A DNA stretch of 64,000 bases, from the NCBI RefSeq assembly GCF_000739635.1, contig NZ_BATQ01000171.1, forward strand, positions 62,001 to 126,000, read 5' to 3'. The first letter of the stretch is position 1. Every line of letters begins with the position of its first letter. This document shows positions 1-64,000 of this stretch, piece after piece. The DNA comes from Verrucomicrobium sp. BvORR034. Lineage in GTDB: Bacteria; Verrucomicrobiota; Verrucomicrobiia; Verrucomicrobiales; Verrucomicrobiaceae. The translations under genes were made by a program, and so were the position numbers. Below the pieces are notes generated by a model that ran no database searches, was not told where the DNA came from, and saw only the letters and a list, made by a program, of their open reading frames with translations.

Positions 1-735
1 CTGGCTGGCGATCATGACCAGGCCCAGTCCCTGCTCAAGCTGGTCCCACCGGGGGATGTGCCGCCCCAATGGCGTCTGCTGCACACCCTGGGGGATGCAC
101 TGACCAAAGTGATGCCTCTGCCACCCCACGAAGCCAAGGCGGCCTACAAGGTGCAGATCAACCGGCTCCGCGGTCTGGCCAAATCCCTCCCTGCACCTAC
201 TCCCATCCTGTCAGGACAGTACACCCAGGCCGTTGAAGCGATGGCCGGCCACGCTGGGGTCGGGCTCTGGTCCTGGCAGAGGAAGTCACCCAAACCCAAG
301 CGACAGACCGAAGGCGCGGGCAGCTCCCTGGCCAGCATCGGCCCCTTTCCCATTATCGCGATTGTGGTGCTGCTGTTCCAGGTGCTGCGGCACTGTGACC
401 CAGTCCGCACCGGGTCAAGCTACGCCCCGATGCCGTCCCACGAAGAAAAAGATCGCAGCGCACGGAGGCTCCGTGAACTCCGTCAGGCGGTGGAGCAGCA
501 GAAACTCCAGGACAGGCTTCTCACGCCTTCGCCTCTTCCTCAGGTCTTGCCAGTGATTCCGCCAGGGCTGAATGGCAGGGACACCGCCCCACCCGCCCCT
601 CTGCAGGGGACACCAGTGCCGGTCTCTCCGTCTCAGGCGGACTTCGAGCGCTGGCTGGATCAAAAGCCCCACCAGCGCGGTGACACCCTGACTCCGCCGC
701 CCCTTCCCCTGGTGCCTTCCCTGCAAGGAGATTGA
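1..735 (+). CDS. C-terminal part of a membrane protein of unknown function (partial)
   Basis: The reading frame is open from the first base of the window to a TGA ending at 735, so the true start lies upstream. I do not recognise the family. The visible part has a hydrophilic N-terminal stretch, one strongly hydrophobic segment (around PFPIIAIVVLLFQVL, encoded near 346-390) that can span the membrane once, then a charged region likely to form a helix (ARRLRELRQAVEQQKLQDR) and a proline-rich tail. This suggests a single-pass anchor followed by a disordered Pro-rich domain. It lies 75 bases before glgX on the same strand. Codon use matches the neighbours. Confidence concerns the gene being real, not its role. 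Confidence 0.6.
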   Translation: MAGDHDQAQSLLKLVPPGDVPPQWRLLHTLGDALTKVMPLPPHEAKAAYKVQINRLRGLAKSLPAPTPILSGQYTQAVEAMAGHAGVGLWSWQRKSPKPKRQTEGAGSSLASIGPFPIIAIVVLLFQVLRHCDPVRTGSSYAPMPSHEEKDRSARRLRELRQAVEQQKLQDRLLTPSPLPQVLPVIPPGLNGRDTAPPAPLQGTPVPVSPSQADFERWLDQKPHQRGDTLTPPPLPLVPSLQGD

Positions 736-810
736 AATCCAACCTTTTTGTCAGTGGCCAGCTTCCTGCTAGCAGGCAAAGTGGTGCCATTCACAGAGGA
801 TGAACTGGGT

Positions 811-2964
811 ATGAGAGGACTGTTTTCCAAACTATCAACACTGTGTCTGGGGGATGACGCTCTGGTCGCGGCGCGACAGATGGCCGTCTCCCGGCAGACA
901 CCCGACCACCTGGGTGCCACCATCGTCGAAGGCGGCGTCCATTTCAGCATCTACTCCCGGGCGGCAGATGGGGTGGACCTCTGCCTGTTCGACCCGGCGG
1001 AGCCCTCGGAGGAGACCGGCCGGGTGCGCATGACGCGGGACGATGATGATGTCTGGCACGCCTTCGTGCCTGGGCTCACCGCTGGAGCCGTGTACGGCTA
1101 CCGCGCCCGCGGCCCTTGGTCGCCAACGCAGGGCAAGTGGTTCAACCCCCACAAACTCCTGCTGGACCCCTACGCCAAGGCCCTCCTGGGAGAGCCCATC
1201 TGGCAGGAGACCTACCAGAATGTCAGCGAAAAAACCGTCCGCGATTTCCATGACAGCGGTCCGGCCGCGTTGAAATCCGTCGTGATCTCAGATGAGTTCG
1301 ACTGGGAGGGAGATGCCCTGCCCGCAGTCCCCTGGCAGAACACCGTGATCTATGAGCTGCACGTCAAAGGGATGACCATGCAGCACCCGGATGTGCCCCC
1401 GGACAAGCGGGGCACGTACGCCGGGCTGGCAGATCCGGCCATCATCACCTACCTCAAGTCCATCGGCGTCACCTCCGTGCAGCTGCTGCCCGTGCACCAG
1501 CACCTGGACGATGGATTCCTCCTTGCCAAAGGTCTGACGAATTACTGGGGCTACAACACGATCGGCTTCTTTGCCCCGCACAGTGAATACGCCGGCACCC
1601 GCGACCCCCAGGCCCAGGTGGCGGAGTTCAAGACGATGGTTCGAGAACTTCACAAGGCAGGAATCGAGGTCATCCTTGACGTGGTGTACAACCACACCGC
1701 GGAGGGGGATGAGAACGGGCCCATGCTCTTCCTCCGCGGCCTGGACAATGCCGGGTACTACCTCCTGAACAACGACCACAAGGTGGTGAACTACACCGGC
1801 TGCGGCAACACGCTGAACGCGGCCAGCCCGCCCGCCTTGCGCCTGGTCATGGACAGCCTGCGGTACTGGGTTCAGGAAATGCACATCGACGGCTTCCGCT
1901 TCGACCTGGGGGCCACCATGGGACGTCGCGGTGAGCTATTCGACATCGGCTGCTCCTTCTTCCAGGGGCTCGCACAGGACCCCGTGCTGCGCCGCGTGAA
2001 GATGATCGCCGAACCCTGGGACCTGGGACCGAATGGCTATCAGGTCGGCGGCTTCCCCAAGCCCTGGCATGAACTCAACGGACGCTTCCGCGACAACGTC
2101 CGCTGCTTTTGGAAAGGCGACGAGGGACGCATGGCAGATTTTGCCAAGCGCCTCTGCGGCAGCCAGGACATCTATGGCCCCGGCGGTCGCCCGCCCTCGG
2201 CCAGTGTGAACTTTCTCACCTCGCACGATGGCTTCACGCTGCGGGATCTCTGGAGCTACAACAACAAGCACAACGAAGACAACGGCGAGGAGAACCGGGA
2301 CGGCGACAGCCACAACAACGGCTGGAACTGCGGCATCGAGGGCGACACCCGCGACGCGATTGCACTGAGCCTGCGGCGGCGGCTCTCCCGCTCCTGCCTG
2401 GCCACGCTCTTCCTTTCCCAGGGGGTCCCCTTCCTCACCATGGGGGACGAACGCTGGCGCACCCAGCGGGGCAACAACAACGGCTACTGCCAGGACAACC
2501 CCATCAGCTGGATGGACTGGACGACCAACCGGGAGTCCACCCGCATGCTGGAGTTTGTGAAGCAGCTCGCCCGCTTCCGCCAGCTCCATCCCGTGGTGCG
2601 TCGCGCCAAGTTCTTTGACGGGCGCGTCAATCCCTACACGGGAAGACCGGACATCGGCTGGCTCTGCCGCGATGGCCTGACCATGAGCCGCGAGGTCTGG
2701 CACGCCGCAGAGACCCGCTTCATCGCCGCCGTGCTGGACGATACGCAAGGAGGCAAGCGTGACAAAGCCGCCCCCATCTTGCTGTTGTTCAACAGCTCAC
2801 CAGAGGACATTGACTTCCCCATGCCGGACGGTACTTGGACTCTGGTCTTCGACACCTCCCGGGAGCCCTGTTTCCCCAAGGAGTCCGACCCGGCCAAGTC
2901 ATATGAAGAATCCTTTGCCTCAGCCAGCCGGTCCGTGGCATGTCTTGTGCTGAAATTGACCTAA
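811..2964 (+). CDS. glgX: Glycogen debranching enzyme GlgX (isoamylase-type, GH13)
   Basis: Hydrolyses alpha-1,6 branches of glycogen after phosphorylase has shortened the chains; acts in the cytoplasm. An N-terminal CBM48-like domain (motif LGATIVEGGVHFSIYS) precedes a GH13 barrel. Visible GH13 signatures are VILDVVYNHTAEG, the nucleophile in DGFRFDLG (Asp near residue 365), the acid/base in AEPWD (Glu near 401) and the third acid in TSHDGF (Asp near 473). The frame can be extended to a TTG at 748, but I prefer ATG 811 because AGAGGA lies about 10 bases upstream; ATG 880 is also possible. About 717 residues, normal for GlgX. The stop precedes pyk by 44 bases, so the two may be cotranscribed. 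Confidence 0.93.
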   Translation: MRGLFSKLSTLCLGDDALVAARQMAVSRQTPDHLGATIVEGGVHFSIYSRAADGVDLCLFDPAEPSEETGRVRMTRDDDDVWHAFVPGLTAGAVYGYRARGPWSPTQGKWFNPHKLLLDPYAKALLGEPIWQETYQNVSEKTVRDFHDSGPAALKSVVISDEFDWEGDALPAVPWQNTVIYELHVKGMTMQHPDVPPDKRGTYAGLADPAIITYLKSIGVTSVQLLPVHQHLDDGFLLAKGLTNYWGYNTIGFFAPHSEYAGTRDPQAQVAEFKTMVRELHKAGIEVILDVVYNHTAEGDENGPMLFLRGLDNAGYYLLNNDHKVVNYTGCGNTLNAASPPALRLVMDSLRYWVQEMHIDGFRFDLGATMGRRGELFDIGCSFFQGLAQDPVLRRVKMIAEPWDLGPNGYQVGGFPKPWHELNGRFRDNVRCFWKGDEGRMADFAKRLCGSQDIYGPGGRPPSASVNFLTSHDGFTLRDLWSYNNKHNEDNGEENRDGDSHNNGWNCGIEGDTRDAIALSLRRRLSRSCLATLFLSQGVPFLTMGDERWRTQRGNNNGYCQDNPISWMDWTTNRESTRMLEFVKQLARFRQLHPVVRRAKFFDGRVNPYTGRPDIGWLCRDGLTMSREVWHAAETRFIAAVLDDTQGGKRDKAAPILLLFNSSPEDIDFPMPDGTWTLVFDTSREPCFPKESDPAKSYEESFASASRSVACLVLKLT

Positions 2965-3008
2965 TGGCATCGCCCGCCCGCGGGAGTGCCAGCACCAGAA
3001 AGATTTTC

Positions 3009-4418
3009 ATGCGAAAAACGAAAATTCTCGTCACCCTCGGTCCGGCCACGGAAAGCGTTGAAAAGATCGAGGCCCTGATCCGAACGGGGGCCAACATTTT
3101 CCGGCTCAACATGAGCCATGCCTCCCATGAGTGGACGCGCAACGTGTACAACAGCATCCGGGACGCCGCCAAGCAGCTCAACTCGGACGTGGCCGTGCTC
3201 ATGGACCTCACCGGCCCCTCCATCCGCACCGGCGATGTGGAGGCCCCCTGGCAGCTCAAAAAGGGCGACACGGTGGAATTCCGCACCGATGAAACACTCT
3301 CCCCCATCGGCACCTACTCCACCACCGTTAACTACCCCGGCCTCACCCATGATCTCAAGCCGGGCGACGCCATTGCCATCGACGGCGGCATGATCCAGAT
3401 GCGGACCGTCTCCGCCATCGGCAAGCGAATCCAGGCCGAGGTGCTCACCGGCGGGGAGATGAAGTCCCGCCGTCACATCAACCTGCCCGGCGTGGATGTG
3501 AACCTCCCGCCGCTGACCAAGAAGGATTACCTGGACCTGGATCTGGGTGTCGAGCTGGGTGTGGACTATTTCGCCCTTAGCTTTGCCCGCGAGCCCGCGC
3601 ACATCCAGCACCTGGAGTTGCTCCTGGAGCAGAAGAACTCCCACGCCCGGGTCATCGCCAAAATCGAAAACCAGCAGGCCCTCAACAATCTGGACGCCCT
3701 CGTGATCGCCTCCAAGGGCATCATGGTGGCCCGCGGCGACCTCGGCAGCGAGTGTCCCGTGGAGGACCTCCCCATCATCCAGCGCGACATCATTGAGCGC
3801 TGTTCCTACCATGGTCGCAAGGTCATCGTCGCCACGCAGATGCTGGAGAGCATGATCGAAAACCCTGTGCCCACCCGGGCGGAGGTGACCGACATCTTCA
3901 ACGCCGTGACTGAGCAGGTGGACTGCGTGATGCTCAGTGGAGAGACCAGCGTGGGCAAGTACCCTGACCGCTGCGTGGACGTGCTCCACCGGGTGATCAG
4001 CCGTACGGAGAAGCGCTATCCCTCCGGTCGCTTCGCCTCCGATGCCCCCATCAAGACCAACAAACATCGCGCGGTGAAATCCGCCATCGGCCTGGCCAAC
4101 AGCATCCCCAACTCCAAGCTGCTGGTCTTCACCAAAGGCGGCACCACCGCCCACCTCTGCGCCCATCAGCGCCCGGAGTTCGCGCCCATCTTTGCCTTCA
4201 CCCCGAACCTCTACATCAGCCGCACGCTCATGTCTGCCCGCGGGGTGTTCCCGTTCGTGATGGAGTTCAACAGCAAGAACCCCAGCGCCACCATCGAGTC
4301 CGCCATCAAGACTCTCCGCGAACGCAGCCTCGTCCTCGCCGGCGATCCCATCGTCATCCTCAGCGACGTGCTGCACGATGACCTGATTGTGGATTCCATC
4401 CTGCTGAGGCAGGCATGA
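3009..4418 (+). CDS. pyk: Pyruvate kinase
   Basis: Transfers phosphate from phosphoenolpyruvate to ADP in the last step of glycolysis. The protein starts MRKTKILVTLGPATES, the classic family N-terminus, and carries RLNMSH, the catalytic lysine in AKIEN (near residue 218), the metal-binding region ARGDLG, and the long signature around ATQMLESMIENPVPTRAE and MLSGETSVGKYP. The frame is open upstream to ATGs at 2940 and 2964, but these overlap the glgX end and add a non-homologous tail; ATG 3009, with AGAAAG just upstream, fits the family. About 469 residues, usual for bacterial enzymes. It sits directly behind glgX, a pairing of glycogen breakdown with lower glycolysis. Confidence 0.94.
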   Translation: MRKTKILVTLGPATESVEKIEALIRTGANIFRLNMSHASHEWTRNVYNSIRDAAKQLNSDVAVLMDLTGPSIRTGDVEAPWQLKKGDTVEFRTDETLSPIGTYSTTVNYPGLTHDLKPGDAIAIDGGMIQMRTVSAIGKRIQAEVLTGGEMKSRRHINLPGVDVNLPPLTKKDYLDLDLGVELGVDYFALSFAREPAHIQHLELLLEQKNSHARVIAKIENQQALNNLDALVIASKGIMVARGDLGSECPVEDLPIIQRDIIERCSYHGRKVIVATQMLESMIENPVPTRAEVTDIFNAVTEQVDCVMLSGETSVGKYPDRCVDVLHRVISRTEKRYPSGRFASDAPIKTNKHRAVKSAIGLANSIPNSKLLVFTKGGTTAHLCAHQRPEFAPIFAFTPNLYISRTLMSARGVFPFVMEFNSKNPSATIESAIKTLRERSLVLAGDPIVILSDVLHDDLIVDSILLRQA

Positions 4419-4872
4419 GCCAGGGGAATGAGGAATCAACCACAGAGACGCAGAGAACACAGAGGTCGGGTTTTTTAGACAGAATTGACGGAATTAACAG
4501 AATGGGATTTCAGGCTTCGGGGCGGGTATGGTCTCGTGAAACAACCTGACCAACTGGCCCCAACACCTCCCGAGGGCCAACGGCCCGGCATCATACCAGC
4601 CTGGGGCAACGCCCCAGGTTTCATGCAATAACGGGATCATTGAGAGCTGAAGGCCCGGCCTCATTCAGTTCCGCCACCACCCTGGCGGACTTCACTGTAG
4701 AAAAACCGTCTCGGTGCTTGTTCGTCATCCACCCACAACCCCAAGAGCCGGGACGGCTCTTCTACTTTCTCTGCGGCGACACCCCACGCTCCCTCCTCTC
4801 CCACCTCCTCAGGTCTTGCGTCTTGTGTCTTTTCGTCTTGTGTCTTTCTCCGATCTGGTTTGGGTTACACCC
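4419..4872 (+). repeat. Intergenic mosaic of dispersed repeats (no gene)
   Basis: No convincing gene. From left to right it holds: a CACAGAG-type motif at 4440-4466, which recurs near 11531; a GC hairpin around 4600-4620 (CCTGGGGC-aac-GCCCCAGG) with a second short palindrome GGGCCaacGGCCC at 4574-4586; a 69-base imperfect inverted repeat at 4697-4765 listed separately; and a TC-rich stretch of GTCTTG/GTCTTT units at about 4812-4855 that runs into the leader of the next gene. Confidence 0.7.
4697..4765. repeat. Dispersed inverted-repeat element, copy 1 (second copy at 25983)
   Basis: The first and last 24 bases are imperfect reverse complements of one another (GTAGAAAAACCGTCTCGG at the left, CCGGGACGGCTCTTCTAC at the right), so the RNA or single-stranded DNA could fold into a long hairpin. 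A clearly related 69-base copy lies at 25983-26051. Both are followed within about 50 bases by a CAGGTCTxGC-TCTT-rich tail and then by a start codon. Confidence 0.75.
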
Positions 4873-6102
4873 ATGCGCACCCGGCTTCTCTTTCCTCTCT
4901 TACTCGGCATCGTCACCCTCGCCACAACCTCCCTGCGAGCCGAACCGGCATCATCCCCCTGGGACCTCGCCCAACTCTCCCAGGCTCCCGCCATCACTTG
5001 GCTCGTCAAAGAGGGCCCCATGCGCGCCCTCACCTACACGGGCCTCCCCTTCCAGGGTAAACCTTCCCAGGTCTTCGCCTACTACGCCTCCCCCGCCACG
5101 CTTTCCCCCGCCACCGACGCCCCCAAGAAATATCCCGGCGTCGTCCTCATCCACGGCGGCGGCGGCACCGCTTTCAAGGCCTGGGCGGAACTCTGGGCCA
5201 AGCGCGGCTACGCCGCCATCGCCATGGACCTCAGCGGCATGCGTCCCGAGGAGGCCGATCCCAACAAACGCACCCGCATTCCCGACGGCGGCCCCGACCA
5301 GGGCCATCCCGCCAAATTTGACACCATCCGCTCTGAAGACATCACCGATGACTGGCCGCTTCACGCCGTGGCCAACGGCATCCTGGCCCACTCCCTCCTC
5401 CTGAGCTTTCCTGAAGTGGACAAAGAACGCACCGCCGTTACCGGCATCAGTTGGGGCGGCTACACCACCTGCATCGTGGCCTCCGTGGACAGCCGGTTCA
5501 AGGCGGCCGTCCCGGTTTACGGTTGTGGTTTCCTGGACCAGAACAGCTGCTGGCTCGGTGAGTTCACTAAACTCGGTCCGGATCTCACCAAGAAATGGGT
5601 CGAGCGCTACGACCCCTCCAGCCACCTCGCCCGCTGCACGGTGCCCATCTTCTTCATGAACGGCACCAACGACTTCGCCTACCCGCTCGACAGCTACATG
5701 AAGAGCTACGATGCCGTGACCAAGACCGCCAAAAACATCCGCGTCCAAATCAAGATGCCGCACGGCCACGGCGTGGGCTGGGAACCCAAGGAGATCGGCC
5801 TCTGGGTGGACCAGCAGCTTGGCATCGGCGATGGCAAAGCGCTCCCCTCCTGCACCGCGCCCGTCCTCGCCGATGGCAGGGTGACGGCGAAAATCACTCA
5901 CTCGCTCCCGGTGAAATCGGCTGCCTTCAACTACGCGCTGCCGGGCGAGGCGGTGAACAAGCGAGAGTGGAAGAGCGTCCCGGCGACCGTCGAAAATGAC
6001 ATCGTGACCGCCCCTGCCGCTGAGCCCGGATCAGATATGTGGTTCTTCACCGTCACCGATGAACGCGACGCCATGGTCTCTTCTCCGGTGGCGTTTAAGT
6101 AG
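4873..6102 (+). CDS. Secreted alpha/beta hydrolase (dienelactone hydrolase/acetylxylan esterase-like)
   Basis: A serine hydrolase that should act outside the cytoplasm on an ester. ATG 4873 gives a good signal peptide (MRTRLLFPLLLGIVTLATTS, cleavage near LRA-E). The longer open frame from 4714 runs through a repeat and is not credible. Visible parts are the oxyanion region VVLIHGGGGT, the nucleophile elbow GISWGGYT (Ser near residue 193), the acid in NGTNDFAYP (Asp near 267) and the histidine in MPHGHGVG (near 297-299), so the triad is complete. The last 100 residues resemble the beta-sandwich tail (PhoPQ-activated/cocE-like) often found after such hydrolases. The substrate cannot be told from the sequence. 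It stands alone between repeat-rich spacers. Confidence 0.85.
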   Translation: MRTRLLFPLLLGIVTLATTSLRAEPASSPWDLAQLSQAPAITWLVKEGPMRALTYTGLPFQGKPSQVFAYYASPATLSPATDAPKKYPGVVLIHGGGGTAFKAWAELWAKRGYAAIAMDLSGMRPEEADPNKRTRIPDGGPDQGHPAKFDTIRSEDITDDWPLHAVANGILAHSLLLSFPEVDKERTAVTGISWGGYTTCIVASVDSRFKAAVPVYGCGFLDQNSCWLGEFTKLGPDLTKKWVERYDPSSHLARCTVPIFFMNGTNDFAYPLDSYMKSYDAVTKTAKNIRVQIKMPHGHGVGWEPKEIGLWVDQQLGIGDGKALPSCTAPVLADGRVTAKITHSLPVKSAAFNYALPGEAVNKREWKSVPATVENDIVTAPAAEPGSDMWFFTVTDERDAMVSSPVAFK

Positions 6103-6110
6103 CCCCCAAC

Positions 6111-6143
6111 AGCCAAACCTGCGCGCAGCAGGCACTTTTGGCT
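6111..6143 (+). other. Strong hairpin downstream of the hydrolase gene
   Basis: AGCCAAA at 6111-6117 pairs with TTTGGCT at 6137-6143, and inside it CCTGC pairs with GCAGG. It starts nine bases after the hydrolase stop. It could stabilise or end the transcript, but there is no T-tract, so I do not call it an intrinsic terminator. Confidence 0.45.
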
Positions 6144-6249
6144 CGCCCCGCGCCTGGCTGAGCCTTACTATTTGCGCCGACACCCTTTCGCGGTGCGGCT
6201 TGATCCAGGCATCAAGCCCTGAGACAACCTCAGCTCAGATCCAAACCCC

Positions 6250-6957
6250 ATGAAATACGCCACTCCGTATCTTCTCACGGTCGCTTGCTTGATTTGCCTC
6301 TGTGGCAATGCCCAGCAGCCATCAGAAACGAAAGAAGTGCCGCGCAAGCTTCCTGGCTGGGGCACGGCTCTGGACCCGGACAACGACTGCAAGTTCTTTC
6401 TCGCCAAGGACTCCTTGCTCATCAGCGTCCCTGGAGCCCGCCCTCACGATCTGGCTGCCGACATTGGCGTCATCAATGCACCACGCGTTCTCCAAGAAGT
6501 TCATGGCGACTTCACCCTGCAGGTCAAGGTGGAGGGCCGCTTCACTCCTGGTGATGAATCCACCAAAGCCGGTCGCACCGGCTACAATGGCGCCGCCCTC
6601 ATCGCCATGGCCGACTCGAACAACGTCGTCACCCTGGCCCGCGCCGTTTTGCAACACTCCGGCGAGGAAGCGCAGCCCTACGCAAACTTTGAAATCCGGG
6701 TGGGCGGCGAGCTTCAACGCCTTGGCATGACCGGAGACTACCCACTGCCCAAAGATGGCCCCGTATTCCTCCGCCTCGAACGCCGCGGCAACAAGTTCCT
6801 CGGAGCCGCAAGCACCGACGGCGTGAATTGGAATGTCCTAGAACCCAAAGAGATCCCCTCCAGCTGGCCTGCAAAACTGCAGGCTGGAGTCGCGGCCATC
6901 AGCACCTCCAAAGAAGAGTTCAATCCGCGATTCTCCAAGCTACAGACATTGAAGTAA
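6250..6957 (+). CDS. Secreted DUF1349-like (concanavalin-fold) protein
   Basis: The protein begins with a signal peptide (MKYATPYLLTVACLICLCGN, cleavage likely before AQQPSE). The rest shows the pattern of DUF1349/lectin-like beta-sandwich proteins: HGDFTLQVKVEG, GYNGAALIAMAD, a substrate-facing strand NVVTLARAV, RLERRGNKFLGAASTDGVNW and a final QAGVAAIST. Proteins of this type bind or sense sugars or accompany glycoside hydrolases, but no catalytic residues can be assigned. 235 residues. The start is ATG 6250, preceded by AAACCCC rather than a Shine-Dalgarno sequence. It ends eight bases before arr; cotranscription is possible although the functions look unrelated. Confidence 0.75.
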   Translation: MKYATPYLLTVACLICLCGNAQQPSETKEVPRKLPGWGTALDPDNDCKFFLAKDSLLISVPGARPHDLAADIGVINAPRVLQEVHGDFTLQVKVEGRFTPGDESTKAGRTGYNGAALIAMADSNNVVTLARAVLQHSGEEAQPYANFEIRVGGELQRLGMTGDYPLPKDGPVFLRLERRGNKFLGAASTDGVNWNVLEPKEIPSSWPAKLQAGVAAISTSKEEFNPRFSKLQTLK

Positions 6958-6965
6958 GTGCCCCC

Positions 6966-7382
6966 ATGGCCCTCCCCGAAGCTCCAAACACCCCGACCTA
7001 CTACCACGGTACTCGGGCCGACTTGCAACCCGGCGACATCATCGCGCCCGGCTACAACTCCAACTACGGCAGCAGGAGAAAGGCAAACTTCGTCTATCTG
7101 ACCGCCACGCTCGATGCAGCCACTTGGGGAGCCGAACTGGCCCAAGGCGAAGGACGCGGCCGAATCTACATCGTCGAACCCACAGGGCCGTTCGAAGATG
7201 ACCCGAACCTGACCGACAAGAAATTCCCCGGCAATCCGACCAAGTCCTACCGCACCCGGGAACCATTGCGAGTCACCGGCGAGATCACCGACTGGCAAGG
7301 CCATCCACCCGAAGTCTTGCAGAAGATGAAGGATCATCTTGAGAAGCTCAAGCTGGCAGGCGTGGAAGCGATTGAGGAGTAA
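6966..7382 (+). CDS. arr: Rifamycin NAD+ ADP-ribosyltransferase Arr
   Basis: Transfers ADP-ribose from NAD+ to a hydroxyl of the rifamycin ansa bridge, inactivating the antibiotic; cytoplasmic. The 138-residue product is almost a textbook Arr: YYHGTRADLQPGDIIAPGY near the N-terminus, SNYGSRRKANFVYLTATLD, AATWGAELAQGEG, GRIYIVEPTGPFEDDPN, LTDKKFPGNPTKSYRTREP and LRVTGEITDW. Length equals the family's usual 135-145. The open frame reaches back to 6828 inside the previous gene, but homology begins right after ATG 6966. No mobile element directly flanks it, though a MITE-like repeat starts about 200 bases downstream. Chromosomal arr genes are common in environmental bacteria, so it may be intrinsic. 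Confidence 0.95.
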   Translation: MALPEAPNTPTYYHGTRADLQPGDIIAPGYNSNYGSRRKANFVYLTATLDAATWGAELAQGEGRGRIYIVEPTGPFEDDPNLTDKKFPGNPTKSYRTREPLRVTGEITDWQGHPPEVLQKMKDHLEKLKLAGVEAIEE

Positions 7383-7578
7383 CTGGCGGTCCAATTCAAC
7401 CCATGGCCAAGTGATTTGGAGTTAGTACCTGAACCCATCGCCAGCCTCAGCCCGAAGTTGCGCCATTATCGGGAAGTGGATGTCTGGAGTGATTGATTCT
7501 GCCACGCCTCGCGGCCATGAAGCACCCCTTGGGCACTTGGCAGCACTCTACCGGAAGGCATCGCATACCAGGAAGTTA

Positions 7579-7751
7579 GAGCCTCCTCAAGTCGACAACT
7601 ACGACCGGCTTTGGCGGTCGCACGGAAGAAGGAATCCTCAAACACCCTCTGTATCCGCACCCACCCCGATGACTCACACCTCAACTCCCACCCACTGGTG
7701 TTTGATCGCCAACCACTCAGCGACCCTGTAGTTGTCGACGTGAGGAGGCAC
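7579..7751. repeat. MITE-like element, copy 1 (second copy at 63481)
   Basis: A roughly 173-base unit bounded by 24-base near-perfect inverted ends. The left end (7579-7602) begins GAGCCTCCTCAAGTCGACAA and the right end (7728-7751) finishes GTCGACGTGAGGAGGCAC; they differ at two positions. The second copy at 63481-63655 has identical inverted ends and a similar interior (for example CCCACTGGT and CCAACCAC are shared). Homology continues a little outside both ends (CATACC-GGAA on the left, TAGCTGAAGCGTCTG on the right), so the mobile unit may be slightly longer. It contains no gene. Confidence 0.8.
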
Positions 7752-7908
7752 TAGCTGAAGCGTCTGCAAGCTTTGCTTTCTCGCCGATGTCGCCAAGTTT
7801 CGACAGACCCTGGGGCGTCACGGGCAGGAGGCGGAAACGATACCAATTCCAATATCATTGCTCCGATTTCAATAGGCTATCGGCGCTGAAAGGGATCTTG
7901 TAGCACAG

Positions 7909-7946
7909 CCAAACGTTGGACGCGCATCAAGCGAGGCTGCGTCGGG
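7909..7946. repeat. Dispersed hairpin repeat (CCCAACGTT family), copy A
   Basis: A 38-base near-palindrome with the core GTTGGACGCGCATCAAGCGA and ends CCAAACG and CGTCGGG, preceded by TAGCACAG as in copies at 20271 and 21601. It is the most diverged of six copies in the window. Confidence 0.7.
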
Positions 7947-8171
7947 TAGCTGCGATCGAGTTCGACTCCGCAGGAGTTACGGTGGTCTAACTCGCTGCTA
8001 CCCCTGCCGGGGTGGAATACAATTTTCCTCTTATTTCGGAGGTGTCAGTCGCTTCACTCCTTCAACCTCCGGCCAATGGCTGGGATGCCTCCGGCACCCA
8101 ATTGCATCTGAAGCCAATGACGCGTCCTCCCCACCACGGCACCCCCAACACCTTGACTACTGACGCACCGG

Positions 8172-9659
8172 CTACCTCCCCTCCAGCACCTTTGCGAGTT
8201 TCCTCGCACCTTCCCGGATCAATTCCGGCCGGTAACCGCCGAAGCCCAGCAGCAGGCCGTTCACATCCTTGCGTTGGATCTGGAACATGGAGAGCGTCAT
8301 GCACCGCACCCCCTGGCGCGCCGCCGCCTCCGCGACCGCATGGTCATTCCTCGCGGGCGGCAGATGCCCCGCTGTCTGCATACCAGCATGAATCGGAGCA
8401 ATCTCAATCAGCCCTGCCAGAGGCCCTGTCGCTACCATCTCCATGAGCGTGCCCAATCTCTCCGCATACGCCTCCCGCATGCGCCGGATGTGCTGGCCAA
8501 AGTGCCCCTCCGTGATGAAGTCACACAACACCGCCTGATCCAGCAGAGGCGGAAAACGATCACTCAGCGAGCGAGCCACGGCAAACGGCTCCACCAGACG
8601 CAGCGGAAGCACCACATAACCCAGCCGCAGATTAGGAAACAACATCTTGTTGAAGCTCCCCGCGAAGATGACACACCCACTGCCGTCCAGCCCCTGCATG
8701 GAGGGCAGCGGCCGTCCCCGGTAGCGGTACTCGCTATCATAGTCATCCTCAAAGATCCACGACCCCGCCTCCTGCGCCCACTGCAACAGGGCCAGGCGAC
8801 GCTCCAGGCTCAGGCTTGTCCCCAGGGGAAACTCATGCGCCGGCGTCACGTACGCCAGCTTGGCATCCGCAGCCAGCTTCCGGCCTCGGGCCACATCCAG
8901 CCCATCTTCATCCACAGGGATGGCCACCAACTGTGCCCCTACGGACCGAAAGGCCCCCACTGCCCCGATATATCCCGGGTCCTCCATCCACACCTTGTCA
9001 CCAGGGTCCAGCACCAGTCGCGCCGTGAGGTCAAGCGTCTGCTGGGTGCCGGACACGATCACTACCTGGTCCGCCGTGCAATGCACCGCCCGGGCCGATC
9101 CCAGATACGCCGCCACCGCCTCCCGGAGTGGCCGGTACCCGTGGGCCTCCGCCACCCCCAGCTGCAGTCCGGAGGCCTGTCGCAACCGACGCCCTGCCAG
9201 CCGGCTCCACAGGGTGGTGGGAAATAGATCCAGCGCGGGTTGGTTGGGCTCAAAAGCCACGCCTGTGGGGGCCACTCCGTGAAGGGGAAACAGGGGGCGC
9301 AGTGTCTGGGACCATGCCGAAAGTCTGGCCCGTGAAGGCATCACACTCGCCGGCACCGCCTGCAACGAGGGAGCCGGGGCAAAGAAACGCTCCGGCAGAT
9401 TGCCCGCCACCCGCGTGCCAGATCCCACCTCACTTTCCACATACCCCTCGGCCTTGAGCTGTTCAAACGTGACCAGTACCGTGCCCCGTGCCACGCCGTA
9501 CTGCGCCGCCAGCTCCCGGGTGGAAGGCAGGCGCATGCCGGGCTTGAGCCGCCCTTCGGCAATGGCCAATCGGAGCTCCTCATAAATCCAGCGGAACAGG
9601 GGCGTACCCTCTGGGGCTGGGCGCAGCGCCAGTTCCTGCAGAGATGCTTTCCGGGACAT
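8172..9659 (-). CDS. MocR/PdxR-type GntR regulator with aminotransferase domain
   Basis: A transcription factor that fuses a GntR winged helix to a PLP-binding aminotransferase-like domain. The N-terminus shows PLFRWIYEELRLAIAEGRLKPG, MRLPSTRELAAQYGVARGTV and LKAEGYVESEVGSGT, the GntR helix-turn-helix and wing. The large domain has ADQVVIVSGTQQTLDL, WMEDPGYIGA, IFEDDYDSEYRYRGRP and the PLP lysine in GSFNKMLFPNLRLGYV (near residue 338). The frame opens at a GTG at 9692, but that codon lies inside an inverted repeat likely to be the operator, so I prefer ATG 9659. Divergent from an AhpD-like/cupin/DoxX group, which it probably regulates along with itself. The effector is unknown. Confidence 0.88.
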   Translation of the reverse strand: MSRKASLQELALRPAPEGTPLFRWIYEELRLAIAEGRLKPGMRLPSTRELAAQYGVARGTVLVTFEQLKAEGYVESEVGSGTRVAGNLPERFFAPAPSLQAVPASVMPSRARLSAWSQTLRPLFPLHGVAPTGVAFEPNQPALDLFPTTLWSRLAGRRLRQASGLQLGVAEAHGYRPLREAVAAYLGSARAVHCTADQVVIVSGTQQTLDLTARLVLDPGDKVWMEDPGYIGAVGAFRSVGAQLVAIPVDEDGLDVARGRKLAADAKLAYVTPAHEFPLGTSLSLERRLALLQWAQEAGSWIFEDDYDSEYRYRGRPLPSMQGLDGSGCVIFAGSFNKMLFPNLRLGYVVLPLRLVEPFAVARSLSDRFPPLLDQAVLCDFITEGHFGQHIRRMREAYAERLGTLMEMVATGPLAGLIEIAPIHAGMQTAGHLPPARNDHAVAEAAARQGVRCMTLSMFQIQRKDVNGLLLGFGGYRPELIREGARKLAKVLEGR

Positions 9660-9685
9660 GAACGCGACTTGAGGGATCTGAAAGT

Positions 9686-9713
9686 GGTCCACTACATATC
9701 AGGTAAATGGACC
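9686..9713. promoter_or_regulatory. Candidate operator between the MocR gene and the AhpD-like gene
   Basis: GGTCCA at 9686-9691 and its reverse complement TGGACC at 9708-9713 are 22 bases apart, about two helical turns. The left arm is itself within the palindrome AGTGGTCCACT (9683-9693). A spaced pair of half-sites in a divergent intergenic region is what a dimeric MocR protein would need. Inferred from position and symmetry only. Confidence 0.5.
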
Positions 9714-9781
9714 TTCCAGCAAGACCATTCGAGAGCGATTCTTTCTTCAGTTCGAAACACCAAAATCAAACCAACATCCTT

Positions 9782-10258
9782 ATGAGCGAGATCTCCGACA
9801 CCCCAGAAGGCAAGCCCCGCATGGAATACCACCTGGCCAGCCCCGACGCCGTGAAGGCCATGTTTGCCCTGTCATTCGCCGTACAAAAGATGGGCATCGA
9901 GCCAGCCCTGCTGGACTTGGTGAACCTCCGTGCCTCCCTGATTAATGGCTGCGCTTACTGCATCGACCTCCACAATCGCGAGGCGCTCGCCCGCGGCGAG
10001 TCCGCCCGCCGCCTCAACCTCCTGCCCGTCTGGCATGAGGTGCCCCACCTCTACACCAGCCGGGAACGCGCCGCCCTCGCCTGGACCGAGGCCGTGACCC
10101 TCATCTCCCAAACCCACGTGCCCGACGAGGTGTACGCCCAGGCCCGCGAGGTGTTCTCAGAAACAGAACTGACCAACCTCAACCTCGCCGTCGTCGCCAT
10201 CAACGGCTGGAACCGCTTCGCCATCAGCTTCCGCAAGATGCCCGAAGAGTTGAAATAA
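9782..10258 (+). CDS. AhpD-like carboxymuconolactone decarboxylase family protein
   Basis: An all-helical AhpD/CMD-fold protein. Its key motif is CAYCIDLH: Cys57, Cys60 and His64 form the C-x-x-C-x-x-x-H active site of alkylhydroperoxidase-type proteins, which reduce peroxides through a dithiol. Other family marks are MSFAVQKMGIEPAL-like helix 1, ESARRLNLLPVW, and SRERAALAWTEAVT near the middle. ATG 9782 is preferred to the upstream ATG 9707, since the added 25 residues have no family similarity and 9707 overlaps the candidate operator. 158 residues. First gene of a possible operon with a cupin and a DoxX protein, divergent from the MocR regulator. The partner that recycles the dithiol is unknown. 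Confidence 0.87.
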   Translation: MSEISDTPEGKPRMEYHLASPDAVKAMFALSFAVQKMGIEPALLDLVNLRASLINGCAYCIDLHNREALARGESARRLNLLPVWHEVPHLYTSRERAALAWTEAVTLISQTHVPDEVYAQAREVFSETELTNLNLAVVAINGWNRFAISFRKMPEELK

Positions 10259-10292
10259 TACCCTCGAACCCCATTCCTAATTCCTAATTCCC

Positions 10293-10736
10293 ATGCCCTC
10301 CCTTTCCCGCCGCCAACTCATGACCCTGCTGACCGCCGCCTCCGGCGTGCCCGCGTTCGCAGCGGCAGCCTCCGCCGCCACCCACCCGGATGCTGCACAG
10401 ACCGGCTCCAAGGTCACCTCCCTGTTCACCCGCGTCCTCGCTGGTCATCCCGAGAGCGAGGTCAACATGGTACTGGTGGAGTACGCCGGCGGGGCCAGCT
10501 CCCCAGCCCATCGCCACGCCGGCCCCGTCTTTGTGTATGTACTGGAGGGCACCGTGGAGATGCAGATCACTGACGGACCGCTCACCAAACTCACCAAGGG
10601 CGAGACCTACTACGAGCCCCCTGGTGGCGTGCATCTGGTCTCCCGCAACGCCAGTGCCACCGAGCCCGCCAAGCTGCTCGCCTTCGTGGTCGGGCCCAAG
10701 GGAACCCCGCCAACCGGCCCGGTGGACAAACACTGA
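10293..10736 (+). CDS. Exported cupin-domain protein
   Basis: A small beta-barrel cupin. The N-terminus carries a twin-arginine-like signal (SRRQLMTLLTAASG, cleavage near AASA-A). The cupin motifs follow: SSPAHRHAGPVFVYVLEG (metal-ligand histidines in HRH and a conserved Gly), then the second motif around GETYYEPPGGVHLVSRN with a further His. Such single-domain cupins bind a metal and often have dioxygenase or sensor roles, but the substrate cannot be read from sequence. 147 residues. It lies 34 bases after the AhpD-like gene; the spacer has a short direct repeat (CCTAATTCCTAATTCC) directly before the ATG. Confidence 0.82.
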   Translation: MPSLSRRQLMTLLTAASGVPAFAAAASAATHPDAAQTGSKVTSLFTRVLAGHPESEVNMVLVEYAGGASSPAHRHAGPVFVYVLEGTVEMQITDGPLTKLTKGETYYEPPGGVHLVSRNASATEPAKLLAFVVGPKGTPPTGPVDKH

Positions 10737-10776
10737 GCCCTCCTCCACACTCGTCACCCCAGGCCCCACTTAGGTT

Positions 10777-11202
10777 ATGACATTGAACCTCTTCACCGGC
10801 TGGACCCTTCGCATCAGCCTCGCCGCTGCCTTCCTCTCCGCCGTAGCGGACCGCTTCGGCCTTTGGGGTCCACCCGGCGCACCGAATGTAGCCTGGGGTG
10901 ACTGGGCCAGTTTCGTCGCCTACACCGGAACCTTGAACGCCTTCCTGCCTGCCTCGCTCTACGCCCCCCTGGGCTGGATCGCTACCATTGCTGAAATCGT
11001 GCTGGCCGTCTGGCTGCTGGTGGGGGTGAAGCTGCGTTGGGCGGCCCTGGGCAGCGCTGCCCTGCTGCTCGTTTTTGCGCTCTCCATGACGGTTACCCTG
11101 GGCATCAAAGCTCCCCTCAATTACTCCGTCTTCACCGGGGTAGCCGCCGCCCTGTCCCTGGTCTGTTTGGCTGCTCGACCTGGAAACCTTCAAGCTCGGT
11201 AA
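10777..11202 (+). CDS. DoxX-like integral membrane protein
   Basis: 141 residues with four predicted membrane segments: around LRISLAAAFLSAVADRF, the region near LGWIATIAEIVLAVWLLVG, AALGSAALLLVFALSMTV and VFTGVAAALSLVCLAA. The pattern with an early Ala/Phe-rich helix, the RFGLWG loop and an acidic residue in the second long helix (AEIVLAVWLL) fits the DoxX/DoxD family. DoxX proteins are tied to quinone and thiol redox chemistry in the membrane, which suits its place after an AhpD-like protein and a cupin. It starts 40 bases after the cupin stop. The biochemical activity is unproven. Confidence 0.75.
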   Translation: MTLNLFTGWTLRISLAAAFLSAVADRFGLWGPPGAPNVAWGDWASFVAYTGTLNAFLPASLYAPLGWIATIAEIVLAVWLLVGVKLRWAALGSAALLLVFALSMTVTLGIKAPLNYSVFTGVAAALSLVCLAARPGNLQAR

Positions 11203-11332
11203 ACAAAAGTCAGAATAAAAACAGCAGCCTGCCCGTCACAAAGGCAGATCACCGGACATGCAGTCATTGAAAGGCAGGAGTGAACCCCCTCGCTCCTGCC
11301 GATCAAAAAACCCTCAAACCTCCCCTTTCACC

Positions 11333-11506
11333 ATGAACCCCGATTCCACCGCTCGCATCGTCAGGATCCTCCTGTCCGCCTGTGTGGCCTTGGGCCTCCT
11401 CGCGGCGGCAGTTCGTCCGAACTTGGTTCATGGTGGGGCCCCCAACTTGAGCACCCCACTGGCGGCAGGCAAGACGCCGGTGGGGGCCAGTGGGTGGATT
11501 CGGTAA
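11333..11506 (+). CDS. Possible small membrane protein of unknown function
   Basis: A 57-residue frame beginning MNPDSTARIVRILLSACVAL with one hydrophobic helix (about residues 9-26), followed by a polar tail. The start follows a CTTTCACC leader, like other genes here. The frame also opens at 11258, but that part looks non-coding. No homologue is recognised and it could be chance; it continues the DoxX direction with a 130-base gap. Confidence 0.35.
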   Translation: MNPDSTARIVRILLSACVALGLLAAAVRPNLVHGGAPNLSTPLAAGKTPVGASGWIR

Positions 11507-12052
11507 CCAGCAGAAGTGGCGCTGTGAATCTAACCACAGAGGCGCAGAGAACACAGAGGGCTGAGTTAAGGATAGAGGTAAACAGTGGATAGGCGCCTCA
11601 GAGGCTGATTGCCTCCCTCCCTCCCCACCGCCTCCAACACCTGGCGACGAAGTCGCTGTGGAGTGCGCGCGTGAAGCGCCGCTTTCGTGGACCCGAGGCG
11701 CTTCCTCGAACCTCATGAGGCGAGCAGGGCAACAAGACACCCGCCCCACGTTCCCGGCAAGATGCCGAGAACCTTTCAGTCAACGTCCCTCCGGCACCTC
11801 AAGCCCCCGGATCCACTCAAATCCACCACCCCCAACACCTGGCGGCGTCCCGATTTATCGGGACTTTGGGACTGCGGTGAGCATCACCGCTTTCGGGACG
11901 GCTTGTGAGGTTCGATCCCCCTACTTGCAGCAACGGAGCCCATTCCCTCCGACTCTCTCTCTCTCAACCAGGTGCCGCCCTGGCGGCACCGTCTCAACCA
12001 GCAACGCGTCTCAATGTGCCGCTTGCGGCACATCTCAACTTCCCCCTCTCCC
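11507..12052. repeat. Repeat-rich spacer between convergent genes
   Basis: No gene seen. It contains a CACAGAGGCGCAGAGAACAC motif near 11534 that matches one near 4442, a GCGACGAAGTCGC hairpin near 11644-11656, a GTTCCCGGCA-aga-TGCCGAGAAC hairpin at about 11751-11773 that recurs reversed near 21304-21330, a hairpin GCGGTGa-gca-tCACCGC near 11875, and two GC-rich hairpins (GTGCCGCC-ct-GGCGGCAC at 11971-11988 and TGTGCCGC-tt-GCGGCACA at 12013-12030) separated by TCTCAA-type spacers. The last two might end transcription of the convergent genes but have no T-tract. Confidence 0.6.
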
Positions 12053-12880
12053 CTACGCCCCCTCCGTGCTGCCGTGCCACACACGCTGCAGACGCTCAAT
12101 CTTCAGCGCCTTGCCCGTCGTCGCATCCACATCCACCACTGCGCCACACAGTTTCACCTGACCGCGAGCCACATGGCCCTTGCTGGGCAGCAGCTTGGTG
12201 AACCGCTCGATCGCCGTCTGCACTTCCATGCCGATGCACGAGTCCACCGGGCCGCACATGCCCGCATCGCAGAGAAATGCGGTGCCATTGGGCAGCACCC
12301 GCTCATCCGCCGTCTGCACATGCGTATGGGTTCCCACCACAGCGGAGACCCGGCCGTCCAGATACCAGCCCAGCGCCATCTTCTCGCTCGTGGTCTCGGA
12401 GTGCATGTCCACGAAGATGACCGGCGTTTCCTTGCGCATCTCTGCCACCACCTCATCCATGACGGTGAAAGGGTTCTCCAGCAGCATCTTCATGAAGGTG
12501 CGACCCTGCACGTTGATCACGCCCACCTTGCCCTTCTTCGTCTCCAGCACCAGCGTGCCTTCGCCCGGCGTGCCCGCGGGATAGTTCACCGGCCTCAGCA
12601 GCCGGGGTTCTTCAGAAAAGTACGGCACGATCTCCTTCTGGTCCCACACATGATCCCCCGTCGTGATGACCGCCGCCCCGGCTCGCATGAGCCCGATGGC
12701 GATCTTCGGCGTGATGCCTCGACCGCCGGCGCTATTCTCGCCGTTCACAATCGCGAAGTCGATGTGCAACTCCTCCTTAAGCCGCGGCAACATCTCCGCC
12801 ACCGCTTTTCGTCCCGGGTCACCCATCACGTCACCTAAAAAAAGGATGCGAATCGTCTGGTCAGAGGGGGCGTCTGTCAT
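12053..12880 (-). CDS. ymdB: YmdB-family metallophosphoesterase (TIGR00282)
   Basis: A dimetal phosphoesterase of the YmdB family; the Bacillus member hydrolyses 2',3'-cyclic AMP and affects biofilm choice. The ligand motifs are in order: LFLGDVMGDPGR, IVNGENSAGGRGI, ITTGDHVWDQKE, VDMHSETTSEK and VVGTHTHVQTADE, followed by the conserved DAGMCGPVDSCIGME. ATG 12880 (MTDAPSDQTIRILFLG) begins 30 bases inside the longest frame; the extra ten residues from 12910 are not family-like. About 275 residues, normal length. Divergent from the amidase gene, with about 50 bases between starts. Cytoplasmic; substrate inferred from the family only. Confidence 0.9.
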   Translation of the reverse strand: MTDAPSDQTIRILFLGDVMGDPGRKAVAEMLPRLKEELHIDFAIVNGENSAGGRGITPKIAIGLMRAGAAVITTGDHVWDQKEIVPYFSEEPRLLRPVNYPAGTPGEGTLVLETKKGKVGVINVQGRTFMKMLLENPFTVMDEVVAEMRKETPVIFVDMHSETTSEKMALGWYLDGRVSAVVGTHTHVQTADERVLPNGTAFLCDAGMCGPVDSCIGMEVQTAIERFTKLLPSKGHVARGQVKLCGAVVDVDATTGKALKIERLQRVWHGSTEGA

Positions 12881-12932
12881 GCAGTACGTATTTGAGGATG
12901 AATTGTCCATGAATCAAGTCTAGGCTGCCAGC

Positions 12933-14399
12933 ATGTTGGACGGACGCTGCAGACCATGGATGACCGGAGTTGCCCTCCTGATGGGGCTGAACTGCGGCAT
13001 GATGGCGCAGACTTCCCCGGCGCCAGCGCCCGCCCCCGCTCCCGCTTCCGGGACAGGACCGGCCGCCGCACCCGCCTCCAAACCCGCACCCACTGCGGCT
13101 CCCACATCCGCAGAGGCACCTGCAGTGGGCCCCCTGGCGGCAGACTCCCCTTCCGCCCCGCTCACCCCAGTCCCGCCGATCCTGGCCAAACCAAAACTCA
13201 GCCCGCTGGCGACCCCGCCTAAATGGGACGAGCTGAAGGCCTACGATGGCGTGCTCACCCGTGCGCAGTTTGAGAAAGCCATCTCTCATGTCTATGGCAA
13301 TGGCTCGACCTTCCCGCCACCGTGGAAGCTGGACGACCAGGGTGTCATCGTGGACACCACGCCTGGCAAACTGCCCGTGCGCATTGCTTTTCGTCCCGCC
13401 ACGGTCGAGCCCAAGCAGGTCCCCCACTACTGGCGCGCCGCCAAGGATCTGCGCCCGCTCGAGCCCGGTCAATCCCCGCTGAAGGGCGTGCACATCGCTC
13501 TGGACCCCGGCCACATCGGTGGCGGATACGCCCGCCTGGAGGAGCGCTGGCTGAGCATGAATCCGGGTGAGGAAATCATGGAGGGTCGGATCGTCCTACA
13601 GGTGGCCCAGCTCCTGAAACCCCGCCTGGAGGCCCTCGGCGCCCGCGTCAGCATGGTGCGGGAGTCGGAGAACCCCCTCACCAAGGACACCCCCCAGAGC
13701 CTTCAGGACGAAGCCCTCCGATTGCTCCACGAGGCCGGCATCGCCAGCCCGAAGGACTCCTACACCGACCCCCGCGACGAGGCCCGCATCCTCAGCGTGC
13801 AGTGGCAGTCGGAAAAACTGTTCTACCGCGTGAGCGAGATCCACGCCCGCGCCCGCCGCGTGAACGAAGAACTGCGACCCGACCTTGTCCTCTGCCTGCA
13901 CCTGAACGCGGAGCCTTGGGGCGATCCCAAGCAGCCTTCGTTCGTGGAGGCCAACCACTTTCACCTGCTCATCAACGGCTGCTACAGCCCGGATGAATTG
14001 CAGTATGAGGACGTGCGCTTTGAGATGCTGCGCCGCCTTTTCTCCCGCACTGAGGAGCAGGAAATGGCCATGGCAGCCCCCGTTGCCTCCGCCATGGCCG
14101 CCGCCACCGGACTGCCGCCTTACCTCTACACCACCGCAAATGCTCGTCGGGTGTCAGGAAGCCCCTTCGTGTATGCACGGAACCTGCTGGCAAACCGGAT
14201 GTATGAATGCCCGGTCCTCTACTTTGAGCCCTACGTCATGAATCACGGCGAAACCTACCGCCGCCTCCTGCTGGGCCACTTTCTGGGGCGCACGCTCCTG
14301 GATGGCAAGCTGGTCACCAGTCCGCTGGAGGACTATGCCCGCGGTGTGGAGCGCGGTCTGGTGGAATACTTCACTCAAGCCCGGAAAGGAGGCGCCTGA
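12933..14399 (+). CDS. Exported N-acetylmuramoyl-L-alanine amidase-like protein (Amidase_3 fold)
   Basis: Probably cleaves the bond between N-acetylmuramic acid and the stem peptide of peptidoglycan in the periplasm. A signal sequence (hydrophobic MTGVALLMGLNCGMMA) is followed by about 40 residues of Ala/Pro-rich linker. The catalytic domain has the zinc histidine in HIALDPGHIGG (near residue 194), a Glu in the following EGRIVLQVAQLLKPRLEALG helix that matches the second ligand, and a second histidine in LVLCLHLNAEPWG. It has a long insertion between these motifs and a C-terminal extension, making it larger (488 residues) than simple amidases. The stop is two bases before the next gene's start, so the two are very likely one operon. 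Confidence 0.8.
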   Translation: MLDGRCRPWMTGVALLMGLNCGMMAQTSPAPAPAPAPASGTGPAAAPASKPAPTAAPTSAEAPAVGPLAADSPSAPLTPVPPILAKPKLSPLATPPKWDELKAYDGVLTRAQFEKAISHVYGNGSTFPPPWKLDDQGVIVDTTPGKLPVRIAFRPATVEPKQVPHYWRAAKDLRPLEPGQSPLKGVHIALDPGHIGGGYARLEERWLSMNPGEEIMEGRIVLQVAQLLKPRLEALGARVSMVRESENPLTKDTPQSLQDEALRLLHEAGIASPKDSYTDPRDEARILSVQWQSEKLFYRVSEIHARARRVNEELRPDLVLCLHLNAEPWGDPKQPSFVEANHFHLLINGCYSPDELQYEDVRFEMLRRLFSRTEEQEMAMAAPVASAMAAATGLPPYLYTTANARRVSGSPFVYARNLLANRMYECPVLYFEPYVMNHGETYRRLLLGHFLGRTLLDGKLVTSPLEDYARGVERGLVEYFTQARKGGA

Positions 14400-14401
14400 T
14401 C

Positions 14402-15820
14402 ATGCGCTGCCTCGTGGTGGGATGTGGCTACTCGGGTGAAAAGCTGGCGGACCTGCTGCATGAAGCAGGTCACGAGGTCACCGGCATCACCCATTCCCCG
14501 GAATCGGCGGAGCGGCTCACCGCCTCCAAGCCCTACCCGGTGTTGGCGGCAGATGTCAGTGACGAAGCCAGCCTCGCGCAGGCCACGGCAGACCTGAGCC
14601 CTCACCCGGACGTGGTCATACATTGTGCCTCCTCGAACCGGGGCGGTGCCGAGATGTACCGCAAGGTGTACCTGGAGGGCTGCACCCATCTCATCGCCCT
14701 CTTCCCCAAAGCGCACCTGCTCTTCACCAGCAGCACCAGCGTCTATCCGCAGGTGGACGGCTCGCTCGTAGACGAGGCCAGCCCAGCGGAGCCTGAGCGT
14801 GAAACCGGCCGACTCCTTCGTCAGACGGAAGATCTCGTCCTCTCTCACGGCGGCACCATCACCCGTCTGGCAGGCATCTACGGTCCCCACCGTTCGTTTG
14901 TGCTCAAGAACTTCCTCGAAGGCAAGGCCTCGATCGAAGGGGCAGAAGGCCAGGGCCGCGTCTTGAACCAGATCCATCGCGATGACGTGGCGCGCGCCAT
15001 CATGCACCTGCTGCTGGGGGGGCACCGTGGAGTTTACAACGTGGCGGACGATCTCCCCATGACCCAGCGGGACTGTTTCAAGCACCTGGCCGCCCGCTTC
15101 GCCCGCCCTCTGCCGCCAGTGGCCCCGCCCAACAACGAGCGGAAACGCGCCTGGACCAACAAGCGCGTCTCCAATGCCACCCTGCGCGCCACTGGGTTCA
15201 CGCTCACCTATCCCAGCTATTTCGACGCCCTGGACAATGACGCCGCCCTGGTGCCGTCCATCCTCACCGAGCTGGGCCTGCCTGTCACCAGCGCCCGCCG
15301 CGGACGCAACATCATCATCGTGGGCCTCATGGGTTCAGGGAAATCAACCGTGGGCCGCATGGCCGCCCACAGCCTCGGGTTTGGATTTGTGGACACGGAC
15401 CAGATCATCATCGAAAAGGCCCGCAAGACCATCCCCGACATCTTCGCTGCCGAAGGCGAGGCCGGCTTCCGCCAGCGCGAGACTGAGGCCCTGAAATCCC
15501 TGCTCGGCAAGGAGGGTCTTGTCATCGCCACCGGTGGCGGCATCGTCACCCAGGCTGCCAACCTGCCCATCCTCAAACAACTGGGCTATGTGGTCTGGCT
15601 GAACGCCGATCCCAACACGCTCTACCAGCGCACGGTGCACAGCAACGACCGACCACTGCTGCGCAACCAGGACCCTGCCGCCACCCTGCGCCACCTGTAC
15701 GAGACCCGGCGCCCCATGTACCAGAAGGCCAGCGATCTTCAAATTGGCACCGACGACCTGACTGCCCAGGATGTGGCCTATGGCCTGGCGGAAAGTGTGC
15801 GCGTGTATTTTAGAGGGTGA
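14402..15820 (+). CDS. Fusion of an NAD(P)-dependent epimerase-like SDR with shikimate kinase
   Basis: Two complete domains in one frame. Residues about 1-290 are an extended short-chain dehydrogenase/epimerase: RCLVVGCGYSGEKLADLL Rossmann start, TSSTSVYPQ, RLAGIYGPHR and a terminal HRDDVARAIMHLL. Residues about 297-472 are shikimate kinase: P-loop VGLMGSGKST (near 306-314), VDTDQII (substrate Asp), FRQRETEAL, ATGGGIV, NDRPLL (lid Arg) and TRRPMY. The kinase part phosphorylates shikimate at O3 in aromatic amino-acid synthesis. All key kinase residues are present, so this may be the organism's AroK. The classical Y-x-x-x-K of SDRs is not evident, as in YeeZ-type proteins. Follows the amidase by two bases. 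Confidence 0.88.
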   Translation: MRCLVVGCGYSGEKLADLLHEAGHEVTGITHSPESAERLTASKPYPVLAADVSDEASLAQATADLSPHPDVVIHCASSNRGGAEMYRKVYLEGCTHLIALFPKAHLLFTSSTSVYPQVDGSLVDEASPAEPERETGRLLRQTEDLVLSHGGTITRLAGIYGPHRSFVLKNFLEGKASIEGAEGQGRVLNQIHRDDVARAIMHLLLGGHRGVYNVADDLPMTQRDCFKHLAARFARPLPPVAPPNNERKRAWTNKRVSNATLRATGFTLTYPSYFDALDNDAALVPSILTELGLPVTSARRGRNIIIVGLMGSGKSTVGRMAAHSLGFGFVDTDQIIIEKARKTIPDIFAAEGEAGFRQRETEALKSLLGKEGLVIATGGGIVTQAANLPILKQLGYVVWLNADPNTLYQRTVHSNDRPLLRNQDPAATLRHLYETRRPMYQKASDLQIGTDDLTAQDVAYGLAESVRVYFRG

Positions 15821-15837
15821 AGTGGGTGGATGGTAAA

Positions 15838-15928
15838 TGTTAAGAGTTATGGGTTAGACGTTATGAAGCAGGCGTCGTAGTGCCTTTTGCCCTCGAATCG
15901 ATTCCCCATCTCATAACCCTTAACTCTT
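15838..15928. repeat. Inverted repeat in the queG leader
   Basis: TTAAGAGTTATGGGTTA near 15840-15856 is matched by ATAACCCTTAACTCTT near 15912-15927 on the opposite strand with one or two mismatches. A transcript reading into queG could form a long hairpin just before its start codon. It resembles the inverted repeats seen before the genes at 4873 and 26132 in layout but not in sequence. Confidence 0.55.
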
Positions 15929-15939
15929 CATTCCCCCCC

Positions 15940-17007
15940 ATGCCCCCTGCCGTTCTCAAGTCAGAACTTCAGGAGCTGTCCCGCGAGCTCGGCTTCAGCG
16001 ACTGCCGGGTCGCCCTCGCGCTGCCTGCGGCGCATCGGGAACTGTATGAGCAGTGGGTGGCCGATGGCAAATATGGCGACATGGCCTGGATGGCCCGCAA
16101 CATGGAGCGGCGCATGGATCCCCGGCTGGTGCTACCCGGTGCGAAGTCGATCGTTGTCTTTGCGCTGAACTACTTTCAAGGCGCAGGCCCGCAGCCCGGT
16201 CAGCTGGAAGGCCGGATCGCGCGCTACGCGTGGAACAACGACTATCACGACCTCATCGACAAGATGCTCAAGGCCGTGAACATCTTCCTTGAGAGCAAGG
16301 GAGGCACCCAGCGCTTCTATGTGGACACCGGCCCGGTATTGGAACGCGACTTCGCCAGTGAGTCAGGACTGGGCTGGGGCGGGAAAAGCACCATGCAGAT
16401 CCACCGCGCCCTCGGCACCTGGTTCTTTCTGGCCGAGATCCTCACCACCCTGGAGCTGGAGCCGGATTCCCCGGCTCACGATCTTTGCGGCAAGTGCACC
16501 CGCTGCATCACCGCCTGCCCCACCCAGGCCATCACCGCCCCACGGCGCATGGATGCCCGCCGATGCATCTCCTACCTCACCATCGAGAGCAAGAGCCCCA
16601 TCCCGATTGAGTTCCGCCGCGCCATCGGCGACCGCCTCTACGGCTGTGACGAATGCCTGACCGCCTGCCCGTGGAACCGCTTCGCCCAGACCTCCCACGA
16701 AGCCTGGTTCCAGGCCCGCGATTCCGTCTTCAACCTGCACCTCCGCGACCTGCTCGCCCTTGATGATGAGGCCTTCCGCACCCTCTTCGCCAAGTCCCCC
16801 ATCAAGCGCATCAAACGCCCCGCGTTCCTGCGAAACGTCTGTGTGGTTTTAGGAAACATCGGCACCGCGGACGACCTTCCCGCCCTGAAAATTGCCGCAA
16901 CCGATGAGCATCCCCTGATCTCGGAGCATGCGCAGTGGGCGATTGAGGAGATCCAGTGGAGAATGAAGGGTGGCATGAGCGCCCCGACAGCAACGGCGAG
17001 CCTCTAA
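15940..17007 (+). CDS. queG: Epoxyqueuosine reductase QueG
   Basis: Reduces epoxyqueuosine in tRNA to queuosine, using cobalamin and two [4Fe-4S] clusters; cytoplasmic. The N-terminal domain shows WMARNMERRMDPRLVLPGAK and VVFALNY, typical of QueG; DTGPVLERDFA and GLGWGGKST are its cofactor-binding motifs. Clusters are bound by CGKCTRCITACP (from Cys183) and YGCDECLTACPWNRFA (from Cys236). A short HEAT-like tail follows. ATG 15940 gives 355 residues and the expected N-terminus; the earlier GTG at 15880 would add 20 residues encoded by a repeat. Other queuosine genes are not in the window. Confidence 0.93.
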   Translation: MPPAVLKSELQELSRELGFSDCRVALALPAAHRELYEQWVADGKYGDMAWMARNMERRMDPRLVLPGAKSIVVFALNYFQGAGPQPGQLEGRIARYAWNNDYHDLIDKMLKAVNIFLESKGGTQRFYVDTGPVLERDFASESGLGWGGKSTMQIHRALGTWFFLAEILTTLELEPDSPAHDLCGKCTRCITACPTQAITAPRRMDARRCISYLTIESKSPIPIEFRRAIGDRLYGCDECLTACPWNRFAQTSHEAWFQARDSVFNLHLRDLLALDDEAFRTLFAKSPIKRIKRPAFLRNVCVVLGNIGTADDLPALKIAATDEHPLISEHAQWAIEEIQWRMKGGMSAPTATASL

Positions 17008-17025
17008 GCCATTAGTTGCCTTCTT

Positions 17026-17066
17026 CAAGCACCGGACCGCCAGACGATTGTCTAGACCGGCGCTTG
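17026..17066 (+). terminator. Hairpin after queG (weak terminator candidate)
   Basis: CAAGCACCGG at 17026-17035 pairs with CCGGCGCTTG at 17057-17066, and CAGAC pairs with GTCTaG inside. It starts 18 bases after the queG stop. No T-run follows, so termination is uncertain. Confidence 0.4.
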
Positions 17067-17266
17067 GAGGTGAAATCGCCCCTACCACCGATCAACCCAC
17101 CTTTGCGACCGTGCGGCACCCCAATTTTGCCTTTTGCACGTAATGCATTGCACTCTTGGGCACTGCCAATGAGATGACCGCGGATGTGTGAATACTTAAA
17201 ATGAGTAATTTACATCTGACACATCTTGTAGTTCTTCCGCAAAAGTAGTAGTTTCGATGCCTTTTT

Positions 17267-18388
17267 ATGGCTCCATCAATCCCGTTGTTCAGTGTCTTCA
17301 TGTCTCCAGAGGCAATTGCGCGCAGCGCCGAAGTGCTCGGCTGCGGCTTCATTGGTCAGGGGCCCCAGGTAGAAGCGTTTGAATCGAAATTGAAAGATTG
17401 GGTGACGTCGCCACACGTCCTCACACTCAATTCCGGCACGTCCGCCCTCCACCTCGCGCTCCGCCTGGCGGGGGTTGAGCACGGTGATGAAGTGATCTCG
17501 ACCGCCATGACCTGCATGGCAACGAACGTTCCCATCCTTGCCAATGGTGCGCGGATCGTGTGGGCGGACATCAATCCCAAGACTGGCAACCTCTGCCCTA
17601 AGAGTGTGGCGGAAAAGATCACGCCGAAAACCAAGGCGATCGTTTGCGTGGACTGGGGTGGCTATCCCTGCGACTTTACCGAGCTGCGTGCCATCGCGGA
17701 TCAGCACAAGATCGCCCTCATTGAAGACGCTGCCCACGCCTTTGGTGCCACCTACAAGAACCAGAAGATGGCGGCACTCCCTGACTTTACCACTTTCTCC
17801 TTCCAGGCGATCAAACACGTCACGACCGTGGATGGGGGAGCCCTCATCTGCCGGTCGGAAGAGGACTACAAACGGGGCAAGCTATTGAGGTGGTACGGAA
17901 TCGACCGCGACGTCCCCCGGAAGGACTTCCGCTGCGAAGAGGATGTCCTTGAATTCGGCTACAAATTCCACATGAACGACGTGGCCGCGAGCATCGGTGT
18001 TGCCCAGCTCGACCACGCGGCCCGCATCGTGGGTGCCCACCAGAAGAACGGCGAAACGTACCGGGCGGCTTTCGCCGGGCGCGAAGAGAGTGGACTGGAG
18101 TTGCTGGACTACAAGGACGACCGCAAATCCGCCTTCTGGCTCTTCACCATGCTGGTGGACAATCGCGAGGAGTTCATGAAGTTCATGGCGGAGCGCGGCA
18201 TCACCGTCTCCCAGGTTCATGCCAGGAACGACCGCCACACTGTATTCCGCGATTTCCAGACGGAGCTCCCCGGTGTCGATGCCTTCTCCACCCGCCAGGT
18301 CAACCTCCCCGTGGGGTGGTGGCTCAAGGAGGATCAGGTCCAGCACATCATCAGCACGGTGGACGAGTTCTTTCCTAAATCCCGATGA
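17267..18388 (+). CDS. DegT/DnrJ/EryC1/StrS-family sugar aminotransferase
   Basis: A PLP enzyme that usually transfers an amino group to a nucleotide-linked keto-sugar. Features: N-terminal PLFSVFMSPEAIARSAEVL and GFIGQGPQVEAFE, LNSGTSALHLALRLAG, HGDEVISTAMTC, the PLP-contacting Asp/His in ALIEDAAHAFGATY, and the Schiff-base lysine in FSFQAIKHVTTVDGG. GYKFHMNDVAASIGVAQL is the family's substrate loop. 373 residues, normal. The start is ATG 17267. It overlaps the next gene by four bases (ATGA), so the two are translationally coupled, and with the glycosyltransferase after it forms a surface-glycan operon. Confidence 0.9.
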   Translation: MAPSIPLFSVFMSPEAIARSAEVLGCGFIGQGPQVEAFESKLKDWVTSPHVLTLNSGTSALHLALRLAGVEHGDEVISTAMTCMATNVPILANGARIVWADINPKTGNLCPKSVAEKITPKTKAIVCVDWGGYPCDFTELRAIADQHKIALIEDAAHAFGATYKNQKMAALPDFTTFSFQAIKHVTTVDGGALICRSEEDYKRGKLLRWYGIDRDVPRKDFRCEEDVLEFGYKFHMNDVAASIGVAQLDHAARIVGAHQKNGETYRAAFAGREESGLELLDYKDDRKSAFWLFTMLVDNREEFMKFMAERGITVSQVHARNDRHTVFRDFQTELPGVDAFSTRQVNLPVGWWLKEDQVQHIISTVDEFFPKSR

Positions 18389-18861
18389 ACGACGTCCGTA
18401 TTGAGGAAATGGCGTCCCTGGCTGACGCCCTGGCGGTGGCGCGGATCCGCAATGACTGCCGGGAGTGGTTGACCAACTTCACCGGCCACATCAGCCCCCT
18501 CACTCAGGCGCGCTGGTGGAAGAGGAAATACTCCCGGCAGGCCCCAAAGAACTACTTCGTCTGGCTGGCCAGAACTCCGGAGGGCATACCCTGTGCCTAC
18601 GCCGCCCTGGCTTACGAGCCGGAGGGGGGCCTTCTCACCGTGTGCGTGTCCCCCGAGTTCCGCCGTCAGGGGCTCGGCGTGGATTTGCTCAACTTCCTCA
18701 GGCGTCAGGACTGGCCGCCGCTGGTGCCGCGAAAACTGGTGGCCGTGGTCCGCAACGACAACGAGAGATCCCTGAATCTGCACAAGAAGCTGGGATTTCA
18801 GTTTACCGGGAACGACTCTCCCACCCTTATGCGTTTTGAACTGGGTCTCGACGCCGCCTGA
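18385..18861 (+). CDS. GNAT-family N-acetyltransferase
   Basis: 158 residues with the acetyl-CoA pyrophosphate loop VSPEFRRQGLGVDLLNFL (R-R-x-G-L-G) and the downstream NDNERSLNLHKKLGFQF, both hallmarks of GNAT enzymes. Starting within the stop of the aminotransferase gene suggests the acetyl group goes to the amino sugar that enzyme makes; this is inference from context. No other domain is seen. Confidence 0.85.
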   Translation: MNDVRIEEMASLADALAVARIRNDCREWLTNFTGHISPLTQARWWKRKYSRQAPKNYFVWLARTPEGIPCAYAALAYEPEGGLLTVCVSPEFRRQGLGVDLLNFLRRQDWPPLVPRKLVAVVRNDNERSLNLHKKLGFQFTGNDSPTLMRFELGLDAA

Positions 18862-18875
18862 CCTGCCGCTGCCAG

Positions 18876-19982
18876 ATGAACATCCATCAGTACTTCGATG
18901 CCGTGGGCGAGGATGATCTCACGATCATTTCGGTCTCCTTTCGTTCCGCTTCCCTTCTGCGACAAAATCTGGCGTTGACCCGGAAGCTCAATCCGGACAC
19001 GCGGGTTCACTGGATGGTGGTGCAAAACACGCCCGCCCCGGACAACGCATCAGACCTTCAGGAAGACGACCCGGACTTCTATGTCATTCCCGGCCCTCGC
19101 ATCACAAAACGCGAGAAGTCGAACGTCGGCTACGGATCCTTCCACCACGGCAAGGCGCTCAACATGGCCCTGTCCTACGCCATCACCAGCCACATCCTCC
19201 TGCTCGATCCCGATTGCTTCATCGTAAAGGACCGATGGATCCGTGAGGTGCCCGCGCTGATGAGGCGCAAGCAATTCTGCTTCTGGGGCACCCCCTATCA
19301 CCCCGAGCGGTTGAATGCGTACAATGTCTTTGGTCGGACCTACATGTATTTCCCCACGGCGATTTGCATGTTCATCGACCGGGCAAGGCTTCAGAAGAAC
19401 CTGCACTTCGGCCTGGATTTCACTCCACCTGTGCGGGGCAAGATCAATTCCTTCACGTACCGGGACCGCATCCTGAACGCCGCCAAGAGCAGCCGCTCAT
19501 CCGTTGGCAAAGCCATCGCCATCACGCGAGAAGCAGGCATCAGGGGGCTTGTTGACATGTTCCGGCTTACCAATCTCAAATGGGCTTGGGACAAGCGTCC
19601 AGACATTGGCCACCTCGTGTACGAGCAGTATCACAAGAAGGTCAAAGTCGGGTACACTGCCATGCACTACTCGCGCCCGTTCCCCGCCTGGTTCAAGCTG
19701 CTCAAGGCTCTGGTTCCCCAGCACTGCACCGCCTACCCCAAGCGCAACCACTACTGGACCAAGCAAACGTTCGCCATGCTCCCTCCTGAAGTTCACGAGC
19801 GTTGGGAACAGTTCTTCATACGGGATGAACCCTTTGCCTTCCACCTCGGCAAGGTCACTTACAATCCGCACAAATCGGATGCAGCCCTCCTCGCCGAGGT
19901 CTTGAGCAAACAGTTCGGCCTCGAATTTGAAGTCGCAAGCAAGCCAGAGGCCAATAAGCTTGAGTTGTCCAAAGTTGGGTAA
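18876..19982 (+). CDS. Glycosyltransferase family 2-like protein
   Basis: Likely adds a sugar to a surface glycan. The N-terminal half has a GT-A-like fold: LTIISVSFRSASLLRQNL, a nucleotide-binding loop with VVQNTPAPDN, GSFHHGKALNMALSYA (matching the G-x-a-x-A-x-N motif of GT2) and the metal-binding acid LLLDPDCFIV. The C-terminal 200 residues are less familiar and contain basic and aromatic stretches, with no clear membrane helix. 368 residues. It lies 14 bases after the GNAT gene in one operon. Donor and acceptor cannot be inferred. Confidence 0.8.
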   Translation: MNIHQYFDAVGEDDLTIISVSFRSASLLRQNLALTRKLNPDTRVHWMVVQNTPAPDNASDLQEDDPDFYVIPGPRITKREKSNVGYGSFHHGKALNMALSYAITSHILLLDPDCFIVKDRWIREVPALMRRKQFCFWGTPYHPERLNAYNVFGRTYMYFPTAICMFIDRARLQKNLHFGLDFTPPVRGKINSFTYRDRILNAAKSSRSSVGKAIAITREAGIRGLVDMFRLTNLKWAWDKRPDIGHLVYEQYHKKVKVGYTAMHYSRPFPAWFKLLKALVPQHCTAYPKRNHYWTKQTFAMLPPEVHERWEQFFIRDEPFAFHLGKVTYNPHKSDAALLAEVLSKQFGLEFEVASKPEANKLELSKVG

Positions 19983-20579
19983 GCAAGTCCGCTGCGGCGC
20001 GGGAATCTTCCGCCGACGTGGGATGGTGTGGCGGAGAGACGTGACACCATCTCCGTCGCTCTTGCCTCAACCGGACTCTGCGAGCGTGTTTCAGGCGTAG
20101 TCCGATTGTCCCAACCGGCTCAGTCGCCACAGGGACTTACGCCCAAAGCACCGATCCCATTTCCCGCAGTCAGCACGCCTCTGCCCCGCCCTCACGACAC
20201 GGACGACATGAGATCACGGTCAGCCAATCCGCGGCCCAAAGCTGATCTCAGAATGGGATTTCTAACACAGCCCAATGTTGACGAGCCTCAAGCGAGTTTA
20301 CATTGGGGTCTTGCTGTGACCAAAGGTCAGGTGTGAAGGCCAACAGTGTTTGCTCCAAAGATTCGCCCAAAAAAGAATCCATTTCGGCCGCAACAGATGC
20401 GCGCTCCGACGTTATGTCGCCATCGCCATCCACTTCACGCATTCACGGACTACAACACATTCATCTTCTCCCTTTTCACTGTTTCACCTTACAATCCTCA
20501 CACCAAAATTCCTGATTCAAATCGCCTGCCCCGCGGAAATGATCCATTCCCCAAGCCCATGCGATCCCCTCCCACAATC
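19983..20579. repeat. Repeat-bearing spacer
   Basis: No credible gene. Contains an inverted repeat CAACCGGACT (20069-20078) / AGTCCGATTG (20097-20106) that is shared with 55583-55622, followed by the conserved CGGCTCAGTCGCC and CACCGATCCCATTTCCCGCA, and hairpin-family copy B (20271-20307). The rest shows nothing recognisable. Confidence 0.55.
20271..20307. repeat. Dispersed hairpin repeat, copy B
   Basis: A 37-base stem-loop from CCCAATGT to ACATTGGG around AGCCTCAAGC. Compared with other copies the C-G pair in the stem has become T-A on both sides, so pairing is kept. Preceded by CTAACACAG. Confidence 0.8.
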
Positions 20580-20937
20580 ATGCGTCGCAACTTCTCAACC
20601 TGGTATTCTCTGGCCTCCTTGTGCCTGACACTTTCAGCCACCTTGCTTCTTATCGCCTTCGCCATAAACCGATATGACTGCCCCAACACCTCTTTGGAAG
20701 TCCGCTACACAGGGATCTTGTTGATTCCCACGGCATACGCACTTTTCGCCCCGATTTTCCAACGAACCCCGGCTGCGCAGCCTGGCTTGTTCAGCTTGGT
20801 TGAGCTTGCTTCTCACCCTTGTAGTCGTGGACCGTTTCAATTTCATTGTGGAACGACTGGAGTGGCTTGCCCGGGGAGCACCGCCCTCGGGAACGCCCCC
20901 ATGGAAGGTCCCATACAGAGAAGTCCAAGACCGTTGA
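20580..20937 (+). pseudogene. Frameshifted small membrane protein gene
   Basis: From ATG 20580 (MRRNFSTWYSLASLCLTLSA) the frame encodes two hydrophobic helices, about residues 9-28 and 45-60. At the C-run near 20767-20771 the hydrophobic pattern jumps to the next frame, which continues LRSLACSAWLSLLLTLVVV (a third helix), DRFNFIVERLEWLARG and ends at TGA 20935-20937. Removing one C would give a coherent protein of about 119 residues with three membrane helices. In the uncorrected frame the tail is low-complexity and unlikely. Either a recent frameshift, a sequencing error in a homopolymer, or programmed shifting. Family unknown. ATG 20559 is an alternative start. Confidence 0.5.
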
Positions 20938-21465
20938 CTATTTTTCAGCAAACCTCGTAGTACCGCGAACCAACGCTAGCCACCACCATCGAGAAGCCTG
21001 CGAATCCCACGTTTCAGTTGTTGAACCAACGCGGCAGTCAATTGATGAGATAGGCTCAGATTCCCAGCAGCACAGCTCGATGTCGCATTCGCAATGTCTG
21101 AAACTGACCCGCATCAATGAGCACCGGACAGACCCCGCCTCCGGGGCTAATATATTCCTTGCAGCGTCAATAACCGATCAGAATCGGAGCAGACGCTTCA
21201 GCGAGTGCCTGCCAAGGAACCTCTGTAGCGAAACGCAGTCTGGCGATCTCTCAAAATGGCCTTTGCCTGAGAAGCTTGGGGAGCGCACGCATCCCTGCGT
21301 TCTGTTTCCGGCATCTTGCCGGGAACGTCAGTTATCGGGTGGCCTCGCGAGGTGCAACCAAACATTCATGCAACATCGCATTCGAGCGACGTGGAGGCGT
21401 TGAAGGTGGTGGAGGAAAAGCGCATGCTGTTGGCCTTCCCACCTGAGTATCATCGTTGGACAGCA

Positions 21466-21502
21466 CCCAACGTAGACTCGCTGGAAGCTCGCCAACGTTG
21501 GG
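21466..21502. repeat. Dispersed hairpin repeat, copy E (reverse orientation)
   Basis: Perfectly paired ends CCCAACGT and ACGTTGGG around CTCGCTGGAAGCTCG. On the right is TCCTCTTCGAGGAAGAACTT, shared with copy F at 55389; this flank marks it as head-to-head with copy C. Confidence 0.85.
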
Positions 21503-21600
21503 CTTGTAGCCCCATCCTCTTCGAGGAAGAACTTCGACTGAACCCGTGGAAGGCGTCGGTTCAGTCCGCAGTTTATCCTCGAAGGGGATATCTAGCACAG

Positions 21601-21639
21601 CCCAGTGGTTGGACGAGCCTTAAGCGAGTCAACCCTGGG
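21601..21639. repeat. Dispersed hairpin repeat, copy C
   Basis: Ends CCCAGTGGTT and AACCCTGGG pair, unlike the ACGT/TTGG ends of other copies, so both arms have changed together. Preceded by TCCTCGAAGGGGAT and TAGCACAG. Confidence 0.75.
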
Positions 21640-21740
21640 TACCTCCGCAGAGTATGATCAGGTGGGGAGGCCTACAGCATCCACTTTCTCCCCACCGCCA
21701 TCAACACCTCCACGCCAGGCGGATGCGATCTCATGTGTTG

Positions 21741-21777
21741 CCTGACGTTGGTGAGCCTCAAGCGAGCCTACGTCGGG
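21741..21777. repeat. Dispersed hairpin repeat, copy D
   Basis: CCTGACGT at the left pairs with ACGTCGGG at the right around GAGCCTCAAGCGAG. GACGT/ACGTC replaces AACGT/ACGTT of copy E, again a paired change. Confidence 0.75.
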
Positions 21778-21904
21778 AAAACATCACGAATTGCTACGCC
21801 GAAAGAGTTGCGGCAGTCTCGCTGCCGGGTGGAAACGGAACGGGGCACCAGAAAGCATTGGCACTTCTTGTTCGACCAGTAGATTTAGGAGACCTGCTCT
21901 TCCC

Positions 21905-22617
21905 ATGATCGCCACCTACGTCCTGGTTGACTATGAAAACGCCAGCCAGCCCGGTTACCCGACCTGGCGAAGGCCCGGCACAAGGTCCTTGTCTTCCTGG
22001 GAAGGAACCAAGACACGGTGTCTCTGGAACTGGCAACCGCCCTTCAAATGCTTGGGGCGAACGGCGAGTACGTGCGCGCCCCAGGGGAGGGGCAACAGGC
22101 ACTCGATCTTCACATCGCCTACTACTTGGGCAAGATCACGTGCGACAATCCTCATTCCCCTATCCATGTCGTCTCCAATGATTCGCGGTTCGATCCCCTG
22201 ATCGAGCACCTGAGGAACAAACATCAAGCTGCCGTATCTCGCAGCGAAAGTCTCGATGCCGTAATCGCAGCACAGACACTCATCCCTCTCCCGCTTGAAA
22301 GGCTCCTCGAATCAGTCGAACATTGGTTGAGCAATCAATCACATCACGGCCCTCGCACCCTCCCCAGGCTGCACAACAGCCTGAAATCCTTTCTGCCCAA
22401 GCCCGTCACCAAAGCAGAGCGCCAGCTCATTATCACTGCACTGCGGGAGCGGGGGCATTTTTTCATCGAGGGGAACAAGCTTGTCTGGCCCAAGGCCGCT
22501 ACCGTTCCATTGCAACGCCTCACCGATCCAACCACATGGCAACCGGACAACGAATCCGCTGAACCTCATGACGCCGATGCGGCACCGAGTTGGGATGACG
22601 ACAATATTCCGTTTTGA
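21905..22617 (+). pseudogene. NYN/PIN-like domain protein gene with a frameshift near its start
   Basis: ATG 21905, with AGGAG about 13 bases upstream, encodes MIATYVLVDYENASQPG, the acidic N-terminus of a NYN/PIN-like nuclease domain. Near 21951-21957 the coding sense moves to another frame: LPDLAKARHKVLVFLG, RNQDTVSLELATALQMLG, then GQQALDLHIAYYLGKI and IHVVSNDSRFDPLIEHLR, matching the expected strand-helix order and the later acidic residues. A missing base near GCCCGGTTACC would restore one frame of about 237 residues. The C-terminus (TKAERQLIITALRERGHFFI) looks like a winged-helix RNA/DNA-binding segment. As read, only the piece from ATG 22018 could be made, lacking the first catalytic Asp. 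Confidence 0.65.
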
Positions 22618-22695
22618 CACCTCCCAGAGAGACGGTTGCAGGATTAACCATCACACCGCTGAAAAGTCCCCTTCCACCTCGCGTATGTCTGCCTC

Positions 22696-23685
22696 ATGCG
22701 CGCACCTCATTTTCTCTGGCTCGTCGTCGCTCTCGCCGCCAGCCTTCCCGTGCAGGGCTCTGCCCAGGAGCCCTCCCCAGTCCCTGACGCTAAGCCCATT
22801 CCGCTGGTGCAGGTGACGCCGCTGCCGGACTACCAGGCGTCTTTCACCTTTCGTGGTCATGAACTGACCCGCTTCCGTTTCGATCCGGCTGCGAAACGCC
22901 CCTTCTGGTATCCCGCCCAGACCTCCCTGGCTCCTTCTGTGATTCGCATGGGGCATCCGCATGATGCCCACGGCCACCGTCATCACTACGGCATCTGGAT
23001 CACCCACAATGCCGTGAGCGGCGTCAACTTCTGGGCAGACGAGCACGGCAAGGGCAACGGCAGCATCCGACATCAAAAAGTGCTGGGTTGCTGGGACGGG
23101 GATGAATCTGCCATGATGATGACACTCAATCACTGGGTGAACGAGGAGGATGGAAAGGTCCTGCTCATAGAAAAGCGCCACATGGAGATCCGTCCGGCGC
23201 CCGATGCCAGCTCCTGGCTGCTCATTGTGGACAGTGAATTCCTCGCTCCCAAAGGACAAACCACCACGTTGGAAGGCAGCGGCTTCGGCCTCATGAGCGC
23301 CCGCATGGCCAAATCCATCGGTGTGCACGACGGCGGCGGGCGTATTCTCAACTCCGAAGGCCAGGTGAATGAGGAGCAGATTTTCCGCAAACCCGCCCGC
23401 TGGTGCGACTACAGCGGCCGCCTCACGGCAGACGGCTTCGCCGGCATCACCCTGATGAACCATCCGGGCAATCCAAATCATCCAACCGCCTACCACGTGA
23501 GGAACGATGGTTGGATGTGCAACGCCCTGTCCCTTGAAAAGCCCGTCGCTGTAGGAGATGCCTCTCCGCTGCACGTGCGGCATGGACTGTGGGTCCATGA
23601 GGGCGTGCCAGATCAGCGTCGCTGCGAGTCCATGTGGGCCGACTTTGTGAAATTGCCGCTCCCAGACATGGCCAAAAAGCCCTAA
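22696..23685 (+). CDS. Secreted DUF6807 (PmoA-like) protein
   Basis: 329 residues with a signal peptide (FLWLVVALAASLPVQGSA-Q). The body matches the DUF6807/'methane oxygenase PmoA' family common in Verrucomicrobiota and Planctomycetota: RPFWYPAQTSLAPSV, the histidine-rich HDAHGHRHHYGIW, GVNFWADE, and later GITLMNHPGNPNHPTAYHVR and the final HGLWVHEG. Despite the family's name it is not a particulate methane monooxygenase subunit; members are soluble and often found near sugar-catabolism genes. The many conserved His residues suggest metal or carbohydrate binding. Its role is unknown. It lies 78 bases before the protein kinase gene on the same strand. Confidence 0.8.
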   Translation: MRAPHFLWLVVALAASLPVQGSAQEPSPVPDAKPIPLVQVTPLPDYQASFTFRGHELTRFRFDPAAKRPFWYPAQTSLAPSVIRMGHPHDAHGHRHHYGIWITHNAVSGVNFWADEHGKGNGSIRHQKVLGCWDGDESAMMMTLNHWVNEEDGKVLLIEKRHMEIRPAPDASSWLLIVDSEFLAPKGQTTTLEGSGFGLMSARMAKSIGVHDGGGRILNSEGQVNEEQIFRKPARWCDYSGRLTADGFAGITLMNHPGNPNHPTAYHVRNDGWMCNALSLEKPVAVGDASPLHVRHGLWVHEGVPDQRRCESMWADFVKLPLPDMAKKP

Positions 23686-23763
23686 ACCATTGAGATTGCT
23701 TGATTCGCACTTGGCAAGGTGGAGGTGCCACAGGTAGAGTTTTTCTTGATTTGATCCAATAGA

Positions 23764-25881
23764 ATGGCAGGACGGTATAAATTCCTCGAAGAGCTCGGCA
23801 AAGGCGGGGCGGGTGCGGTGTTCAAAGCGTACGACACCCAGCTCGATCGCTATGTCGCCATCAAACGTCTCTTCACGAAGGCAGAGATGGAGCAGTCCGA
23901 CGCCCATTCTGGCGGCCTGCGTAAGGAGGCGGGCTCCCTCGCCACCCTGCAACACCCCAACATCGTCTCCATCTTCGACCTCAGCAGTGATGACGAGGGG
24001 TTCTTCATGGTCATGGAGCTCGTGGAAGGCGAGACCCTGGCCGACTGGATTGCCAACGGGCCAATGAACTTGGGCGATTTCCAGGAACTGGCCTCCCAGA
24101 CCATGGAGGCCGTGCTGGCGGCTCACAGCCTCAGCTTGCTGCACCGGGACCTCAAACCGGAGAACATCAAGGTGCAGCGCCTGCCCGGCGGTCGCATCCA
24201 GGTCAAGGTCTTAGACTTCGGCCTCGCCCGTCTTTCCTACGGTGCCAAGAAGATGACGGAGGACCAGCTGGGCAACATCATGGGGTCCATCTACTACATG
24301 GCTCCCGAGCAATTCCTGCGCAAGCCGCTGGACGGTCGTGCCGATCTGTACGCCCTGGGTTGCGTGTATTACCAGGCACTCTGCGGCCACCGCCCCTACA
24401 CCGACGCTACCGTGCAGGGCATCATGAACATGCACCTGGAACATCGGGTGCATCCTCTAAAGACCCTGGCTCCACGCCTGCCCGACCCGATCTGTGACTG
24501 GGTGATGTGGCTGATCAATCTCGAACCCAACGACCGGCCGGCCAATGCCTCCGAGGCCCTCAGAACGTTGCGGGATCTCGCTTCCGCCGGTTGGTTCAGT
24601 GAAACTCCCGTCGCTGTCGCGGAGGCCATTCCCATGGCCGTCCCCGTGGGCGGCGGATCCGTAACTGGCCCGCTGCGAGGCTCCACCACGCAGAGCATGG
24701 CGCGCCCACCCACGGGCAGCGTTTCCCAGCGGCTGACCGCCAATGTGCCCAAGCGCACCACCGGCCTGCAACCCCGGCGTCCAGGTGTGAACCCTCCCGG
24801 TCCGGGTGCCCCGGGTTCACTGTCCAACGCCTCCACCATCGTTGCCGCCCGCAAGCCCAAGACGGATGACGAGGATGCAGGCGGCGGCGTGCCCAAGTGG
24901 GTGTACCCGCTTGCTGGTCTCGCGGTCATCGGCCTCATCTGGGGTGTCTGGCCAAAAGGCAAGCCTCAGAATCCGGCCAAGCCCCCGCCCAAGGTGCAGT
25001 CTGGCACCACCACCAGCGCCCCCTCCACTCCTGCGCCAACAGCCACCCTGCCTTCGCGTCCGGCAGATTTCATCGTTCCCGGGAGTATTCTCCAATATCG
25101 GGCCGGTGAGAAGATGGAAGCCATTGGCGCACCTGGGAAACCCGCCGCACTGAACTCTCAGATCAAGTCCTGGGGCGATCTGCAACCACAGAGCGGCGAG
25201 GGTGCCATGGAGACCTTTGATGGTCAGGCCGCCTACGCCCCCACCCTGGTCTTTGACAAACCCGCCGGACTGAAGGCTGGCCTGAACGTGCTGCGCTTCG
25301 CCACAGGCCAGGGCATGATGCATAGCATGCCCAAAGGGACGACCAACAGTCGCGACTATCCTTTTGGTGAGGGTAGCGCCAATAAAGGCGTCACCATCAT
25401 CATGCTGGTGCGCCCCGCCATCTACGGCAAAGAGATCCGGTGCTTCCGCCTCCGTACCGAGGACAACAAGAACTACATCAACGTCCGGGCTTACCCCAAC
25501 AATGAATGGCGTCTCGGGGTTCGTGCGGGCAACACCAGTCGCGAGGCCAAGGTAACCAACCGCAGCACGAAGCAATACAGCCTCGTGGGGGTTACTTGGG
25601 ACACCGCAGTCAACAAAGCCGTCATCAATGTGAGGTCCGAAGATGGCACCAAGGGACGTGCCGAAGTGGACACTCCAAAGGAAACGGTAGGCGTTCTCAA
25701 CGATCTGCGGATCGGAGACTTCACCACCGATGCCGCGAAGCCGGTGGCCCCGGAGGACAAATTCTCAGGGGATGTCGTCGAGTTGGTTGTGTGGCCCTTC
25801 GCCATGGGCTGGGAGGACCGCACCGCCCAGGAGATGAAGTTCATGCAGTATTACTTCGAGAACCCCGGTCCCCGGTATTGA
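23764..25881 (+). CDS. Transmembrane Ser/Thr protein kinase with LamG-like extracellular domain
   Basis: A eukaryote-like (Hanks) kinase. Residues 1-275 hold the kinase: ELGKGGAGAVFKAYD loop, VAIKRL (Lys34), LHRDLKPENIKV (Asp129), LDFGLARL (Asp151) and SIYYMAPEQFL. A Pro/Gly/Ala-rich linker of about 100 residues leads to one membrane helix (VYPLAGLAVIGLIWGVW, about 379-396). The C-terminal 300 residues outside the membrane look like a concanavalin/LamG jelly roll (VTIIMLVRPAIYGKEIRCFR, NNEWRLGVRAG, INVRSEDGTKG, LNDLRIGDFTTD), likely a ligand sensor. All catalytic residues are present. Target proteins are unknown; no phosphatase lies nearby. Confidence 0.9.
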   Translation: MAGRYKFLEELGKGGAGAVFKAYDTQLDRYVAIKRLFTKAEMEQSDAHSGGLRKEAGSLATLQHPNIVSIFDLSSDDEGFFMVMELVEGETLADWIANGPMNLGDFQELASQTMEAVLAAHSLSLLHRDLKPENIKVQRLPGGRIQVKVLDFGLARLSYGAKKMTEDQLGNIMGSIYYMAPEQFLRKPLDGRADLYALGCVYYQALCGHRPYTDATVQGIMNMHLEHRVHPLKTLAPRLPDPICDWVMWLINLEPNDRPANASEALRTLRDLASAGWFSETPVAVAEAIPMAVPVGGGSVTGPLRGSTTQSMARPPTGSVSQRLTANVPKRTTGLQPRRPGVNPPGPGAPGSLSNASTIVAARKPKTDDEDAGGGVPKWVYPLAGLAVIGLIWGVWPKGKPQNPAKPPPKVQSGTTTSAPSTPAPTATLPSRPADFIVPGSILQYRAGEKMEAIGAPGKPAALNSQIKSWGDLQPQSGEGAMETFDGQAAYAPTLVFDKPAGLKAGLNVLRFATGQGMMHSMPKGTTNSRDYPFGEGSANKGVTIIMLVRPAIYGKEIRCFRLRTEDNKNYINVRAYPNNEWRLGVRAGNTSREAKVTNRSTKQYSLVGVTWDTAVNKAVINVRSEDGTKGRAEVDTPKETVGVLNDLRIGDFTTDAAKPVAPEDKFSGDVVELVVWPFAMGWEDRTAQEMKFMQYYFENPGPRY

Positions 25882-26131
25882 GGGAGCAAGGGCCGCTGTT
25901 GCAGCCATAGGTGGAGCATCGGATGATGCGCGGCGCGTTTGTCCTGCAGTTCAATACCCCCCGCTTCCCTTCGACTCCCAGAGTAGAAGAACCGTCTCGG
26001 TTCTTGCTCCTCAAACCCCAGCGAACCCAAGAGCCAGGACGGATCTTCTACTTTGCCGCCCCCACCACCCCAGGTCTCGCATCTTTCTATCTTGAGTCTT
26101 CTCATTGGCTGGCCAGTGTGTCCCCAGCCCC
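25882..26131 (+). repeat. Spacer with second copy of the 69-base inverted repeat
   Basis: Holds the second copy (25983-26051) of the inverted repeat at 4697-4765 (GTAGAAGAACCGTCTCGG at left, CAGGACGGATCTTCTAC at right) and a CAGGTCTCGCATCTTTCTAT tail before the start at 26132. No gene. Confidence 0.7.
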
Positions 26132-26857
26132 ATGTCCAGCCCAGCTCCCGCCCTCGTCAAAGCCGCCCAGGAACTCAGCCGTAAACTGGCCCCGCTCAAA
26201 TTCGGCGAGCCCGTCACGCACGTTTACAATCCGCTGGAGTACGCCTCCGTCCCACACGAGCAGTACTTGAACCGCTACGGCCGCGCCGGACAGCAGATCA
26301 TGTTCTTGGGCATGAACCCTGGCCCCTACGGAATGACCCAGACTGGCGTTCCTTTTGGCGAGATCCCTGCGGTGCGTGACTGGCTCGGCATCTCCAGCCC
26401 GGTTGGCAAGCCCATGCCCGAGCATCCCAAACGCCCCGTGGTGGGCTTCGACTGCCCGCAGAGTGAGGTCAGCGGCCGGCGCCTCTGGGGGCTGTTTGCA
26501 GCCAAGTTCGGCACCGCCGACACCTTCTTTGCCCGGCACTTCGTGGCCAACTACTGCCCACTGGTCTTCATGGAAGAGGGTGGCAAAAACCGCACGCCCG
26601 ACAAACTCCCCGCCCCCGAAATGGCCACGCTCTACAAGGCCTGCGATGAACACCTCCGGAAGGTGGTGACTGCTCTCCAGCCAGAGTGGGTCATTGGCGT
26701 AGGCGGCTTCGCCGAAGGACGCGCTCAGCTGCTGAAGGCAGACTTCCCGAACCTCAAGATTGGGCGAATCCTTCACCCCAGCCCTGCCAGCCCCGCCGCC
26801 AACAAAGACTGGGCGGGAAATGTCACCCGGACCATGGAGAGCCTGGGGCTTTGGTGA
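26132..26857 (+). CDS. SMUG1-type uracil-DNA glycosylase
   Basis: Removes uracil and oxidised pyrimidines from DNA to start base excision repair. The protein carries the SMUG1 signature FLGMNPGPYGMTQTGVPFGE, followed by VRDWLGISSPVG and EHPKRPVVGFDCPQSEVSG, then FVANYCPLVFM, and at the end LHPSPASPAANKDW (the His-containing motif 2). These are closer to animal SMUG1 than to Ung. ATG 26132 is chosen because homology begins soon after it; the frame from 26105 adds nine residues. About 241 residues, normal for SMUG1. Both flanking genes are unrelated. Bacterial SMUG1 is known from scattered lineages. Confidence 0.9.
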   Translation: MSSPAPALVKAAQELSRKLAPLKFGEPVTHVYNPLEYASVPHEQYLNRYGRAGQQIMFLGMNPGPYGMTQTGVPFGEIPAVRDWLGISSPVGKPMPEHPKRPVVGFDCPQSEVSGRRLWGLFAAKFGTADTFFARHFVANYCPLVFMEEGGKNRTPDKLPAPEMATLYKACDEHLRKVVTALQPEWVIGVGGFAEGRAQLLKADFPNLKIGRILHPSPASPAANKDWAGNVTRTMESLGLW

Positions 26858-26959
26858 GGGCTGCACACCAAAAAGGTACACATCCTCTGAATTTCCACGG
26901 TTGCCAAATAAGGGTTTCCCGACAATCGTGCCGAGACCAACAACTGGTCCGGCAACGAC

Positions 26960-27547
26960 ATGTTTCTCTCCCATCTCGACATCCTCATCAGCCGGATCAA
27001 GGATGCTGAGTATGCGCATCTTTTGCTCGAACCCGTACCCCTGTTCGGGCTGCTTTTCGGTTTGATCTTCTTCGCTGTCGGCCTCTGGGGCCGGGAGGAC
27101 AAGACCCGGGTCATCGCCCTGCTGGTGATCGCTGGGGCCTGCGCCAGCGTCATTCCCTACACCACCTACCGTGAGCGGGCCCAGCCCCGGGTGCTGGAGA
27201 TGATGCCTCTGAAGAAGTCCATCAAAGACCAGACCACTTTCCGGCGAGACACCCAGTGGGTTTACCTCACGGTGGCCGGCATTGCGATCCTTGCTCTCAT
27301 CAGCAGCGGAAAAATTGGGCAACTCGCGGGATACGGCGTGCTGGTCACCGGCTTGGGCGCCCTCGTCTTCAGCATCTGGCTTCACATGAAGGAGGCGGAG
27401 ATCTTCCACCCCAACATCCGAGGTGCCCCCACGAAGGTCATCCCGGCAGCACCCGTGACACCGGCAAAACCGGTGCATGCCCCAGTTCCCGCAGTAACGC
27501 CGCCTCCGACTACGGCCACCCCTCCGGCACCGGCGCGACAACCGTAG
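26960..27547 (+). CDS. Small multi-pass membrane protein, unknown function
   Basis: 195 residues with about four membrane segments: PLFGLLFGLIFFAVGLWG, VIALLVIAGACASVIPY, VYLTVAGIAILALISS and LAGYGVLVTGLGALVFSI, then a Pro/Ala-rich hydrophilic tail of about 45 residues. The YTTYRERAQPRVLEMM loop between the second and third helices is amphipathic. I do not recognise the family. Start ATG 26960; it follows the SMUG1 gene by about 100 bases. Confidence 0.7.
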   Translation: MFLSHLDILISRIKDAEYAHLLLEPVPLFGLLFGLIFFAVGLWGREDKTRVIALLVIAGACASVIPYTTYRERAQPRVLEMMPLKKSIKDQTTFRRDTQWVYLTVAGIAILALISSGKIGQLAGYGVLVTGLGALVFSIWLHMKEAEIFHPNIRGAPTKVIPAAPVTPAKPVHAPVPAVTPPPTTATPPAPARQP

Positions 27548-27674
27548 TCTTGCGGTAGCAGGAAATTGCAGGGCACACCGCTGCTCGATGTCCTTGGCTC
27601 GTTGCAGGCCAATCCCTTCGTGCCTTTGTGCCTTCGTGTGAGAATCTAGAACTCTCTACAGCCTCACCTCTCCC

Positions 27675-28340
27675 TCACTCGCTCCATTCAAGTCCGCCTG
27701 GCAAATCCACGCCGCAGAACTCGAGATGCAGAATGCGGCGATGCCGCTCCGAAGTGGACTTCCCTGAGGCATGCAACAGCAGCGGGCGCATCAGCAAGAC
27801 GTCCCCGGCGTCCATCTCGCACAGCACCTCATTCACGCGGTTCCGGCAATCCTGAATCTGCTCTGCTCCGAGTCTTCCCACCCCGTGGGTACCCGGCAGA
27901 ACTTTGAGCGCTCCGTTCTCCACGTCACAGGCATCCAGGTGAATCCTCATGGTCACGACCTCCTCCAGCAACGCCACTGGCGGCTGCACATGCGGGATCC
28001 CGTCCTTCATGCTCCAGGGGCCGAACCCCGGCACGTCCTTCCTCTCGCGCACGGCGAAGGTCAGATCTTGATGCCAGGGCACGAGCCAGTTGGCTCCGGG
28101 TGATTTGTCGAAGTAAATGACTCGAACCAACCGGGGAGCTCCCGCCAGATACGGTTGCAGGCAATCCTTCACCCGCCCTGAGTCCACGAGCTCCCGCACG
28201 GCGGGCACTTCCATCAGCCCCCGACGACCCGCACCGGCCACCGCGCCCAGCACCTGCGTCATATGCCCACACTCCGCGGCGGTAAAAACCGCCGGAAGCC
28301 GGGTGAATCCTGCGCACTCGAAACTGGGGTTCGATGCCAT
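27675..28340 (-). CDS. Phytanoyl-CoA dioxygenase (PhyH) family protein
   Basis: A non-heme Fe(II)/2-oxoglutarate oxygenase. The metal ligands are WHQDLTF (His-x-Asp) and the distal His in LLLHASGKS, spaced as in the family; the arginine that binds 2-oxoglutarate is likely in RHRRILHLEF soon after. MRIHLDACDVENGALKVLPGTH is another family signature. 221 residues, toward the short end. It is the last gene of a minus-strand set with the efflux channel (21 bases away). Substrate unknown. Confidence 0.85.
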   Translation of the reverse strand: MASNPSFECAGFTRLPAVFTAAECGHMTQVLGAVAGAGRRGLMEVPAVRELVDSGRVKDCLQPYLAGAPRLVRVIYFDKSPGANWLVPWHQDLTFAVRERKDVPGFGPWSMKDGIPHVQPPVALLEEVVTMRIHLDACDVENGALKVLPGTHGVGRLGAEQIQDCRNRVNEVLCEMDAGDVLLMRPLLLHASGKSTSERHRRILHLEFCGVDLPGGLEWSE

Positions 28341-28361
28341 AAAGTTTCGGGTTCGTGGAGA

Positions 28362-29780
28362 TTAAAACGAGCCACCCAGGGCCAGATGGAGATCAGCCCG
28401 GTTCCTCAAACGCAAGGCCTGCACGGCAAGCAGGGCACTGCGGGCATCGAAGGCCCGCTGACGCGAGTCCAGCACCGTGAGGGCATCACTCAGCCCCCGG
28501 CTGTAGCGGCCGATCGCCAGTTCCACCGCACGCTCCGCCTCAGCCGCCGCTGTGGTCAGCGCCGCCTCCTGCTCCTTGAGGTAAATCTCGGCCGCCAGGG
28601 CTCCCTCCACCTCCTTGAAAGCCTGGAGGGCCTGGCCCGAGTAGGTGGAGAGTATTTCATCGTACTTGGCCCGGGCTTCCTCGGCATTGGCCCGCAGCCT
28701 GCCACCCTGGAAGACCTGCTGGGCAACACTCCCTGCCAGGCTCCAGACCACGGCCTCACGCTGGAGCAGCAGGGACAGTTCGTCACTGCTCAGGCCACCA
28801 GAGCCAGTGAGACTGAAGCTGGGCAGGAAAGCTTTCTTTGCCACACTCTCCGAACGCAGTGCCGATTCCAGGCGGCGTTCCATGGCCCTCAGATCTGGAC
28901 GGCGCAGCAGCATCTCCGAAGGCAGGCCCGCCGGCACGCTCTTGCGCATGCCAGGCAGATCCGCCACACCCCGCTCCTTGCCCGCCGGGTAAGCACCCAG
29001 CAGCAGTTCCAGGCTCCGCCGCGCCTCGTCCGCCTCCCGCTTCCGGGAGGCCAGGGTAGCTTCCGCACGGGCCAGGTCCGCCCGCGCCAGGCTCACATCC
29101 AGTGCCACCTGTTCGGTATCGATGCCCCGGTCGAGTTGTTTCTCCAGAACCCCGAGGTTGATGCGGCGGGTGGCAATGTTTTCTTCCGAGAGTTGAATCT
29201 GGGCCCGGGCCTCCGCCAGGGTGATCGCGGACTTCACCGTCGTCGCCGCCAGGGACAACTGGGCGGCATACAGATCCTCCTCCGCGGCCTCAGCGCCTGT
29301 CACCACCGCGCCGCGCTGATCTCGCAAGCGCCCCCAGAGGTCCAGCTCCCAACTGATGTCCGTCCCCAGCTCAAACCGGTTGCTCCGCACGCCCGAGCCG
29401 ACGAATCGCTGTCCAGAGGCGCTCTGGTTGCGCCGCCCGCCAAAGTCCACACCCACCTGAGGCCAGAGATCCGCCCCTGCGGCCTTGGCTTGAGCCCTCG
29501 CCTGAGTGACTCTGGCAGCCGCCGCTTTCAGATCATGGTTGCGTTCCAGTGCCAGCCGCACCAAACGCTGGAGGTCGGGATCATCGAAATCCTTCAGCCA
29601 CCCGGTGGCACTCGATGAAGAAACACTGGCCGCGGCAGTCCACTGACGTGGCGATCCAGATTTCACGACCTCCAAATCGCCCGACTTACGTTCAGTTCCC
29701 AAGGGGTCAGACGAAACACACCCCGCCGCAGTGAGCAGCAGGGTGAACCCAGAAGGCAGCAGAAAGCGGCTGGAGGCCAT
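28362..29780 (-). CDS. Outer-membrane efflux lipoprotein (NodT/OprM-type OMF)
   Basis: An outer-membrane channel for tripartite efflux pumps. A signal peptide ends at the lipobox LTAAGC. The body is two long repeats of coiled-coil helices, typical of the outer membrane factor family: DPDLQRLVRLALERNHDLKAA, ARVTQARAQAKAAGADLWP, DISWELDLWGRLRDQR, AAQLSLAATTVKSAI and, in the second half, RPDLRAMERRLESALRSESV and YRYSRGLS-like ELAIGRYSRGLSDALTVLDSR. 472 residues, normal. No inner-membrane pump or membrane-fusion protein lies beside it, so it must pair with one elsewhere. It follows the lipoprotein gene after 47 bases. Confidence 0.9.
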   Translation of the reverse strand: MASSRFLLPSGFTLLLTAAGCVSSDPLGTERKSGDLEVVKSGSPRQWTAAASVSSSSATGWLKDFDDPDLQRLVRLALERNHDLKAAAARVTQARAQAKAAGADLWPQVGVDFGGRRNQSASGQRFVGSGVRSNRFELGTDISWELDLWGRLRDQRGAVVTGAEAAEEDLYAAQLSLAATTVKSAITLAEARAQIQLSEENIATRRINLGVLEKQLDRGIDTEQVALDVSLARADLARAEATLASRKREADEARRSLELLLGAYPAGKERGVADLPGMRKSVPAGLPSEMLLRRPDLRAMERRLESALRSESVAKKAFLPSFSLTGSGGLSSDELSLLLQREAVVWSLAGSVAQQVFQGGRLRANAEEARAKYDEILSTYSGQALQAFKEVEGALAAEIYLKEQEAALTTAAAEAERAVELAIGRYSRGLSDALTVLDSRQRAFDARSALLAVQALRLRNRADLHLALGGSF

Positions 29781-29827
29781 GCAAAATGAGCAGAAACCGC
29801 AGTTCCAGGTTGGATGAGGCGGCCCCT

Positions 29828-30412
29828 CTAGGGCTTCACCTCAGCGGCAGGAGCCGGCGCGGGAATTGGCACCGGGCCCGGAGCAGGTGCAGGTATCGCA
29901 GAGCCCGGTACTGGTTCATCCGGCTTCACATAGTTGCCCTCGATCCGCTGCAACAAAGTCGCTTCGTAGCCCTCCCCTTTCTTCTCCAGGCGGTACAGGC
30001 TGCGCTCGAAGAGTTTTTTATAGGCCCATCCCGCCACCACATCCCAGCGGTCAGTTCCAGAAGCCTTCATGGAAGTCATCTGCAGCGTCACGGGGGAGAG
30101 GCCGCTTCGCGGGTCCACAATGCTCTTGTCAGGATCACGCATGGTGAGCACTTCGCCGCTGACAAAGTTCAGGCGCAAGTCATCCATGCGGCCCACAAAT
30201 TTCATGCTGGTGCTGTAAAGCCGGTCCCCCTTCACCACGGAGTACACCTTGGGCACCTGGGGATCCAGGGGAGGTAGCGTCTTTAGGAGGTGCCTTACCA
30301 TCGCCTCACCCTCCGGACCTTCCATATCATCCAGAGACATGGCACCGGGTTCGCCCGACTCGCACCCGAGGAGGGCAAACAGACTGAACAGGAGGAGAAA
30401 ACGGGAGATCAT
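29828..30412 (-). CDS. Lipoprotein of unknown function
   Basis: ATG 30412 gives a lipoprotein signal, MISRFLLLFSLFALLGCESG, with the cysteine ready for lipid attachment; the frame opens six codons earlier. The mature part (VYSVVKGDRLYSTSMKFVG, LNFVSGEVLTMRDPDKS, RWDVVAGWAYKKLFERSLY) is polar, followed by a Pro/Ala-rich C-terminus. I recognise no family. It probably forms an operon with the downstream efflux channel and PhyH genes, on the same strand with short gaps. Confidence 0.7.
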   Translation of the reverse strand: MISRFLLLFSLFALLGCESGEPGAMSLDDMEGPEGEAMVRHLLKTLPPLDPQVPKVYSVVKGDRLYSTSMKFVGRMDDLRLNFVSGEVLTMRDPDKSIVDPRSGLSPVTLQMTSMKASGTDRWDVVAGWAYKKLFERSLYRLEKKGEGYEATLLQRIEGNYVKPDEPVPGSAIPAPAPGPVPIPAPAPAAEVKP

Positions 30413-30550
30413 CTGGCGCACTATGTGCAATGTTCCCGGGCGGTGGTCAACCTCAGGCAGAGCCGGTCAGCCCCTTCTCCCCCAGTGCCTGTTGACGTTT
30501 TTGCAAATTCCCGCAACTTTCTCCCTCCCCTTAGGTTGATACAGGTAGCC

Positions 30551-31027
30551 ATGGAGCCACTTTCTCCCAACGATCCGGTTTTTAAGCTGCTTGGTAAAAC
30601 CAAGTCAGTGGAACCGCGTTCCAATTTCACGCAGAATGTCCTGCGCGCCGTGCGGCAGACGCCCCAGCGTGAGACATGGTGGGACCGTTGCCAAAGCTGG
30701 CTGGCCAATGGGTTCGGTGCCCGCAGCACTTGGGCGGGCTCCGGTCTGGCGGTCACCGCTGCGTTGGCCATCTGGTTGGGCGTCCGCGCCCCAGAGGTGG
30801 AAACACCCCACACCAGCCCAGCGGCTGTTGCCACTCATTCAACCAAGAGCACGACTCCGGATTGGGCGGTTGCCTCCCCGACGGTCGAAGAGGAAAACTT
30901 CACCGCTGTGGAAGAATCCACATCCGTGGCGTCCCAACTGGCCAGCATGGACCAGATGAGCCTTCTTCTGGCCCAGCAGGACACCAGCGCCCTCACCGAC
31001 AACGAGATCGCGCTCCTACTTTATTAG
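30551..31027 (+). CDS. Single-pass membrane protein of unknown function (anti-sigma-factor-like layout)
   Basis: 158 residues from ATG 30551; the frame reaches 30290 but those codons run antisense to the lipoprotein gene. A charged cytoplasmic part (SNFTQNVLRAVRQTPQRETWW) precedes one membrane helix (TWAGSGLAVTAALAIWLGV), then a polar exported tail ending in DEALLLY-like NEIALLLY. This layout resembles small anti-sigma factors or membrane anchors but no zinc motif or sigma-factor gene is seen. It has its own terminator at 31083. Confidence 0.6.
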   Translation: MEPLSPNDPVFKLLGKTKSVEPRSNFTQNVLRAVRQTPQRETWWDRCQSWLANGFGARSTWAGSGLAVTAALAIWLGVRAPEVETPHTSPAAVATHSTKSTTPDWAVASPTVEEENFTAVEESTSVASQLASMDQMSLLLAQQDTSALTDNEIALLLY

Positions 31028-31082
31028 CCCCAACCAATTAAGAGGATTGCCAGACTCGGCTGTCCAAATCGGTTGACTTTCC

Positions 31083-31118
31083 ACGGCGGCGAACGATGTG
31101 TCACCGCCGTTTTCATTT
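31083..31118 (+). terminator. Intrinsic terminator after the 30551 gene
   Basis: ACGGCGG at 31083-31089 pairs with CCGCCGT at 31104-31110 and is followed by TTTTCATTTTTTTT. It lies 56 bases after the stop and separates the gene from the RNA-binding protein. Confidence 0.8.
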
Positions 31119-31213
31119 TTTTTGGCCACGGCATGGCAGTGCATTCTGGTTTTCGCCATGACTCGAATCACTTTGTGCAAAAAACATGGCGGCCCTAGTC
31201 AAAGACAAACCAG

Positions 31214-31711
31214 ATGAACCTCTACGTCAGTAATCTTTCATATAACATGACCGATAATGAGCTGCGCGAATCTTTTGAGCGCTACGGTCTTGTCTCCCAC
31301 GCCCGGATCATCCTCGATCGTGAGACGGGGCGCTCGCGTGGATTTGCGTTCGTGGAAATGCCCAATGATGAAGAAGCTCGTGCTGCCATCAATGGCCTGA
31401 ACAACGTTGAGCTGGCTGGGCGCCCTCTGAAAGTCGTGGAAGCTCGTCCGCGTGAAGAGCGTCCCTTCTCCCCGCGTCCCGCTGGTGGCGGCGCAGGTGG
31501 TGGTGGCGGTGGCTACAAAAGCGGCGGCGGCGCAGGTGGTGGCGGTGGCGGCGGCGGCTACAAAGGTGGCGGCGGCGGCGGTGGTGGCTACAAGGGCGGC
31601 GGCGGTGGCGGCGGCTACAAAGGCGGCGGCGGTGGTGGTTTCCGCGACAAAGACAAGGGCAACTGGGACCGTGGCAAGCGCGACGGCTTCGGCGGCGGCG
31701 ACTGGGAATAA
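31214..31711 (+). CDS. RRM-type RNA-binding protein with glycine-rich tail
   Basis: A small RNA chaperone or binding protein. Residues 1-75 form one RNA recognition motif with RNP2 (LYVSNL) and RNP1 (RGFAFVEM). The C-terminal half is a low-complexity Gly-rich region with regular Gly/Tyr/Lys repeats (GGGGYK units), ending in KGNWDRGKRDGFGGGDW. The layout is that of cyanobacterial cold-induced Rbp proteins and plant GRP proteins. 165 residues. A monocistronic unit: a terminator stands at 31083 before it and a strong one at 31762 after it. Cold or stress regulation is inference. Confidence 0.93.
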   Translation: MNLYVSNLSYNMTDNELRESFERYGLVSHARIILDRETGRSRGFAFVEMPNDEEARAAINGLNNVELAGRPLKVVEARPREERPFSPRPAGGGAGGGGGGYKSGGGAGGGGGGGGYKGGGGGGGGYKGGGGGGGYKGGGGGGFRDKDKGNWDRGKRDGFGGGDWE

Positions 31712-31761
31712 GCTTCCCGCCGTTTTACCGGCCTTTTCCAACTTTTGATTGAACCTTTCGA

Positions 31762-31792
31762 GGCCGCAGACGCTCCCGTCTGCGGCCTTTTT
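31762..31792 (+). terminator. Strong intrinsic terminator after the RRM gene
   Basis: GGCCGCAGACG (31762-31772), CTCC loop, CGTCTGCGGCC (31777-31787) with no mismatch, then TTTTTG. A second weaker stem, ACGGTG-gctcga-CACCGT followed by TTT, lies at 31884-31904. Confidence 0.92.
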
Positions 31793-32032
31793 GTTTGTCG
31801 CGGAAGGCGAGCTGCAAAACAGACTCGACCGAAGCACTCCCTCTCCTCCTCACCGCCCCCACCATCGCGAAGCGTCTTGGAGTACGGTGGCTCGACACCG
31901 TTTTCTGACCGCGACAGCACGTGAACGACGACCGCATACCAGCGAAGCCCAAAACTCCCGCGAACGCCCGGCCCGTCCAACTGGGCGACAGCCCATGTCT
32001 TGCGTCGTCTGTCTTGCAGTCTTTTGTCTCCC
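31793..32032. other. Spacer between convergent transcripts
   Basis: Apart from the weak hairpin near 31884-31904, it ends in a TC-rich stretch of GTCTTG/GTCTGTC units (about 31997-32030) like those at 4812 and 48216. No gene. Confidence 0.5.
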
Positions 32033-33205
32033 CTACACCACCTCATCCAGCGCCTGCACCAGATCCAGACTCTTGGCATTGGGCAGCACGCCCAGTTCCA
32101 TCTGGTTCATCACATAAGCAAAGGACAACTGCCGCCCCGGATCGCCAAAAGCCAGACTGCCGCCCGCCCCGGGATGCCCGAAGGCCAGGAGGCCCCGCCC
32201 AAACAATTGGCGCAATTTCGTCACGCCATCTTCCGCCACTGGATCACGCATCACCCCGGGTCCAAACGCCATCAGGGTGCACAGGACGGCATCCTCCTGC
32301 TGGGAAATCGTTTGAGAAAGCGAGCGCACCAGGGATTCGCTCACGATGCGACGCCCCTTCCACACCCCGCCTTCAGCCAGCATGGCATAAAACGCCGCCA
32401 GCGCCTGGGCGGAGCCTACCCCACCCATGCTCGGGTAGCTCCGCTGAAGCGTCTCCGGCTTGTTCAGATCCTGGACAGCATTCAATCCGCTGGGGGAAAC
32501 AAACGTCCGCTGCGTCAGGGTCCCCTTGGTAGAGAACGCCTTTAAAAACGGCGTGGGAGCTTCACCCGCCTTGACCCGACCCGTATAGAGCGTAGCCACC
32601 CGCGAGAGCTCGGACTCAGGCAGGCCAATCCAGAAATCGAGCTCCATCGGTTCCCCGATCTTTTCCCGAAAGTAGTTGCCCAGCGTGAGGCCCCGTGTGG
32701 CGTGCTGGACGATCTCATCCAGCAGAAATCCAAACGTGCGGGCGTGATAACCCTGAGCCGTGCCAGGGGGAAAACTCGGCACCTGTGCCTCGAGGGCAGC
32801 GATCACGGCGGGAGCATCCTCAATCGGCACCACACCATCCAGCGCGGAAAGCCCTGCTGTATGACTCAGGAGTTGCCGGAAAGTGACCTCCCCCTTGCCT
32901 CCCCCGGCGAAGGCCGGCCAAAGTTCCACCACCCGTTTATCCAGAGACAGTCCCGCTTCCTCCAGGGCCAGCAGACAGGTCACGGCGGCCACCCCTTTGG
33001 TAGCGCTCCACACGGGGACCAGAGTGTCAGCCTCCCAGGCCCGGGCACCGCTTCGATCCAAGGTGCCGCCGCAGAGGTTCAATACTTCTTCCCCTTCGTG
33101 ATACACAGAAATGGAGGCCCCAAGCTCGCCCCGTTCGGCGAAGTTCCGCTCGAACAACGGACGAAGCGTCTGCTCCAGACGAGAGGAGAGCTGGTGATCC
33201 CCCAT
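32033..33205 (-). CDS. Serine beta-lactamase-like hydrolase (class C/EstB type)
   Basis: A penicillin-binding-protein-fold serine hydrolase. The nucleophile and its lysine are in PVWSATKGVAA (S-x-x-K); the second motif is a tyrosine in QGYHARTFG, and the third is HPGAGG near the C-terminus, in place of K-T-G as is usual for this family. LLSHTAGLSALDG is the family's helix. 390 residues without an obvious signal peptide, so probably cytoplasmic; such proteins are often esterases rather than antibiotic resistance enzymes. Directly follows the TPR gene with three bases between them (operon). Confidence 0.88.
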   Translation of the reverse strand: MGDHQLSSRLEQTLRPLFERNFAERGELGASISVYHEGEEVLNLCGGTLDRSGARAWEADTLVPVWSATKGVAAVTCLLALEEAGLSLDKRVVELWPAFAGGGKGEVTFRQLLSHTAGLSALDGVVPIEDAPAVIAALEAQVPSFPPGTAQGYHARTFGFLLDEIVQHATRGLTLGNYFREKIGEPMELDFWIGLPESELSRVATLYTGRVKAGEAPTPFLKAFSTKGTLTQRTFVSPSGLNAVQDLNKPETLQRSYPSMGGVGSAQALAAFYAMLAEGGVWKGRRIVSESLVRSLSQTISQQEDAVLCTLMAFGPGVMRDPVAEDGVTKLRQLFGRGLLAFGHPGAGGSLAFGDPGRQLSFAYVMNQMELGVLPNAKSLDLVQALDEVV

Positions 33206-33208
33206 GGC

Positions 33209-33679
33209 CTACAGCTCGTCCTTGATGTTGACCAGGTCTGGATCCCGTTTGGCAGTCTTCTTCAGGCTGGAATCCATCTCAAACGACTTTTCCAGCATGT
33301 TCAACGCCTCGTCACGATTCCCCAACCGGGCGTGGTAGCAGCCGATGTTGTAGAAATACACCGCCTTGGTTCGCAGGGAAGGAGGTCCCTTGAGCAGCAC
33401 ATTGAGCGCCCCCAGCGTATTTCCCAGTTCATGGAGGCAGTAAGCTTCATGAATGAAGCCGCCGGGCTCTTGCGGTGCTTCCTGGCAGAGACGCTGCGCC
33501 ACGCGCAGGGCATCCTCCCAGCGGAGCTGGCCCATCAGGCTCAAGGTCAGGATCTCCAGCGCATCTGGCCGCGCCAGATACTCACCCGGAAGGTCTTGCA
33601 ACTCGTGCCACACCGCTTGGAACATGCCCAACTCCAGGTAACCCTGTGCTGCGAGAATGCTCCGTTCGTACCCGTTCAT
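33209..33679 (-). CDS. Small TPR-repeat protein
   Basis: 156 residues made mostly of tetratricopeptide-like helix pairs: AAQGYLELGMFQAVWHELQ, ALEILTLSLMGQLRWEDALR, HEAYCLHELGNTLGALNVL and FYNIGCYHARLGNRDEAL. These form a protein-binding scaffold. No other domain or signal is seen. Three bases upstream of the beta-lactamase-like gene, so probably cotranscribed; partners unknown. Confidence 0.85.
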   Translation of the reverse strand: MNGYERSILAAQGYLELGMFQAVWHELQDLPGEYLARPDALEILTLSLMGQLRWEDALRVAQRLCQEAPQEPGGFIHEAYCLHELGNTLGALNVLLKGPPSLRTKAVYFYNIGCYHARLGNRDEALNMLEKSFEMDSSLKKTAKRDPDLVNIKDEL

Positions 33680-33757
33680 GCCTCAATTTAGATACGAATT
33701 CTCTCCGCCACGTTCCATCCGTTTGCAAGCCCCTGCTTGAGATCGTAGTACGAATGC

Positions 33758-34714
33758 ATGACTCAGGCCTTTGTCTTGGGTGCCGGGCTTGGTACGCGGT
33801 TGCGACCGCTGACCGACCAGCTCCCCAAGCCGCTCATCCCCGTTTGCCATCAACCTCTCATCGCCCACGCCTTTGAACACCTGAGGCGGGCAGGAGCGCG
33901 TGAGTTCATCGTGAACACGCACCATCTGGCCGGGGCCTACACCGAGGCGTTCCCGGACTCCCAATATGAGGGACTGCCCATCACCTTCCGCCACGAACCC
34001 GTCCTGCTCGAAACCGCCGGTGGCATTGCCAACATCGCAGACCTGATCCGGGAGGAGTCGTTCGTCGTGTACAACGGGGACATTCTGACGGACCTGCCCC
34101 TGGCACCCCTCTGGGAGCACCATCTGACCTCCGGAAACCTCGTCACCCTCGTGCTCCGCAGCGATGGGCCCGGCCAGCACATCGCACGAGATCGCGAGAC
34201 GGGACGTCTCACGGATATCCGGAACATGCTCGGCACGGGACAAAACGGCACCCACCAGTTCACCGGCATCTACGCAGTGCACCCGGCGTTCTTGAAGCAC
34301 CTCACACCCGGCAAGATCGAATCAGTCATCCCCATCTTCCTCTCGCTCATCCAGTCGGGCGCCCCGATCGGCAGCGTGGTCGTGAACGACGGCTCATGGT
34401 GGGACCTGGGGGATCGCACTCAGTATCTGGAGGCCCATCGCGCCATCTTTTCAGAGGGCGGCACCTTCCCCACCTATGCCTCAGAGGCTCGTGCTTCGTG
34501 GAGCCCGGTCCACCCAGAGGCGCAAGTTCACCCCTCCGCCACCCTTCGAGGGTTCAATCTGATCTCTAAGCACGCGCAGATTGGGGAACATGCCGAGCTG
34601 GAAGACTGCCTGCTCTGGTCCGATGCTCGCGTCGCCCCCGGCGCTGTGCTCCGACGCTGCATCGTCCGCAGCGGCATGGAAGCCAGCGGGGAATTGACCA
34701 ACACCGATGTCTAA
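33758..34714 (+). CDS. Sugar-1-phosphate nucleotidyltransferase (MurU-like)
   Basis: Activates a sugar phosphate with a nucleotide. N-terminal Rossmann-like core: FVLGAGLGTRLRPLTDQLPK (the NTP-binding signature), IVNTHHLAG, LETAGGIANI, VVYNGDILTD and VNDGSWWDLG. The C-terminal part (HPEAQVHPSATLRGFNLISK, HAELEDCLLWSDARV) shows hexapeptide left-handed beta-helix repeats, which MurU itself lacks. 318 residues. The next gene is an AmgK-like sugar kinase, a pairing known from the MurNAc recycling pathway (kinase then uridylyltransferase). That makes MurU function a good guess, but a GDP-mannose or other nucleotide sugar role is possible. Confidence 0.82.
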   Translation: MTQAFVLGAGLGTRLRPLTDQLPKPLIPVCHQPLIAHAFEHLRRAGAREFIVNTHHLAGAYTEAFPDSQYEGLPITFRHEPVLLETAGGIANIADLIREESFVVYNGDILTDLPLAPLWEHHLTSGNLVTLVLRSDGPGQHIARDRETGRLTDIRNMLGTGQNGTHQFTGIYAVHPAFLKHLTPGKIESVIPIFLSLIQSGAPIGSVVVNDGSWWDLGDRTQYLEAHRAIFSEGGTFPTYASEARASWSPVHPEAQVHPSATLRGFNLISKHAQIGEHAELEDCLLWSDARVAPGAVLRRCIVRSGMEASGELTNTDV

Positions 34715-34787
34715 ACTCTGAAGGGCGGCTCCGGGTGCAGACCGTACTTGCAATCCGCTCCAGACTGCCGAAAACTCCGCGCCCCTG

Positions 34788-35780
34788 ATGCTCACGGACT
34801 CCCAACTTCTCGAACTGACCGCCACCCAGCTCCCCGGTTGGCCCAAGGCCGTTCGCCTGGATGCCATCCTCAAGGGCGGGTCCGACCGGCTGTTCTACCG
34901 CGTGCATTTTGAGAGCCCGGCCGAGTCAGGCGTGATCCTTATGGTTTACACCATGGCGCGCCCGGACAACCCCCGCTTTGTCCCGGCCACCCTTCGTCTG
35001 GAGAAACTGGGCATTCACGTCCCCCGCATCTTTGCCCACGATACCGAGAACCTCTGCGTGTGGCTGGAGGATCTAGGGCATGTGGATCTGCATTCCTTCC
35101 GGGAGCAGTCCTGGGAAACCCGACGCCCCCTCTACGAATCCACCCTGGAAGAAGCGGCCAAGCTCCACAATGTGAATGCCGGTGCCCTGAGCGCAGAGGA
35201 CATCGCGGAGATGGAGCTGTGCTTCGATGACCGGCTCTATGAGTGGGAGCAGAACTATTTCCTCAACCACTACGTGCAGGGCCTGCTGGGCAAAGACCCC
35301 ACCAGCGCCAGCTTGGAAGAGACCCACGAAGCACTCAAAGCGCTCCGGGACCACCTGGCAAGCCTCCCCCGCGGCCTGGTTCATCGCGATTTCCAAAGCC
35401 AAAACGTACTCATCCGGGAAGGCTCTGCCTGGTTGATCGACTATCAAGGCGTGCGTCCCGGCCTGGCCGAATATGACCTCGCCTCCCTCCTGCTGGATCC
35501 CTATGTGGACCTCGCGGAAAATGAGCGGGAAGACCTGCTTGCCTGGTATGCCCAGCACACAGGGCGGGATCTGGGAGAGCTCCGCGAGACCTACCAGCTC
35601 TGCGCCGCTCAAAGGCTCATGCAGGCCATCGGGGCCTACGCCAATCTCAGCCGCAACCTGGGCAAACCGCAGTTTGAGCAGCATATTCCCGTCGCGCTGG
35701 GTCGTCTGCGTGACATCTGCGACCGCCACCCGCTCCTCGCCCCCGTGGGTGCCCTGACGCGGCTCAATGGCGCACACTGA
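34788..35780 (+). CDS. Aminoglycoside phosphotransferase-family kinase (AmgK-like)
   Basis: An APH-fold kinase. The active site is LVHRDFQSQNVLI (catalytic Asp) and WLIDYQGVRPGLAEYDLASLL (metal Asp), close to the HRDF and ID-x-Q-x-x-x-G patterns of AmgK, which phosphorylates N-acetylmuramate at its anomeric carbon in cell-wall recycling. An N-lobe nucleotide loop GGSDRLFYRVHF is visible. 330 residues, as expected for AmgK. It follows the nucleotidyltransferase gene by 73 bases. Because GlgE comes next, a maltokinase role was considered; those proteins are larger and have a different catalytic loop, so AmgK is preferred. Confidence 0.82.
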   Translation: MLTDSQLLELTATQLPGWPKAVRLDAILKGGSDRLFYRVHFESPAESGVILMVYTMARPDNPRFVPATLRLEKLGIHVPRIFAHDTENLCVWLEDLGHVDLHSFREQSWETRRPLYESTLEEAAKLHNVNAGALSAEDIAEMELCFDDRLYEWEQNYFLNHYVQGLLGKDPTSASLEETHEALKALRDHLASLPRGLVHRDFQSQNVLIREGSAWLIDYQGVRPGLAEYDLASLLLDPYVDLAENEREDLLAWYAQHTGRDLGELRETYQLCAAQRLMQAIGAYANLSRNLGKPQFEQHIPVALGRLRDICDRHPLLAPVGALTRLNGAH

Positions 35781-35884
35781 CGGACTTCCGTTGAGCCCAA
35801 AAGGCGCACGAAGAGAGGCCACAAAGCCTTTGCTTTGCCACGTCTCATGTGTCCTTGTGAGGGGTCAGCCTCTGACCACTTCTC

Positions 35885-37846
35885 ATGGAACCGAAGCATG
35901 CCCACGCTCCAACCGTCACGATTGAGAATTTCCACCCGTCACTGGGTGCCTCCAACTACCTGATCAAGCGGGTGATCAATGAGCCGTTGGACGTCTATGC
36001 CGATGCGTTTACCGACGGCCACATCATCATGTGCACCTTGTTGAAGTGGCACAAGATTGGTGACACGCGCTGGACGGAGGCCCCCATGCGCCCCCAGGAA
36101 AACGACCGCTGGCAGGGCCGCTGCAGCTTTCCCTCTGCCGGACGCTGGGAATACGCCGTGGAATCCTGGGCCGACTCCTGGCTGACTTGGCGGAAGCACT
36201 TCAAGGCCAAGTTTGACGCCAACGACCCAGAGCTTCGCATTGAGGCACGGGAAGGGGCCAAGCTGCTGGACCAGACCGCCCGCCGGGCCCGCACGGCCGG
36301 AGCCAGCTCCTCCTCTACGGAACTGCTGGAACTCGCTGACATGCTGCGCCGGCTGCCGCCAGGGGAGTTGATTGATGTGATCATGGGCGATGACCTCCAG
36401 CTCATCATGGAGCGCTTCCCCGACCGCTCACTCAGCACCACGTCCGAGGTGTTTCAGGTGGTGGTGGAGCGCGAGCGCGCCCGTTTCTCCGCATGGTATG
36501 AGTTTTTCCCGCGCAGCGCTGAGGGTCGTGCCGACCGCCACAGCACTTTCCGCGACTGTCTGGCCCGTCTTGATGATGCCAAATCGATGGGCTTCGATGT
36601 GATTTACTTCCCGCCGATTCATCCCATCGGCGTCACCCATCGCAAAGGGAAGAACAACACTCTCGTGGCCCTCCCGGGTGATGTGGGCTCGCCCTGGGCC
36701 ATCGGCTCCTCGCATGGTGGCCATCGGGCGGTGGAGCCCGCTTTGGGCACGGTGGAGGACTTTGAATGGCTGGTCGGAGAAGCTCGTCAGCGCGGCATGG
36801 AGATCGCCCTGGACTTTGCCATCAACTGTTCTCCGGACCACCCGTATGTGAAAGAGCATCCAGGCTGGTTCCACCAGCGTGAAGACGGCTCGATCCGCTA
36901 TGCCGAAAACCCGCCGAAGAAGTACCAGGACATTTACCCCATCAACTTCCACTGCGAAGATTGGAAGTCACTGTGGCGTGAACTGATCGATGTCGTGCTC
37001 TTCTGGGTGGAGCGAGGTGTGAAGATCTTCCGCGTGGACAATCCGCACACCAAGCCCGTGTCTTTTTGGGAGGTGCTGATTGCCGAGGTGCAGGCCAAGG
37101 ATCCGGATGTGATCTTCCTGGCCGAGGCATTCACAAAACCCCGCATGATGCAGGGTCTGGGCAAGATCGGCTTCAGCCAGAGCTACACCTACTTCACCTG
37201 GCGTGAGAGCAAGCACGAGCTCACCGAGTACGCCAATGAGCTGACCCAGGGTGACATGCGCTGGTACTACCGGGGCAACTTCTGGCCCAACACCCCGGAT
37301 ATCCTGCCTCACCACCTGCAGAACGCCGGCGCCCCCAGCTTCAAACTCCGCGCCGCCCTGGCCGCCCTGCTGGTCCCCAGCTGGGGCATCTACAGCGGCT
37401 ATGAACTCTGCGAAAACCAGCCGCTGCCAGGCCGTGAAGAGTACCTGGACTCCGAGAAATACGAGGTCAAAGGACGGGACTGGAACGCCCCTGGGAACAT
37501 CAAAGGGTTTATCCGCGAACTCAACCGCGCGCGCCAGGACAACCGGGCTCTGCAGCTCTATGACAACCTGAAGTTCCACCACTGCGGGCACGACCAGATC
37601 ATCGTGTTCAGCAAGGTGACGTCAGACTTCAGCAACCGCGTGCTCGCCATCATCAATCTCAGTCCGCACGACACGGCCTCAGCCATGGTGGAGCTGGACA
37701 TGGGAGCCCTCGGCCTGTCGTACGATGCGACCTACCGGGTGCGCGATCTCATCCACGGTGGCGGCTACCAATGGCACGGCTCCTCGAACTTCGTCAGTCT
37801 GGATCCCCGGGGCACGTTCATGCATCTGTTTCTCATCGAACTCTGA
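35885..37846 (+). CDS. glgE: Alpha-1,4-glucan:maltose-1-phosphate maltosyltransferase GlgE
   Basis: Extends alpha-1,4-glucan using maltose-1-phosphate. A long N-terminal domain (residues 1-200; KRVINEPLDVYADAF, DRWQGRCSFPSAGRWEYAVESW) is typical of GlgE. The GH13 barrel shows FDVIYFPPIHPIG, MEIALDFAINCSPDHP, the nucleophile in IFRVDNPHTKP (Asp385), FLAEAFTKP (Glu414) and a final domain with VLAIINLSPHDTASA. 653 residues, normal. It links trehalose-derived maltose phosphate to glycogen; TreS and Mak are not in the window. It follows the AmgK-like gene after about 105 bases that look non-coding, and is 26 bases before the CHASE2-like gene. Confidence 0.95.
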   Translation: MEPKHAHAPTVTIENFHPSLGASNYLIKRVINEPLDVYADAFTDGHIIMCTLLKWHKIGDTRWTEAPMRPQENDRWQGRCSFPSAGRWEYAVESWADSWLTWRKHFKAKFDANDPELRIEAREGAKLLDQTARRARTAGASSSSTELLELADMLRRLPPGELIDVIMGDDLQLIMERFPDRSLSTTSEVFQVVVERERARFSAWYEFFPRSAEGRADRHSTFRDCLARLDDAKSMGFDVIYFPPIHPIGVTHRKGKNNTLVALPGDVGSPWAIGSSHGGHRAVEPALGTVEDFEWLVGEARQRGMEIALDFAINCSPDHPYVKEHPGWFHQREDGSIRYAENPPKKYQDIYPINFHCEDWKSLWRELIDVVLFWVERGVKIFRVDNPHTKPVSFWEVLIAEVQAKDPDVIFLAEAFTKPRMMQGLGKIGFSQSYTYFTWRESKHELTEYANELTQGDMRWYYRGNFWPNTPDILPHHLQNAGAPSFKLRAALAALLVPSWGIYSGYELCENQPLPGREEYLDSEKYEVKGRDWNAPGNIKGFIRELNRARQDNRALQLYDNLKFHHCGHDQIIVFSKVTSDFSNRVLAIINLSPHDTASAMVELDMGALGLSYDATYRVRDLIHGGGYQWHGSSNFVSLDPRGTFMHLFLIEL

Positions 37847-37872
37847 TCCCGGCCTCCCCAAGCCCCGATTTC

Positions 37873-39123
37873 ATGAACCCTGTTCGCCTGATCCTGCTTC
37901 TCGCCGCCATCGGCGGCAGCCTTGCCTGGCTCTACGTCGGTGGCGGGCGGGGCCAGTTTCCGGAGGTGGACCCCTGGTACGTGGACTTCCTGGTGGCCAA
38001 CACGCGGAGCAAGGACGCCGAAACCTCCCAGGCCCTCTCCAGCGATGTCGTGCTCGTCCAGTTCCGCGAAGATGAAAAGGCCGAGTACAGCGCCTGGCCG
38101 CCTGCCCCGCTGGATTACATCATGGCGATGAAGCGGATCGCACACCACGAGCCCGAGGTGGTGGCCTTTGCCGACAGTCTCCATTGGGACAACGAATCAC
38201 CCGAGTTCGTCCTGCCGCTGCGGCAGACGCTGGTGGCGCAGCCTTCGGTCGTCTTTGGGTTTGAAGTATCGAGCTCAGACGCCGGAGCCGCGGCCCTGAC
38301 GCCGGAGACCAAAGCCTTCCTCGAGACCGAGATGCCCTCCATGGGTGAAGCAGAGGATTCCATCGAAGCCATGCCATCCTTCAACCAGGTGGTGGGCATC
38401 CCGTCCAAGACGCTCCGCGTGGTAGGGCAGATGGGAGTCACCACCATTGCCGGCACCAGCAACACTCCGGAAGGCAGCGTCCCCCTCCTGGCCCGATACG
38501 AGTCCAAGATCGTCCCGACCGTCGCAGCCCAGGCCGTCACCCTGTACCGCCGCATCCCCTACTCCGTCATGCGACTCCGCCTCGGCGCAGGAGCCCGGCT
38601 CAGCCTGGGCGACCGCTATGTCATCCCCCTCGATCGCACCGCCGCCGTGCGGGTGCCAAAGGAGGTCGATGTGCCGGTCGTGAATGCCCTCGACCTGCTC
38701 ACTCCTGAACTCGGGGTGCCGTCGGAAGCGGTGAACAAGGAGGCCCTGGGCAAAAAAAAGATCATCGTCATCTCCCACACCAAGGCTGGCGCAGAGGAAG
38801 CTCGCACCATTGCGGCCGCCCTCTCCGCCCCCGCCTACCACCAGGCTTCCCAGCGGTGGGAGTGGGTCGTGGCAGGTGTCACCGCTCTACTCGCCTTCTG
38901 GCAGGCCCGCCAGGGCCGCCTCGGTTCACTGGTCTTCGGTTTCGCTATGGTGGTACTTTGCGTGGGCGCAGGCATTCTGGTTTTCCAGACGAGCCTGATC
39001 TGGTGTTCTCCCCTCCCGGTGGTTGCGGTCATTGCCCCCAGCACCCTGTGGTGCTTCCTGTGGCCACACCGGAAGGCACCACGCCGGGAAGAAATTCAGC
39101 CAGCTGAACCGGAGCCCGCCTGA
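37873..39123 (+). CDS. CHASE2-like extracytoplasmic sensor domain protein
   Basis: 416 residues with an N-terminal membrane anchor (NPVRLILLLAAIGGSLAWLY), about 310 exported residues (VVLVQFREDEKAEYSAWPP, FADSLHWDNE, KTLRVVGQMGVTTIAGTS), and three membrane helices at the end (WVVAGVTALLAFW, LVFGFAMVVLCVGAGIL, PLPVVAVIAPSTLWCFL). This is the CHASE2 arrangement, where an outer sensor is followed by three helices and an effector, but the usual adenylate cyclase, kinase or GGDEF output is missing; only a short charged tail follows. ATG 37873 is chosen over the open frame from 37771, which lies inside glgE. Role unknown. Confidence 0.65.
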   Translation: MNPVRLILLLAAIGGSLAWLYVGGGRGQFPEVDPWYVDFLVANTRSKDAETSQALSSDVVLVQFREDEKAEYSAWPPAPLDYIMAMKRIAHHEPEVVAFADSLHWDNESPEFVLPLRQTLVAQPSVVFGFEVSSSDAGAAALTPETKAFLETEMPSMGEAEDSIEAMPSFNQVVGIPSKTLRVVGQMGVTTIAGTSNTPEGSVPLLARYESKIVPTVAAQAVTLYRRIPYSVMRLRLGAGARLSLGDRYVIPLDRTAAVRVPKEVDVPVVNALDLLTPELGVPSEAVNKEALGKKKIIVISHTKAGAEEARTIAAALSAPAYHQASQRWEWVVAGVTALLAFWQARQGRLGSLVFGFAMVVLCVGAGILVFQTSLIWCSPLPVVAVIAPSTLWCFLWPHRKAPRREEIQPAEPEPA

Positions 39124-39222
39124 TCGCCAGACAGGAATGCTCCTTGCCAAGCCCTGATTTTTCCGGTAGCGAGAACTGCACGGATCGATTTTCCCGCAGT
39201 ACCTCAGTTTTTGCTTTATCAC

Positions 39223-40578
39223 ATGACCTTTCGCAGTCTGTTGCGCCGCAGGGAGATTGGCGCCAATTCGTATCTCATCGAGAACGGCCGCCAGCGCATT
39301 ATTCTCGACGCCGGTGCCCACCCCAAGGAAAAAGGTCACGATTCGCTGCCCAATTTCAATTCGGTGCCCCATGACACCGTCAACTCCATCCTGGTCACGC
39401 ACGCGCACCACGACCACATCGGTGCCCTGCCTGTGCTTCAACGCCGCCAGCCGCGCACGCCAGTCTACATGACGGAGCCCACGGGCGAAGTGGGCGCAGC
39501 CATGCTTCACAACTCCGTGAACGTGATGACCCGCCAGCGGGAGGAGCAGGGCATTCAAGAGTACCCGCTCTTCACCCACAAGGAGATCGACGGCATCAAA
39601 GGCCGCTGGAACTACCGCGATCTACGCCGTCCGTTCTTTCTGCCGGATTCCGAGGTGGAATGCACCTTCTTTGACGCTGGCCACATCATCGGCTCTGCCG
39701 GCATCATGATCCGGCACGAGGGCAAGACCGCATTTTACACAGGGGACGTGAACTTCGAACCCCAAACAATCGCCCGGGAGGCAGATTTCCCCACTACGGG
39801 CATTGATACCCTGATCATTGAAACCACCCGAGGCGACTTCCAGCGACCGGCCAACTTTTCCCGCAAAGCGGAAAAGGAGCGTCTCGCCCAGGTGATTCGT
39901 GAGACCTTTGACAAGGGTGGCGCCGTGATGATCCCCGTCTTTGCCCTCGGCAAATCCCAGGAACTCCTGGTGATGCTGCATGAGTTGCACCAGATGGACC
40001 TCATCCCTAACGCTCCAGTTTTCATCGGTGGCCTGAGCACCAAGATGACCGTTCTGTACGACAACTACGCCAGCAAAACCCGGCGCAGCTATGAGGGCTT
40101 CCGCATTCTGGAGGACATGGACACGCTGGTGGCCCCGCGCAAACGCCGCAAGGAGCTGCTCTACAATGTCCGGACCATCTATGCCCTCTCCAGCGGCATG
40201 ATGAGTGAAGGCACGACGTCCAACCAGTTTGCCATGCGGTTCATGGACAATCCCAAGAACACGATCGCCTTCGTGGGTTACACAGATCCCGCCACTCCGG
40301 GCTACCGCATCCGGAACGCGAAGCAGGGTGAAAAGATCAAACTCGATCCTCAGCTTCCCGAGGTGCCCCTCCTCTGCCGGGTTGCCAGCTTTGACTTCAG
40401 CGCCCACGCGGTGCGGGAGGACATCGTCTCCTACGTGACCAAGGTCAGCCCCCGCAAGGTGCTCCTCGTTCATGGTGACGCGCCCGCCCAGGCCTGGTTC
40501 CACCAGACGCTTTCGACCGCGCTTCCTCAGAGCGAAATCATCTCCCCAGAGCCGGGTGAGACCATCAGTCTCTGGTAG
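39223..40578 (+). CDS. Beta-CASP metallo-beta-lactamase RNA-processing nuclease
   Basis: A zinc-dependent ribonuclease-type protein. Metal ligands: THAHHDHIGA (from His60), the later TFFDAGHIIGSAG with its His and the FYTGDVNFE Asp; then the beta-CASP motifs IETTRGDF-x-R, GGAVMIPVFALGKSQELL, ALSSGMMSEG, FVGYTDPATPGYRI and the C-terminal FDFSAHA and VLLVHGD. These match the CPSF73-like RNase family. ATG 39223 (MTFRSLLRRREIG) is preferred to ATG 39211. 451 residues, normal. Separate from glgE-region genes by about 100 bases. Likely in mRNA processing or decay. Confidence 0.92.
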   Translation: MTFRSLLRRREIGANSYLIENGRQRIILDAGAHPKEKGHDSLPNFNSVPHDTVNSILVTHAHHDHIGALPVLQRRQPRTPVYMTEPTGEVGAAMLHNSVNVMTRQREEQGIQEYPLFTHKEIDGIKGRWNYRDLRRPFFLPDSEVECTFFDAGHIIGSAGIMIRHEGKTAFYTGDVNFEPQTIAREADFPTTGIDTLIIETTRGDFQRPANFSRKAEKERLAQVIRETFDKGGAVMIPVFALGKSQELLVMLHELHQMDLIPNAPVFIGGLSTKMTVLYDNYASKTRRSYEGFRILEDMDTLVAPRKRRKELLYNVRTIYALSSGMMSEGTTSNQFAMRFMDNPKNTIAFVGYTDPATPGYRIRNAKQGEKIKLDPQLPEVPLLCRVASFDFSAHAVREDIVSYVTKVSPRKVLLVHGDAPAQAWFHQTLSTALPQSEIISPEPGETISLW

Positions 40579-41237
40579 TGTCGCTGGGTTGTCCTGTGGA
40601 CGAAGCGCTGTGATGTGACAGCGAATGTCCACAAAGGAGGCCAACCAGAGCGGTCGCCCTCGTGCTTTCCTTTCTCGACGCATCGCTCCAGCTCAACCTG
40701 AGAGGGGCGATTTGTGCGAGCACAACCGCCGCAGCTGGCCGGAGGGAGGACGTTATTTCATCGGCGAACGACGCCCGCCAATTGCCTTTGCAGCCTGCAC
40801 TCGGCACTTGGCAACTCCCCACTCCGCCCCTTACGGTGGTTGTGCCCGAGGCACAAACCGCCGCTCCTTGGACTGTCGCACCTTGAGCGCTGCTGGGTGA
40901 CAGTGAACACGCAGAAATCAGGCAATCGGAGCGGTCGCCCTACAATACCCGTGTTTGCAGGGTGGTACCCTCATGAACCGGAAGGGTTCGCCCATGCGTA
41001 GCCATGGGTTGGGCGAGTGGAGCGAGGACTACCCATGGAAGCCTGGGCTGAAAGATCTACCGCGGAGCGGTAGGCCCATGGCAGCCAAGGGCTGGAATAG
41101 GTGAGATGTGTGCGGTTGGAGCAGGCATCACGGTCGTGCGAGCAGTTGTGGAACGCAAAGGACCCATATCACCACGATCTCGACATCGCCGCCGCTCCTT
41201 GGACTTTTGCGTTTTGGGTGACCTTGCGAGACTGCAA
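40579..41237. repeat. Structured repeat-rich spacer
   Basis: No gene. Direct repeats: GAGCGGTCGCCCT at about 40650 and 40932, and CCGCTCCTTGGACT at about 40860 and 41192. Hairpins: GGTTGTGCC-cga-GGCACAAACC at 40838-40859; CCATGGGT (41002-41009) pairing with ACCCATGG (41031-41038); CTACCGC-gga-GCGGTAG at about 41059-41075. The part 40960-41100 looks like one structured element with alternating hairpins. Confidence 0.55.
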
Positions 41238-41241
41238 AGTA

Positions 41242-41269
41242 AAAAGGGCGGCCATCGGGCCGCCCTTTT
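41242..41269 (-). terminator. Bidirectional-looking terminator at the end of the secretin gene
   Basis: AAAAGGGCGGC (41242-41252), CATCGG loop region, GCCGCCCTTTT (41259-41269). It begins 27 bases past the secretin stop and has A/T runs on both sides, so it can work from either strand. Confidence 0.85.
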
Positions 41270-41295
41270 GGTAATTTTGTTCTGTTCCGCTTAGG

Positions 41296-43725
41296 TCAGC
41301 GAACAGCTGTCGCCGCTGCGGAGGCTCCCACACTGTTGCCACCGGGGTCGATAACCCGCACGGTCACAAAGAAGAGCACGTTCTTGCGTTCCACATTGGA
41401 AACCTTGCTCTGGAAGGCGCGGCCCACGAGCGGGAGATCGCCCACCACTGGCACCTTGTCATCGATCTTGTGCCGCTTTTCAAACGTCACACCACCCAGT
41501 ACCACCGTGTTGCCATCCCAAACGGAGACGGAAGTGGTGATCTTGTTGGTGCGGAAGATCGGCTGCAGAATGTCGTTGGGCACATTGTAGAACACATCTG
41601 CGCCGCCGATGCCGATGGGTGCTGTGTTCTGAATGTCCGTGCCGTAGTCGATGAAGCCCTCAAACTCCACTGAGGAAGGGACCAAGTTCAAATCCACGGT
41701 GCGATTGCCCGCGCCAACAACAGGCTCAACTTCCAGCGTGATGCCGACGTCGCGCTTTTCAAAGGCGGTGGGAGTGGACGGCGTGATGGGGGCAAAGCTG
41801 GCCGTGTAGTTCACACCGTTGGCCGTGGCGTTCAAGCTCTGGGGAATCTGCGGTGGGTCAAACTCTGTCGGATACCGGAATTCCTTCGCAACCGTCACGT
41901 TGGCCCGCTGGCCACTTTTCGCGATGACCGTCGGAGCAGCCAGAACATCGACTCCCTTGCTCTGCTTCAAGCCGCGCAGCACCACCTGGAACTGCGGGTC
42001 GGTGAACACTCCAGAAACTGCGAAGAAACCAGGAGACTTGGAGTTTGCCGCCGGCACGGTGGCGCGACCAATCAGGCCATCAATGCTGGGCACCCCCAGA
42101 ATAGCGCCGGAACTGCGCAATCCGCTCGTGACGGATTGACCGGGAAACGGAGCGGGATCATTGGGATCCGCCGCACCTGCACCACCGGCAAAAACGCGAT
42201 CCGAACCAGGAACGTTGAACTGACCCAGAAGCCAGTCGAAACCCAACTCCTTCAGCCGGGTCTCGTTGATCTCGATCATCCGGACCTGAATCTCCACCTG
42301 CTTGGGCGTGGCATTCACGGCCTGATCCACGTACTCATCCACCAAGGTCAGGTTTTCCGCGGTGTTGTTGACCAACAGAATGTTGGTACCCGGGTTATAG
42401 GAAGCACTGGCCCCTGGTGGGAAAAGAACACCGCGCTGTTCCAGGAACTCCTTCGCACCCAGACGACGCATCTGCAGACCGCCGCCACCCGCAGGGGGAG
42501 CCGCGCCAAAAGGATCAACCGGGACTGCCTGAGCTGCACCACCCGCTGGAGCGGTTTGCAGGAAATCAGGGGGCACGCGATACTGCCTGGAAATCAGCGT
42601 CTCAGACTTCTCTGCCCGGGACGTGACGGTCACTGCATATTCGTCCACACGGTACACCGAACCAGTCATTTCTGTGGCGTAACGAAGAATTTCCTCCAGC
42701 GGAACGGAGGTCATGCTCATGGAGACAGGCTTGGCCCGGGTCTCCTCAGAGGCCTTGATGACGAAGGCCACCCCCTTTTTCTTGGGATCCAGCTCACGAC
42801 TGCGAATGCGGAGGAACTCGATCACTTCTTCCAGACTGGCGGACTGCAGATCCACCATTGGCACGATGATGGTCCGAAGCTTGATCTGAATGTTCTCTTT
42901 CGTGTTTTCCAGCGATCCCATGGCCACGCCACCGGAGCCGAAAAGCTGCGACACATCGATCACGGGAACATTGTCCTCCCAGAGGGAGTCCACACCATTC
43001 AGCATCTTGGCTCTTGTGTGGTCACGAGCGACATCATAATACTGGGCCTTGTGCTGCTCAGCCCGTTCCATGCCACGCCGGGCCGCACCATTGTACGGAT
43101 CGAGGCGCAGCACATCGCGGAAACGCTCAGTGGCCGCGTCAAAGTCACCCAAGGACATCAGCCCTTGGCCAAGGCGGAGTTTTTCCTCCACCTGCTTCAC
43201 CTTGGCGATGTGTTCCGGAGTGAGCGCAGGCTCATACCGGGCCGGATCATCAAGACGCTTCTGCAAGGTGAGAGCATCCGCGTAGTCAGGATTGAAGTCG
43301 TCCGCCAGGACAGAACTCAAAAGCGTGCGAGCCTCAGCGTATTTGGCCTGATCAGCCAGCTTGGCCGCCTGGGCCACAGCGGCACGGGAGTATCCGTCCC
43401 GGGCCTGAAGCTTCACTGCCGCTGAAAGCGGGGCGTCTGGGAGGAGATCCCACGCCTGGCGATACAGGCGCAGAGCGCTTTCGTAGTCACCTTTGTCGTA
43501 GGAAGAATTCGCCTCGACCAGAAGGGCTTGGGCCTCCGCCAGACGCGCATTGCGGCGCACCAGCTCTTGGTCAGCCAGGTTTCTCGCGTGGGGATTGCCC
43601 ATCGGGCCCGCCAGAGCGGTCCCGGCGACGCACAGTCCCATGCACAAACCGAAGACCCCGTACTTGGCGAGGACCGGAGTTCCCCAGCTCGAGGATGTAT
43701 TGATGTTTGGTTTGCCTGGCTGCAT
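41296..43725 (-). CDS. Amuc_1098-like outer-membrane secretin (type II/IV pilus family)
   Basis: Forms a multimeric outer-membrane gate. A signal peptide (YGVFGLCMGLCVAGTALAG) leads to TPR-like repeats (YDKGDYESALRLYRQAW, LMSLGDFDAATERFRDVL), then an N-domain (VVDLQSASLEEVIEFLRIRS-like), and the secretin domain: VEIQVRMIEINETRLKELGF, FQVVLRGLKQSKGVDVLAAP, DVGITLEVEPVV, VWDGNTVVLGG and KVPVVGDLPLVGRAFQS. Akkermansia's Amuc_1098 has this layout. ATG 43725, with GGGAAA just upstream, is preferred to the TTG at 43773 and ATG 43746; it gives about 809 residues. No pilus ATPase, PilM or pilin gene is nearby. Confidence 0.9.
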   Translation of the reverse strand: MQPGKPNINTSSSWGTPVLAKYGVFGLCMGLCVAGTALAGPMGNPHARNLADQELVRRNARLAEAQALLVEANSSYDKGDYESALRLYRQAWDLLPDAPLSAAVKLQARDGYSRAAVAQAAKLADQAKYAEARTLLSSVLADDFNPDYADALTLQKRLDDPARYEPALTPEHIAKVKQVEEKLRLGQGLMSLGDFDAATERFRDVLRLDPYNGAARRGMERAEQHKAQYYDVARDHTRAKMLNGVDSLWEDNVPVIDVSQLFGSGGVAMGSLENTKENIQIKLRTIIVPMVDLQSASLEEVIEFLRIRSRELDPKKKGVAFVIKASEETRAKPVSMSMTSVPLEEILRYATEMTGSVYRVDEYAVTVTSRAEKSETLISRQYRVPPDFLQTAPAGGAAQAVPVDPFGAAPPAGGGGLQMRRLGAKEFLEQRGVLFPPGASASYNPGTNILLVNNTAENLTLVDEYVDQAVNATPKQVEIQVRMIEINETRLKELGFDWLLGQFNVPGSDRVFAGGAGAADPNDPAPFPGQSVTSGLRSSGAILGVPSIDGLIGRATVPAANSKSPGFFAVSGVFTDPQFQVVLRGLKQSKGVDVLAAPTVIAKSGQRANVTVAKEFRYPTEFDPPQIPQSLNATANGVNYTASFAPITPSTPTAFEKRDVGITLEVEPVVGAGNRTVDLNLVPSSVEFEGFIDYGTDIQNTAPIGIGGADVFYNVPNDILQPIFRTNKITTSVSVWDGNTVVLGGVTFEKRHKIDDKVPVVGDLPLVGRAFQSKVSNVERKNVLFFVTVRVIDPGGNSVGASAAATAVR

Positions 43726-43890
43726 TTTCCCGATAAAGCACGTCATTAGAGCGTACCGGGCTGAAAAATACAATCTTCACGAACACGTTTTTGAACATTC
43801 TGGGGGCTTGATGCGTCCTGCACCCAAGTTTCTGATAACAAGCACGTTGAGAAAGTACAGATTCTCACCTTAGTGCGCGCGCCTTCCCCT

Positions 43891-45120
43891 ATGTTCCCAC
43901 GCTGTTCCCGACCGGTCACCTCCCTGCTGACATCCCTTTTGCTGCCTGTCTCCGCCCTGTTTGCGGTGCAGGCGATGCCAGCGCAGGAGACCGGAGCTGT
44001 TCCTGAGGTCAGCGGCAAGGTGTACGACTGCAAGCCTGGGCCTTGGGGTGAGCTCAAGTATTACTACATCTACCTGGAGGCTCCCGTCCATTTCACCGCC
44101 AAGTTCCCGATGCCCAACTCGGTCACCAAATGGTGCTTTGAGGGTCTGACCGAACCTGACCTGCGGGCGATTTTCACCCGCGCCGGCCTGCCTCATGCCC
44201 TTCAACAGTACTTGCTGGACCCCAAGCGGACCGTGGTGGAAAACGGTGTTCTCACAGTATTCCCCCCGCTTCCTGATCTAGAGGCGATGAGCGCCGGGCA
44301 GCGGCAGGTGATTTATGAGGAACTGGCCAAGTCCGACCTGAACGAGTATCACAAAAATCCGGTACTCATCACGGGCAACAGTGTGACCGAATGGCTCCAA
44401 GGCACCAAATTGAGCCCGGAACTGCTGGAGGTCATCCCCAAGTTCACCTACCGCCGGGGCAACATCCTGGCCTTCAGTGACTTGTCTGCCGTCCTCAATT
44501 ACGCAAAAAGCGACAAGGAGGCCCAGGACTTTTTCAAAACCGTCACCCGGACCCGCACGATGATCCTGCGCCTGTCAGTGGACGCGAACACGGACATCCG
44601 GCAACTGGCCGCCTACTGGACCGGGCGCAATCGCTACAAGGACATCGAGCCCATCCTCCAGTCCGCCAAGGAGACGGAGAGCGTGGCCCTCATCGACATC
44701 ATCCACCTGCTGCCCTCCATGGCACGGCGTTATCTATATACCTATCCACCGATGGAACTGGCCATCATGGGAAGGATGCCGGACTGCCACTGGACCTCTC
44801 TGAACTTCTTCAATCACTATGCCCGCCAGTACTTCCTCGACACCCGGTTGGCAGCTGACCATGTGCTGAACAGCTACGACCGCGTGGCCACCCCCTATGA
44901 GTTCGGGGACGTGCTCATGTTTCTGGATGCCCACGGGCAGGCCATCCACTCCTGCGTGTACATCGCGGATGACATCGTCTTCACCAAAAACGGTGAAAAC
45001 CTCGTGTCCCCCTGGCTTCTCATGAAGCTGGATGACGTCAAAAGCATCTACTTCCCTGTCAACGAGGGCTCCGTCCAAGGATTCCGCATGAAAGCACCCG
45101 CTGGCGAAAGCGCCAAGTAG
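43891..45120 (+). CDS. Secreted protein with NlpC/P60-like C-terminal domain
   Basis: 409 residues with a signal peptide (VTSLLTSLLLPVSALFAVQA). The central part is of unknown family. The C-terminal 130 residues show the order seen in NlpC/P60 papain-like amidases: a Cys in MPDCHWTSLNFFN, the EFGDVLMFLDAHG turn and the candidate His in AIHSCVYIADDIVFTKNG. This is a weak match by pattern only, and residue spacing should be tested. If right, it may cut peptidoglycan or modify peptide links. It is divergent from the secretin gene (about 165 bases between starts) and converges on the membrane-protein gene with only five bases between stops. Confidence 0.6.
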   Translation: MFPRCSRPVTSLLTSLLLPVSALFAVQAMPAQETGAVPEVSGKVYDCKPGPWGELKYYYIYLEAPVHFTAKFPMPNSVTKWCFEGLTEPDLRAIFTRAGLPHALQQYLLDPKRTVVENGVLTVFPPLPDLEAMSAGQRQVIYEELAKSDLNEYHKNPVLITGNSVTEWLQGTKLSPELLEVIPKFTYRRGNILAFSDLSAVLNYAKSDKEAQDFFKTVTRTRTMILRLSVDANTDIRQLAAYWTGRNRYKDIEPILQSAKETESVALIDIIHLLPSMARRYLYTYPPMELAIMGRMPDCHWTSLNFFNHYARQYFLDTRLAADHVLNSYDRVATPYEFGDVLMFLDAHGQAIHSCVYIADDIVFTKNGENLVSPWLLMKLDDVKSIYFPVNEGSVQGFRMKAPAGESAK

Positions 45121-45125
45121 CTTGC

Positions 45126-46958
45126 TCAAGGAGCTGGGAGAAGAGCGTCGCCTTGCTGGGCGGCATGCTCTCCTGCCATGGGCCGCACCCGCCGGGTATG
45201 GGCATCGTAGCCGTAGGCCTTAATTTGCTGTGAGCCCTCCCGCGAGCGCAGCGGGAGCTGGATGACCACCTCCCACGCGAGGTAGTGCTCCGGAAACATC
45301 CTGCGCAAAAGCATGCGCTGATGAAAGTCCTCCGGCAGCACCGGGGCGGTCAGCGCGATGAATTGCTCCTCCCCGCCAGGGGCTACGGCGCTGATCAGGA
45401 TCAGATCTGCCAGATTTACCCGGTCCTTCGTGAGACCGCAGGTGCCGCGAGCCAACCAACGCCCACCGCCAAGAGGGCTCAAGGAGCTGAAACTGGCGAA
45501 TTTATCCGGAATGAGACTTCCCTGCCGCCACCGGCTGACGCGCACGTCCTCCGCGAATTTCACTCCCTTGAGCCGCTCCTGGGATCGCAAAAACTCCAAC
45601 CAGCCAGCCAGTTGATGCTTCTTTGAATCCCACTGGACGAAGGGGTTGATGGGCAGCACTCGGACAAAATCTGTGGCGGCGGCTTCCGACACCATCCGCT
45701 GGTGGAAAAGCAAGAAGGAGTGATAACCCGCGGACCAGCCGGAGAAATGCCCCATCAACAATCCCGCGACGGCAAACCCCAGCACTCCCTCCGGCAGCCG
45801 GATCAAGCCGCGCAGATCAGGATGGAAACAAAACGCTGCCACCAGAAAGACCACGCCAAGCACCATGAAGAGCATGAAGGTGGCGTAACGCGGAGCCAGG
45901 GCAGTCTCGAAAAGCGATCCCATCCGGAGGTAACAGATCAAGGCCGCATTCCCACCCGCCCACGCCACGCAGATCAACCAGGGCAGCGCCGCCCGCCAGG
46001 CACCGCGCTGGCGAGCCTTCCACGCCAGCAGGAACGCGAGTGCCAAAACGATGGCAAGCAACACGCCTCCAGCGATCATGCTGACCTGAAAAGCCTCCAC
46101 CACCGACCCCTGCCCCAAGGTGTGCCCCAGCAAAACCAGGACATACTGAAAGGCCATGACGGGCCGCGCCATGGCTTCATTCTCACCCGTACCCTTCACC
46201 ACTTCCTCATTGACCCCAGGCAAAGCAAAATGAGCCAGCCAGGTGGCCAGCATGATCGTCACCGTCCAGATGGCCAGCACGGCCGCCTTCTCGCGAGAGG
46301 TCATTTCTGCCGGCAAGGCCACTCCCACCATGGGTAGCAGCAGGAAGCCCACGAGAAAACCCGACCCAAATGAGTTGGTCGCCACCACACTCAAACCCAA
46401 AGCCGCCACCCACCTCCAGGTCCGCCAGCTCTCTGCCGGGCGAAGCAACGCCAAACCTGCCATAAGGCAGGCCCCGGGGATGAAGTTCTGGAAGACAAAA
46501 TCCCAGATCCACGTGTGCCCATGAGCCCCCGTAAAGATGCTGAGGTTAGCCAGCAACATCAGCACGGGACCGCGTGCCCCCGCACCCTTCCACATCGGCC
46601 GGGCCAGCAGCAGCACTGATAGAGAAATGAGGAGCGAGAACCCCCAGCTCAAAAGCGGCAGGACGGACACATCGCCCTTCAGCCCATGGAGCGCCGCGAA
46701 ATAGAGCAACTTGCCCACCGTCGCGGGATGCCCGTTGTGAGGGCGGAAGATTTCCTGCCACGCCGCACGGCCTTCCAACCAGTCCTGGTATTGCTCCACG
46801 AACGCCCAGGAATCGTGATAGGGCAAACGCGAGGCGTGCGCGGCACACCAGTACAAAACAACCAGCGCAGGAGCCCAGGCTATCAGCCAGAGAAACACGT
46901 GCCAAAGCTTGGTCGAAAGGGAGCCGGGGAGTCGTGATGGAACGGTCACAATTCCCAA
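45126..46958 (-). CDS. Multi-pass membrane protein, GT-C glycosyltransferase-like
   Basis: 610 residues with about ten membrane helices in the first 420 residues (for example VFLWLIAWAPALVVLYW, LLSWGFSLLISLSVLLLA, AIWTVTIMLATWLAHFAL, VLGFAVAGLLMGHFSG) and a C-terminal globular part outside. The first loop has YHDSWAFVEQYQDWLEG and IFRPHNGHPATVGKLLY, which resembles the acidic and HNEHR-type motifs of GT-C enzymes that use lipid-linked sugars. A role in O-antigen or exopolysaccharide synthesis is inferred from this and from the divergent epimerase gene at 47076. The exact activity is unknown. Confidence 0.65.
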   Translation of the reverse strand: MGIVTVPSRLPGSLSTKLWHVFLWLIAWAPALVVLYWCAAHASRLPYHDSWAFVEQYQDWLEGRAAWQEIFRPHNGHPATVGKLLYFAALHGLKGDVSVLPLLSWGFSLLISLSVLLLARPMWKGAGARGPVLMLLANLSIFTGAHGHTWIWDFVFQNFIPGACLMAGLALLRPAESWRTWRWVAALGLSVVATNSFGSGFLVGFLLLPMVGVALPAEMTSREKAAVLAIWTVTIMLATWLAHFALPGVNEEVVKGTGENEAMARPVMAFQYVLVLLGHTLGQGSVVEAFQVSMIAGGVLLAIVLALAFLLAWKARQRGAWRAALPWLICVAWAGGNAALICYLRMGSLFETALAPRYATFMLFMVLGVVFLVAAFCFHPDLRGLIRLPEGVLGFAVAGLLMGHFSGWSAGYHSFLLFHQRMVSEAAATDFVRVLPINPFVQWDSKKHQLAGWLEFLRSQERLKGVKFAEDVRVSRWRQGSLIPDKFASFSSLSPLGGGRWLARGTCGLTKDRVNLADLILISAVAPGGEEQFIALTAPVLPEDFHQRMLLRRMFPEHYLAWEVVIQLPLRSREGSQQIKAYGYDAHTRRVRPMAGEHAAQQGDALLPAP

Positions 46959-47075
46959 AATCGCATCTGAATGACTTGTGCAACGATGAAAAAACTATTC
47001 TGCTCAGGTTGACTGCCAGAGGGGATCGGCGGAGAGGCACCGTCTTTCTCCCTTTTATCTTTTTTCCTTACCGTC

Positions 47076-48149
47076 ATGCGTATTCTCGTCACTGGAGCCT
47101 GTGGGTTTGTTGGCAGCCGCATTCTGCGCCAGTTGCGCGCCATGTCTGAGGATTGGACTCTGGTCGGACTGGACAATCTCTGCCGGGCGGGCAGTGAACA
47201 AAACCGCGCCGTTCTGAAAGAAATCGGGGTGAAGTTCTTCCACGGAGACGTGCGATCAGCGAGCGACTTTGAATCGCTGCCTCCCGTGGACTGGGTCATT
47301 GATGCGGCGGCGAACCCCAGCGTGCTGGCTGGCGTGGACGGCAAGTCCAGCAGCCGTCAAGTGATCGAGCATAACCTCCTGGGCACCGTAAACATGCTGG
47401 AGTACTGCCGCCGTCATGGCGCAGGCTTCATCCTGCTCAGCACCAGCCGGGTGTATGGGATCGAACCCCTCTGCCAGATTCCTTTGAAACAACAGGGCGA
47501 TCGTTTCGTGGTGGATGAAGCTCAAACGCTCGCGCAGGGACTGTCCGCCCGTGGGGTGGATGAGAGTTTCTCCACCACCCCTCCGGTATCTCTCTATGGA
47601 GTGAGCAAGAAGATGTCTGAAGACTTGGCTTTGGAATACGGCTGCACCTTCAAGCTGCCAGTGTACATCAACCGCTGCGGTGTCATGGCCGGAGCCGGGC
47701 AGTTTGGCCGCGCTGATCAGGGCATCGTCGCCTTCTGGATCCACTCCTGGCGAGAGCGGCGCTCTCTGCGTTATCTCGGGTTCGGCGGCAACGGCTGGCA
47801 GGTGCGGGATGCGCTACATCCGGATGATCTCGCCCGGCTTCTGTTCAAGCAGGTGCAGGCGAGTGACGCCAAAGACAAACCGCGTCTCGTCAATGTCGCC
47901 GGCGGGGCGGAGAGCTCCTTTTCCCTGGCGGAGCTCAGCGCCTGGTGCGCCACCCGCTATGGTCGGGAGGTGCCGGTGGTGAAGGATGGCAGCGAACGGC
48001 CGTTCGACATCGCGTGGCTTTTGCTCGACGACGCAAAGGCCCGCCAGGTCTGGGACTGGCAGCCGGAGATCACAAGAGACCAGTTGTTTGAAGAGGTCGC
48101 CGCCTTTGCTGATGCCCAGCCATCCTGGATGGCGGTGTCGGCAGGCTGA
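47076..48149 (+). CDS. NAD-dependent epimerase/dehydratase (extended SDR), CDP-tyvelose epimerase-like
   Basis: An extended SDR that modifies a nucleotide sugar. It shows the NAD-binding MRILVTGACGFVGSRIL (G-x-x-G-F-V-G at 7-13), a LLSTSRVYGIEPL segment and the catalytic pair YGVSK (Tyr174, Lys178). Later NGWQVRDALHPDDLARLL is typical of the CDP-paratose/tyvelose branch. 357 residues. It is followed after about 115 bases by a convergent second epimerase of the same branch; the two may act in sequence on one sugar. Confidence 0.85.
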   Translation: MRILVTGACGFVGSRILRQLRAMSEDWTLVGLDNLCRAGSEQNRAVLKEIGVKFFHGDVRSASDFESLPPVDWVIDAAANPSVLAGVDGKSSSRQVIEHNLLGTVNMLEYCRRHGAGFILLSTSRVYGIEPLCQIPLKQQGDRFVVDEAQTLAQGLSARGVDESFSTTPPVSLYGVSKKMSEDLALEYGCTFKLPVYINRCGVMAGAGQFGRADQGIVAFWIHSWRERRSLRYLGFGGNGWQVRDALHPDDLARLLFKQVQASDAKDKPRLVNVAGGAESSFSLAELSAWCATRYGREVPVVKDGSERPFDIAWLLLDDAKARQVWDWQPEITRDQLFEEVAAFADAQPSWMAVSAG

Positions 48150-48265
48150 GTTGAGCAGGAAGCGTCAAACTCAGGGAGAGAGAACCCCTGGGCCGCTTGA
48201 AGCGCCCCCAACTCAGGTCTTTCGTCTTCTGTCTTCAAGTCTTCTGTCTCCCCCGCGCAGCGGGC
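48150..48265 (-). repeat. TC-rich microrepeat between the two epimerase genes
   Basis: At 48216-48256 a run of GTCTTC-type units (CAGGTCTTTCGTCTTCTGTC and continuation) matches those near 4812, 26071 and 32000. Read on the minus strand it lies just past the second epimerase's stop. No gene. Confidence 0.5.
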
Positions 48266-49324
48266 TCACAGCGACGCTATACAGGCAGCGTGGATCTCCT
48301 CCAGCGTGCGCCGCAAGTCGTACTTGTAGTGCCACTCCGGATAGTGCTGCTGGAACTTGCTGACATCGCTGACGTACCAGATGTGGTCGCCGATGCGGTT
48401 GTCCTCTTTGTAGCTCCAGTCCAGCTTCTTGCCGCTGATCTCTTCGCAAAGCTTGATGGCCTCCAGCATGGAGCAATTGGAGTGGCGGGAGCCGCCAATG
48501 TTGTACACCTCACCACTGCGGGGCGCTTTCAGGAAGTGCCAGAAGGCATCCACCAGATCATGGCTGTGGATGTTGTCCCGCACCTGCTTGCCCTTATAGC
48601 CAAAGATCGAATAGGGCTTGCCGGTCACTGTGCACTTCATGAGATAGGCCAGGAAACCGTGCAACTCCGCCCCGGCATGGGCAGGGCCGGTCAGACAGCC
48701 TCCGCGAAAGACACCGGTCTTCATGCCGAAATAGCGGCCGTACTCCTGCACCATCACATCCGCAGCCACCTTGCTGGCACCGAAGATGGAATGCTTGCTG
48801 TCATCGATGCTCATGCTTTCATCGATACCCTTGGTGAAATACGGATGATCTTCCGCGATCTCCCACCGCGTCTCGGTTTCCACGAGTGGCAGGCGGTTCG
48901 GGGTGTCGCCATACACTTTGTTGGTGCTGGTGAAGATGAAAACCGCATCCGGACAGTGCAATCGCGTGGCCTCCAGAAGATGCATGGTGCCTACTGCATT
49001 CACGCCGAAATCGGTCAGCGGTTCGCGCGCGGCCCAATCATGCGAAGGCTGGGCCGCCGTATGAATCACTGCCCCGGTGGCAAAACCGTATTTCTTGAAC
49101 ACCCGTGTCACTTCACCCCAGTCGCGAATGTCCACGGACTCATGCCGGTAAAGGGGAAGGGACTCCAGCGTGTCACGTGACTTGGAGGTGGAGGCCTCGG
49201 CACCAAAGAAATAGCTGCGCATGTCATTGTCGATCCCGATGACAGCAGTCCCTTCAGCATGAAGCCGCTTGCACGTCTCCGAGCCGATCAATCCACACGA
49301 TCCAGTGACAATAGCCAATTTCAT
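48266..49324 (-). CDS. NAD-dependent epimerase, CDP-tyvelose 2-epimerase-like, with Phe in place of catalytic Tyr
   Basis: 352 residues of an extended [22 protein letters not shown] loop, [12 protein letters not shown], the [16 protein letters not shown] signature, [14 protein letters not shown] and [18 protein letters not shown]. The usual Y-x-x-x-K reads SIFGASK (Phe181, Lys185), so the catalytic Tyr is replaced although its neighbours are conserved. This may be a property of the subfamily; nearby Tyr138 (KVYGD) is not in the same position. The gene points toward the previous epimerase and away from the GT2 gene. Likely part of deoxysugar formation for surface glycans. Confidence 0.85.
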
Positions 49325-49433
49325 GAGTCCGCCATGCTACGGTTTTCCGTTGATGCCGCAAAGATTTTCTCTAATCTCGGCGCGCGCCCGGAGAGTCTCA
49401 CCCTGAGCCCGTTGTCGCCAGAGCAATTCCGCC

Positions 49434-50219
49434 ATGAATGCGTTAAATCCGGTCAAGTTGTTGAGCATCGTCATCCCCGCACGCGATGAGGTGGGAAGCG
49501 TGCCCTACACGGTGCGGCACCTGTATGAAAAACTGACGGCTAACGGCATCGGACATGAGATCGTGGTGGTGAATGATGGGAGCACGGATGGGACTTGGAA
49601 CCTGCTTCAGGAATTGAAATCAGAGATCCCCACCCTGGCACCCGTGAATAACGAAGGTCCCAATGGTTTTGGCCGGGCCATTATTTGCGGATTAAACGCC
49701 ATGCGTGGCGATGCCGTGGTGATCATGATGGCGGATGAGTCCGACAGCCCCGACCACGTGGTGGGCTACTACAACCTGCTCAACCAGGGCTACGAGTGCG
49801 TGTTTGGCAGCCGGTTCGTGCGCGGCGGTGAAGTTCAGGACTACCCGCCGCACAAACTCGTACTCAACCGACTGGTCAACTGGTGGATCAAGCTGGTCTT
49901 CAATATCGGCCTCAATGACACGACCAACGCCTTCAAGGCCTACCGTCGGGAGGTCATCGAAGGCTGCCGCCCCTTCATCGCACCGCATTTCAACCTGACC
50001 GTGGAGATCCCCCTCAAGGCCATCGTGCGGGGATACACGTGGGCTACGATGCCGATTTCATGGAAGAACCGCCGGGCGGGCGTGGCCAAGCTGAAGCTGA
50101 AGGAGATGGGGAGCCGCTACCTTTTCATCATTTTGTACGTCTGGCTGGAGAAGTACTTCAGCCGCGGGGACTACCGCCGCCAGATTCAAACGATAGAGAA
50201 AGAAATGATCGCAGGGTGA
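49434..50219 (+). CDS. Family 2 glycosyltransferase (dolichol-phosphate-mannose synthase-like)
   Basis: 261 residues of a GT-A enzyme: LLSIVIPARDEVGSVPYTV, IVVVNDGSTDGTW (first acidic motif), NGFGRAIICGLNAM, VIMMADESDSPDHV (the D-x-D-like metal motif) and CVFGSRFVRGGEV. Ends with an amphipathic region (YLFIILYVWLEKYFSRGD). The pattern fits enzymes that put a sugar on a lipid carrier or on a growing glycan. It is 30 bases before the SGNH gene and near two epimerases, so it may add the sugar they make. Confidence 0.85.
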   Translation: MNALNPVKLLSIVIPARDEVGSVPYTVRHLYEKLTANGIGHEIVVVNDGSTDGTWNLLQELKSEIPTLAPVNNEGPNGFGRAIICGLNAMRGDAVVIMMADESDSPDHVVGYYNLLNQGYECVFGSRFVRGGEVQDYPPHKLVLNRLVNWWIKLVFNIGLNDTTNAFKAYRREVIEGCRPFIAPHFNLTVEIPLKAIVRGYTWATMPISWKNRRAGVAKLKLKEMGSRYLFIILYVWLEKYFSRGDYRRQIQTIEKEMIAG

Positions 50220-50251
50220 GAGGCGTTTGGTCTAGTCTCTTTGCCCAAACC

Positions 50252-51187
50252 ATGAAACGTCTCCTCGCCGGAATCATTGCCCTTTTCTCCGGGCTGGCCT
50301 CTCTGAAGGCCGCCCCCACTTTTGAGTTTCAAGACCACGATCGCGTCATTCTCCTGGGAGGCACCCTCGTTGAGCGGGAGCAGAAGTACGGCTTCCTGGA
50401 GTCCGCCCTGACCCTTGCCGCTGGCGAAAGCAAGCACCTGAGCTTCCGCAACCTGGGCTGGAGCGGGGACACCGTCTTTGGCCATGCCCGGTCCTATTTT
50501 GGCCCGCCCAAGGAGGGGCTGGAACGGCTGAGCCGCCATGTGGAGCAGATCAAACCCACGGTTCTGATCGCCTGCTACGGGGCAGACCTCCCCTTTGAAG
50601 GCCTCATCAAGATGCCAGAGTTCATTTCCGGCTACCGGGAGATGCTGGACCTCGTGCGCGCCAAGAGCCCGAAGGTCCGCGTCATCATCATCGCCCCTCC
50701 GCCCCTGGAGAACCTGGGCGCTCCGTTGCCGGACCTCACCGCCGCCAACAAGAAGATGGAAGCGGTGCGCAATGCGCTGAAGGAGTTCGCAGGTAAACAG
50801 GCCGCCACCTTTGTGGACAGCTATGAACTCATGGGCGGTGCCAGCAAACAACGCCCTGAGCACCCGCTCACCGACAACGGCATCCATTATGGTGAGGCAG
50901 GCTACCGCGCCTGGGCCTCAAAGATCGTCGAGGGCCTCGGCTTGACCGCCCCCAAGCTGCCCCCGGCGGCCGTGGATCCGCTCCGCCAGACCGTCATCAA
51001 GAAGGACCAGCTCTTCTTCAACCGCTGGCGCCCGGCCAACGAGACCTACCTCTATGGATTCCGGAAACACGAACAAGGGCAGAACGCCGCTGAAATCGAG
51101 CGCTTTGACCCCCTGGTGACGGCGGAGGACGACAAGATCCACGAGCAAAAGGTGGCGGCACTGGAAGCCGCAAAACGACTTCCCTAA
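50252..51187 (+). CDS. SGNH-fold hydrolase-like exported protein
   Basis: ATG 50252 gives a signal peptide (MKRLLAGIIALFSGLASLKA-A) and 311 residues. The SGNH blocks are visible: block I VILLGGTLVEREQ, block II GWSGDTVFG, block III VLIACYGADL, and block V DNGIHYGEAGY with the catalytic His. The block I serine is replaced by Gly-Thr (LGGTLVE), as seen in many planctomycete members; the nucleophile is thus unclear. The open frame from 50039 lies in the preceding gene and is not used. Followed after 101 bases by the PVC heme-binding protein; these two are commonly adjacent in this phylum. Confidence 0.78.
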   Translation: MKRLLAGIIALFSGLASLKAAPTFEFQDHDRVILLGGTLVEREQKYGFLESALTLAAGESKHLSFRNLGWSGDTVFGHARSYFGPPKEGLERLSRHVEQIKPTVLIACYGADLPFEGLIKMPEFISGYREMLDLVRAKSPKVRVIIIAPPPLENLGAPLPDLTAANKKMEAVRNALKEFAGKQAATFVDSYELMGGASKQRPEHPLTDNGIHYGEAGYRAWASKIVEGLGLTAPKLPPAAVDPLRQTVIKKDQLFFNRWRPANETYLYGFRKHEQGQNAAEIERFDPLVTAEDDKIHEQKVAALEAAKRLP

Positions 51188-51288
51188 CCCTCTGCTCCGG
51201 CAGCGCTCCCTGCGCCCTGCCGGCTGACTTCCGCGTCTGCGCCCTCATTTGGGCCCTTACCCTGTACTGACCGTTTTTTGATTCGACT

Positions 51289-54200
51289 ATGAAGTATTCC
51301 GCATCGCTCCTGCTGGCCGCCTCCCTGGTCCAGCTGACTTATGCCTCGCAGCCCAAATCCATGGCTGACCTTCCTGACCCCTCCGTGGAGGCAGAGAAGG
51401 CCGCCTTTGTGGTGCCAGAGGGCTACGAAATCTCCCTCTGGGCAGGTGAACCCCTGGTCCGCAAGCCCGTGCAGATGAACTGGGATGCCCAGGGCCGTCT
51501 CTGGGTGGTGAGCAGCGTCACCTACCCGCAGATCAAGCCCGGCGATGACCCCATCGACCAGATCGTGGTGCTTGAAGACACGGACAAGGACGGCAAAGCG
51601 GACAAGAGCACCGTCTTCGCCAGCGATCTGCAGATCCCCACCGCCGTGATCCCGGCAGATGGTGGCTGCTATGTGGCCAACTCCACGGAAATTCTCTTTC
51701 TCAAGGACACCAATGGGGACCTGAAGGCCGACGAGCGGCAGGTGGTGCTGAGCGGCTTCGGCACCGAGGACACTCACCACCTCGTCCACACCTTCCGCCA
51801 TGGTCCAGACGGGCAGATGCACTTTAACCAGAGCATCTACATCCACAGCCACATTGAGACCCCATGGGGCCTGCGCCGTCTCATGGGCGGCGGCGTCTGG
51901 GAGTTTCGTCCAGAGACCCGGAAACTGGAAATCATCGCCAAGGGCCTGATCAATCCCTGGGGTTATGAGTTCGACCGCTGGGGCCAGAGCTTTGCCACGG
52001 ACGGCGCCGGCAGCGAGGGCATCAACTACATCTTCCCCGGAGCGGTGTTCGCCACCAGCCCGGGTGCCAAACGCATTGTTAAGGGTCTGAACCCCGGCCA
52101 GCCCAAACAGTGCGGTCTGGAGATCATCGAAGACTCCCACTTCCCGGATGACTGGCAGGGCACCCTGGTGACCTGCGACTTCCGCGGCAACCGCGTCAAT
52201 CGCTTCCACCTCACCGAGAGTGGCAGCAGCTACGTCAGCAAGCAACTCCCCGATGTGCTCGCCAGCACCCATCGCGGCTTCCGCCCCATCGACGTGCGCA
52301 CCGGTCCGGATGGCGCCCTCTACATCGCTGACTGGTTCAACCCCATCATCCAGCACGGTGAGGTGGATTTCCGCGATCCCCGTCGCGACCGTGTGAACGG
52401 CCGCATCTGGAAACTCACGGCCAAAGATCGCAAATTGAGCACCAGCCCGGATTTCGCGAAGGCAGAAACTCCCGCGCTGCTGGAAGAGCTGAAGAGCCCC
52501 CGCCGATGGAATCGCCTCTTCGCCAAGCGCGAACTCCGCACCCGTGAACCCCAGCTGACCCTGGCATCGATCGACGAATGGGCACTGGCGTTGAAGAAGG
52601 AAGATCCCAACTACTGGAACAACCTCCTGGAAGCCGCCTGGGCCCGGGAAACGCTCAACGCCTGCTCCCCTGCCCTCGTTCGTCAGCTCCTCGGCTCCCC
52701 GGATCATCGCATCCGCGCTGGTGCCCTTGGCATCCTGCGCCATCGCCTGACGGAGTTTCCTGATACCGATGCCCTCCTTGCCACCGCCATTGGCGATGAC
52801 AACGCGCAGGTCCGTCTCTGGGCCGTGGCCATCGCTCGCGACATGTTCAAGCCCCAGGCCCTGGAAGTGGCGCTTCGGGCTCTGGACAAGCCGGTGGATG
52901 AGAGCATTGATTTTCTCCTCGAACTCACCGCGCGTGAACAGGCAGACATCTGGCTGCCCGTGTTCGTGAATGGCGGCATCAAGCTCGACGCCAATCCCAA
53001 GCATCTCGTGTACGCCCTGAAGGCCACCGGTCGTCCGGAGGCCCTGCCTCCGCTGATCAAGGCCCTCGGCAGTGGCAAGCTCGCCGAAGAAGACGCCGCG
53101 GCGGTGCTCGCCATGGTGGGTGACGTGGCCAGCCCTGAGGAGCTCAGCCAGCTCTTCCCCATCTTCAAAAGCGAGTCCGCGAAGACACGCCGCGTGGGCA
53201 TTCTGGACGCCTTCATCAAGGCCGGACAACGCAAAGCCACGCCGGATGCCGCCGCCGCCCTGAAGGATCTCCTCACCGCTCTCATCAGCGGCACTCCTGA
53301 CGACGCGGACCTCGCAGCGCGTGGCGCCTTGCTGGCAGGCCTCTGGAAGCAGGAGCCCCTGCGTAGCCGGCTCGAGGAAATCGCAAGCGGCGACAAGACG
53401 TCTGCTGCGCTTCGCGACAGTGCCATCAAAGGCCTGGTGTACCTCGGCGGTGAACCCACGAAAAATTACCTTCAGACACTGGCTTCCGGGGACAAGGCCG
53501 TGGGTACTCGCGCCTCTGCCCTCTCTGGACTTTCCGAGCTTTCCCCGCCCCTCGCGGCGAAGCTCGCCGTTCAGTTCCTTGGCACCGCCAAGTCCGTGGA
53601 TGAAGCCCGCCCCGTGCTGGAGGCGTTCTTGAAGAACAAGCATCTCCCGGTGCTGCTCGCCAATGAGCTGAAGGACAAACAGGTGCCCGACTTCGTCGCG
53701 GTGGAAGGCATCCGCATGGCCAGCTCACGCGGCCTGCAGTCTCTGATTGAGGAATCGCTGCGCAAGGCGGGTGGTGTGAAACAGATGGACCGCCCCCTCA
53801 CCCCTGAGGAAATGCATGCCCTGGTCACCAAGGTGCAGGCCCAAGGCAACGCCGCCCGCGGGGAGGACGTGTACCGCCGCCAGCAACTGCTCTGCATGAG
53901 CTGCCACGCCATCGGCGAGAGCGGTGGCCTCATCGGCCCCAACATGGTGAGCCTTGGCTCCAGCGCCCCGGTGGACTACATCATCGAGTCTCTCCTCGAA
54001 CCTTCCAAAAAGGTCAAGGAAGGCTACCACATGACCATGATCACCACCAAGGCCGGACAGGTGGTCGCGGGAGGCATTGTGCAGGACGGGGATGAGGTGG
54101 TGGTGCGTGATGCCGCCAACCAGTTCCACAAGGTGGCCAAGGGCGACATCGCCCAGAAGATCATCAGCCCTGTCTCTATGATGCCCCCTGGCCTCACCGC

Positions 54201-54726
54201 CAGCCTTCGTGAAGACGAGTTTGTGGATCTGGTAAAGTTCCTCTCAGAACTGGGCCGTGAGGGCGACTACAAGACGCAGCCCAACCGCTACGTCCGCACC
54301 TGGCGCACCATGGGCAAGATCGAGCAGGCCGACAACGACCACGTGCGTCACGTGGGCCTCCAGGCCCTGAGCGACCGCAAGTACGCCTACCCCTGGCAGA
54401 TGACTCTGAGCAAGGTCAACGGCGACCTTCCGCTCGGCGAACTGCCGATCGCTGCGAAGATGTACCCCATCTTCCCGCGCATCGCCCAGTTTGATCTCCA
54501 GCTGGACGCTGACGGCCCCGTGACACTCGGCCTGCCCGCCACGCCCGGTCTGGTGCTGGTGGTGGATGAGCAGAAGTTCGAGGAAGTCACCCCGCAGATG
54601 AAGCTCGACCTGAAGGCGGGCAAACATGTCGTGACCGTGCTCGTGCCCAAGTCCGCTGGCGATGTCAGCGCCCTGCGGGTGGAACTGCTGGAAGGAGCCG
54701 CCAAGGTGGTCACCACCCTCCAGTAA
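51289..54726 (+). CDS. PVC-type heme-binding CxxCH protein (membrane-bound dehydrogenase-like, HEAT repeats)
   Basis: A 1145-residue exported protein typical of Planctomycetota and Verrucomicrobiota. A signal peptide (SLLLAASLVQLTYAS) precedes a beta-propeller dehydrogenase-like domain (about 30-400; GYEISLWAGEPLVRKPVQMN, NWDAQGRLWVVS, TGPDGALYIADWFNP). The middle holds HEAT-like repeats. A cytochrome c segment has LLCMSCHAIGES (CxxCH from Cys869) and GLIGPNMVSLGSS, then QKIISPVSMMPPGL with the distal Met. A C-terminal region follows. The role is presumed electron transfer from sugar or alcohol oxidation at the envelope; substrate unknown. Confidence 0.9.
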   Translation: MKYSASLLLAASLVQLTYASQPKSMADLPDPSVEAEKAAFVVPEGYEISLWAGEPLVRKPVQMNWDAQGRLWVVSSVTYPQIKPGDDPIDQIVVLEDTDKDGKADKSTVFASDLQIPTAVIPADGGCYVANSTEILFLKDTNGDLKADERQVVLSGFGTEDTHHLVHTFRHGPDGQMHFNQSIYIHSHIETPWGLRRLMGGGVWEFRPETRKLEIIAKGLINPWGYEFDRWGQSFATDGAGSEGINYIFPGAVFATSPGAKRIVKGLNPGQPKQCGLEIIEDSHFPDDWQGTLVTCDFRGNRVNRFHLTESGSSYVSKQLPDVLASTHRGFRPIDVRTGPDGALYIADWFNPIIQHGEVDFRDPRRDRVNGRIWKLTAKDRKLSTSPDFAKAETPALLEELKSPRRWNRLFAKRELRTREPQLTLASIDEWALALKKEDPNYWNNLLEAAWARETLNACSPALVRQLLGSPDHRIRAGALGILRHRLTEFPDTDALLATAIGDDNAQVRLWAVAIARDMFKPQALEVALRALDKPVDESIDFLLELTAREQADIWLPVFVNGGIKLDANPKHLVYALKATGRPEALPPLIKALGSGKLAEEDAAAVLAMVGDVASPEELSQLFPIFKSESAKTRRVGILDAFIKAGQRKATPDAAAALKDLLTALISGTPDDADLAARGALLAGLWKQEPLRSRLEEIASGDKTSAALRDSAIKGLVYLGGEPTKNYLQTLASGDKAVGTRASALSGLSELSPPLAAKLAVQFLGTAKSVDEARPVLEAFLKNKHLPVLLANELKDKQVPDFVAVEGIRMASSRGLQSLIEESLRKAGGVKQMDRPLTPEEMHALVTKVQAQGNAARGEDVYRRQQLLCMSCHAIGESGGLIGPNMVSLGSSAPVDYIIESLLEPSKKVKEGYHMTMITTKAGQVVAGGIVQDGDEVVVRDAANQFHKVAKGDIAQKIISPVSMMPPGLTASLREDEFVDLVKFLSELGREGDYKTQPNRYVRTWRTMGKIEQADNDHVRHVGLQALSDRKYAYPWQMTLSKVNGDLPLGELPIAAKMYPIFPRIAQFDLQLDADGPVTLGLPATPGLVLVVDEQKFEEVTPQMKLDLKAGKHVVTVLVPKSAGDVSALRVELLEGAAKVVTTLQ

Positions 54727-54744
54727 ACTGAGTCGTTCCGCTTC

Positions 54745-55320
54745 ATGAATCTCTCCCACCTGCCGTCCGGCCTTGTCGTCCGCGAATACACTCCGGATGA
54801 CAAGGAGGCCTGTCTGGACATCTATCGTTCCAATGAGGACCTGCTGCCCGCCGACCTGATCGAGGCGTATGCAGACTGGCTGGACATGGGCACGTCCTAC
54901 ATGCTGGTGATCGAGCAGGGGGGCGAGGTGCTGGCCTGTGGCGGGCTGGAGATTGACGGAAGTAAAAATTCCAACCAGATCAACTGCGGCCAGGTGCGGC
55001 GCTCGCATCACCGCAAGGGGCTGGGCACCCTGCTCAACCTCACCCGCCTGGCCCTGGTGCCCCAGGACCATGACCCCGCATTCGTCGGCATGGAGACCAG
55101 CGTGCTCAACGAGCCGTTCTTCAACAAGTTCGGCTTCGAGCGCCTCAACAAACCCGTGAGCCGCTACGCCGGCGCTTCTTATTTCCTCGACATGGGAATG
55201 TGGCTTCCCGCCAGCCAGAAACAGGAGCTGCTGACCCTGTTGAAATCACTGCCCGTGGATTTCCGCGTGGACTTTGAAGAGTCCATGGTCGGGGCGGCGG
55301 AGGGAGAAGAGAAAGAATAA
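54745..55320 (+). CDS. GNAT-family N-acetyltransferase
   Basis: 191 residues. GNAT motif A is visible as QVRRSHHRKGLGTLLNLTRLA (R/K-x-x-G-L-G), with an early VVREYTPDDKEACLDIYRSN and a later AFVGMETSVLNEPFFNKFGF, typical of the family fold. A short acidic tail (GAAEGEEKE) ends it. It follows the large heme protein by 18 bases and may be cotranscribed, although no functional link is clear. Confidence 0.8.
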   Translation: MNLSHLPSGLVVREYTPDDKEACLDIYRSNEDLLPADLIEAYADWLDMGTSYMLVIEQGGEVLACGGLEIDGSKNSNQINCGQVRRSHHRKGLGTLLNLTRLALVPQDHDPAFVGMETSVLNEPFFNKFGFERLNKPVSRYAGASYFLDMGMWLPASQKQELLTLLKSLPVDFRVDFEESMVGAAEGEEKE

Positions 55321-55865
55321 CGTAGCGACTGGCGCCGTTGCGAAGGTTGTGCTGCCATCTTCCCTGAAGAGAATGCGTACACCACCAGCCCAATGTTGGA
55401 CGAGCCTTGAGCGAGTCTAAGTTTGGCTTGTGGCCACATCTTCTTCGAGGAAGAGCTTCTATCAGATGGCAGGCTTGGTTTGGGCGCCGATGCCCGGCCT
55501 GATATCGGAGAGCGCAGTGAAGAGCCAGCATGTCCTCGATGTTTTTCCGCAACACCCTCCGCTCCCAAACCCGACGGGGACCGTCGGACTACTCCGCAGC
55601 ATCGCCACAGGGGTAGTCCGACAGTCTCTGTCGGCACAGTCGCCGCAGGATTGCAGGTCCAAATCACCGATCCCCATTTCCCGCAGCAGCGCTCTCCGCT
55701 CTACCATCTCGCTGACAACTGGGAGCGTTGCTGCCGAAGCTCTGTTCGTAGTTCAAACTGCCTCAGATGGCCTGTCGTGAACGGAGGTAAACCAAAGGTT
55801 GAACTACGAACAGTTGCCTTCGGAGATGCGCATTCTGGGTCTCGCGCTACTTGCCCCCAGAACAA
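55321..55865. repeat. Cluster of dispersed repeats (no gene)
   Basis: Holds hairpin-family copy F (55389-55426) followed by TCTTCGAGGAAGAGCTT; an inverted pair GTCGGACTAC (55583-55592) / GTAGTCCGAC (55613-55622) with CCGACAG-tct-CTGTCGG next to it, shared with 20069-20180; and a perfect 15-base inverted pair CTGTTCGTAGTTCAA (55742-55756) / TTGAACTACGAACAG (55799-55813) enclosing 42 bases, with CCGAAG/CTTCGG further out. Confidence 0.7.
55389..55426. repeat. Dispersed hairpin repeat, copy F
   Basis: CCCAATGTTGGACGAGCCTT and GAGCGAGTCTAAGTTTGG form an imperfect palindrome; the flank to the right matches that of copy E. Confidence 0.75.
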
Positions 55866-55866
55866 A

Positions 55867-55903
55867 AAAATCCCCGCCAAGATCAGATCTGGCGGGGATT
55901 TGA
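55867..55903 (-). terminator. Intrinsic terminator of the minus-strand envelope operon
   Basis: On the minus strand, CAAATCCCCGCCAGATCTGA leads a stem with TGGCGGGGATTTTTTTGTT. The stem (ATCCCCGCCA/TGGCGGGGAT) has no mismatch and ends in a T-run. It is 26 bases beyond the small lipoprotein stop. Confidence 0.9.
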
Positions 55904-55928
55904 AAGGTCTTAACTTGCGAGACTCAGA

Positions 55929-56132
55929 CTATCGGCTCTGTGGCATCATGCGGCCCATGCCAGCGCTGCTCTCGAAGGACCGGGGACGGTTCCAAGGCAG
56001 GCCGCTCAAGTCTTCACTCGGCGGCACCGCTTTCTTCTTCTTTTTCGCCGGCTCCGTAGTTCCGCAGCTCACGGTGGCAACCAAGGCGCCACACAACACG
56101 ATTTTCGACAGGAGACAAAGAGTCCGCTTCAT
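55929..56132 (-). CDS. Small lipoprotein, unknown function
   Basis: 67 residues: a signal peptide (LLSKIVLCGALVATVSC) with lipobox VSCG, then a Lys-rich stretch (PAKKKKKAVPPSED) and a Pro/Arg-rich tail (LPWNRPRSFESSAGMGRM). No family known. Last gene before the strong terminator at 55867, and 90 bases after the coiled-coil gene, so it is probably in the same transcript. The basic stretch could bind acidic wall polymer or anchor to it. Confidence 0.72.
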   Translation of the reverse strand: MKRTLCLLSKIVLCGALVATVSCGTTEPAKKKKKAVPPSEDLSGLPWNRPRSFESSAGMGRMMPQSR

Positions 56133-56222
56133 GGAGAATCAGGTAGCCAGAATTGAGATGGCTTCAAGGGGCATTTGATGTCATTGCCCCCAGTCGGTCC
56201 ATTCACCGTCAGGCCTTGCAGC

Positions 56223-57008
56223 TTAGCGGTAGAGGGTCTCAAGGATCACGCGATCGCCAGGGGCGACCGAGAGACCGGAGCGAAGGGACTTCTGGTCGAT
56301 GTTAGCCACAGTCTTGGAGCCTGCGATGGAGACAATCTTCAGCTTGCCAATGGTCTGGGTGCCGCGAGTCACCAACAGGGAGGTCTCAGGCGTGATGCCC
56401 TTGTCCGTACCGCCATCCACCACCACGAAACCCCAATCGTTGTTCACGGCGATGATCGTGGACACAAGGGAGTTGCGATCAAATGACTTCTTGCGGGCCT
56501 CGATGCGCTCTTTGATGTCGTTGACGGTGTCCTGCACCTTTTTGAGCTCGCCATCTTTGGCGGTCACCTGCTCCTGGATCTTGGCCACCTGGGCCTCACC
56601 GTCGGCGATGCTCTGCTTGAGCTTGTTAATGTCTTCGTTGATCGTTTCCACCGAGAAGCCAGGAGGGATGTTGGTCAGCTCCTGCTTGTAGGCGTTGATC
56701 TTCTCCTGGGCGACCTTCAACTGGTCCTGGGAGCGATCAGCTTCCGCCTGGACGTTGCGCAGCTTGATTTTGGCCTGGTTAAGACGCTCGGTCTCATTGG
56801 TGATTTCTCCGGTAACCTTGTCAACATCGCCCTGGAGGCCCACCACGATGCCGGCCTCGTTCTTCAACTTGACCATCTCGGACTTCGTGGAGGCATCGGC
56901 CGCCTGACGTTCCTGACGGGCTTTGACAAATGTATCGCGATTCTGGTAGCTGAAAAATCCTGCTACCACCATCACGACGGCACTGAGTAGGAAAAGAACT
57001 TTGGTCAT
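56223..57008 (-). CDS. Membrane-anchored coiled-coil protein with C-terminal SH3-like domain (paralogue 1)
   Basis: 261 residues: an N-terminal anchor (MTKVLFLLSAVVMVVAGFFS), a coiled coil of about 140 residues rich in Lys, Glu and Gln (ETERLNQAKIKLRNVQAEAD, QLKVAQEKINAYKQEL, INKLKQSIADGEAQVAKIQE), and a beta-rich end (IIAVNNDWGFVVVDGGTDKG, SLLVTRGTQTIGKLKIVSI, GLSVAPGDRVILE). The end matches that of the next-upstream gene (57084) in order: G-F-V-V, a G-x-x-x-G turn, V-x-R-G, G-K/A-K-L-K and a final S-GD. Role unknown; a periplasmic spacer or wall-contact protein is plausible. Confidence 0.75.
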   Translation of the reverse strand: MTKVLFLLSAVVMVVAGFFSYQNRDTFVKARQERQAADASTKSEMVKLKNEAGIVVGLQGDVDKVTGEITNETERLNQAKIKLRNVQAEADRSQDQLKVAQEKINAYKQELTNIPPGFSVETINEDINKLKQSIADGEAQVAKIQEQVTAKDGELKKVQDTVNDIKERIEARKKSFDRNSLVSTIIAVNNDWGFVVVDGGTDKGITPETSLLVTRGTQTIGKLKIVSIAGSKTVANIDQKSLRSGLSVAPGDRVILETLYR

Positions 57009-57083
57009 GGTGTTGCTGCTGTCGGGGCTGGAAGAATATCAAGTACAGGGGCGGAAATGCAGTCAGGCCTCGTAGAGATCAGA

Positions 57084-58157
57084 TCAGGGCTTGGGAGCGA
57101 ATGGGTCCATCGTGGCCGGGGCGGCAGGCGTCGTGCCAGCTGGCGGGGCGAAGGGGTCGGCTGCGGCCGGGGCCATTGGGGCGGCAGGAGCTGCCGGAGC
57201 CGCACCAGGAGCGGGTGCGAAAGGATCAGCACCACCAGGGGCCATCGGAGCAGGCGCAGGAGCGGGAGCCGCACCAGGAGCACCGCCGAAAGGATCGGCA
57301 CCACCAGGTGCCATCGGGGCGGGAGTTGCGGGCTGGGAAGGGTCAGCAGCAGGAGCCGGTGCCGCAGGAGCAGCGGGCTTGGGCACTTCACGGGCGGCCA
57401 CCACGAGGTCGCCGGAGCGGATGGATTCGCCAGGGGCGAGGGAGCCAGGAACAAGGTCCGCAACGGACAAGCCCTGCTCCACGTCACGCACCTTGAGCTT
57501 GGCAACGATCGTACGGCCGCGCTTCACATCAAGCATCGCATCAGCGAACATGCCGCTGGCGTTGCCCTTGTTCAGCACCACGAAGCCGAACTCCTGGAAG
57601 GCCTGGGCCACACGGGCGGTGAAGCCGGGCTCCACCACGCCGGAGCGCTGGCGCTTTTCGACATCCTGGAAACGGGTGATTTCAGCCTGCACTTTGCCGA
57701 TCTTTTCATCGGAGAGCGCCAGCTGCTGCTGCTGGTTGGCGATGGCGGCGTCGACGGCTTTTTTCTTCTCGGTTTCTTCCTGAACCGAAGCCAGGAGCTT
57801 CTTCACGTCGCCCACCTTCTTGATCTGGTCTTCAAGCTGCGTGAGCTGCTTGCTCACGTCCTCAAGGTTTTGCTTTACCAGCTCACCTTCCTTGGTCTTG
57901 AGCTCGGTGTCGCCGTCAACTTTCGTCTTCTCAAGCTTCACCTCATCCAGAGCTTTCTTCTGGTCTTCCAACTGCTTGGTCTTGAGCTCTTTCTGGGCGG
58001 TTACCTTCGGAAACTCAGCCTTCACGGCCTTGTTGTTCTCCACGGCCCGCTTGGATTGTTTCAACTCTTCTTCGAGGCTGACCCGATTATTATAGCTGGA
58101 CCATACACCCACAAGGAGGGCGACAGCGGCGAGACCAGAGAGAAGTTTCCAGAGCAT
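57084..58157 (-). CDS. Membrane-anchored coiled-coil protein with SH3-like domain and Pro/Ala repeats (paralogue 2)
   Basis: 357 residues: anchor (LWKLLSGLAAVALLVGVWSSY), a coiled coil of about 170 residues (KTKQLEDQKKALDEVKLEKT, LEDVSKQLTQLEDQIKKVGD), then an SH3-like end (AFQEFGFVVLNKGNASGMF, DVKRGRTIVAKLKVRDV, SIRSGDLVVAAREV), which is related to the C-terminus of the 56223 product. The last 90 residues are Pro/Ala-rich with four spaced DPF motifs (PMAPGGADPF, GGADPFAPAP, AAADPFAPP, TMDPFAPKP). First gene of the envelope operon; about 75 bases before the next. Confidence 0.75.
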   Translation of the reverse strand: MLWKLLSGLAAVALLVGVWSSYNNRVSLEEELKQSKRAVENNKAVKAEFPKVTAQKELKTKQLEDQKKALDEVKLEKTKVDGDTELKTKEGELVKQNLEDVSKQLTQLEDQIKKVGDVKKLLASVQEETEKKKAVDAAIANQQQQLALSDEKIGKVQAEITRFQDVEKRQRSGVVEPGFTARVAQAFQEFGFVVLNKGNASGMFADAMLDVKRGRTIVAKLKVRDVEQGLSVADLVPGSLAPGESIRSGDLVVAAREVPKPAAPAAPAPAADPSQPATPAPMAPGGADPFGGAPGAAPAPAPAPMAPGGADPFAPAPGAAPAAPAAPMAPAAADPFAPPAGTTPAAPATMDPFAPKP

Positions 58158-58328
58158 GGTGACCTAGAGATTGATAAAAAATTCGTGATGCAGTGGTCTT
58201 TCTATCGAAAAGGCCCAATCCACACAACATAAAAGTTCGTTGCGTTAATATGCCTTGAACCTTTTTTTGAAAATCGCAACGCGGCTGTCACTTCCCGTTT
58301 GTATTCAACCCGTCACGTGCCATGCTGC

Positions 58329-58423
58329 GGCCGTCAGGGACCGTGGAGGGCGAGCTGGCGAATCCCGCCAGGGCCGGAAGGCAGCAACGGCAGTCAGTCT
58401 TACTTTGCCGCGGTTCCCTGGCC
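58329..58423 (+). ncRNA. ffs: Signal recognition particle RNA (small bacterial type)
   Basis: The conserved core CCAGGGCCGGAAGGCAGCAA at 58368-58387 carries the GGAA tetraloop of helix 8 and the AGCA side, as in bacterial SRP RNA. The preceding GGCGAATCCCGCCA is the symmetric internal loop area. The ends pair (GGCC...CAGGGACCG with CGGTTCCCTGGCC), giving a hairpin of about 95 bases. It partners Ffh to bring nascent membrane proteins to the translocon. Ends are estimated from pairing. No T-rich terminator follows at once. Confidence 0.92.
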
Positions 58424-58746
58424 TATATTATTAAATGAGGTCGGCATAGGTATTGGCCCCTCGCATACGAGGGCGGAGGAAGCCATCGAAGCCCGATCTT
58501 GGGTTCTCGCCTCAACAGAGCCTCCTTTTTACGCCAACAGAGACCTCGGCGACCCTTCAAACAGAGGCCTAATGGAGAGAATGGTTGCCTGAAATGGGCA
58601 AATTGACCAACACCCCCAGTCTTCATGGTGTCAAAGGCTGCCGGGACAAGAACCACCCCCGTGTTCACGTATGAGTACTTTCCGACCAGATCCGCCCTGT
58701 CTCGAGGGTGGCTGCGCTCGGGACTCCCCGCGCCCGCTGTCTAACC
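58424..58746. other. Spacer between SRP RNA and the PSD1 gene
   Basis: About 320 bases without a gene. A CCCTCG-cata-CGAGGG hairpin lies near 58457-58473, possibly helping to end SRP RNA transcription. Nothing else recognised. Confidence 0.4.
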
Positions 58747-61700
58747 ATGCGTTTCCTTCCTGCCCAGAGCCTGCTGGCCCCCCTCGCTCTTTTCGGCTCC
58801 TCATTGGCGGCTGCCCCCGTGGACTTCGTCCGTGAGGTGCAACCCATCCTGGCGGAGCACTGCACCCACTGCCACGGTCAGGACGAAGCGACCCGAAAAG
58901 GGGGACTTCGCCTGGACGTGCGGGAAGACGCTCTAAAAGGCGGCAAGTTCGATGGCCCAGCCCTCGTCCCAGGGCAACCCGATGCCAGCGCGCTGATCGC
59001 CCGAATTCTGACGCATGATTCCGATGAAATCATGCCGCCCCCGAAGGAGAAAAAGCCTGTCTCCAGAGCCCAGGCGGAAGTTTTGAAGCGATGGATCACG
59101 GAAGGGGCCAACTACGCGAAGCACTGGGCTTTTGTCCCGCCGGCCCAAGCCCTGGTGGAGCCCGGCCAGCATCCGGTGGATGCTCTGGTGGCTCCCAAGC
59201 TGGCGAAGGCCGGGCTTGCCCCCGTGCCTGCTGCCACGGCGGCCATATTGTGTCGACGCTTGTACCTTGATTTGACTGGCCTCCCACCCTCGCCTGCTGA
59301 GGTGGCGGCCTTTGAAACTGCGGCGAGCCAAGATCGGCCGGCAGCCATCAAGGCCCTGGTGACCAAACTGCTGGCCACCCCTCAATATGGGGAGAAGTGG
59401 GCCCGGCACTGGCTGGATGCGGCCCGGTATTCCGACAGCAATGGGTATGAGAAGGATCTCCCCAGGGAGCAATGGGCCTGGCGGGACTGGGTGATCCGCG
59501 CTTTCAACGCCGACATGCCCTATGACCGATTCGTCACGGAGCAGTTGGCGGGCGATCTGCTTCCTCAGGCGAGCCAGGACCAAATCGTCGCCACCGGCTT
59601 CCTCCGGAACAGCATGGTCAATGAGGAAGGCGCCATCGTGCCGGAGCAGTTCCGCATGGATGAGATGTTCGACCGCATGGACTGCCTGGGCAAGGCCACC
59701 CTGGGGATCTCCCTCCAATGTGCCCAGTGCCACTCGCACAAGTTTGATCCGATCTCCCACGACGAGTACTTCGGCATCTTTGCCTATTTTAACAACGCGT
59801 ACGAGGCGCAGTCCTGGGTGTACACGCCCGACGAACAGAAGCAGGTGGCCCAAGTGAAGGCGACGGTGAAAGGCGTGGAGGAGAAACTGAAACGATCCCG
59901 GCCGGACTGGTCGAAAGAAATCGCGGCATGGGAAGCCGGGCTCAGGGCTGGCAAACCGGCCTGGACGCCATTGAAGGCCACGGATCTGGGCAGCACCTCG
60001 GGTCTGAATCATCCGACTCAAGAAGCAGATCTCTCCATCTTCACCCAAGGGCACCCGACGACCAAGGGCGACATCTACGCCATCTTTGAACCCACCCTCA
60101 AAGGAGCAACCGGTCTGCGACTGGAGGCATTGTGCCACGGGGATCTTCCGTTCAATGGCCCGGGCCGGAGCAAATACGGCACCTGGGCCATCAGCGAGAT
60201 GGCGGTCACCACGCAGGCACCTGGTTCAGAACAATGGAATCCGGTCAAACTGGCCCGCGCGACAGCGGATTTCTCCGAGCCCGATGGTCGCATGGAGGAG
60301 GACTGGAAGGCGGACTTCGACAAGGAGCAGAAACGGGTGCGCGGTCCCGTGAGTTATCTCATCGATGGCAATGATGATACAGGGTGGAGAGCAGATCGCG
60401 GCCCGGGACTGCGCAATCAGGAAGGCGTGGCGGTGGTGCAGTTTGAAAAGCCGCTGGATCTGCCTCCTGGCACCAAACTGAAAGTGCTGCTCAAGTTCTA
60501 CCACAGCGGCAGCGACAACGGTAGGCATAACACGCAACTCGGCCGCTGTCGGGTGAGCTTGACGGAGTCCGCCAATCCAGAAACCCCGCCAGTGGACTAC
60601 GCCGCCATGCTGGCCATGGAGACTCCAGCGGACCAGCGGACTGCCGCCCATCAGGAGGCGATCTTCACTGCTTGGCGGAAGACGGTGAAGGAAGCCGCGC
60701 CCATGAACGACCAGATCGCCGCCGCGTGGAAGAAGCTGCCGCCCGCGACCACCTCCATCCTGCACCTGGCCGAGCGTCGTGGAAATAACCTGCGGCCCAC
60801 TCACCTGCTGGATCGCGGTTCTTGGGACCGGCCCAAGCAGGTCATCACGCCTCACATCCCCGCAGCGCTCCAGATCCCCGGGGCGGCCCAGGAGCAACCT
60901 GCCGCAAGCGATCGACTGGCCTTTGCCCGCTGGTTGACGAATCCCCAAGCACCCCTCACGGCACGTGTGGCGGTGAACCGGGTGTGGCAGGCGCTGTTTG
61001 GCAGCGGTCTGGTGGAGACCTCGGAGGACTTTGGCATGCGCGCCCCCGTGCCGGAGCACCAGGAACTGCTGGACTGGCTGGCCGTGGATTTCATGAACCA
61101 CGGCTGGAGTCACAAGCATCTCCTCACCACGGTGCTGACCAGCGGCACATATCAACAGGACTCCAAAGTAACGCCAGAGGCTCGCGAGCGGGATCCCCGC
61201 AACCGCCTGCTGGCCCGGGGTCCACGTTTCCGCATGGAGGCGGAGGTGCTGCGGGACTCCGCCTTGAGCGTAGCGGGCCTGCTGCATCTGGAGGAAGGCG
61301 GGCCAAGCATTTTCCCGCCCGTACCGCAGAGCGTGCTGGACTACAACTATGTGAAGCCCACCTACTGGCTGCCACCCACCGGACCGGAGCGCTATCGGCG
61401 CGCGCTCTATCTTTTCCGGAAGCGGTCCATGCCGGACCCGGTGATGAGCAGCTTCGATGCACCGAATGGAGACTCGGCCTGCGCCCGCAGGCCGCGATCC
61501 AACACTCCCCTCTCCTCCCTGACGGCGCTCAATGAAACGATCTTCGTGGAGGCCGCCCAGGCAATGGCGCAGCGGGTGCTGAAAGAGGGCGGCAATGACG
61601 ATGCCGCGCGAGCCAACTATGCCTACCGCCTGTGCACCTCACGTCCTATCCAGCCAGCCGAGCAGGTGCAAATTCTCAATCTGGTGAAGGTCACCCGCGA

Positions 61701-61860
61701 GAGACTCCTCAAGGGCGAACTCAAGGCTGGCGAGATCGCCTTCTCGGACTTTACCAAGCCGGAGTCGCTCCCGCCCAACGCCACGCCCGTGGACATTGCC
61801 ACCTGGACGGTGGTCAGCCGCGTCCTCCTGAATCTGGACGAAACCATGACCAAGTCCTGA
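58747..61860 (+). CDS. PSD1/DUF1549/DUF1553 planctomycete-type cytochrome c protein
   Basis: A large exported protein, 1037 residues from ATG 58747 (signal FLPAQSLLAPLALFGSSLAA). The heme motif is CTHCHGQ (Cys39-x-x-Cys42-His43), followed by the PSCyt1 pattern GGLRLDVREDALKGG and EIMPPP. DUF1549: LCRRLYLDLTGLPPSPAEV, WARHWLDAARYSDSNGYE, and GISLQCAQCHSHKFDPIS (a second CxxCH). A concanavalin-like insert (about 450-630) precedes DUF1553: RLAFARWLTNPQAPLTARV, NRVWQALFGSGLVETSEDFG, and KRSMPDPVMSSFDAP. Paired with a DUF1501 protein 31 bases downstream. Probably part of a periplasmic oxidation or sugar-degrading system; biochemistry not established for the family. Confidence 0.92.
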   Translation: MRFLPAQSLLAPLALFGSSLAAAPVDFVREVQPILAEHCTHCHGQDEATRKGGLRLDVREDALKGGKFDGPALVPGQPDASALIARILTHDSDEIMPPPKEKKPVSRAQAEVLKRWITEGANYAKHWAFVPPAQALVEPGQHPVDALVAPKLAKAGLAPVPAATAAILCRRLYLDLTGLPPSPAEVAAFETAASQDRPAAIKALVTKLLATPQYGEKWARHWLDAARYSDSNGYEKDLPREQWAWRDWVIRAFNADMPYDRFVTEQLAGDLLPQASQDQIVATGFLRNSMVNEEGAIVPEQFRMDEMFDRMDCLGKATLGISLQCAQCHSHKFDPISHDEYFGIFAYFNNAYEAQSWVYTPDEQKQVAQVKATVKGVEEKLKRSRPDWSKEIAAWEAGLRAGKPAWTPLKATDLGSTSGLNHPTQEADLSIFTQGHPTTKGDIYAIFEPTLKGATGLRLEALCHGDLPFNGPGRSKYGTWAISEMAVTTQAPGSEQWNPVKLARATADFSEPDGRMEEDWKADFDKEQKRVRGPVSYLIDGNDDTGWRADRGPGLRNQEGVAVVQFEKPLDLPPGTKLKVLLKFYHSGSDNGRHNTQLGRCRVSLTESANPETPPVDYAAMLAMETPADQRTAAHQEAIFTAWRKTVKEAAPMNDQIAAAWKKLPPATTSILHLAERRGNNLRPTHLLDRGSWDRPKQVITPHIPAALQIPGAAQEQPAASDRLAFARWLTNPQAPLTARVAVNRVWQALFGSGLVETSEDFGMRAPVPEHQELLDWLAVDFMNHGWSHKHLLTTVLTSGTYQQDSKVTPEARERDPRNRLLARGPRFRMEAEVLRDSALSVAGLLHLEEGGPSIFPPVPQSVLDYNYVKPTYWLPPTGPERYRRALYLFRKRSMPDPVMSSFDAPNGDSACARRPRSNTPLSSLTALNETIFVEAAQAMAQRVLKEGGNDDAARANYAYRLCTSRPIQPAEQVQILNLVKVTRERLLKGELKAGEIAFSDFTKPESLPPNATPVDIATWTVVSRVLLNLDETMTKS

Positions 61861-61891
61861 CGGTCCCAGACTCTGCCCTTCCTGCCCCACC

Positions 61892-63301
61892 ATGTTTTCT
61901 GCCCCTACTTATCTGAAGCGACGCTGGTTCCTCCGCGACTGCGGTCTCGGACTGGCCGGAATCGCCGCCAATTCTCTGCTGGCCCGCGAGGCTTCGGCAA
62001 CGGCGTCTTCCGCGATCGCCAGCGGCGCGCCAACATCGCACTTCCCCGCCAAGGCGAAGCGGGTCATCTACATGTTTCAGGCTGGAGCCCCCAGTCATCT
62101 GGAACTCTTCGACCCCAAGCCGGAGCTGACCAAACGCGATGGCAAGCTGCCGCCCCCCGAGCTGCTCAACGGGTATCGCGCCGCGTTCATCAAGCCAAAC
62201 TCCGCCTTGCTCGGGGCGAAGTACAAGTTTTCCAAACACGGGGCAAGCGGACTCGATTTCAGCGAACTGCTGCCCCACACCGCGGGTCTGGCCGATGACC
62301 TGTGCATGATCCGCTCCATGCAGACTGACGCCGTGAACCACGCGCCAGCCCAGATCCTGATGAACACCGGGTCGCAGCAGTTTGGCAGGCCCAGCTTTGG
62401 TGCCTGGACCCTTTACGGGCTGGGCAGCGAGTGTGAGGACCTGCCGGGCTATGTGGTGCTGACCAGCGCCAAGGGCACCAGCGGCGGTGCGAGCAACTAT
62501 GGCTGCGGCTTCCTGCCCACTTCCTATGGTGGCGTCCCCTTCCGCAGCGCTGGGGACCCCGTGTTATACCTCTCGAACCCGCGAGGCATCGACGCCCCCG
62601 CCCAGCGGGCCTCGCTGGACACCCTCAATGAGCTGAACCGCCTGGCGCTGGGCGATGCCGGGGATCCGGAGATTTCTGCGCGCATCGATGCCTATGAAAT
62701 GGCCTACCGGCTGCAAACCAGCGCACCGGTGCTGATGGACCTCAGCCAGGAGCCGAAACACATCCTGGAAATGTACGGAATCAAGGATGTGAAGGAAGCG
62801 TCCTATGCCCGGAACTGCCTGCTGGCCCGCAGGCTGATTGAGCGCGGGGTGCGTTTTGTGCAGCTCTTTCACGAGGCGTGGGATCAGCACGGCAACCTGA
62901 CCAAGGCCATCAAAGAGAACTGCCAGAACACCGACCAGGCTAGCGCTGCACTGGTGAAGGATCTGAAGCAGCGGGGCCTGCTGGATGACACCTTGGTGGT
63001 ATGGGGTGGCGAGTTTGGGAGGACACCCATGGTTCAAGGAGGTAATGATGGCCGCGACCACCACAACCGCTGCTTCACCATGTGGGTGGCTGGCGGCGGG
63101 TTCAAGAAAGGGCACATCCACGGCGAGACCGACGAGCTGGGCTTCAATGTGGTCAAGGATGCCGTGCATGTGCATGACTTGAATGCGACCCTGCTGCACC
63201 AACTGGGCTTTGATCACGAGAAGCTCACTTATCGGTTCCAGGGGCGGGATTTCCGCCTCACAGATGTGCACGGGCACGTGGTGCAGGGCGTGCTGGCATG
63301 A
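61892..63301 (+). CDS. DUF1501 protein with twin-arginine signal
   Basis: 469 residues in the sulfatase/alkaline-phosphatase-like fold. The N-terminus has a Tat-type signal KRRWFLRDCGLGLAGIAA. Motifs: VIYMFQAGAPSHLELFDPKP (metal-site Asp), DDLCMIRSMQTDAVNHAPAQ, GGEFGRTPMVQGGNDGRDHH (conserved metal-binding-like GGEFGR and DHH) and a late TDELGFN. Its direct partner upstream is the PSD1 protein, and such pairs are very common in the phylum. The catalytic role is unknown; folding before export by the Tat system suggests a cofactor. Confidence 0.92.
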   Translation: MFSAPTYLKRRWFLRDCGLGLAGIAANSLLAREASATASSAIASGAPTSHFPAKAKRVIYMFQAGAPSHLELFDPKPELTKRDGKLPPPELLNGYRAAFIKPNSALLGAKYKFSKHGASGLDFSELLPHTAGLADDLCMIRSMQTDAVNHAPAQILMNTGSQQFGRPSFGAWTLYGLGSECEDLPGYVVLTSAKGTSGGASNYGCGFLPTSYGGVPFRSAGDPVLYLSNPRGIDAPAQRASLDTLNELNRLALGDAGDPEISARIDAYEMAYRLQTSAPVLMDLSQEPKHILEMYGIKDVKEASYARNCLLARRLIERGVRFVQLFHEAWDQHGNLTKAIKENCQNTDQASAALVKDLKQRGLLDDTLVVWGGEFGRTPMVQGGNDGRDHHNRCFTMWVAGGGFKKGHIHGETDELGFNVVKDAVHVHDLNATLLHQLGFDHEKLTYRFQGRDFRLTDVHGHVVQGVLA

Positions 63302-63713
63302 GGGGGTGGTGAGGCGTAGGCACAGGACGAGATTGACCGTCACCTAACGCTGGAGGCTCTGACGCCAACGGCGTCAACATAACAGCCTGGGTCAGGCGAG
63401 GCACCCGAGCGCCAGGTTCCAGCGTATACATTGGCTTCTTGGTTCCCTTTCCTGCCTCCTCGCCACATACCGGGAAATTTGTGCCTCCTCACGTCGACAA
63501 CTACACCGGTGTTGTGAGCACTCCGGCAGAAGGAGGAATCAAGGAGCCAATGTGTTCGCAGGCAGGCCAATGGCGGCTGACGCCCCTACGCATACCCACT
63601 GGTCATTGATTCCCAACCACGCATCTCCCATGTAGTTGTCGACGTGAGGAGGCACTAGCTGAAGCGTCTGTGGCAGGTGTAGTCGACCGACCTTCATCCA
63701 CCCAACGCCCCGC
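63302..63713. repeat. Spacer with the second MITE-like element
   Basis: No gene. Contains the second copy of the MITE-like element (63481-63655). Confidence 0.6.
63481..63655. repeat. MITE-like element, copy 2
   Basis: Left end GTGCCTCCTCACGTCGACAA (63481-63504) and right end TCGACGTGAGGAGGCAC (63632-63655) are exact 24-base inverted repeats. The right end is identical to that of copy 1 at 7579-7751, and TAGCTGAAGCGTCTG follows in both. 175 bases, no gene. Confidence 0.85.
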
Positions 63714-64000
63714 CTACGTCGTTAGAATCTTCACCACCTTGCGGTAGGCCCAGTAACCCAAGCCCGCGGTGAACAACAACAGCAGCCCCAGGTGCCAGGC
63801 GATCTCGCCGGGTTGCCACTGGCCCCAAGCACTGAGCTGGAGCAACCGCACTCCATGGTAGAAGGGTGACAACTGCACAATCACGCCCAACACGGGACGG
63901 TCTCCCAACGGGAAGAACACGCCTGACAGGTAGAAGATAGGGGCGATGAGGAAGGAGTAAACCGTCTGGAACTGGTTGATGTTCCGCACCATGGCGGAGG
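63714..64000 (-). CDS. ABC-2-type transporter permease, C-terminal part (runs off the window)
   Basis: The frame is open through the right edge; the ATG at 63992 (MVRNINQFQTVYSFLIAP) is internal to the family fold, since SAM precedes it in frame, so the real start lies outside. The visible 95 residues show the conserved FLIAPIFYLSGVFFPLGDRP and two membrane helices (LIAPIFYLSGVFFP and HLGLLLLFTAGLGYWAYR), and end in a basic tail. This matches NodJ/ABC-2 permeases that export polysaccharides or drugs. The substrate cannot be told. Confidence 0.85.
   Translation of the reverse strand, partial: SAMVRNINQFQTVYSFLIAPIFYLSGVFFPLGDRPVLGVIVQLSPFYHGVRLLQLSAWGQWQPGEIAWHLGLLLLFTAGLGYWAYRKVVKILTT

Follow-up and report, generated by a model that had tools for sequence, protein, structure and literature searches.

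An SDR::shikimate kinase fusion gene in Verrucomicrobiaceae and the gene orders that may account for it

The stretch of DNA that we analysed (the window) comprises 64,000 nucleotides of Verrucomicrobium sp. BvORR034. At positions 14402-15820 of its forward strand lies an open reading frame that starts with ATG, extends over 472 codons with zero internal stops, and has AGGAGG just 5' of its start codon. An initial annotation had described this frame as one gene in which an extended SDR of YeeZ/epimerase type is joined to an intact shikimate kinase (SK), two bases behind an amidase gene. Reading of the open frames confirmed the single frame, its coordinates and the two-base gap (the amidase gene ends at 14399, the fusion starts at 14402), and both the Pfam domains and the conserved frame agree that the YeeZ/epimerase-type SDR is truly fused to an intact SK. 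The features of the locus are given below.

12053-12910, reverse strand: YmdB-like phosphoesterase, divergent from the amidase gene; conserved flank of the amidase-SDR pair
12933-14399, forward strand: divergent Amidase_3-type gene, directly upstream of the fusion; older neighbour of the SDR (22.4 bits against a Pfam cut-off of 27 bits)
14402-15820, forward strand: SDR::shikimate kinase fusion gene, 472 aa (one open frame; Pfam Epimerase and SKI; kept at full length in 41 of 43 genomes of the family)
14402-15271, forward strand: N-terminal domain, residues 1-290, best called an atypical SDR (Pfam, 3gpi match, motif alignment, fold model)
15272-15304, forward strand: linker between the SDR and SK domains (no plausible start codon for a separate kinase near the junction)
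15305-15817, forward strand: C-terminal shikimate kinase domain, about residues 302-472 (Pfam, structure-sequence match, residue conservation)
15940-17007, forward strand: queG (tRNA epoxyqueuosine reductase), directly downstream of the fusion; older neighbour of the shikimate kinase

In the Pfam search the fusion protein matched Epimerase at residues 4-215 (E 2e-14) and SKI at residues 310-463 (E 5e-48; 163.6 bits compared to a cut-off of 22.1). When the sequence was matched to solved structures, the nearest to residues 2-275 was 3gpi, a putative NAD-dependent epimerase/dehydratase (E 5e-29), with 3ius also matching the SDR (E 3e-16), and the nearest to the C-terminal part was the shikimate kinase 4y0a (E 5e-35). 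A structure model showed a Rossmann/epimerase fold with pLDDT about 90 across most of residues 1-290, and the PDB structure most like its SDR part was 3gpi once more, ahead of 3ius and UDP-glucose 4-epimerases. Owing to too few sequences the kinase part was modelled with low confidence, and the model gives no reliable domain arrangement.

The glycines of the Rossmann motif G-x-G-x-x-G (G7, G9 and G12) are invariant in 45/45 SDR sequences. The canonical YxxxK motif is absent; at the positions that we infer to be equivalent, T135 is found in 44/45 and L139 in 45/45 sequences, fused and stand-alone alike. Because the Tyr and Lys are thus replaced by Thr and Leu, the N-terminal domain is, from its motifs, best called an atypical SDR rather than a classical or standard extended one. 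The SDR-like fold and Rossmann motif of the initial annotation therefore stand, but with Tyr-x-x-x-Lys missing family-wide the sequence does not establish dehydrogenase activity. The same residues are kept in stand-alone SDRs outside the family, so the lack of YxxxK predates the fusion and their conservation is not tied to SK. The closest known proteins by sequence and fold are the SDRs of the 3GPI, 3IUS and YeeZ type (Epimerase, PF01370), which share the Rossmann motif; the SDR of the window, which we take to be YeeZ-type, differs from them in being fused to SK. Titles and abstracts of the YeeZ literature were uninformative. In one other genome (G099; L043, 6354-8051, forward strand), an SDR of this family is joined to a HAD-type hydrolase.

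The linker in the window is 15 residues long, from a Ser-Ile near the end of the SDR to Asn303. It has 15-16 residues in 28 of 30 members (one mis-measured row allowed for) and 20 in two. No internal codon of the window could plausibly start a separate kinase, since the only in-frame start codons near the junction sit in the first strand and the P-loop of the kinase.

The kinase domain contains the P-loop GxxGxGK[ST] as GLMGSGKS, with K314 invariant in 42/42 fused and free sequences. Aligned with E. coli AroK, residues D331, D333, R357, E360, G378-380, R417 and R436 are invariant in the same 42 sequences; we take them to be the counterparts of D32, D34, R58, E61, GGG79-81, R117 and R136, the shikimate-binding and catalytic residues of M. 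tuberculosis SK. The domain aligns end to end with AroK/AroL (SKI, PF01202; E. coli AroK 1kag, also 4y0a) with the catalytic residues kept, and it differs from these free-standing enzymes in being the C-terminal part of a 472-aa fusion. The kinase part scores under the NCBIfam equivalog cut-offs.

In order to know whether the genome has another aroK, as the initial annotation had recommended, its 8.58 Mb (99.96% complete) were searched with PF01202, and one strong match, the fusion, was obtained along with two weak ones of 28.4 and 23.1 bits. The two weak matches (C108 and C143) were rejected as a second aroK, since from their sequences we read one as gluconate-kinase-like and the other as a further small P-loop kinase. 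A search of the same genome for a shikimate kinase of the archaeal GHMP type found none, so that neither search recognised a second SK. Chorismate synthase (aroC), DHQ synthase (aroB), EPSP synthase (aroA) and shikimate dehydrogenase (aroE) are all present, the aroE and aroB-like genes being encoded away from the fusion gene. Because the fused domain is the only SK candidate, its residues are intact and four pathway genes are present, it very probably provides the aroK function of the cell, with a predicted conversion of shikimate and ATP to shikimate-3-phosphate.

The search for the same domain order in other genomes, also recommended by the initial annotation, covered a sample of 142 genomes of the order, 43 of them in Verrucomicrobiaceae and the rest in five other families. 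The full-length fusion is present in one frame in 41 of the 43 Verrucomicrobiaceae genomes, with 51-100% identity. As for the remaining two, the contig of G137 ends within the fusion gene, and in G004 the SDR and SK are two separate genes. Among the matches listed, SDR and SK were separate in the five remaining families and across 387 genomes sampled from the phylum, with no SDR::SK fusion in either set. Four candidates were rejected: an apparent extension into an SDR in G424 (L091) and long frames in L075 and L073 are not built as SDR::SK, and the one in L089 is spurious, overlapping another frame. Among plasmid records no place covered 80% of the fusion query.

Shikimate kinases joined to another domain are already known, namely AroK-AroB (NCBIfam NF010556, NF010627), the pentafunctional AROM, which also came up among the solved structures, and SK behind a benzoate-catabolism regulator (NF006015). 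Compared to these, the partner in the window is an SDR without a known place in the pathway, and the likeness is limited to the SK domain; in particular, the fusion protein has no Pfam match to a DHQ_synthase domain, so it is not an AroK-AroB protein. We also found other SK fusions in the phylum. SK forms the C-terminal part of a dihydroorotase in a distant family (L086, 5839-7668, reverse strand; L087, 4489-6336, forward strand), and in another family (L088, 5274-6530, reverse strand) it follows an AroE-like domain, recognised by a modest 37-bit match to the AroE N-terminal domain. The SK is C-terminal in these proteins as in the window, but partners and lineages differ, which points to separate events and suggests that SK tolerates N-terminal partners, unrelated ones included. 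In the open-access papers covered, we found no description of an SDR::SK fusion. When searched for fusions, a pathway survey of 488 prokaryotes (PMC3018139) mentions only the aroM pentafunctional gene and bifunctional dehydratase/dehydrogenase enzymes. What seems new here is the SDR as SK partner; the fusion is real and conserved but probably does not amount to a new biochemical system.

In a tree built from the SDR and SK alignments joined together, Verrucomicrobiaceae formed one clade (support 95/91), with two unfused members falling among the fused ones. The AU test speaks against one clade of all fused forms (p 0.036). The topology implies either one early fusion followed by two fissions, or repeated fusion of an overlapping gene pair. 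An early fusion with later fissions is favoured by the constant linker; the tree alone does not decide. In the first of the two unfused members (L036, from G004), the SDR and SK frames share 11 bases, the SK start ATG being at 7240 and the SDR stop at 7248-7250. The other comes from a Phragmitibacter MAG (L044), where the overlap is 4 bases (GTGA).

Gene orders around the separate genes were counted by hand from match coordinates. In 16 genomes from three other families (e.g. G019, G131, G039, G130), the SDR lies within 750 bp 3' of an amidase gene that has the same orientation. In 17 genomes, also from three families (e.g. G095, G039, G040), the SK lies 5' of queG at a distance of up to about 350 bp, and three further genomes have the two about 1 kb apart. 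Both pairs are present but apart from each other in G039, G054 and G130. In the family, the order amidase-SDR::SK-queG is found in G000, G045, G052, G063, G083 and G106, and the flanking genes can part independently: the amidase gene is elsewhere in G021, and queG is elsewhere in the g3 genomes. Although the Amidase_3 score of the upstream gene in the window is below the cut-off, its DPGH, HLNA and FEP motifs can be read. The divergent arrangement of the YmdB-like phosphoesterase and amidase genes (12053-14399 in the window) is kept as far as the class (L076, L064), and the class-level relative L076 has the amidase-SDR pair as well.

We consider it likely that the gene encodes a bifunctional polypeptide, the sole aroK behind an atypical SDR, which originated from gene pairs placed end to end and whose domains are most probably independent. 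As we infer the order of events, two older pairs, amidase-SDR and aroK-queG, would have come end to end in the ancestor of Verrucomicrobiaceae. The inner genes, SDR and aroK, which overlap by 4-11 bases where unfused, would then have been joined in frame, with about 15 residues as linker. This operon rearrangement would have fixed two independently working enzymes in one polypeptide, with the fusion tolerated or mildly useful through 1:1 expression. Gene order explains the fusion better than metabolic coupling does, because each domain has an older partner other than its fusion mate and both SK and SDR take other partners. Neither of the flanking genes, amidase or queG, represents a new functional partner for SK. 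The fused state could have been selected for and not merely tolerated, given its family-wide retention down to 51% identity and the nearly constant linker.

The same retention and linker could be expected if the two domains were functionally coupled, with the SDR acting on some metabolite of, or derived from, the shikimate pathway (a cyclitol of the dehydroshikimate or quinate type, for instance) and the fusion channelling it to the kinase or co-regulating the two; the fold is like that of sugar-nucleotide epimerases, which are enzymes of ring polyols. We regard this as unlikely, since the conserved neighbour of the unfused SDR is an amidase and no aro gene, the genome has its AroE gene at another locus, an unrelated dihydroorotase is the N-terminal partner of SK elsewhere in this phylum, and the canonical YxxxK dyad is missing. 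It is likewise improbable that the SDR performs an uncharacterised NAD(P)-dependent step on a cyclitol feeding or draining shikimate, the fusion then being a true bifunctional enzyme selected in Verrucomicrobiaceae. The invariant glycine-rich nucleotide-binding motif combined with the absent YxxxK would also suit a pseudo-enzyme or NAD(P)-sensing domain serving as allosteric regulator of the kinase. As stand-alone SDRs outside the family keep the same residues, and the domain interface is not predictable from a model whose kinase part has low confidence, such a role seems improbable.

The initial annotation had also hinted that an odd operon ties aromatic synthesis to envelope biology. The two-base gap to the amidase gene does suggest co-transcription, but coupling of aromatic synthesis to envelope remodelling is very improbable: in other families of the order the amidase pairs with the SDR alone and SK with queG, as separate pairs, and within Verrucomicrobiaceae both flanking genes leave independently. 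The juxtaposition appears secondary, and an envelope link applies at most to the amidase-SDR pair. A sequencing or assembly error or frameshift joining two genes, which the initial annotation had named as a possible refutation, is ruled out by the full frame kept in 41 of 43 family genomes. An inactive kinase with an aroK elsewhere was likewise rejected, as the catalytic residues are all intact and no other SK was recognised in the genome; the chance of an artefact or inactive kinase of either kind is negligible.

With the preferred reading, in which end-to-end gene pairs gave rise to the fusion, the locus offers a fusion of genes from unrelated pathways whose origin is readable from gene order, through the joined pairs, the overlapping unfused forms and the family-wide fused product. 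The case warns against "Rosetta stone" logic, as a domain fusion need not mean a functional link, and it provides a tractable context for the YeeZ/3GPI-type SDR family.

Two observations concern queG. It was not found in G004 and in many g11 genomes of the order, which suggests that epoxyqueuosine reductase was lost or replaced there. In Sinorhizobium meliloti (CP090106.1, 366168-366992) there is a distant SDR relative with queG annotated at the match, and in Rhizobiales the SDR may therefore have come to lie near queG independently.
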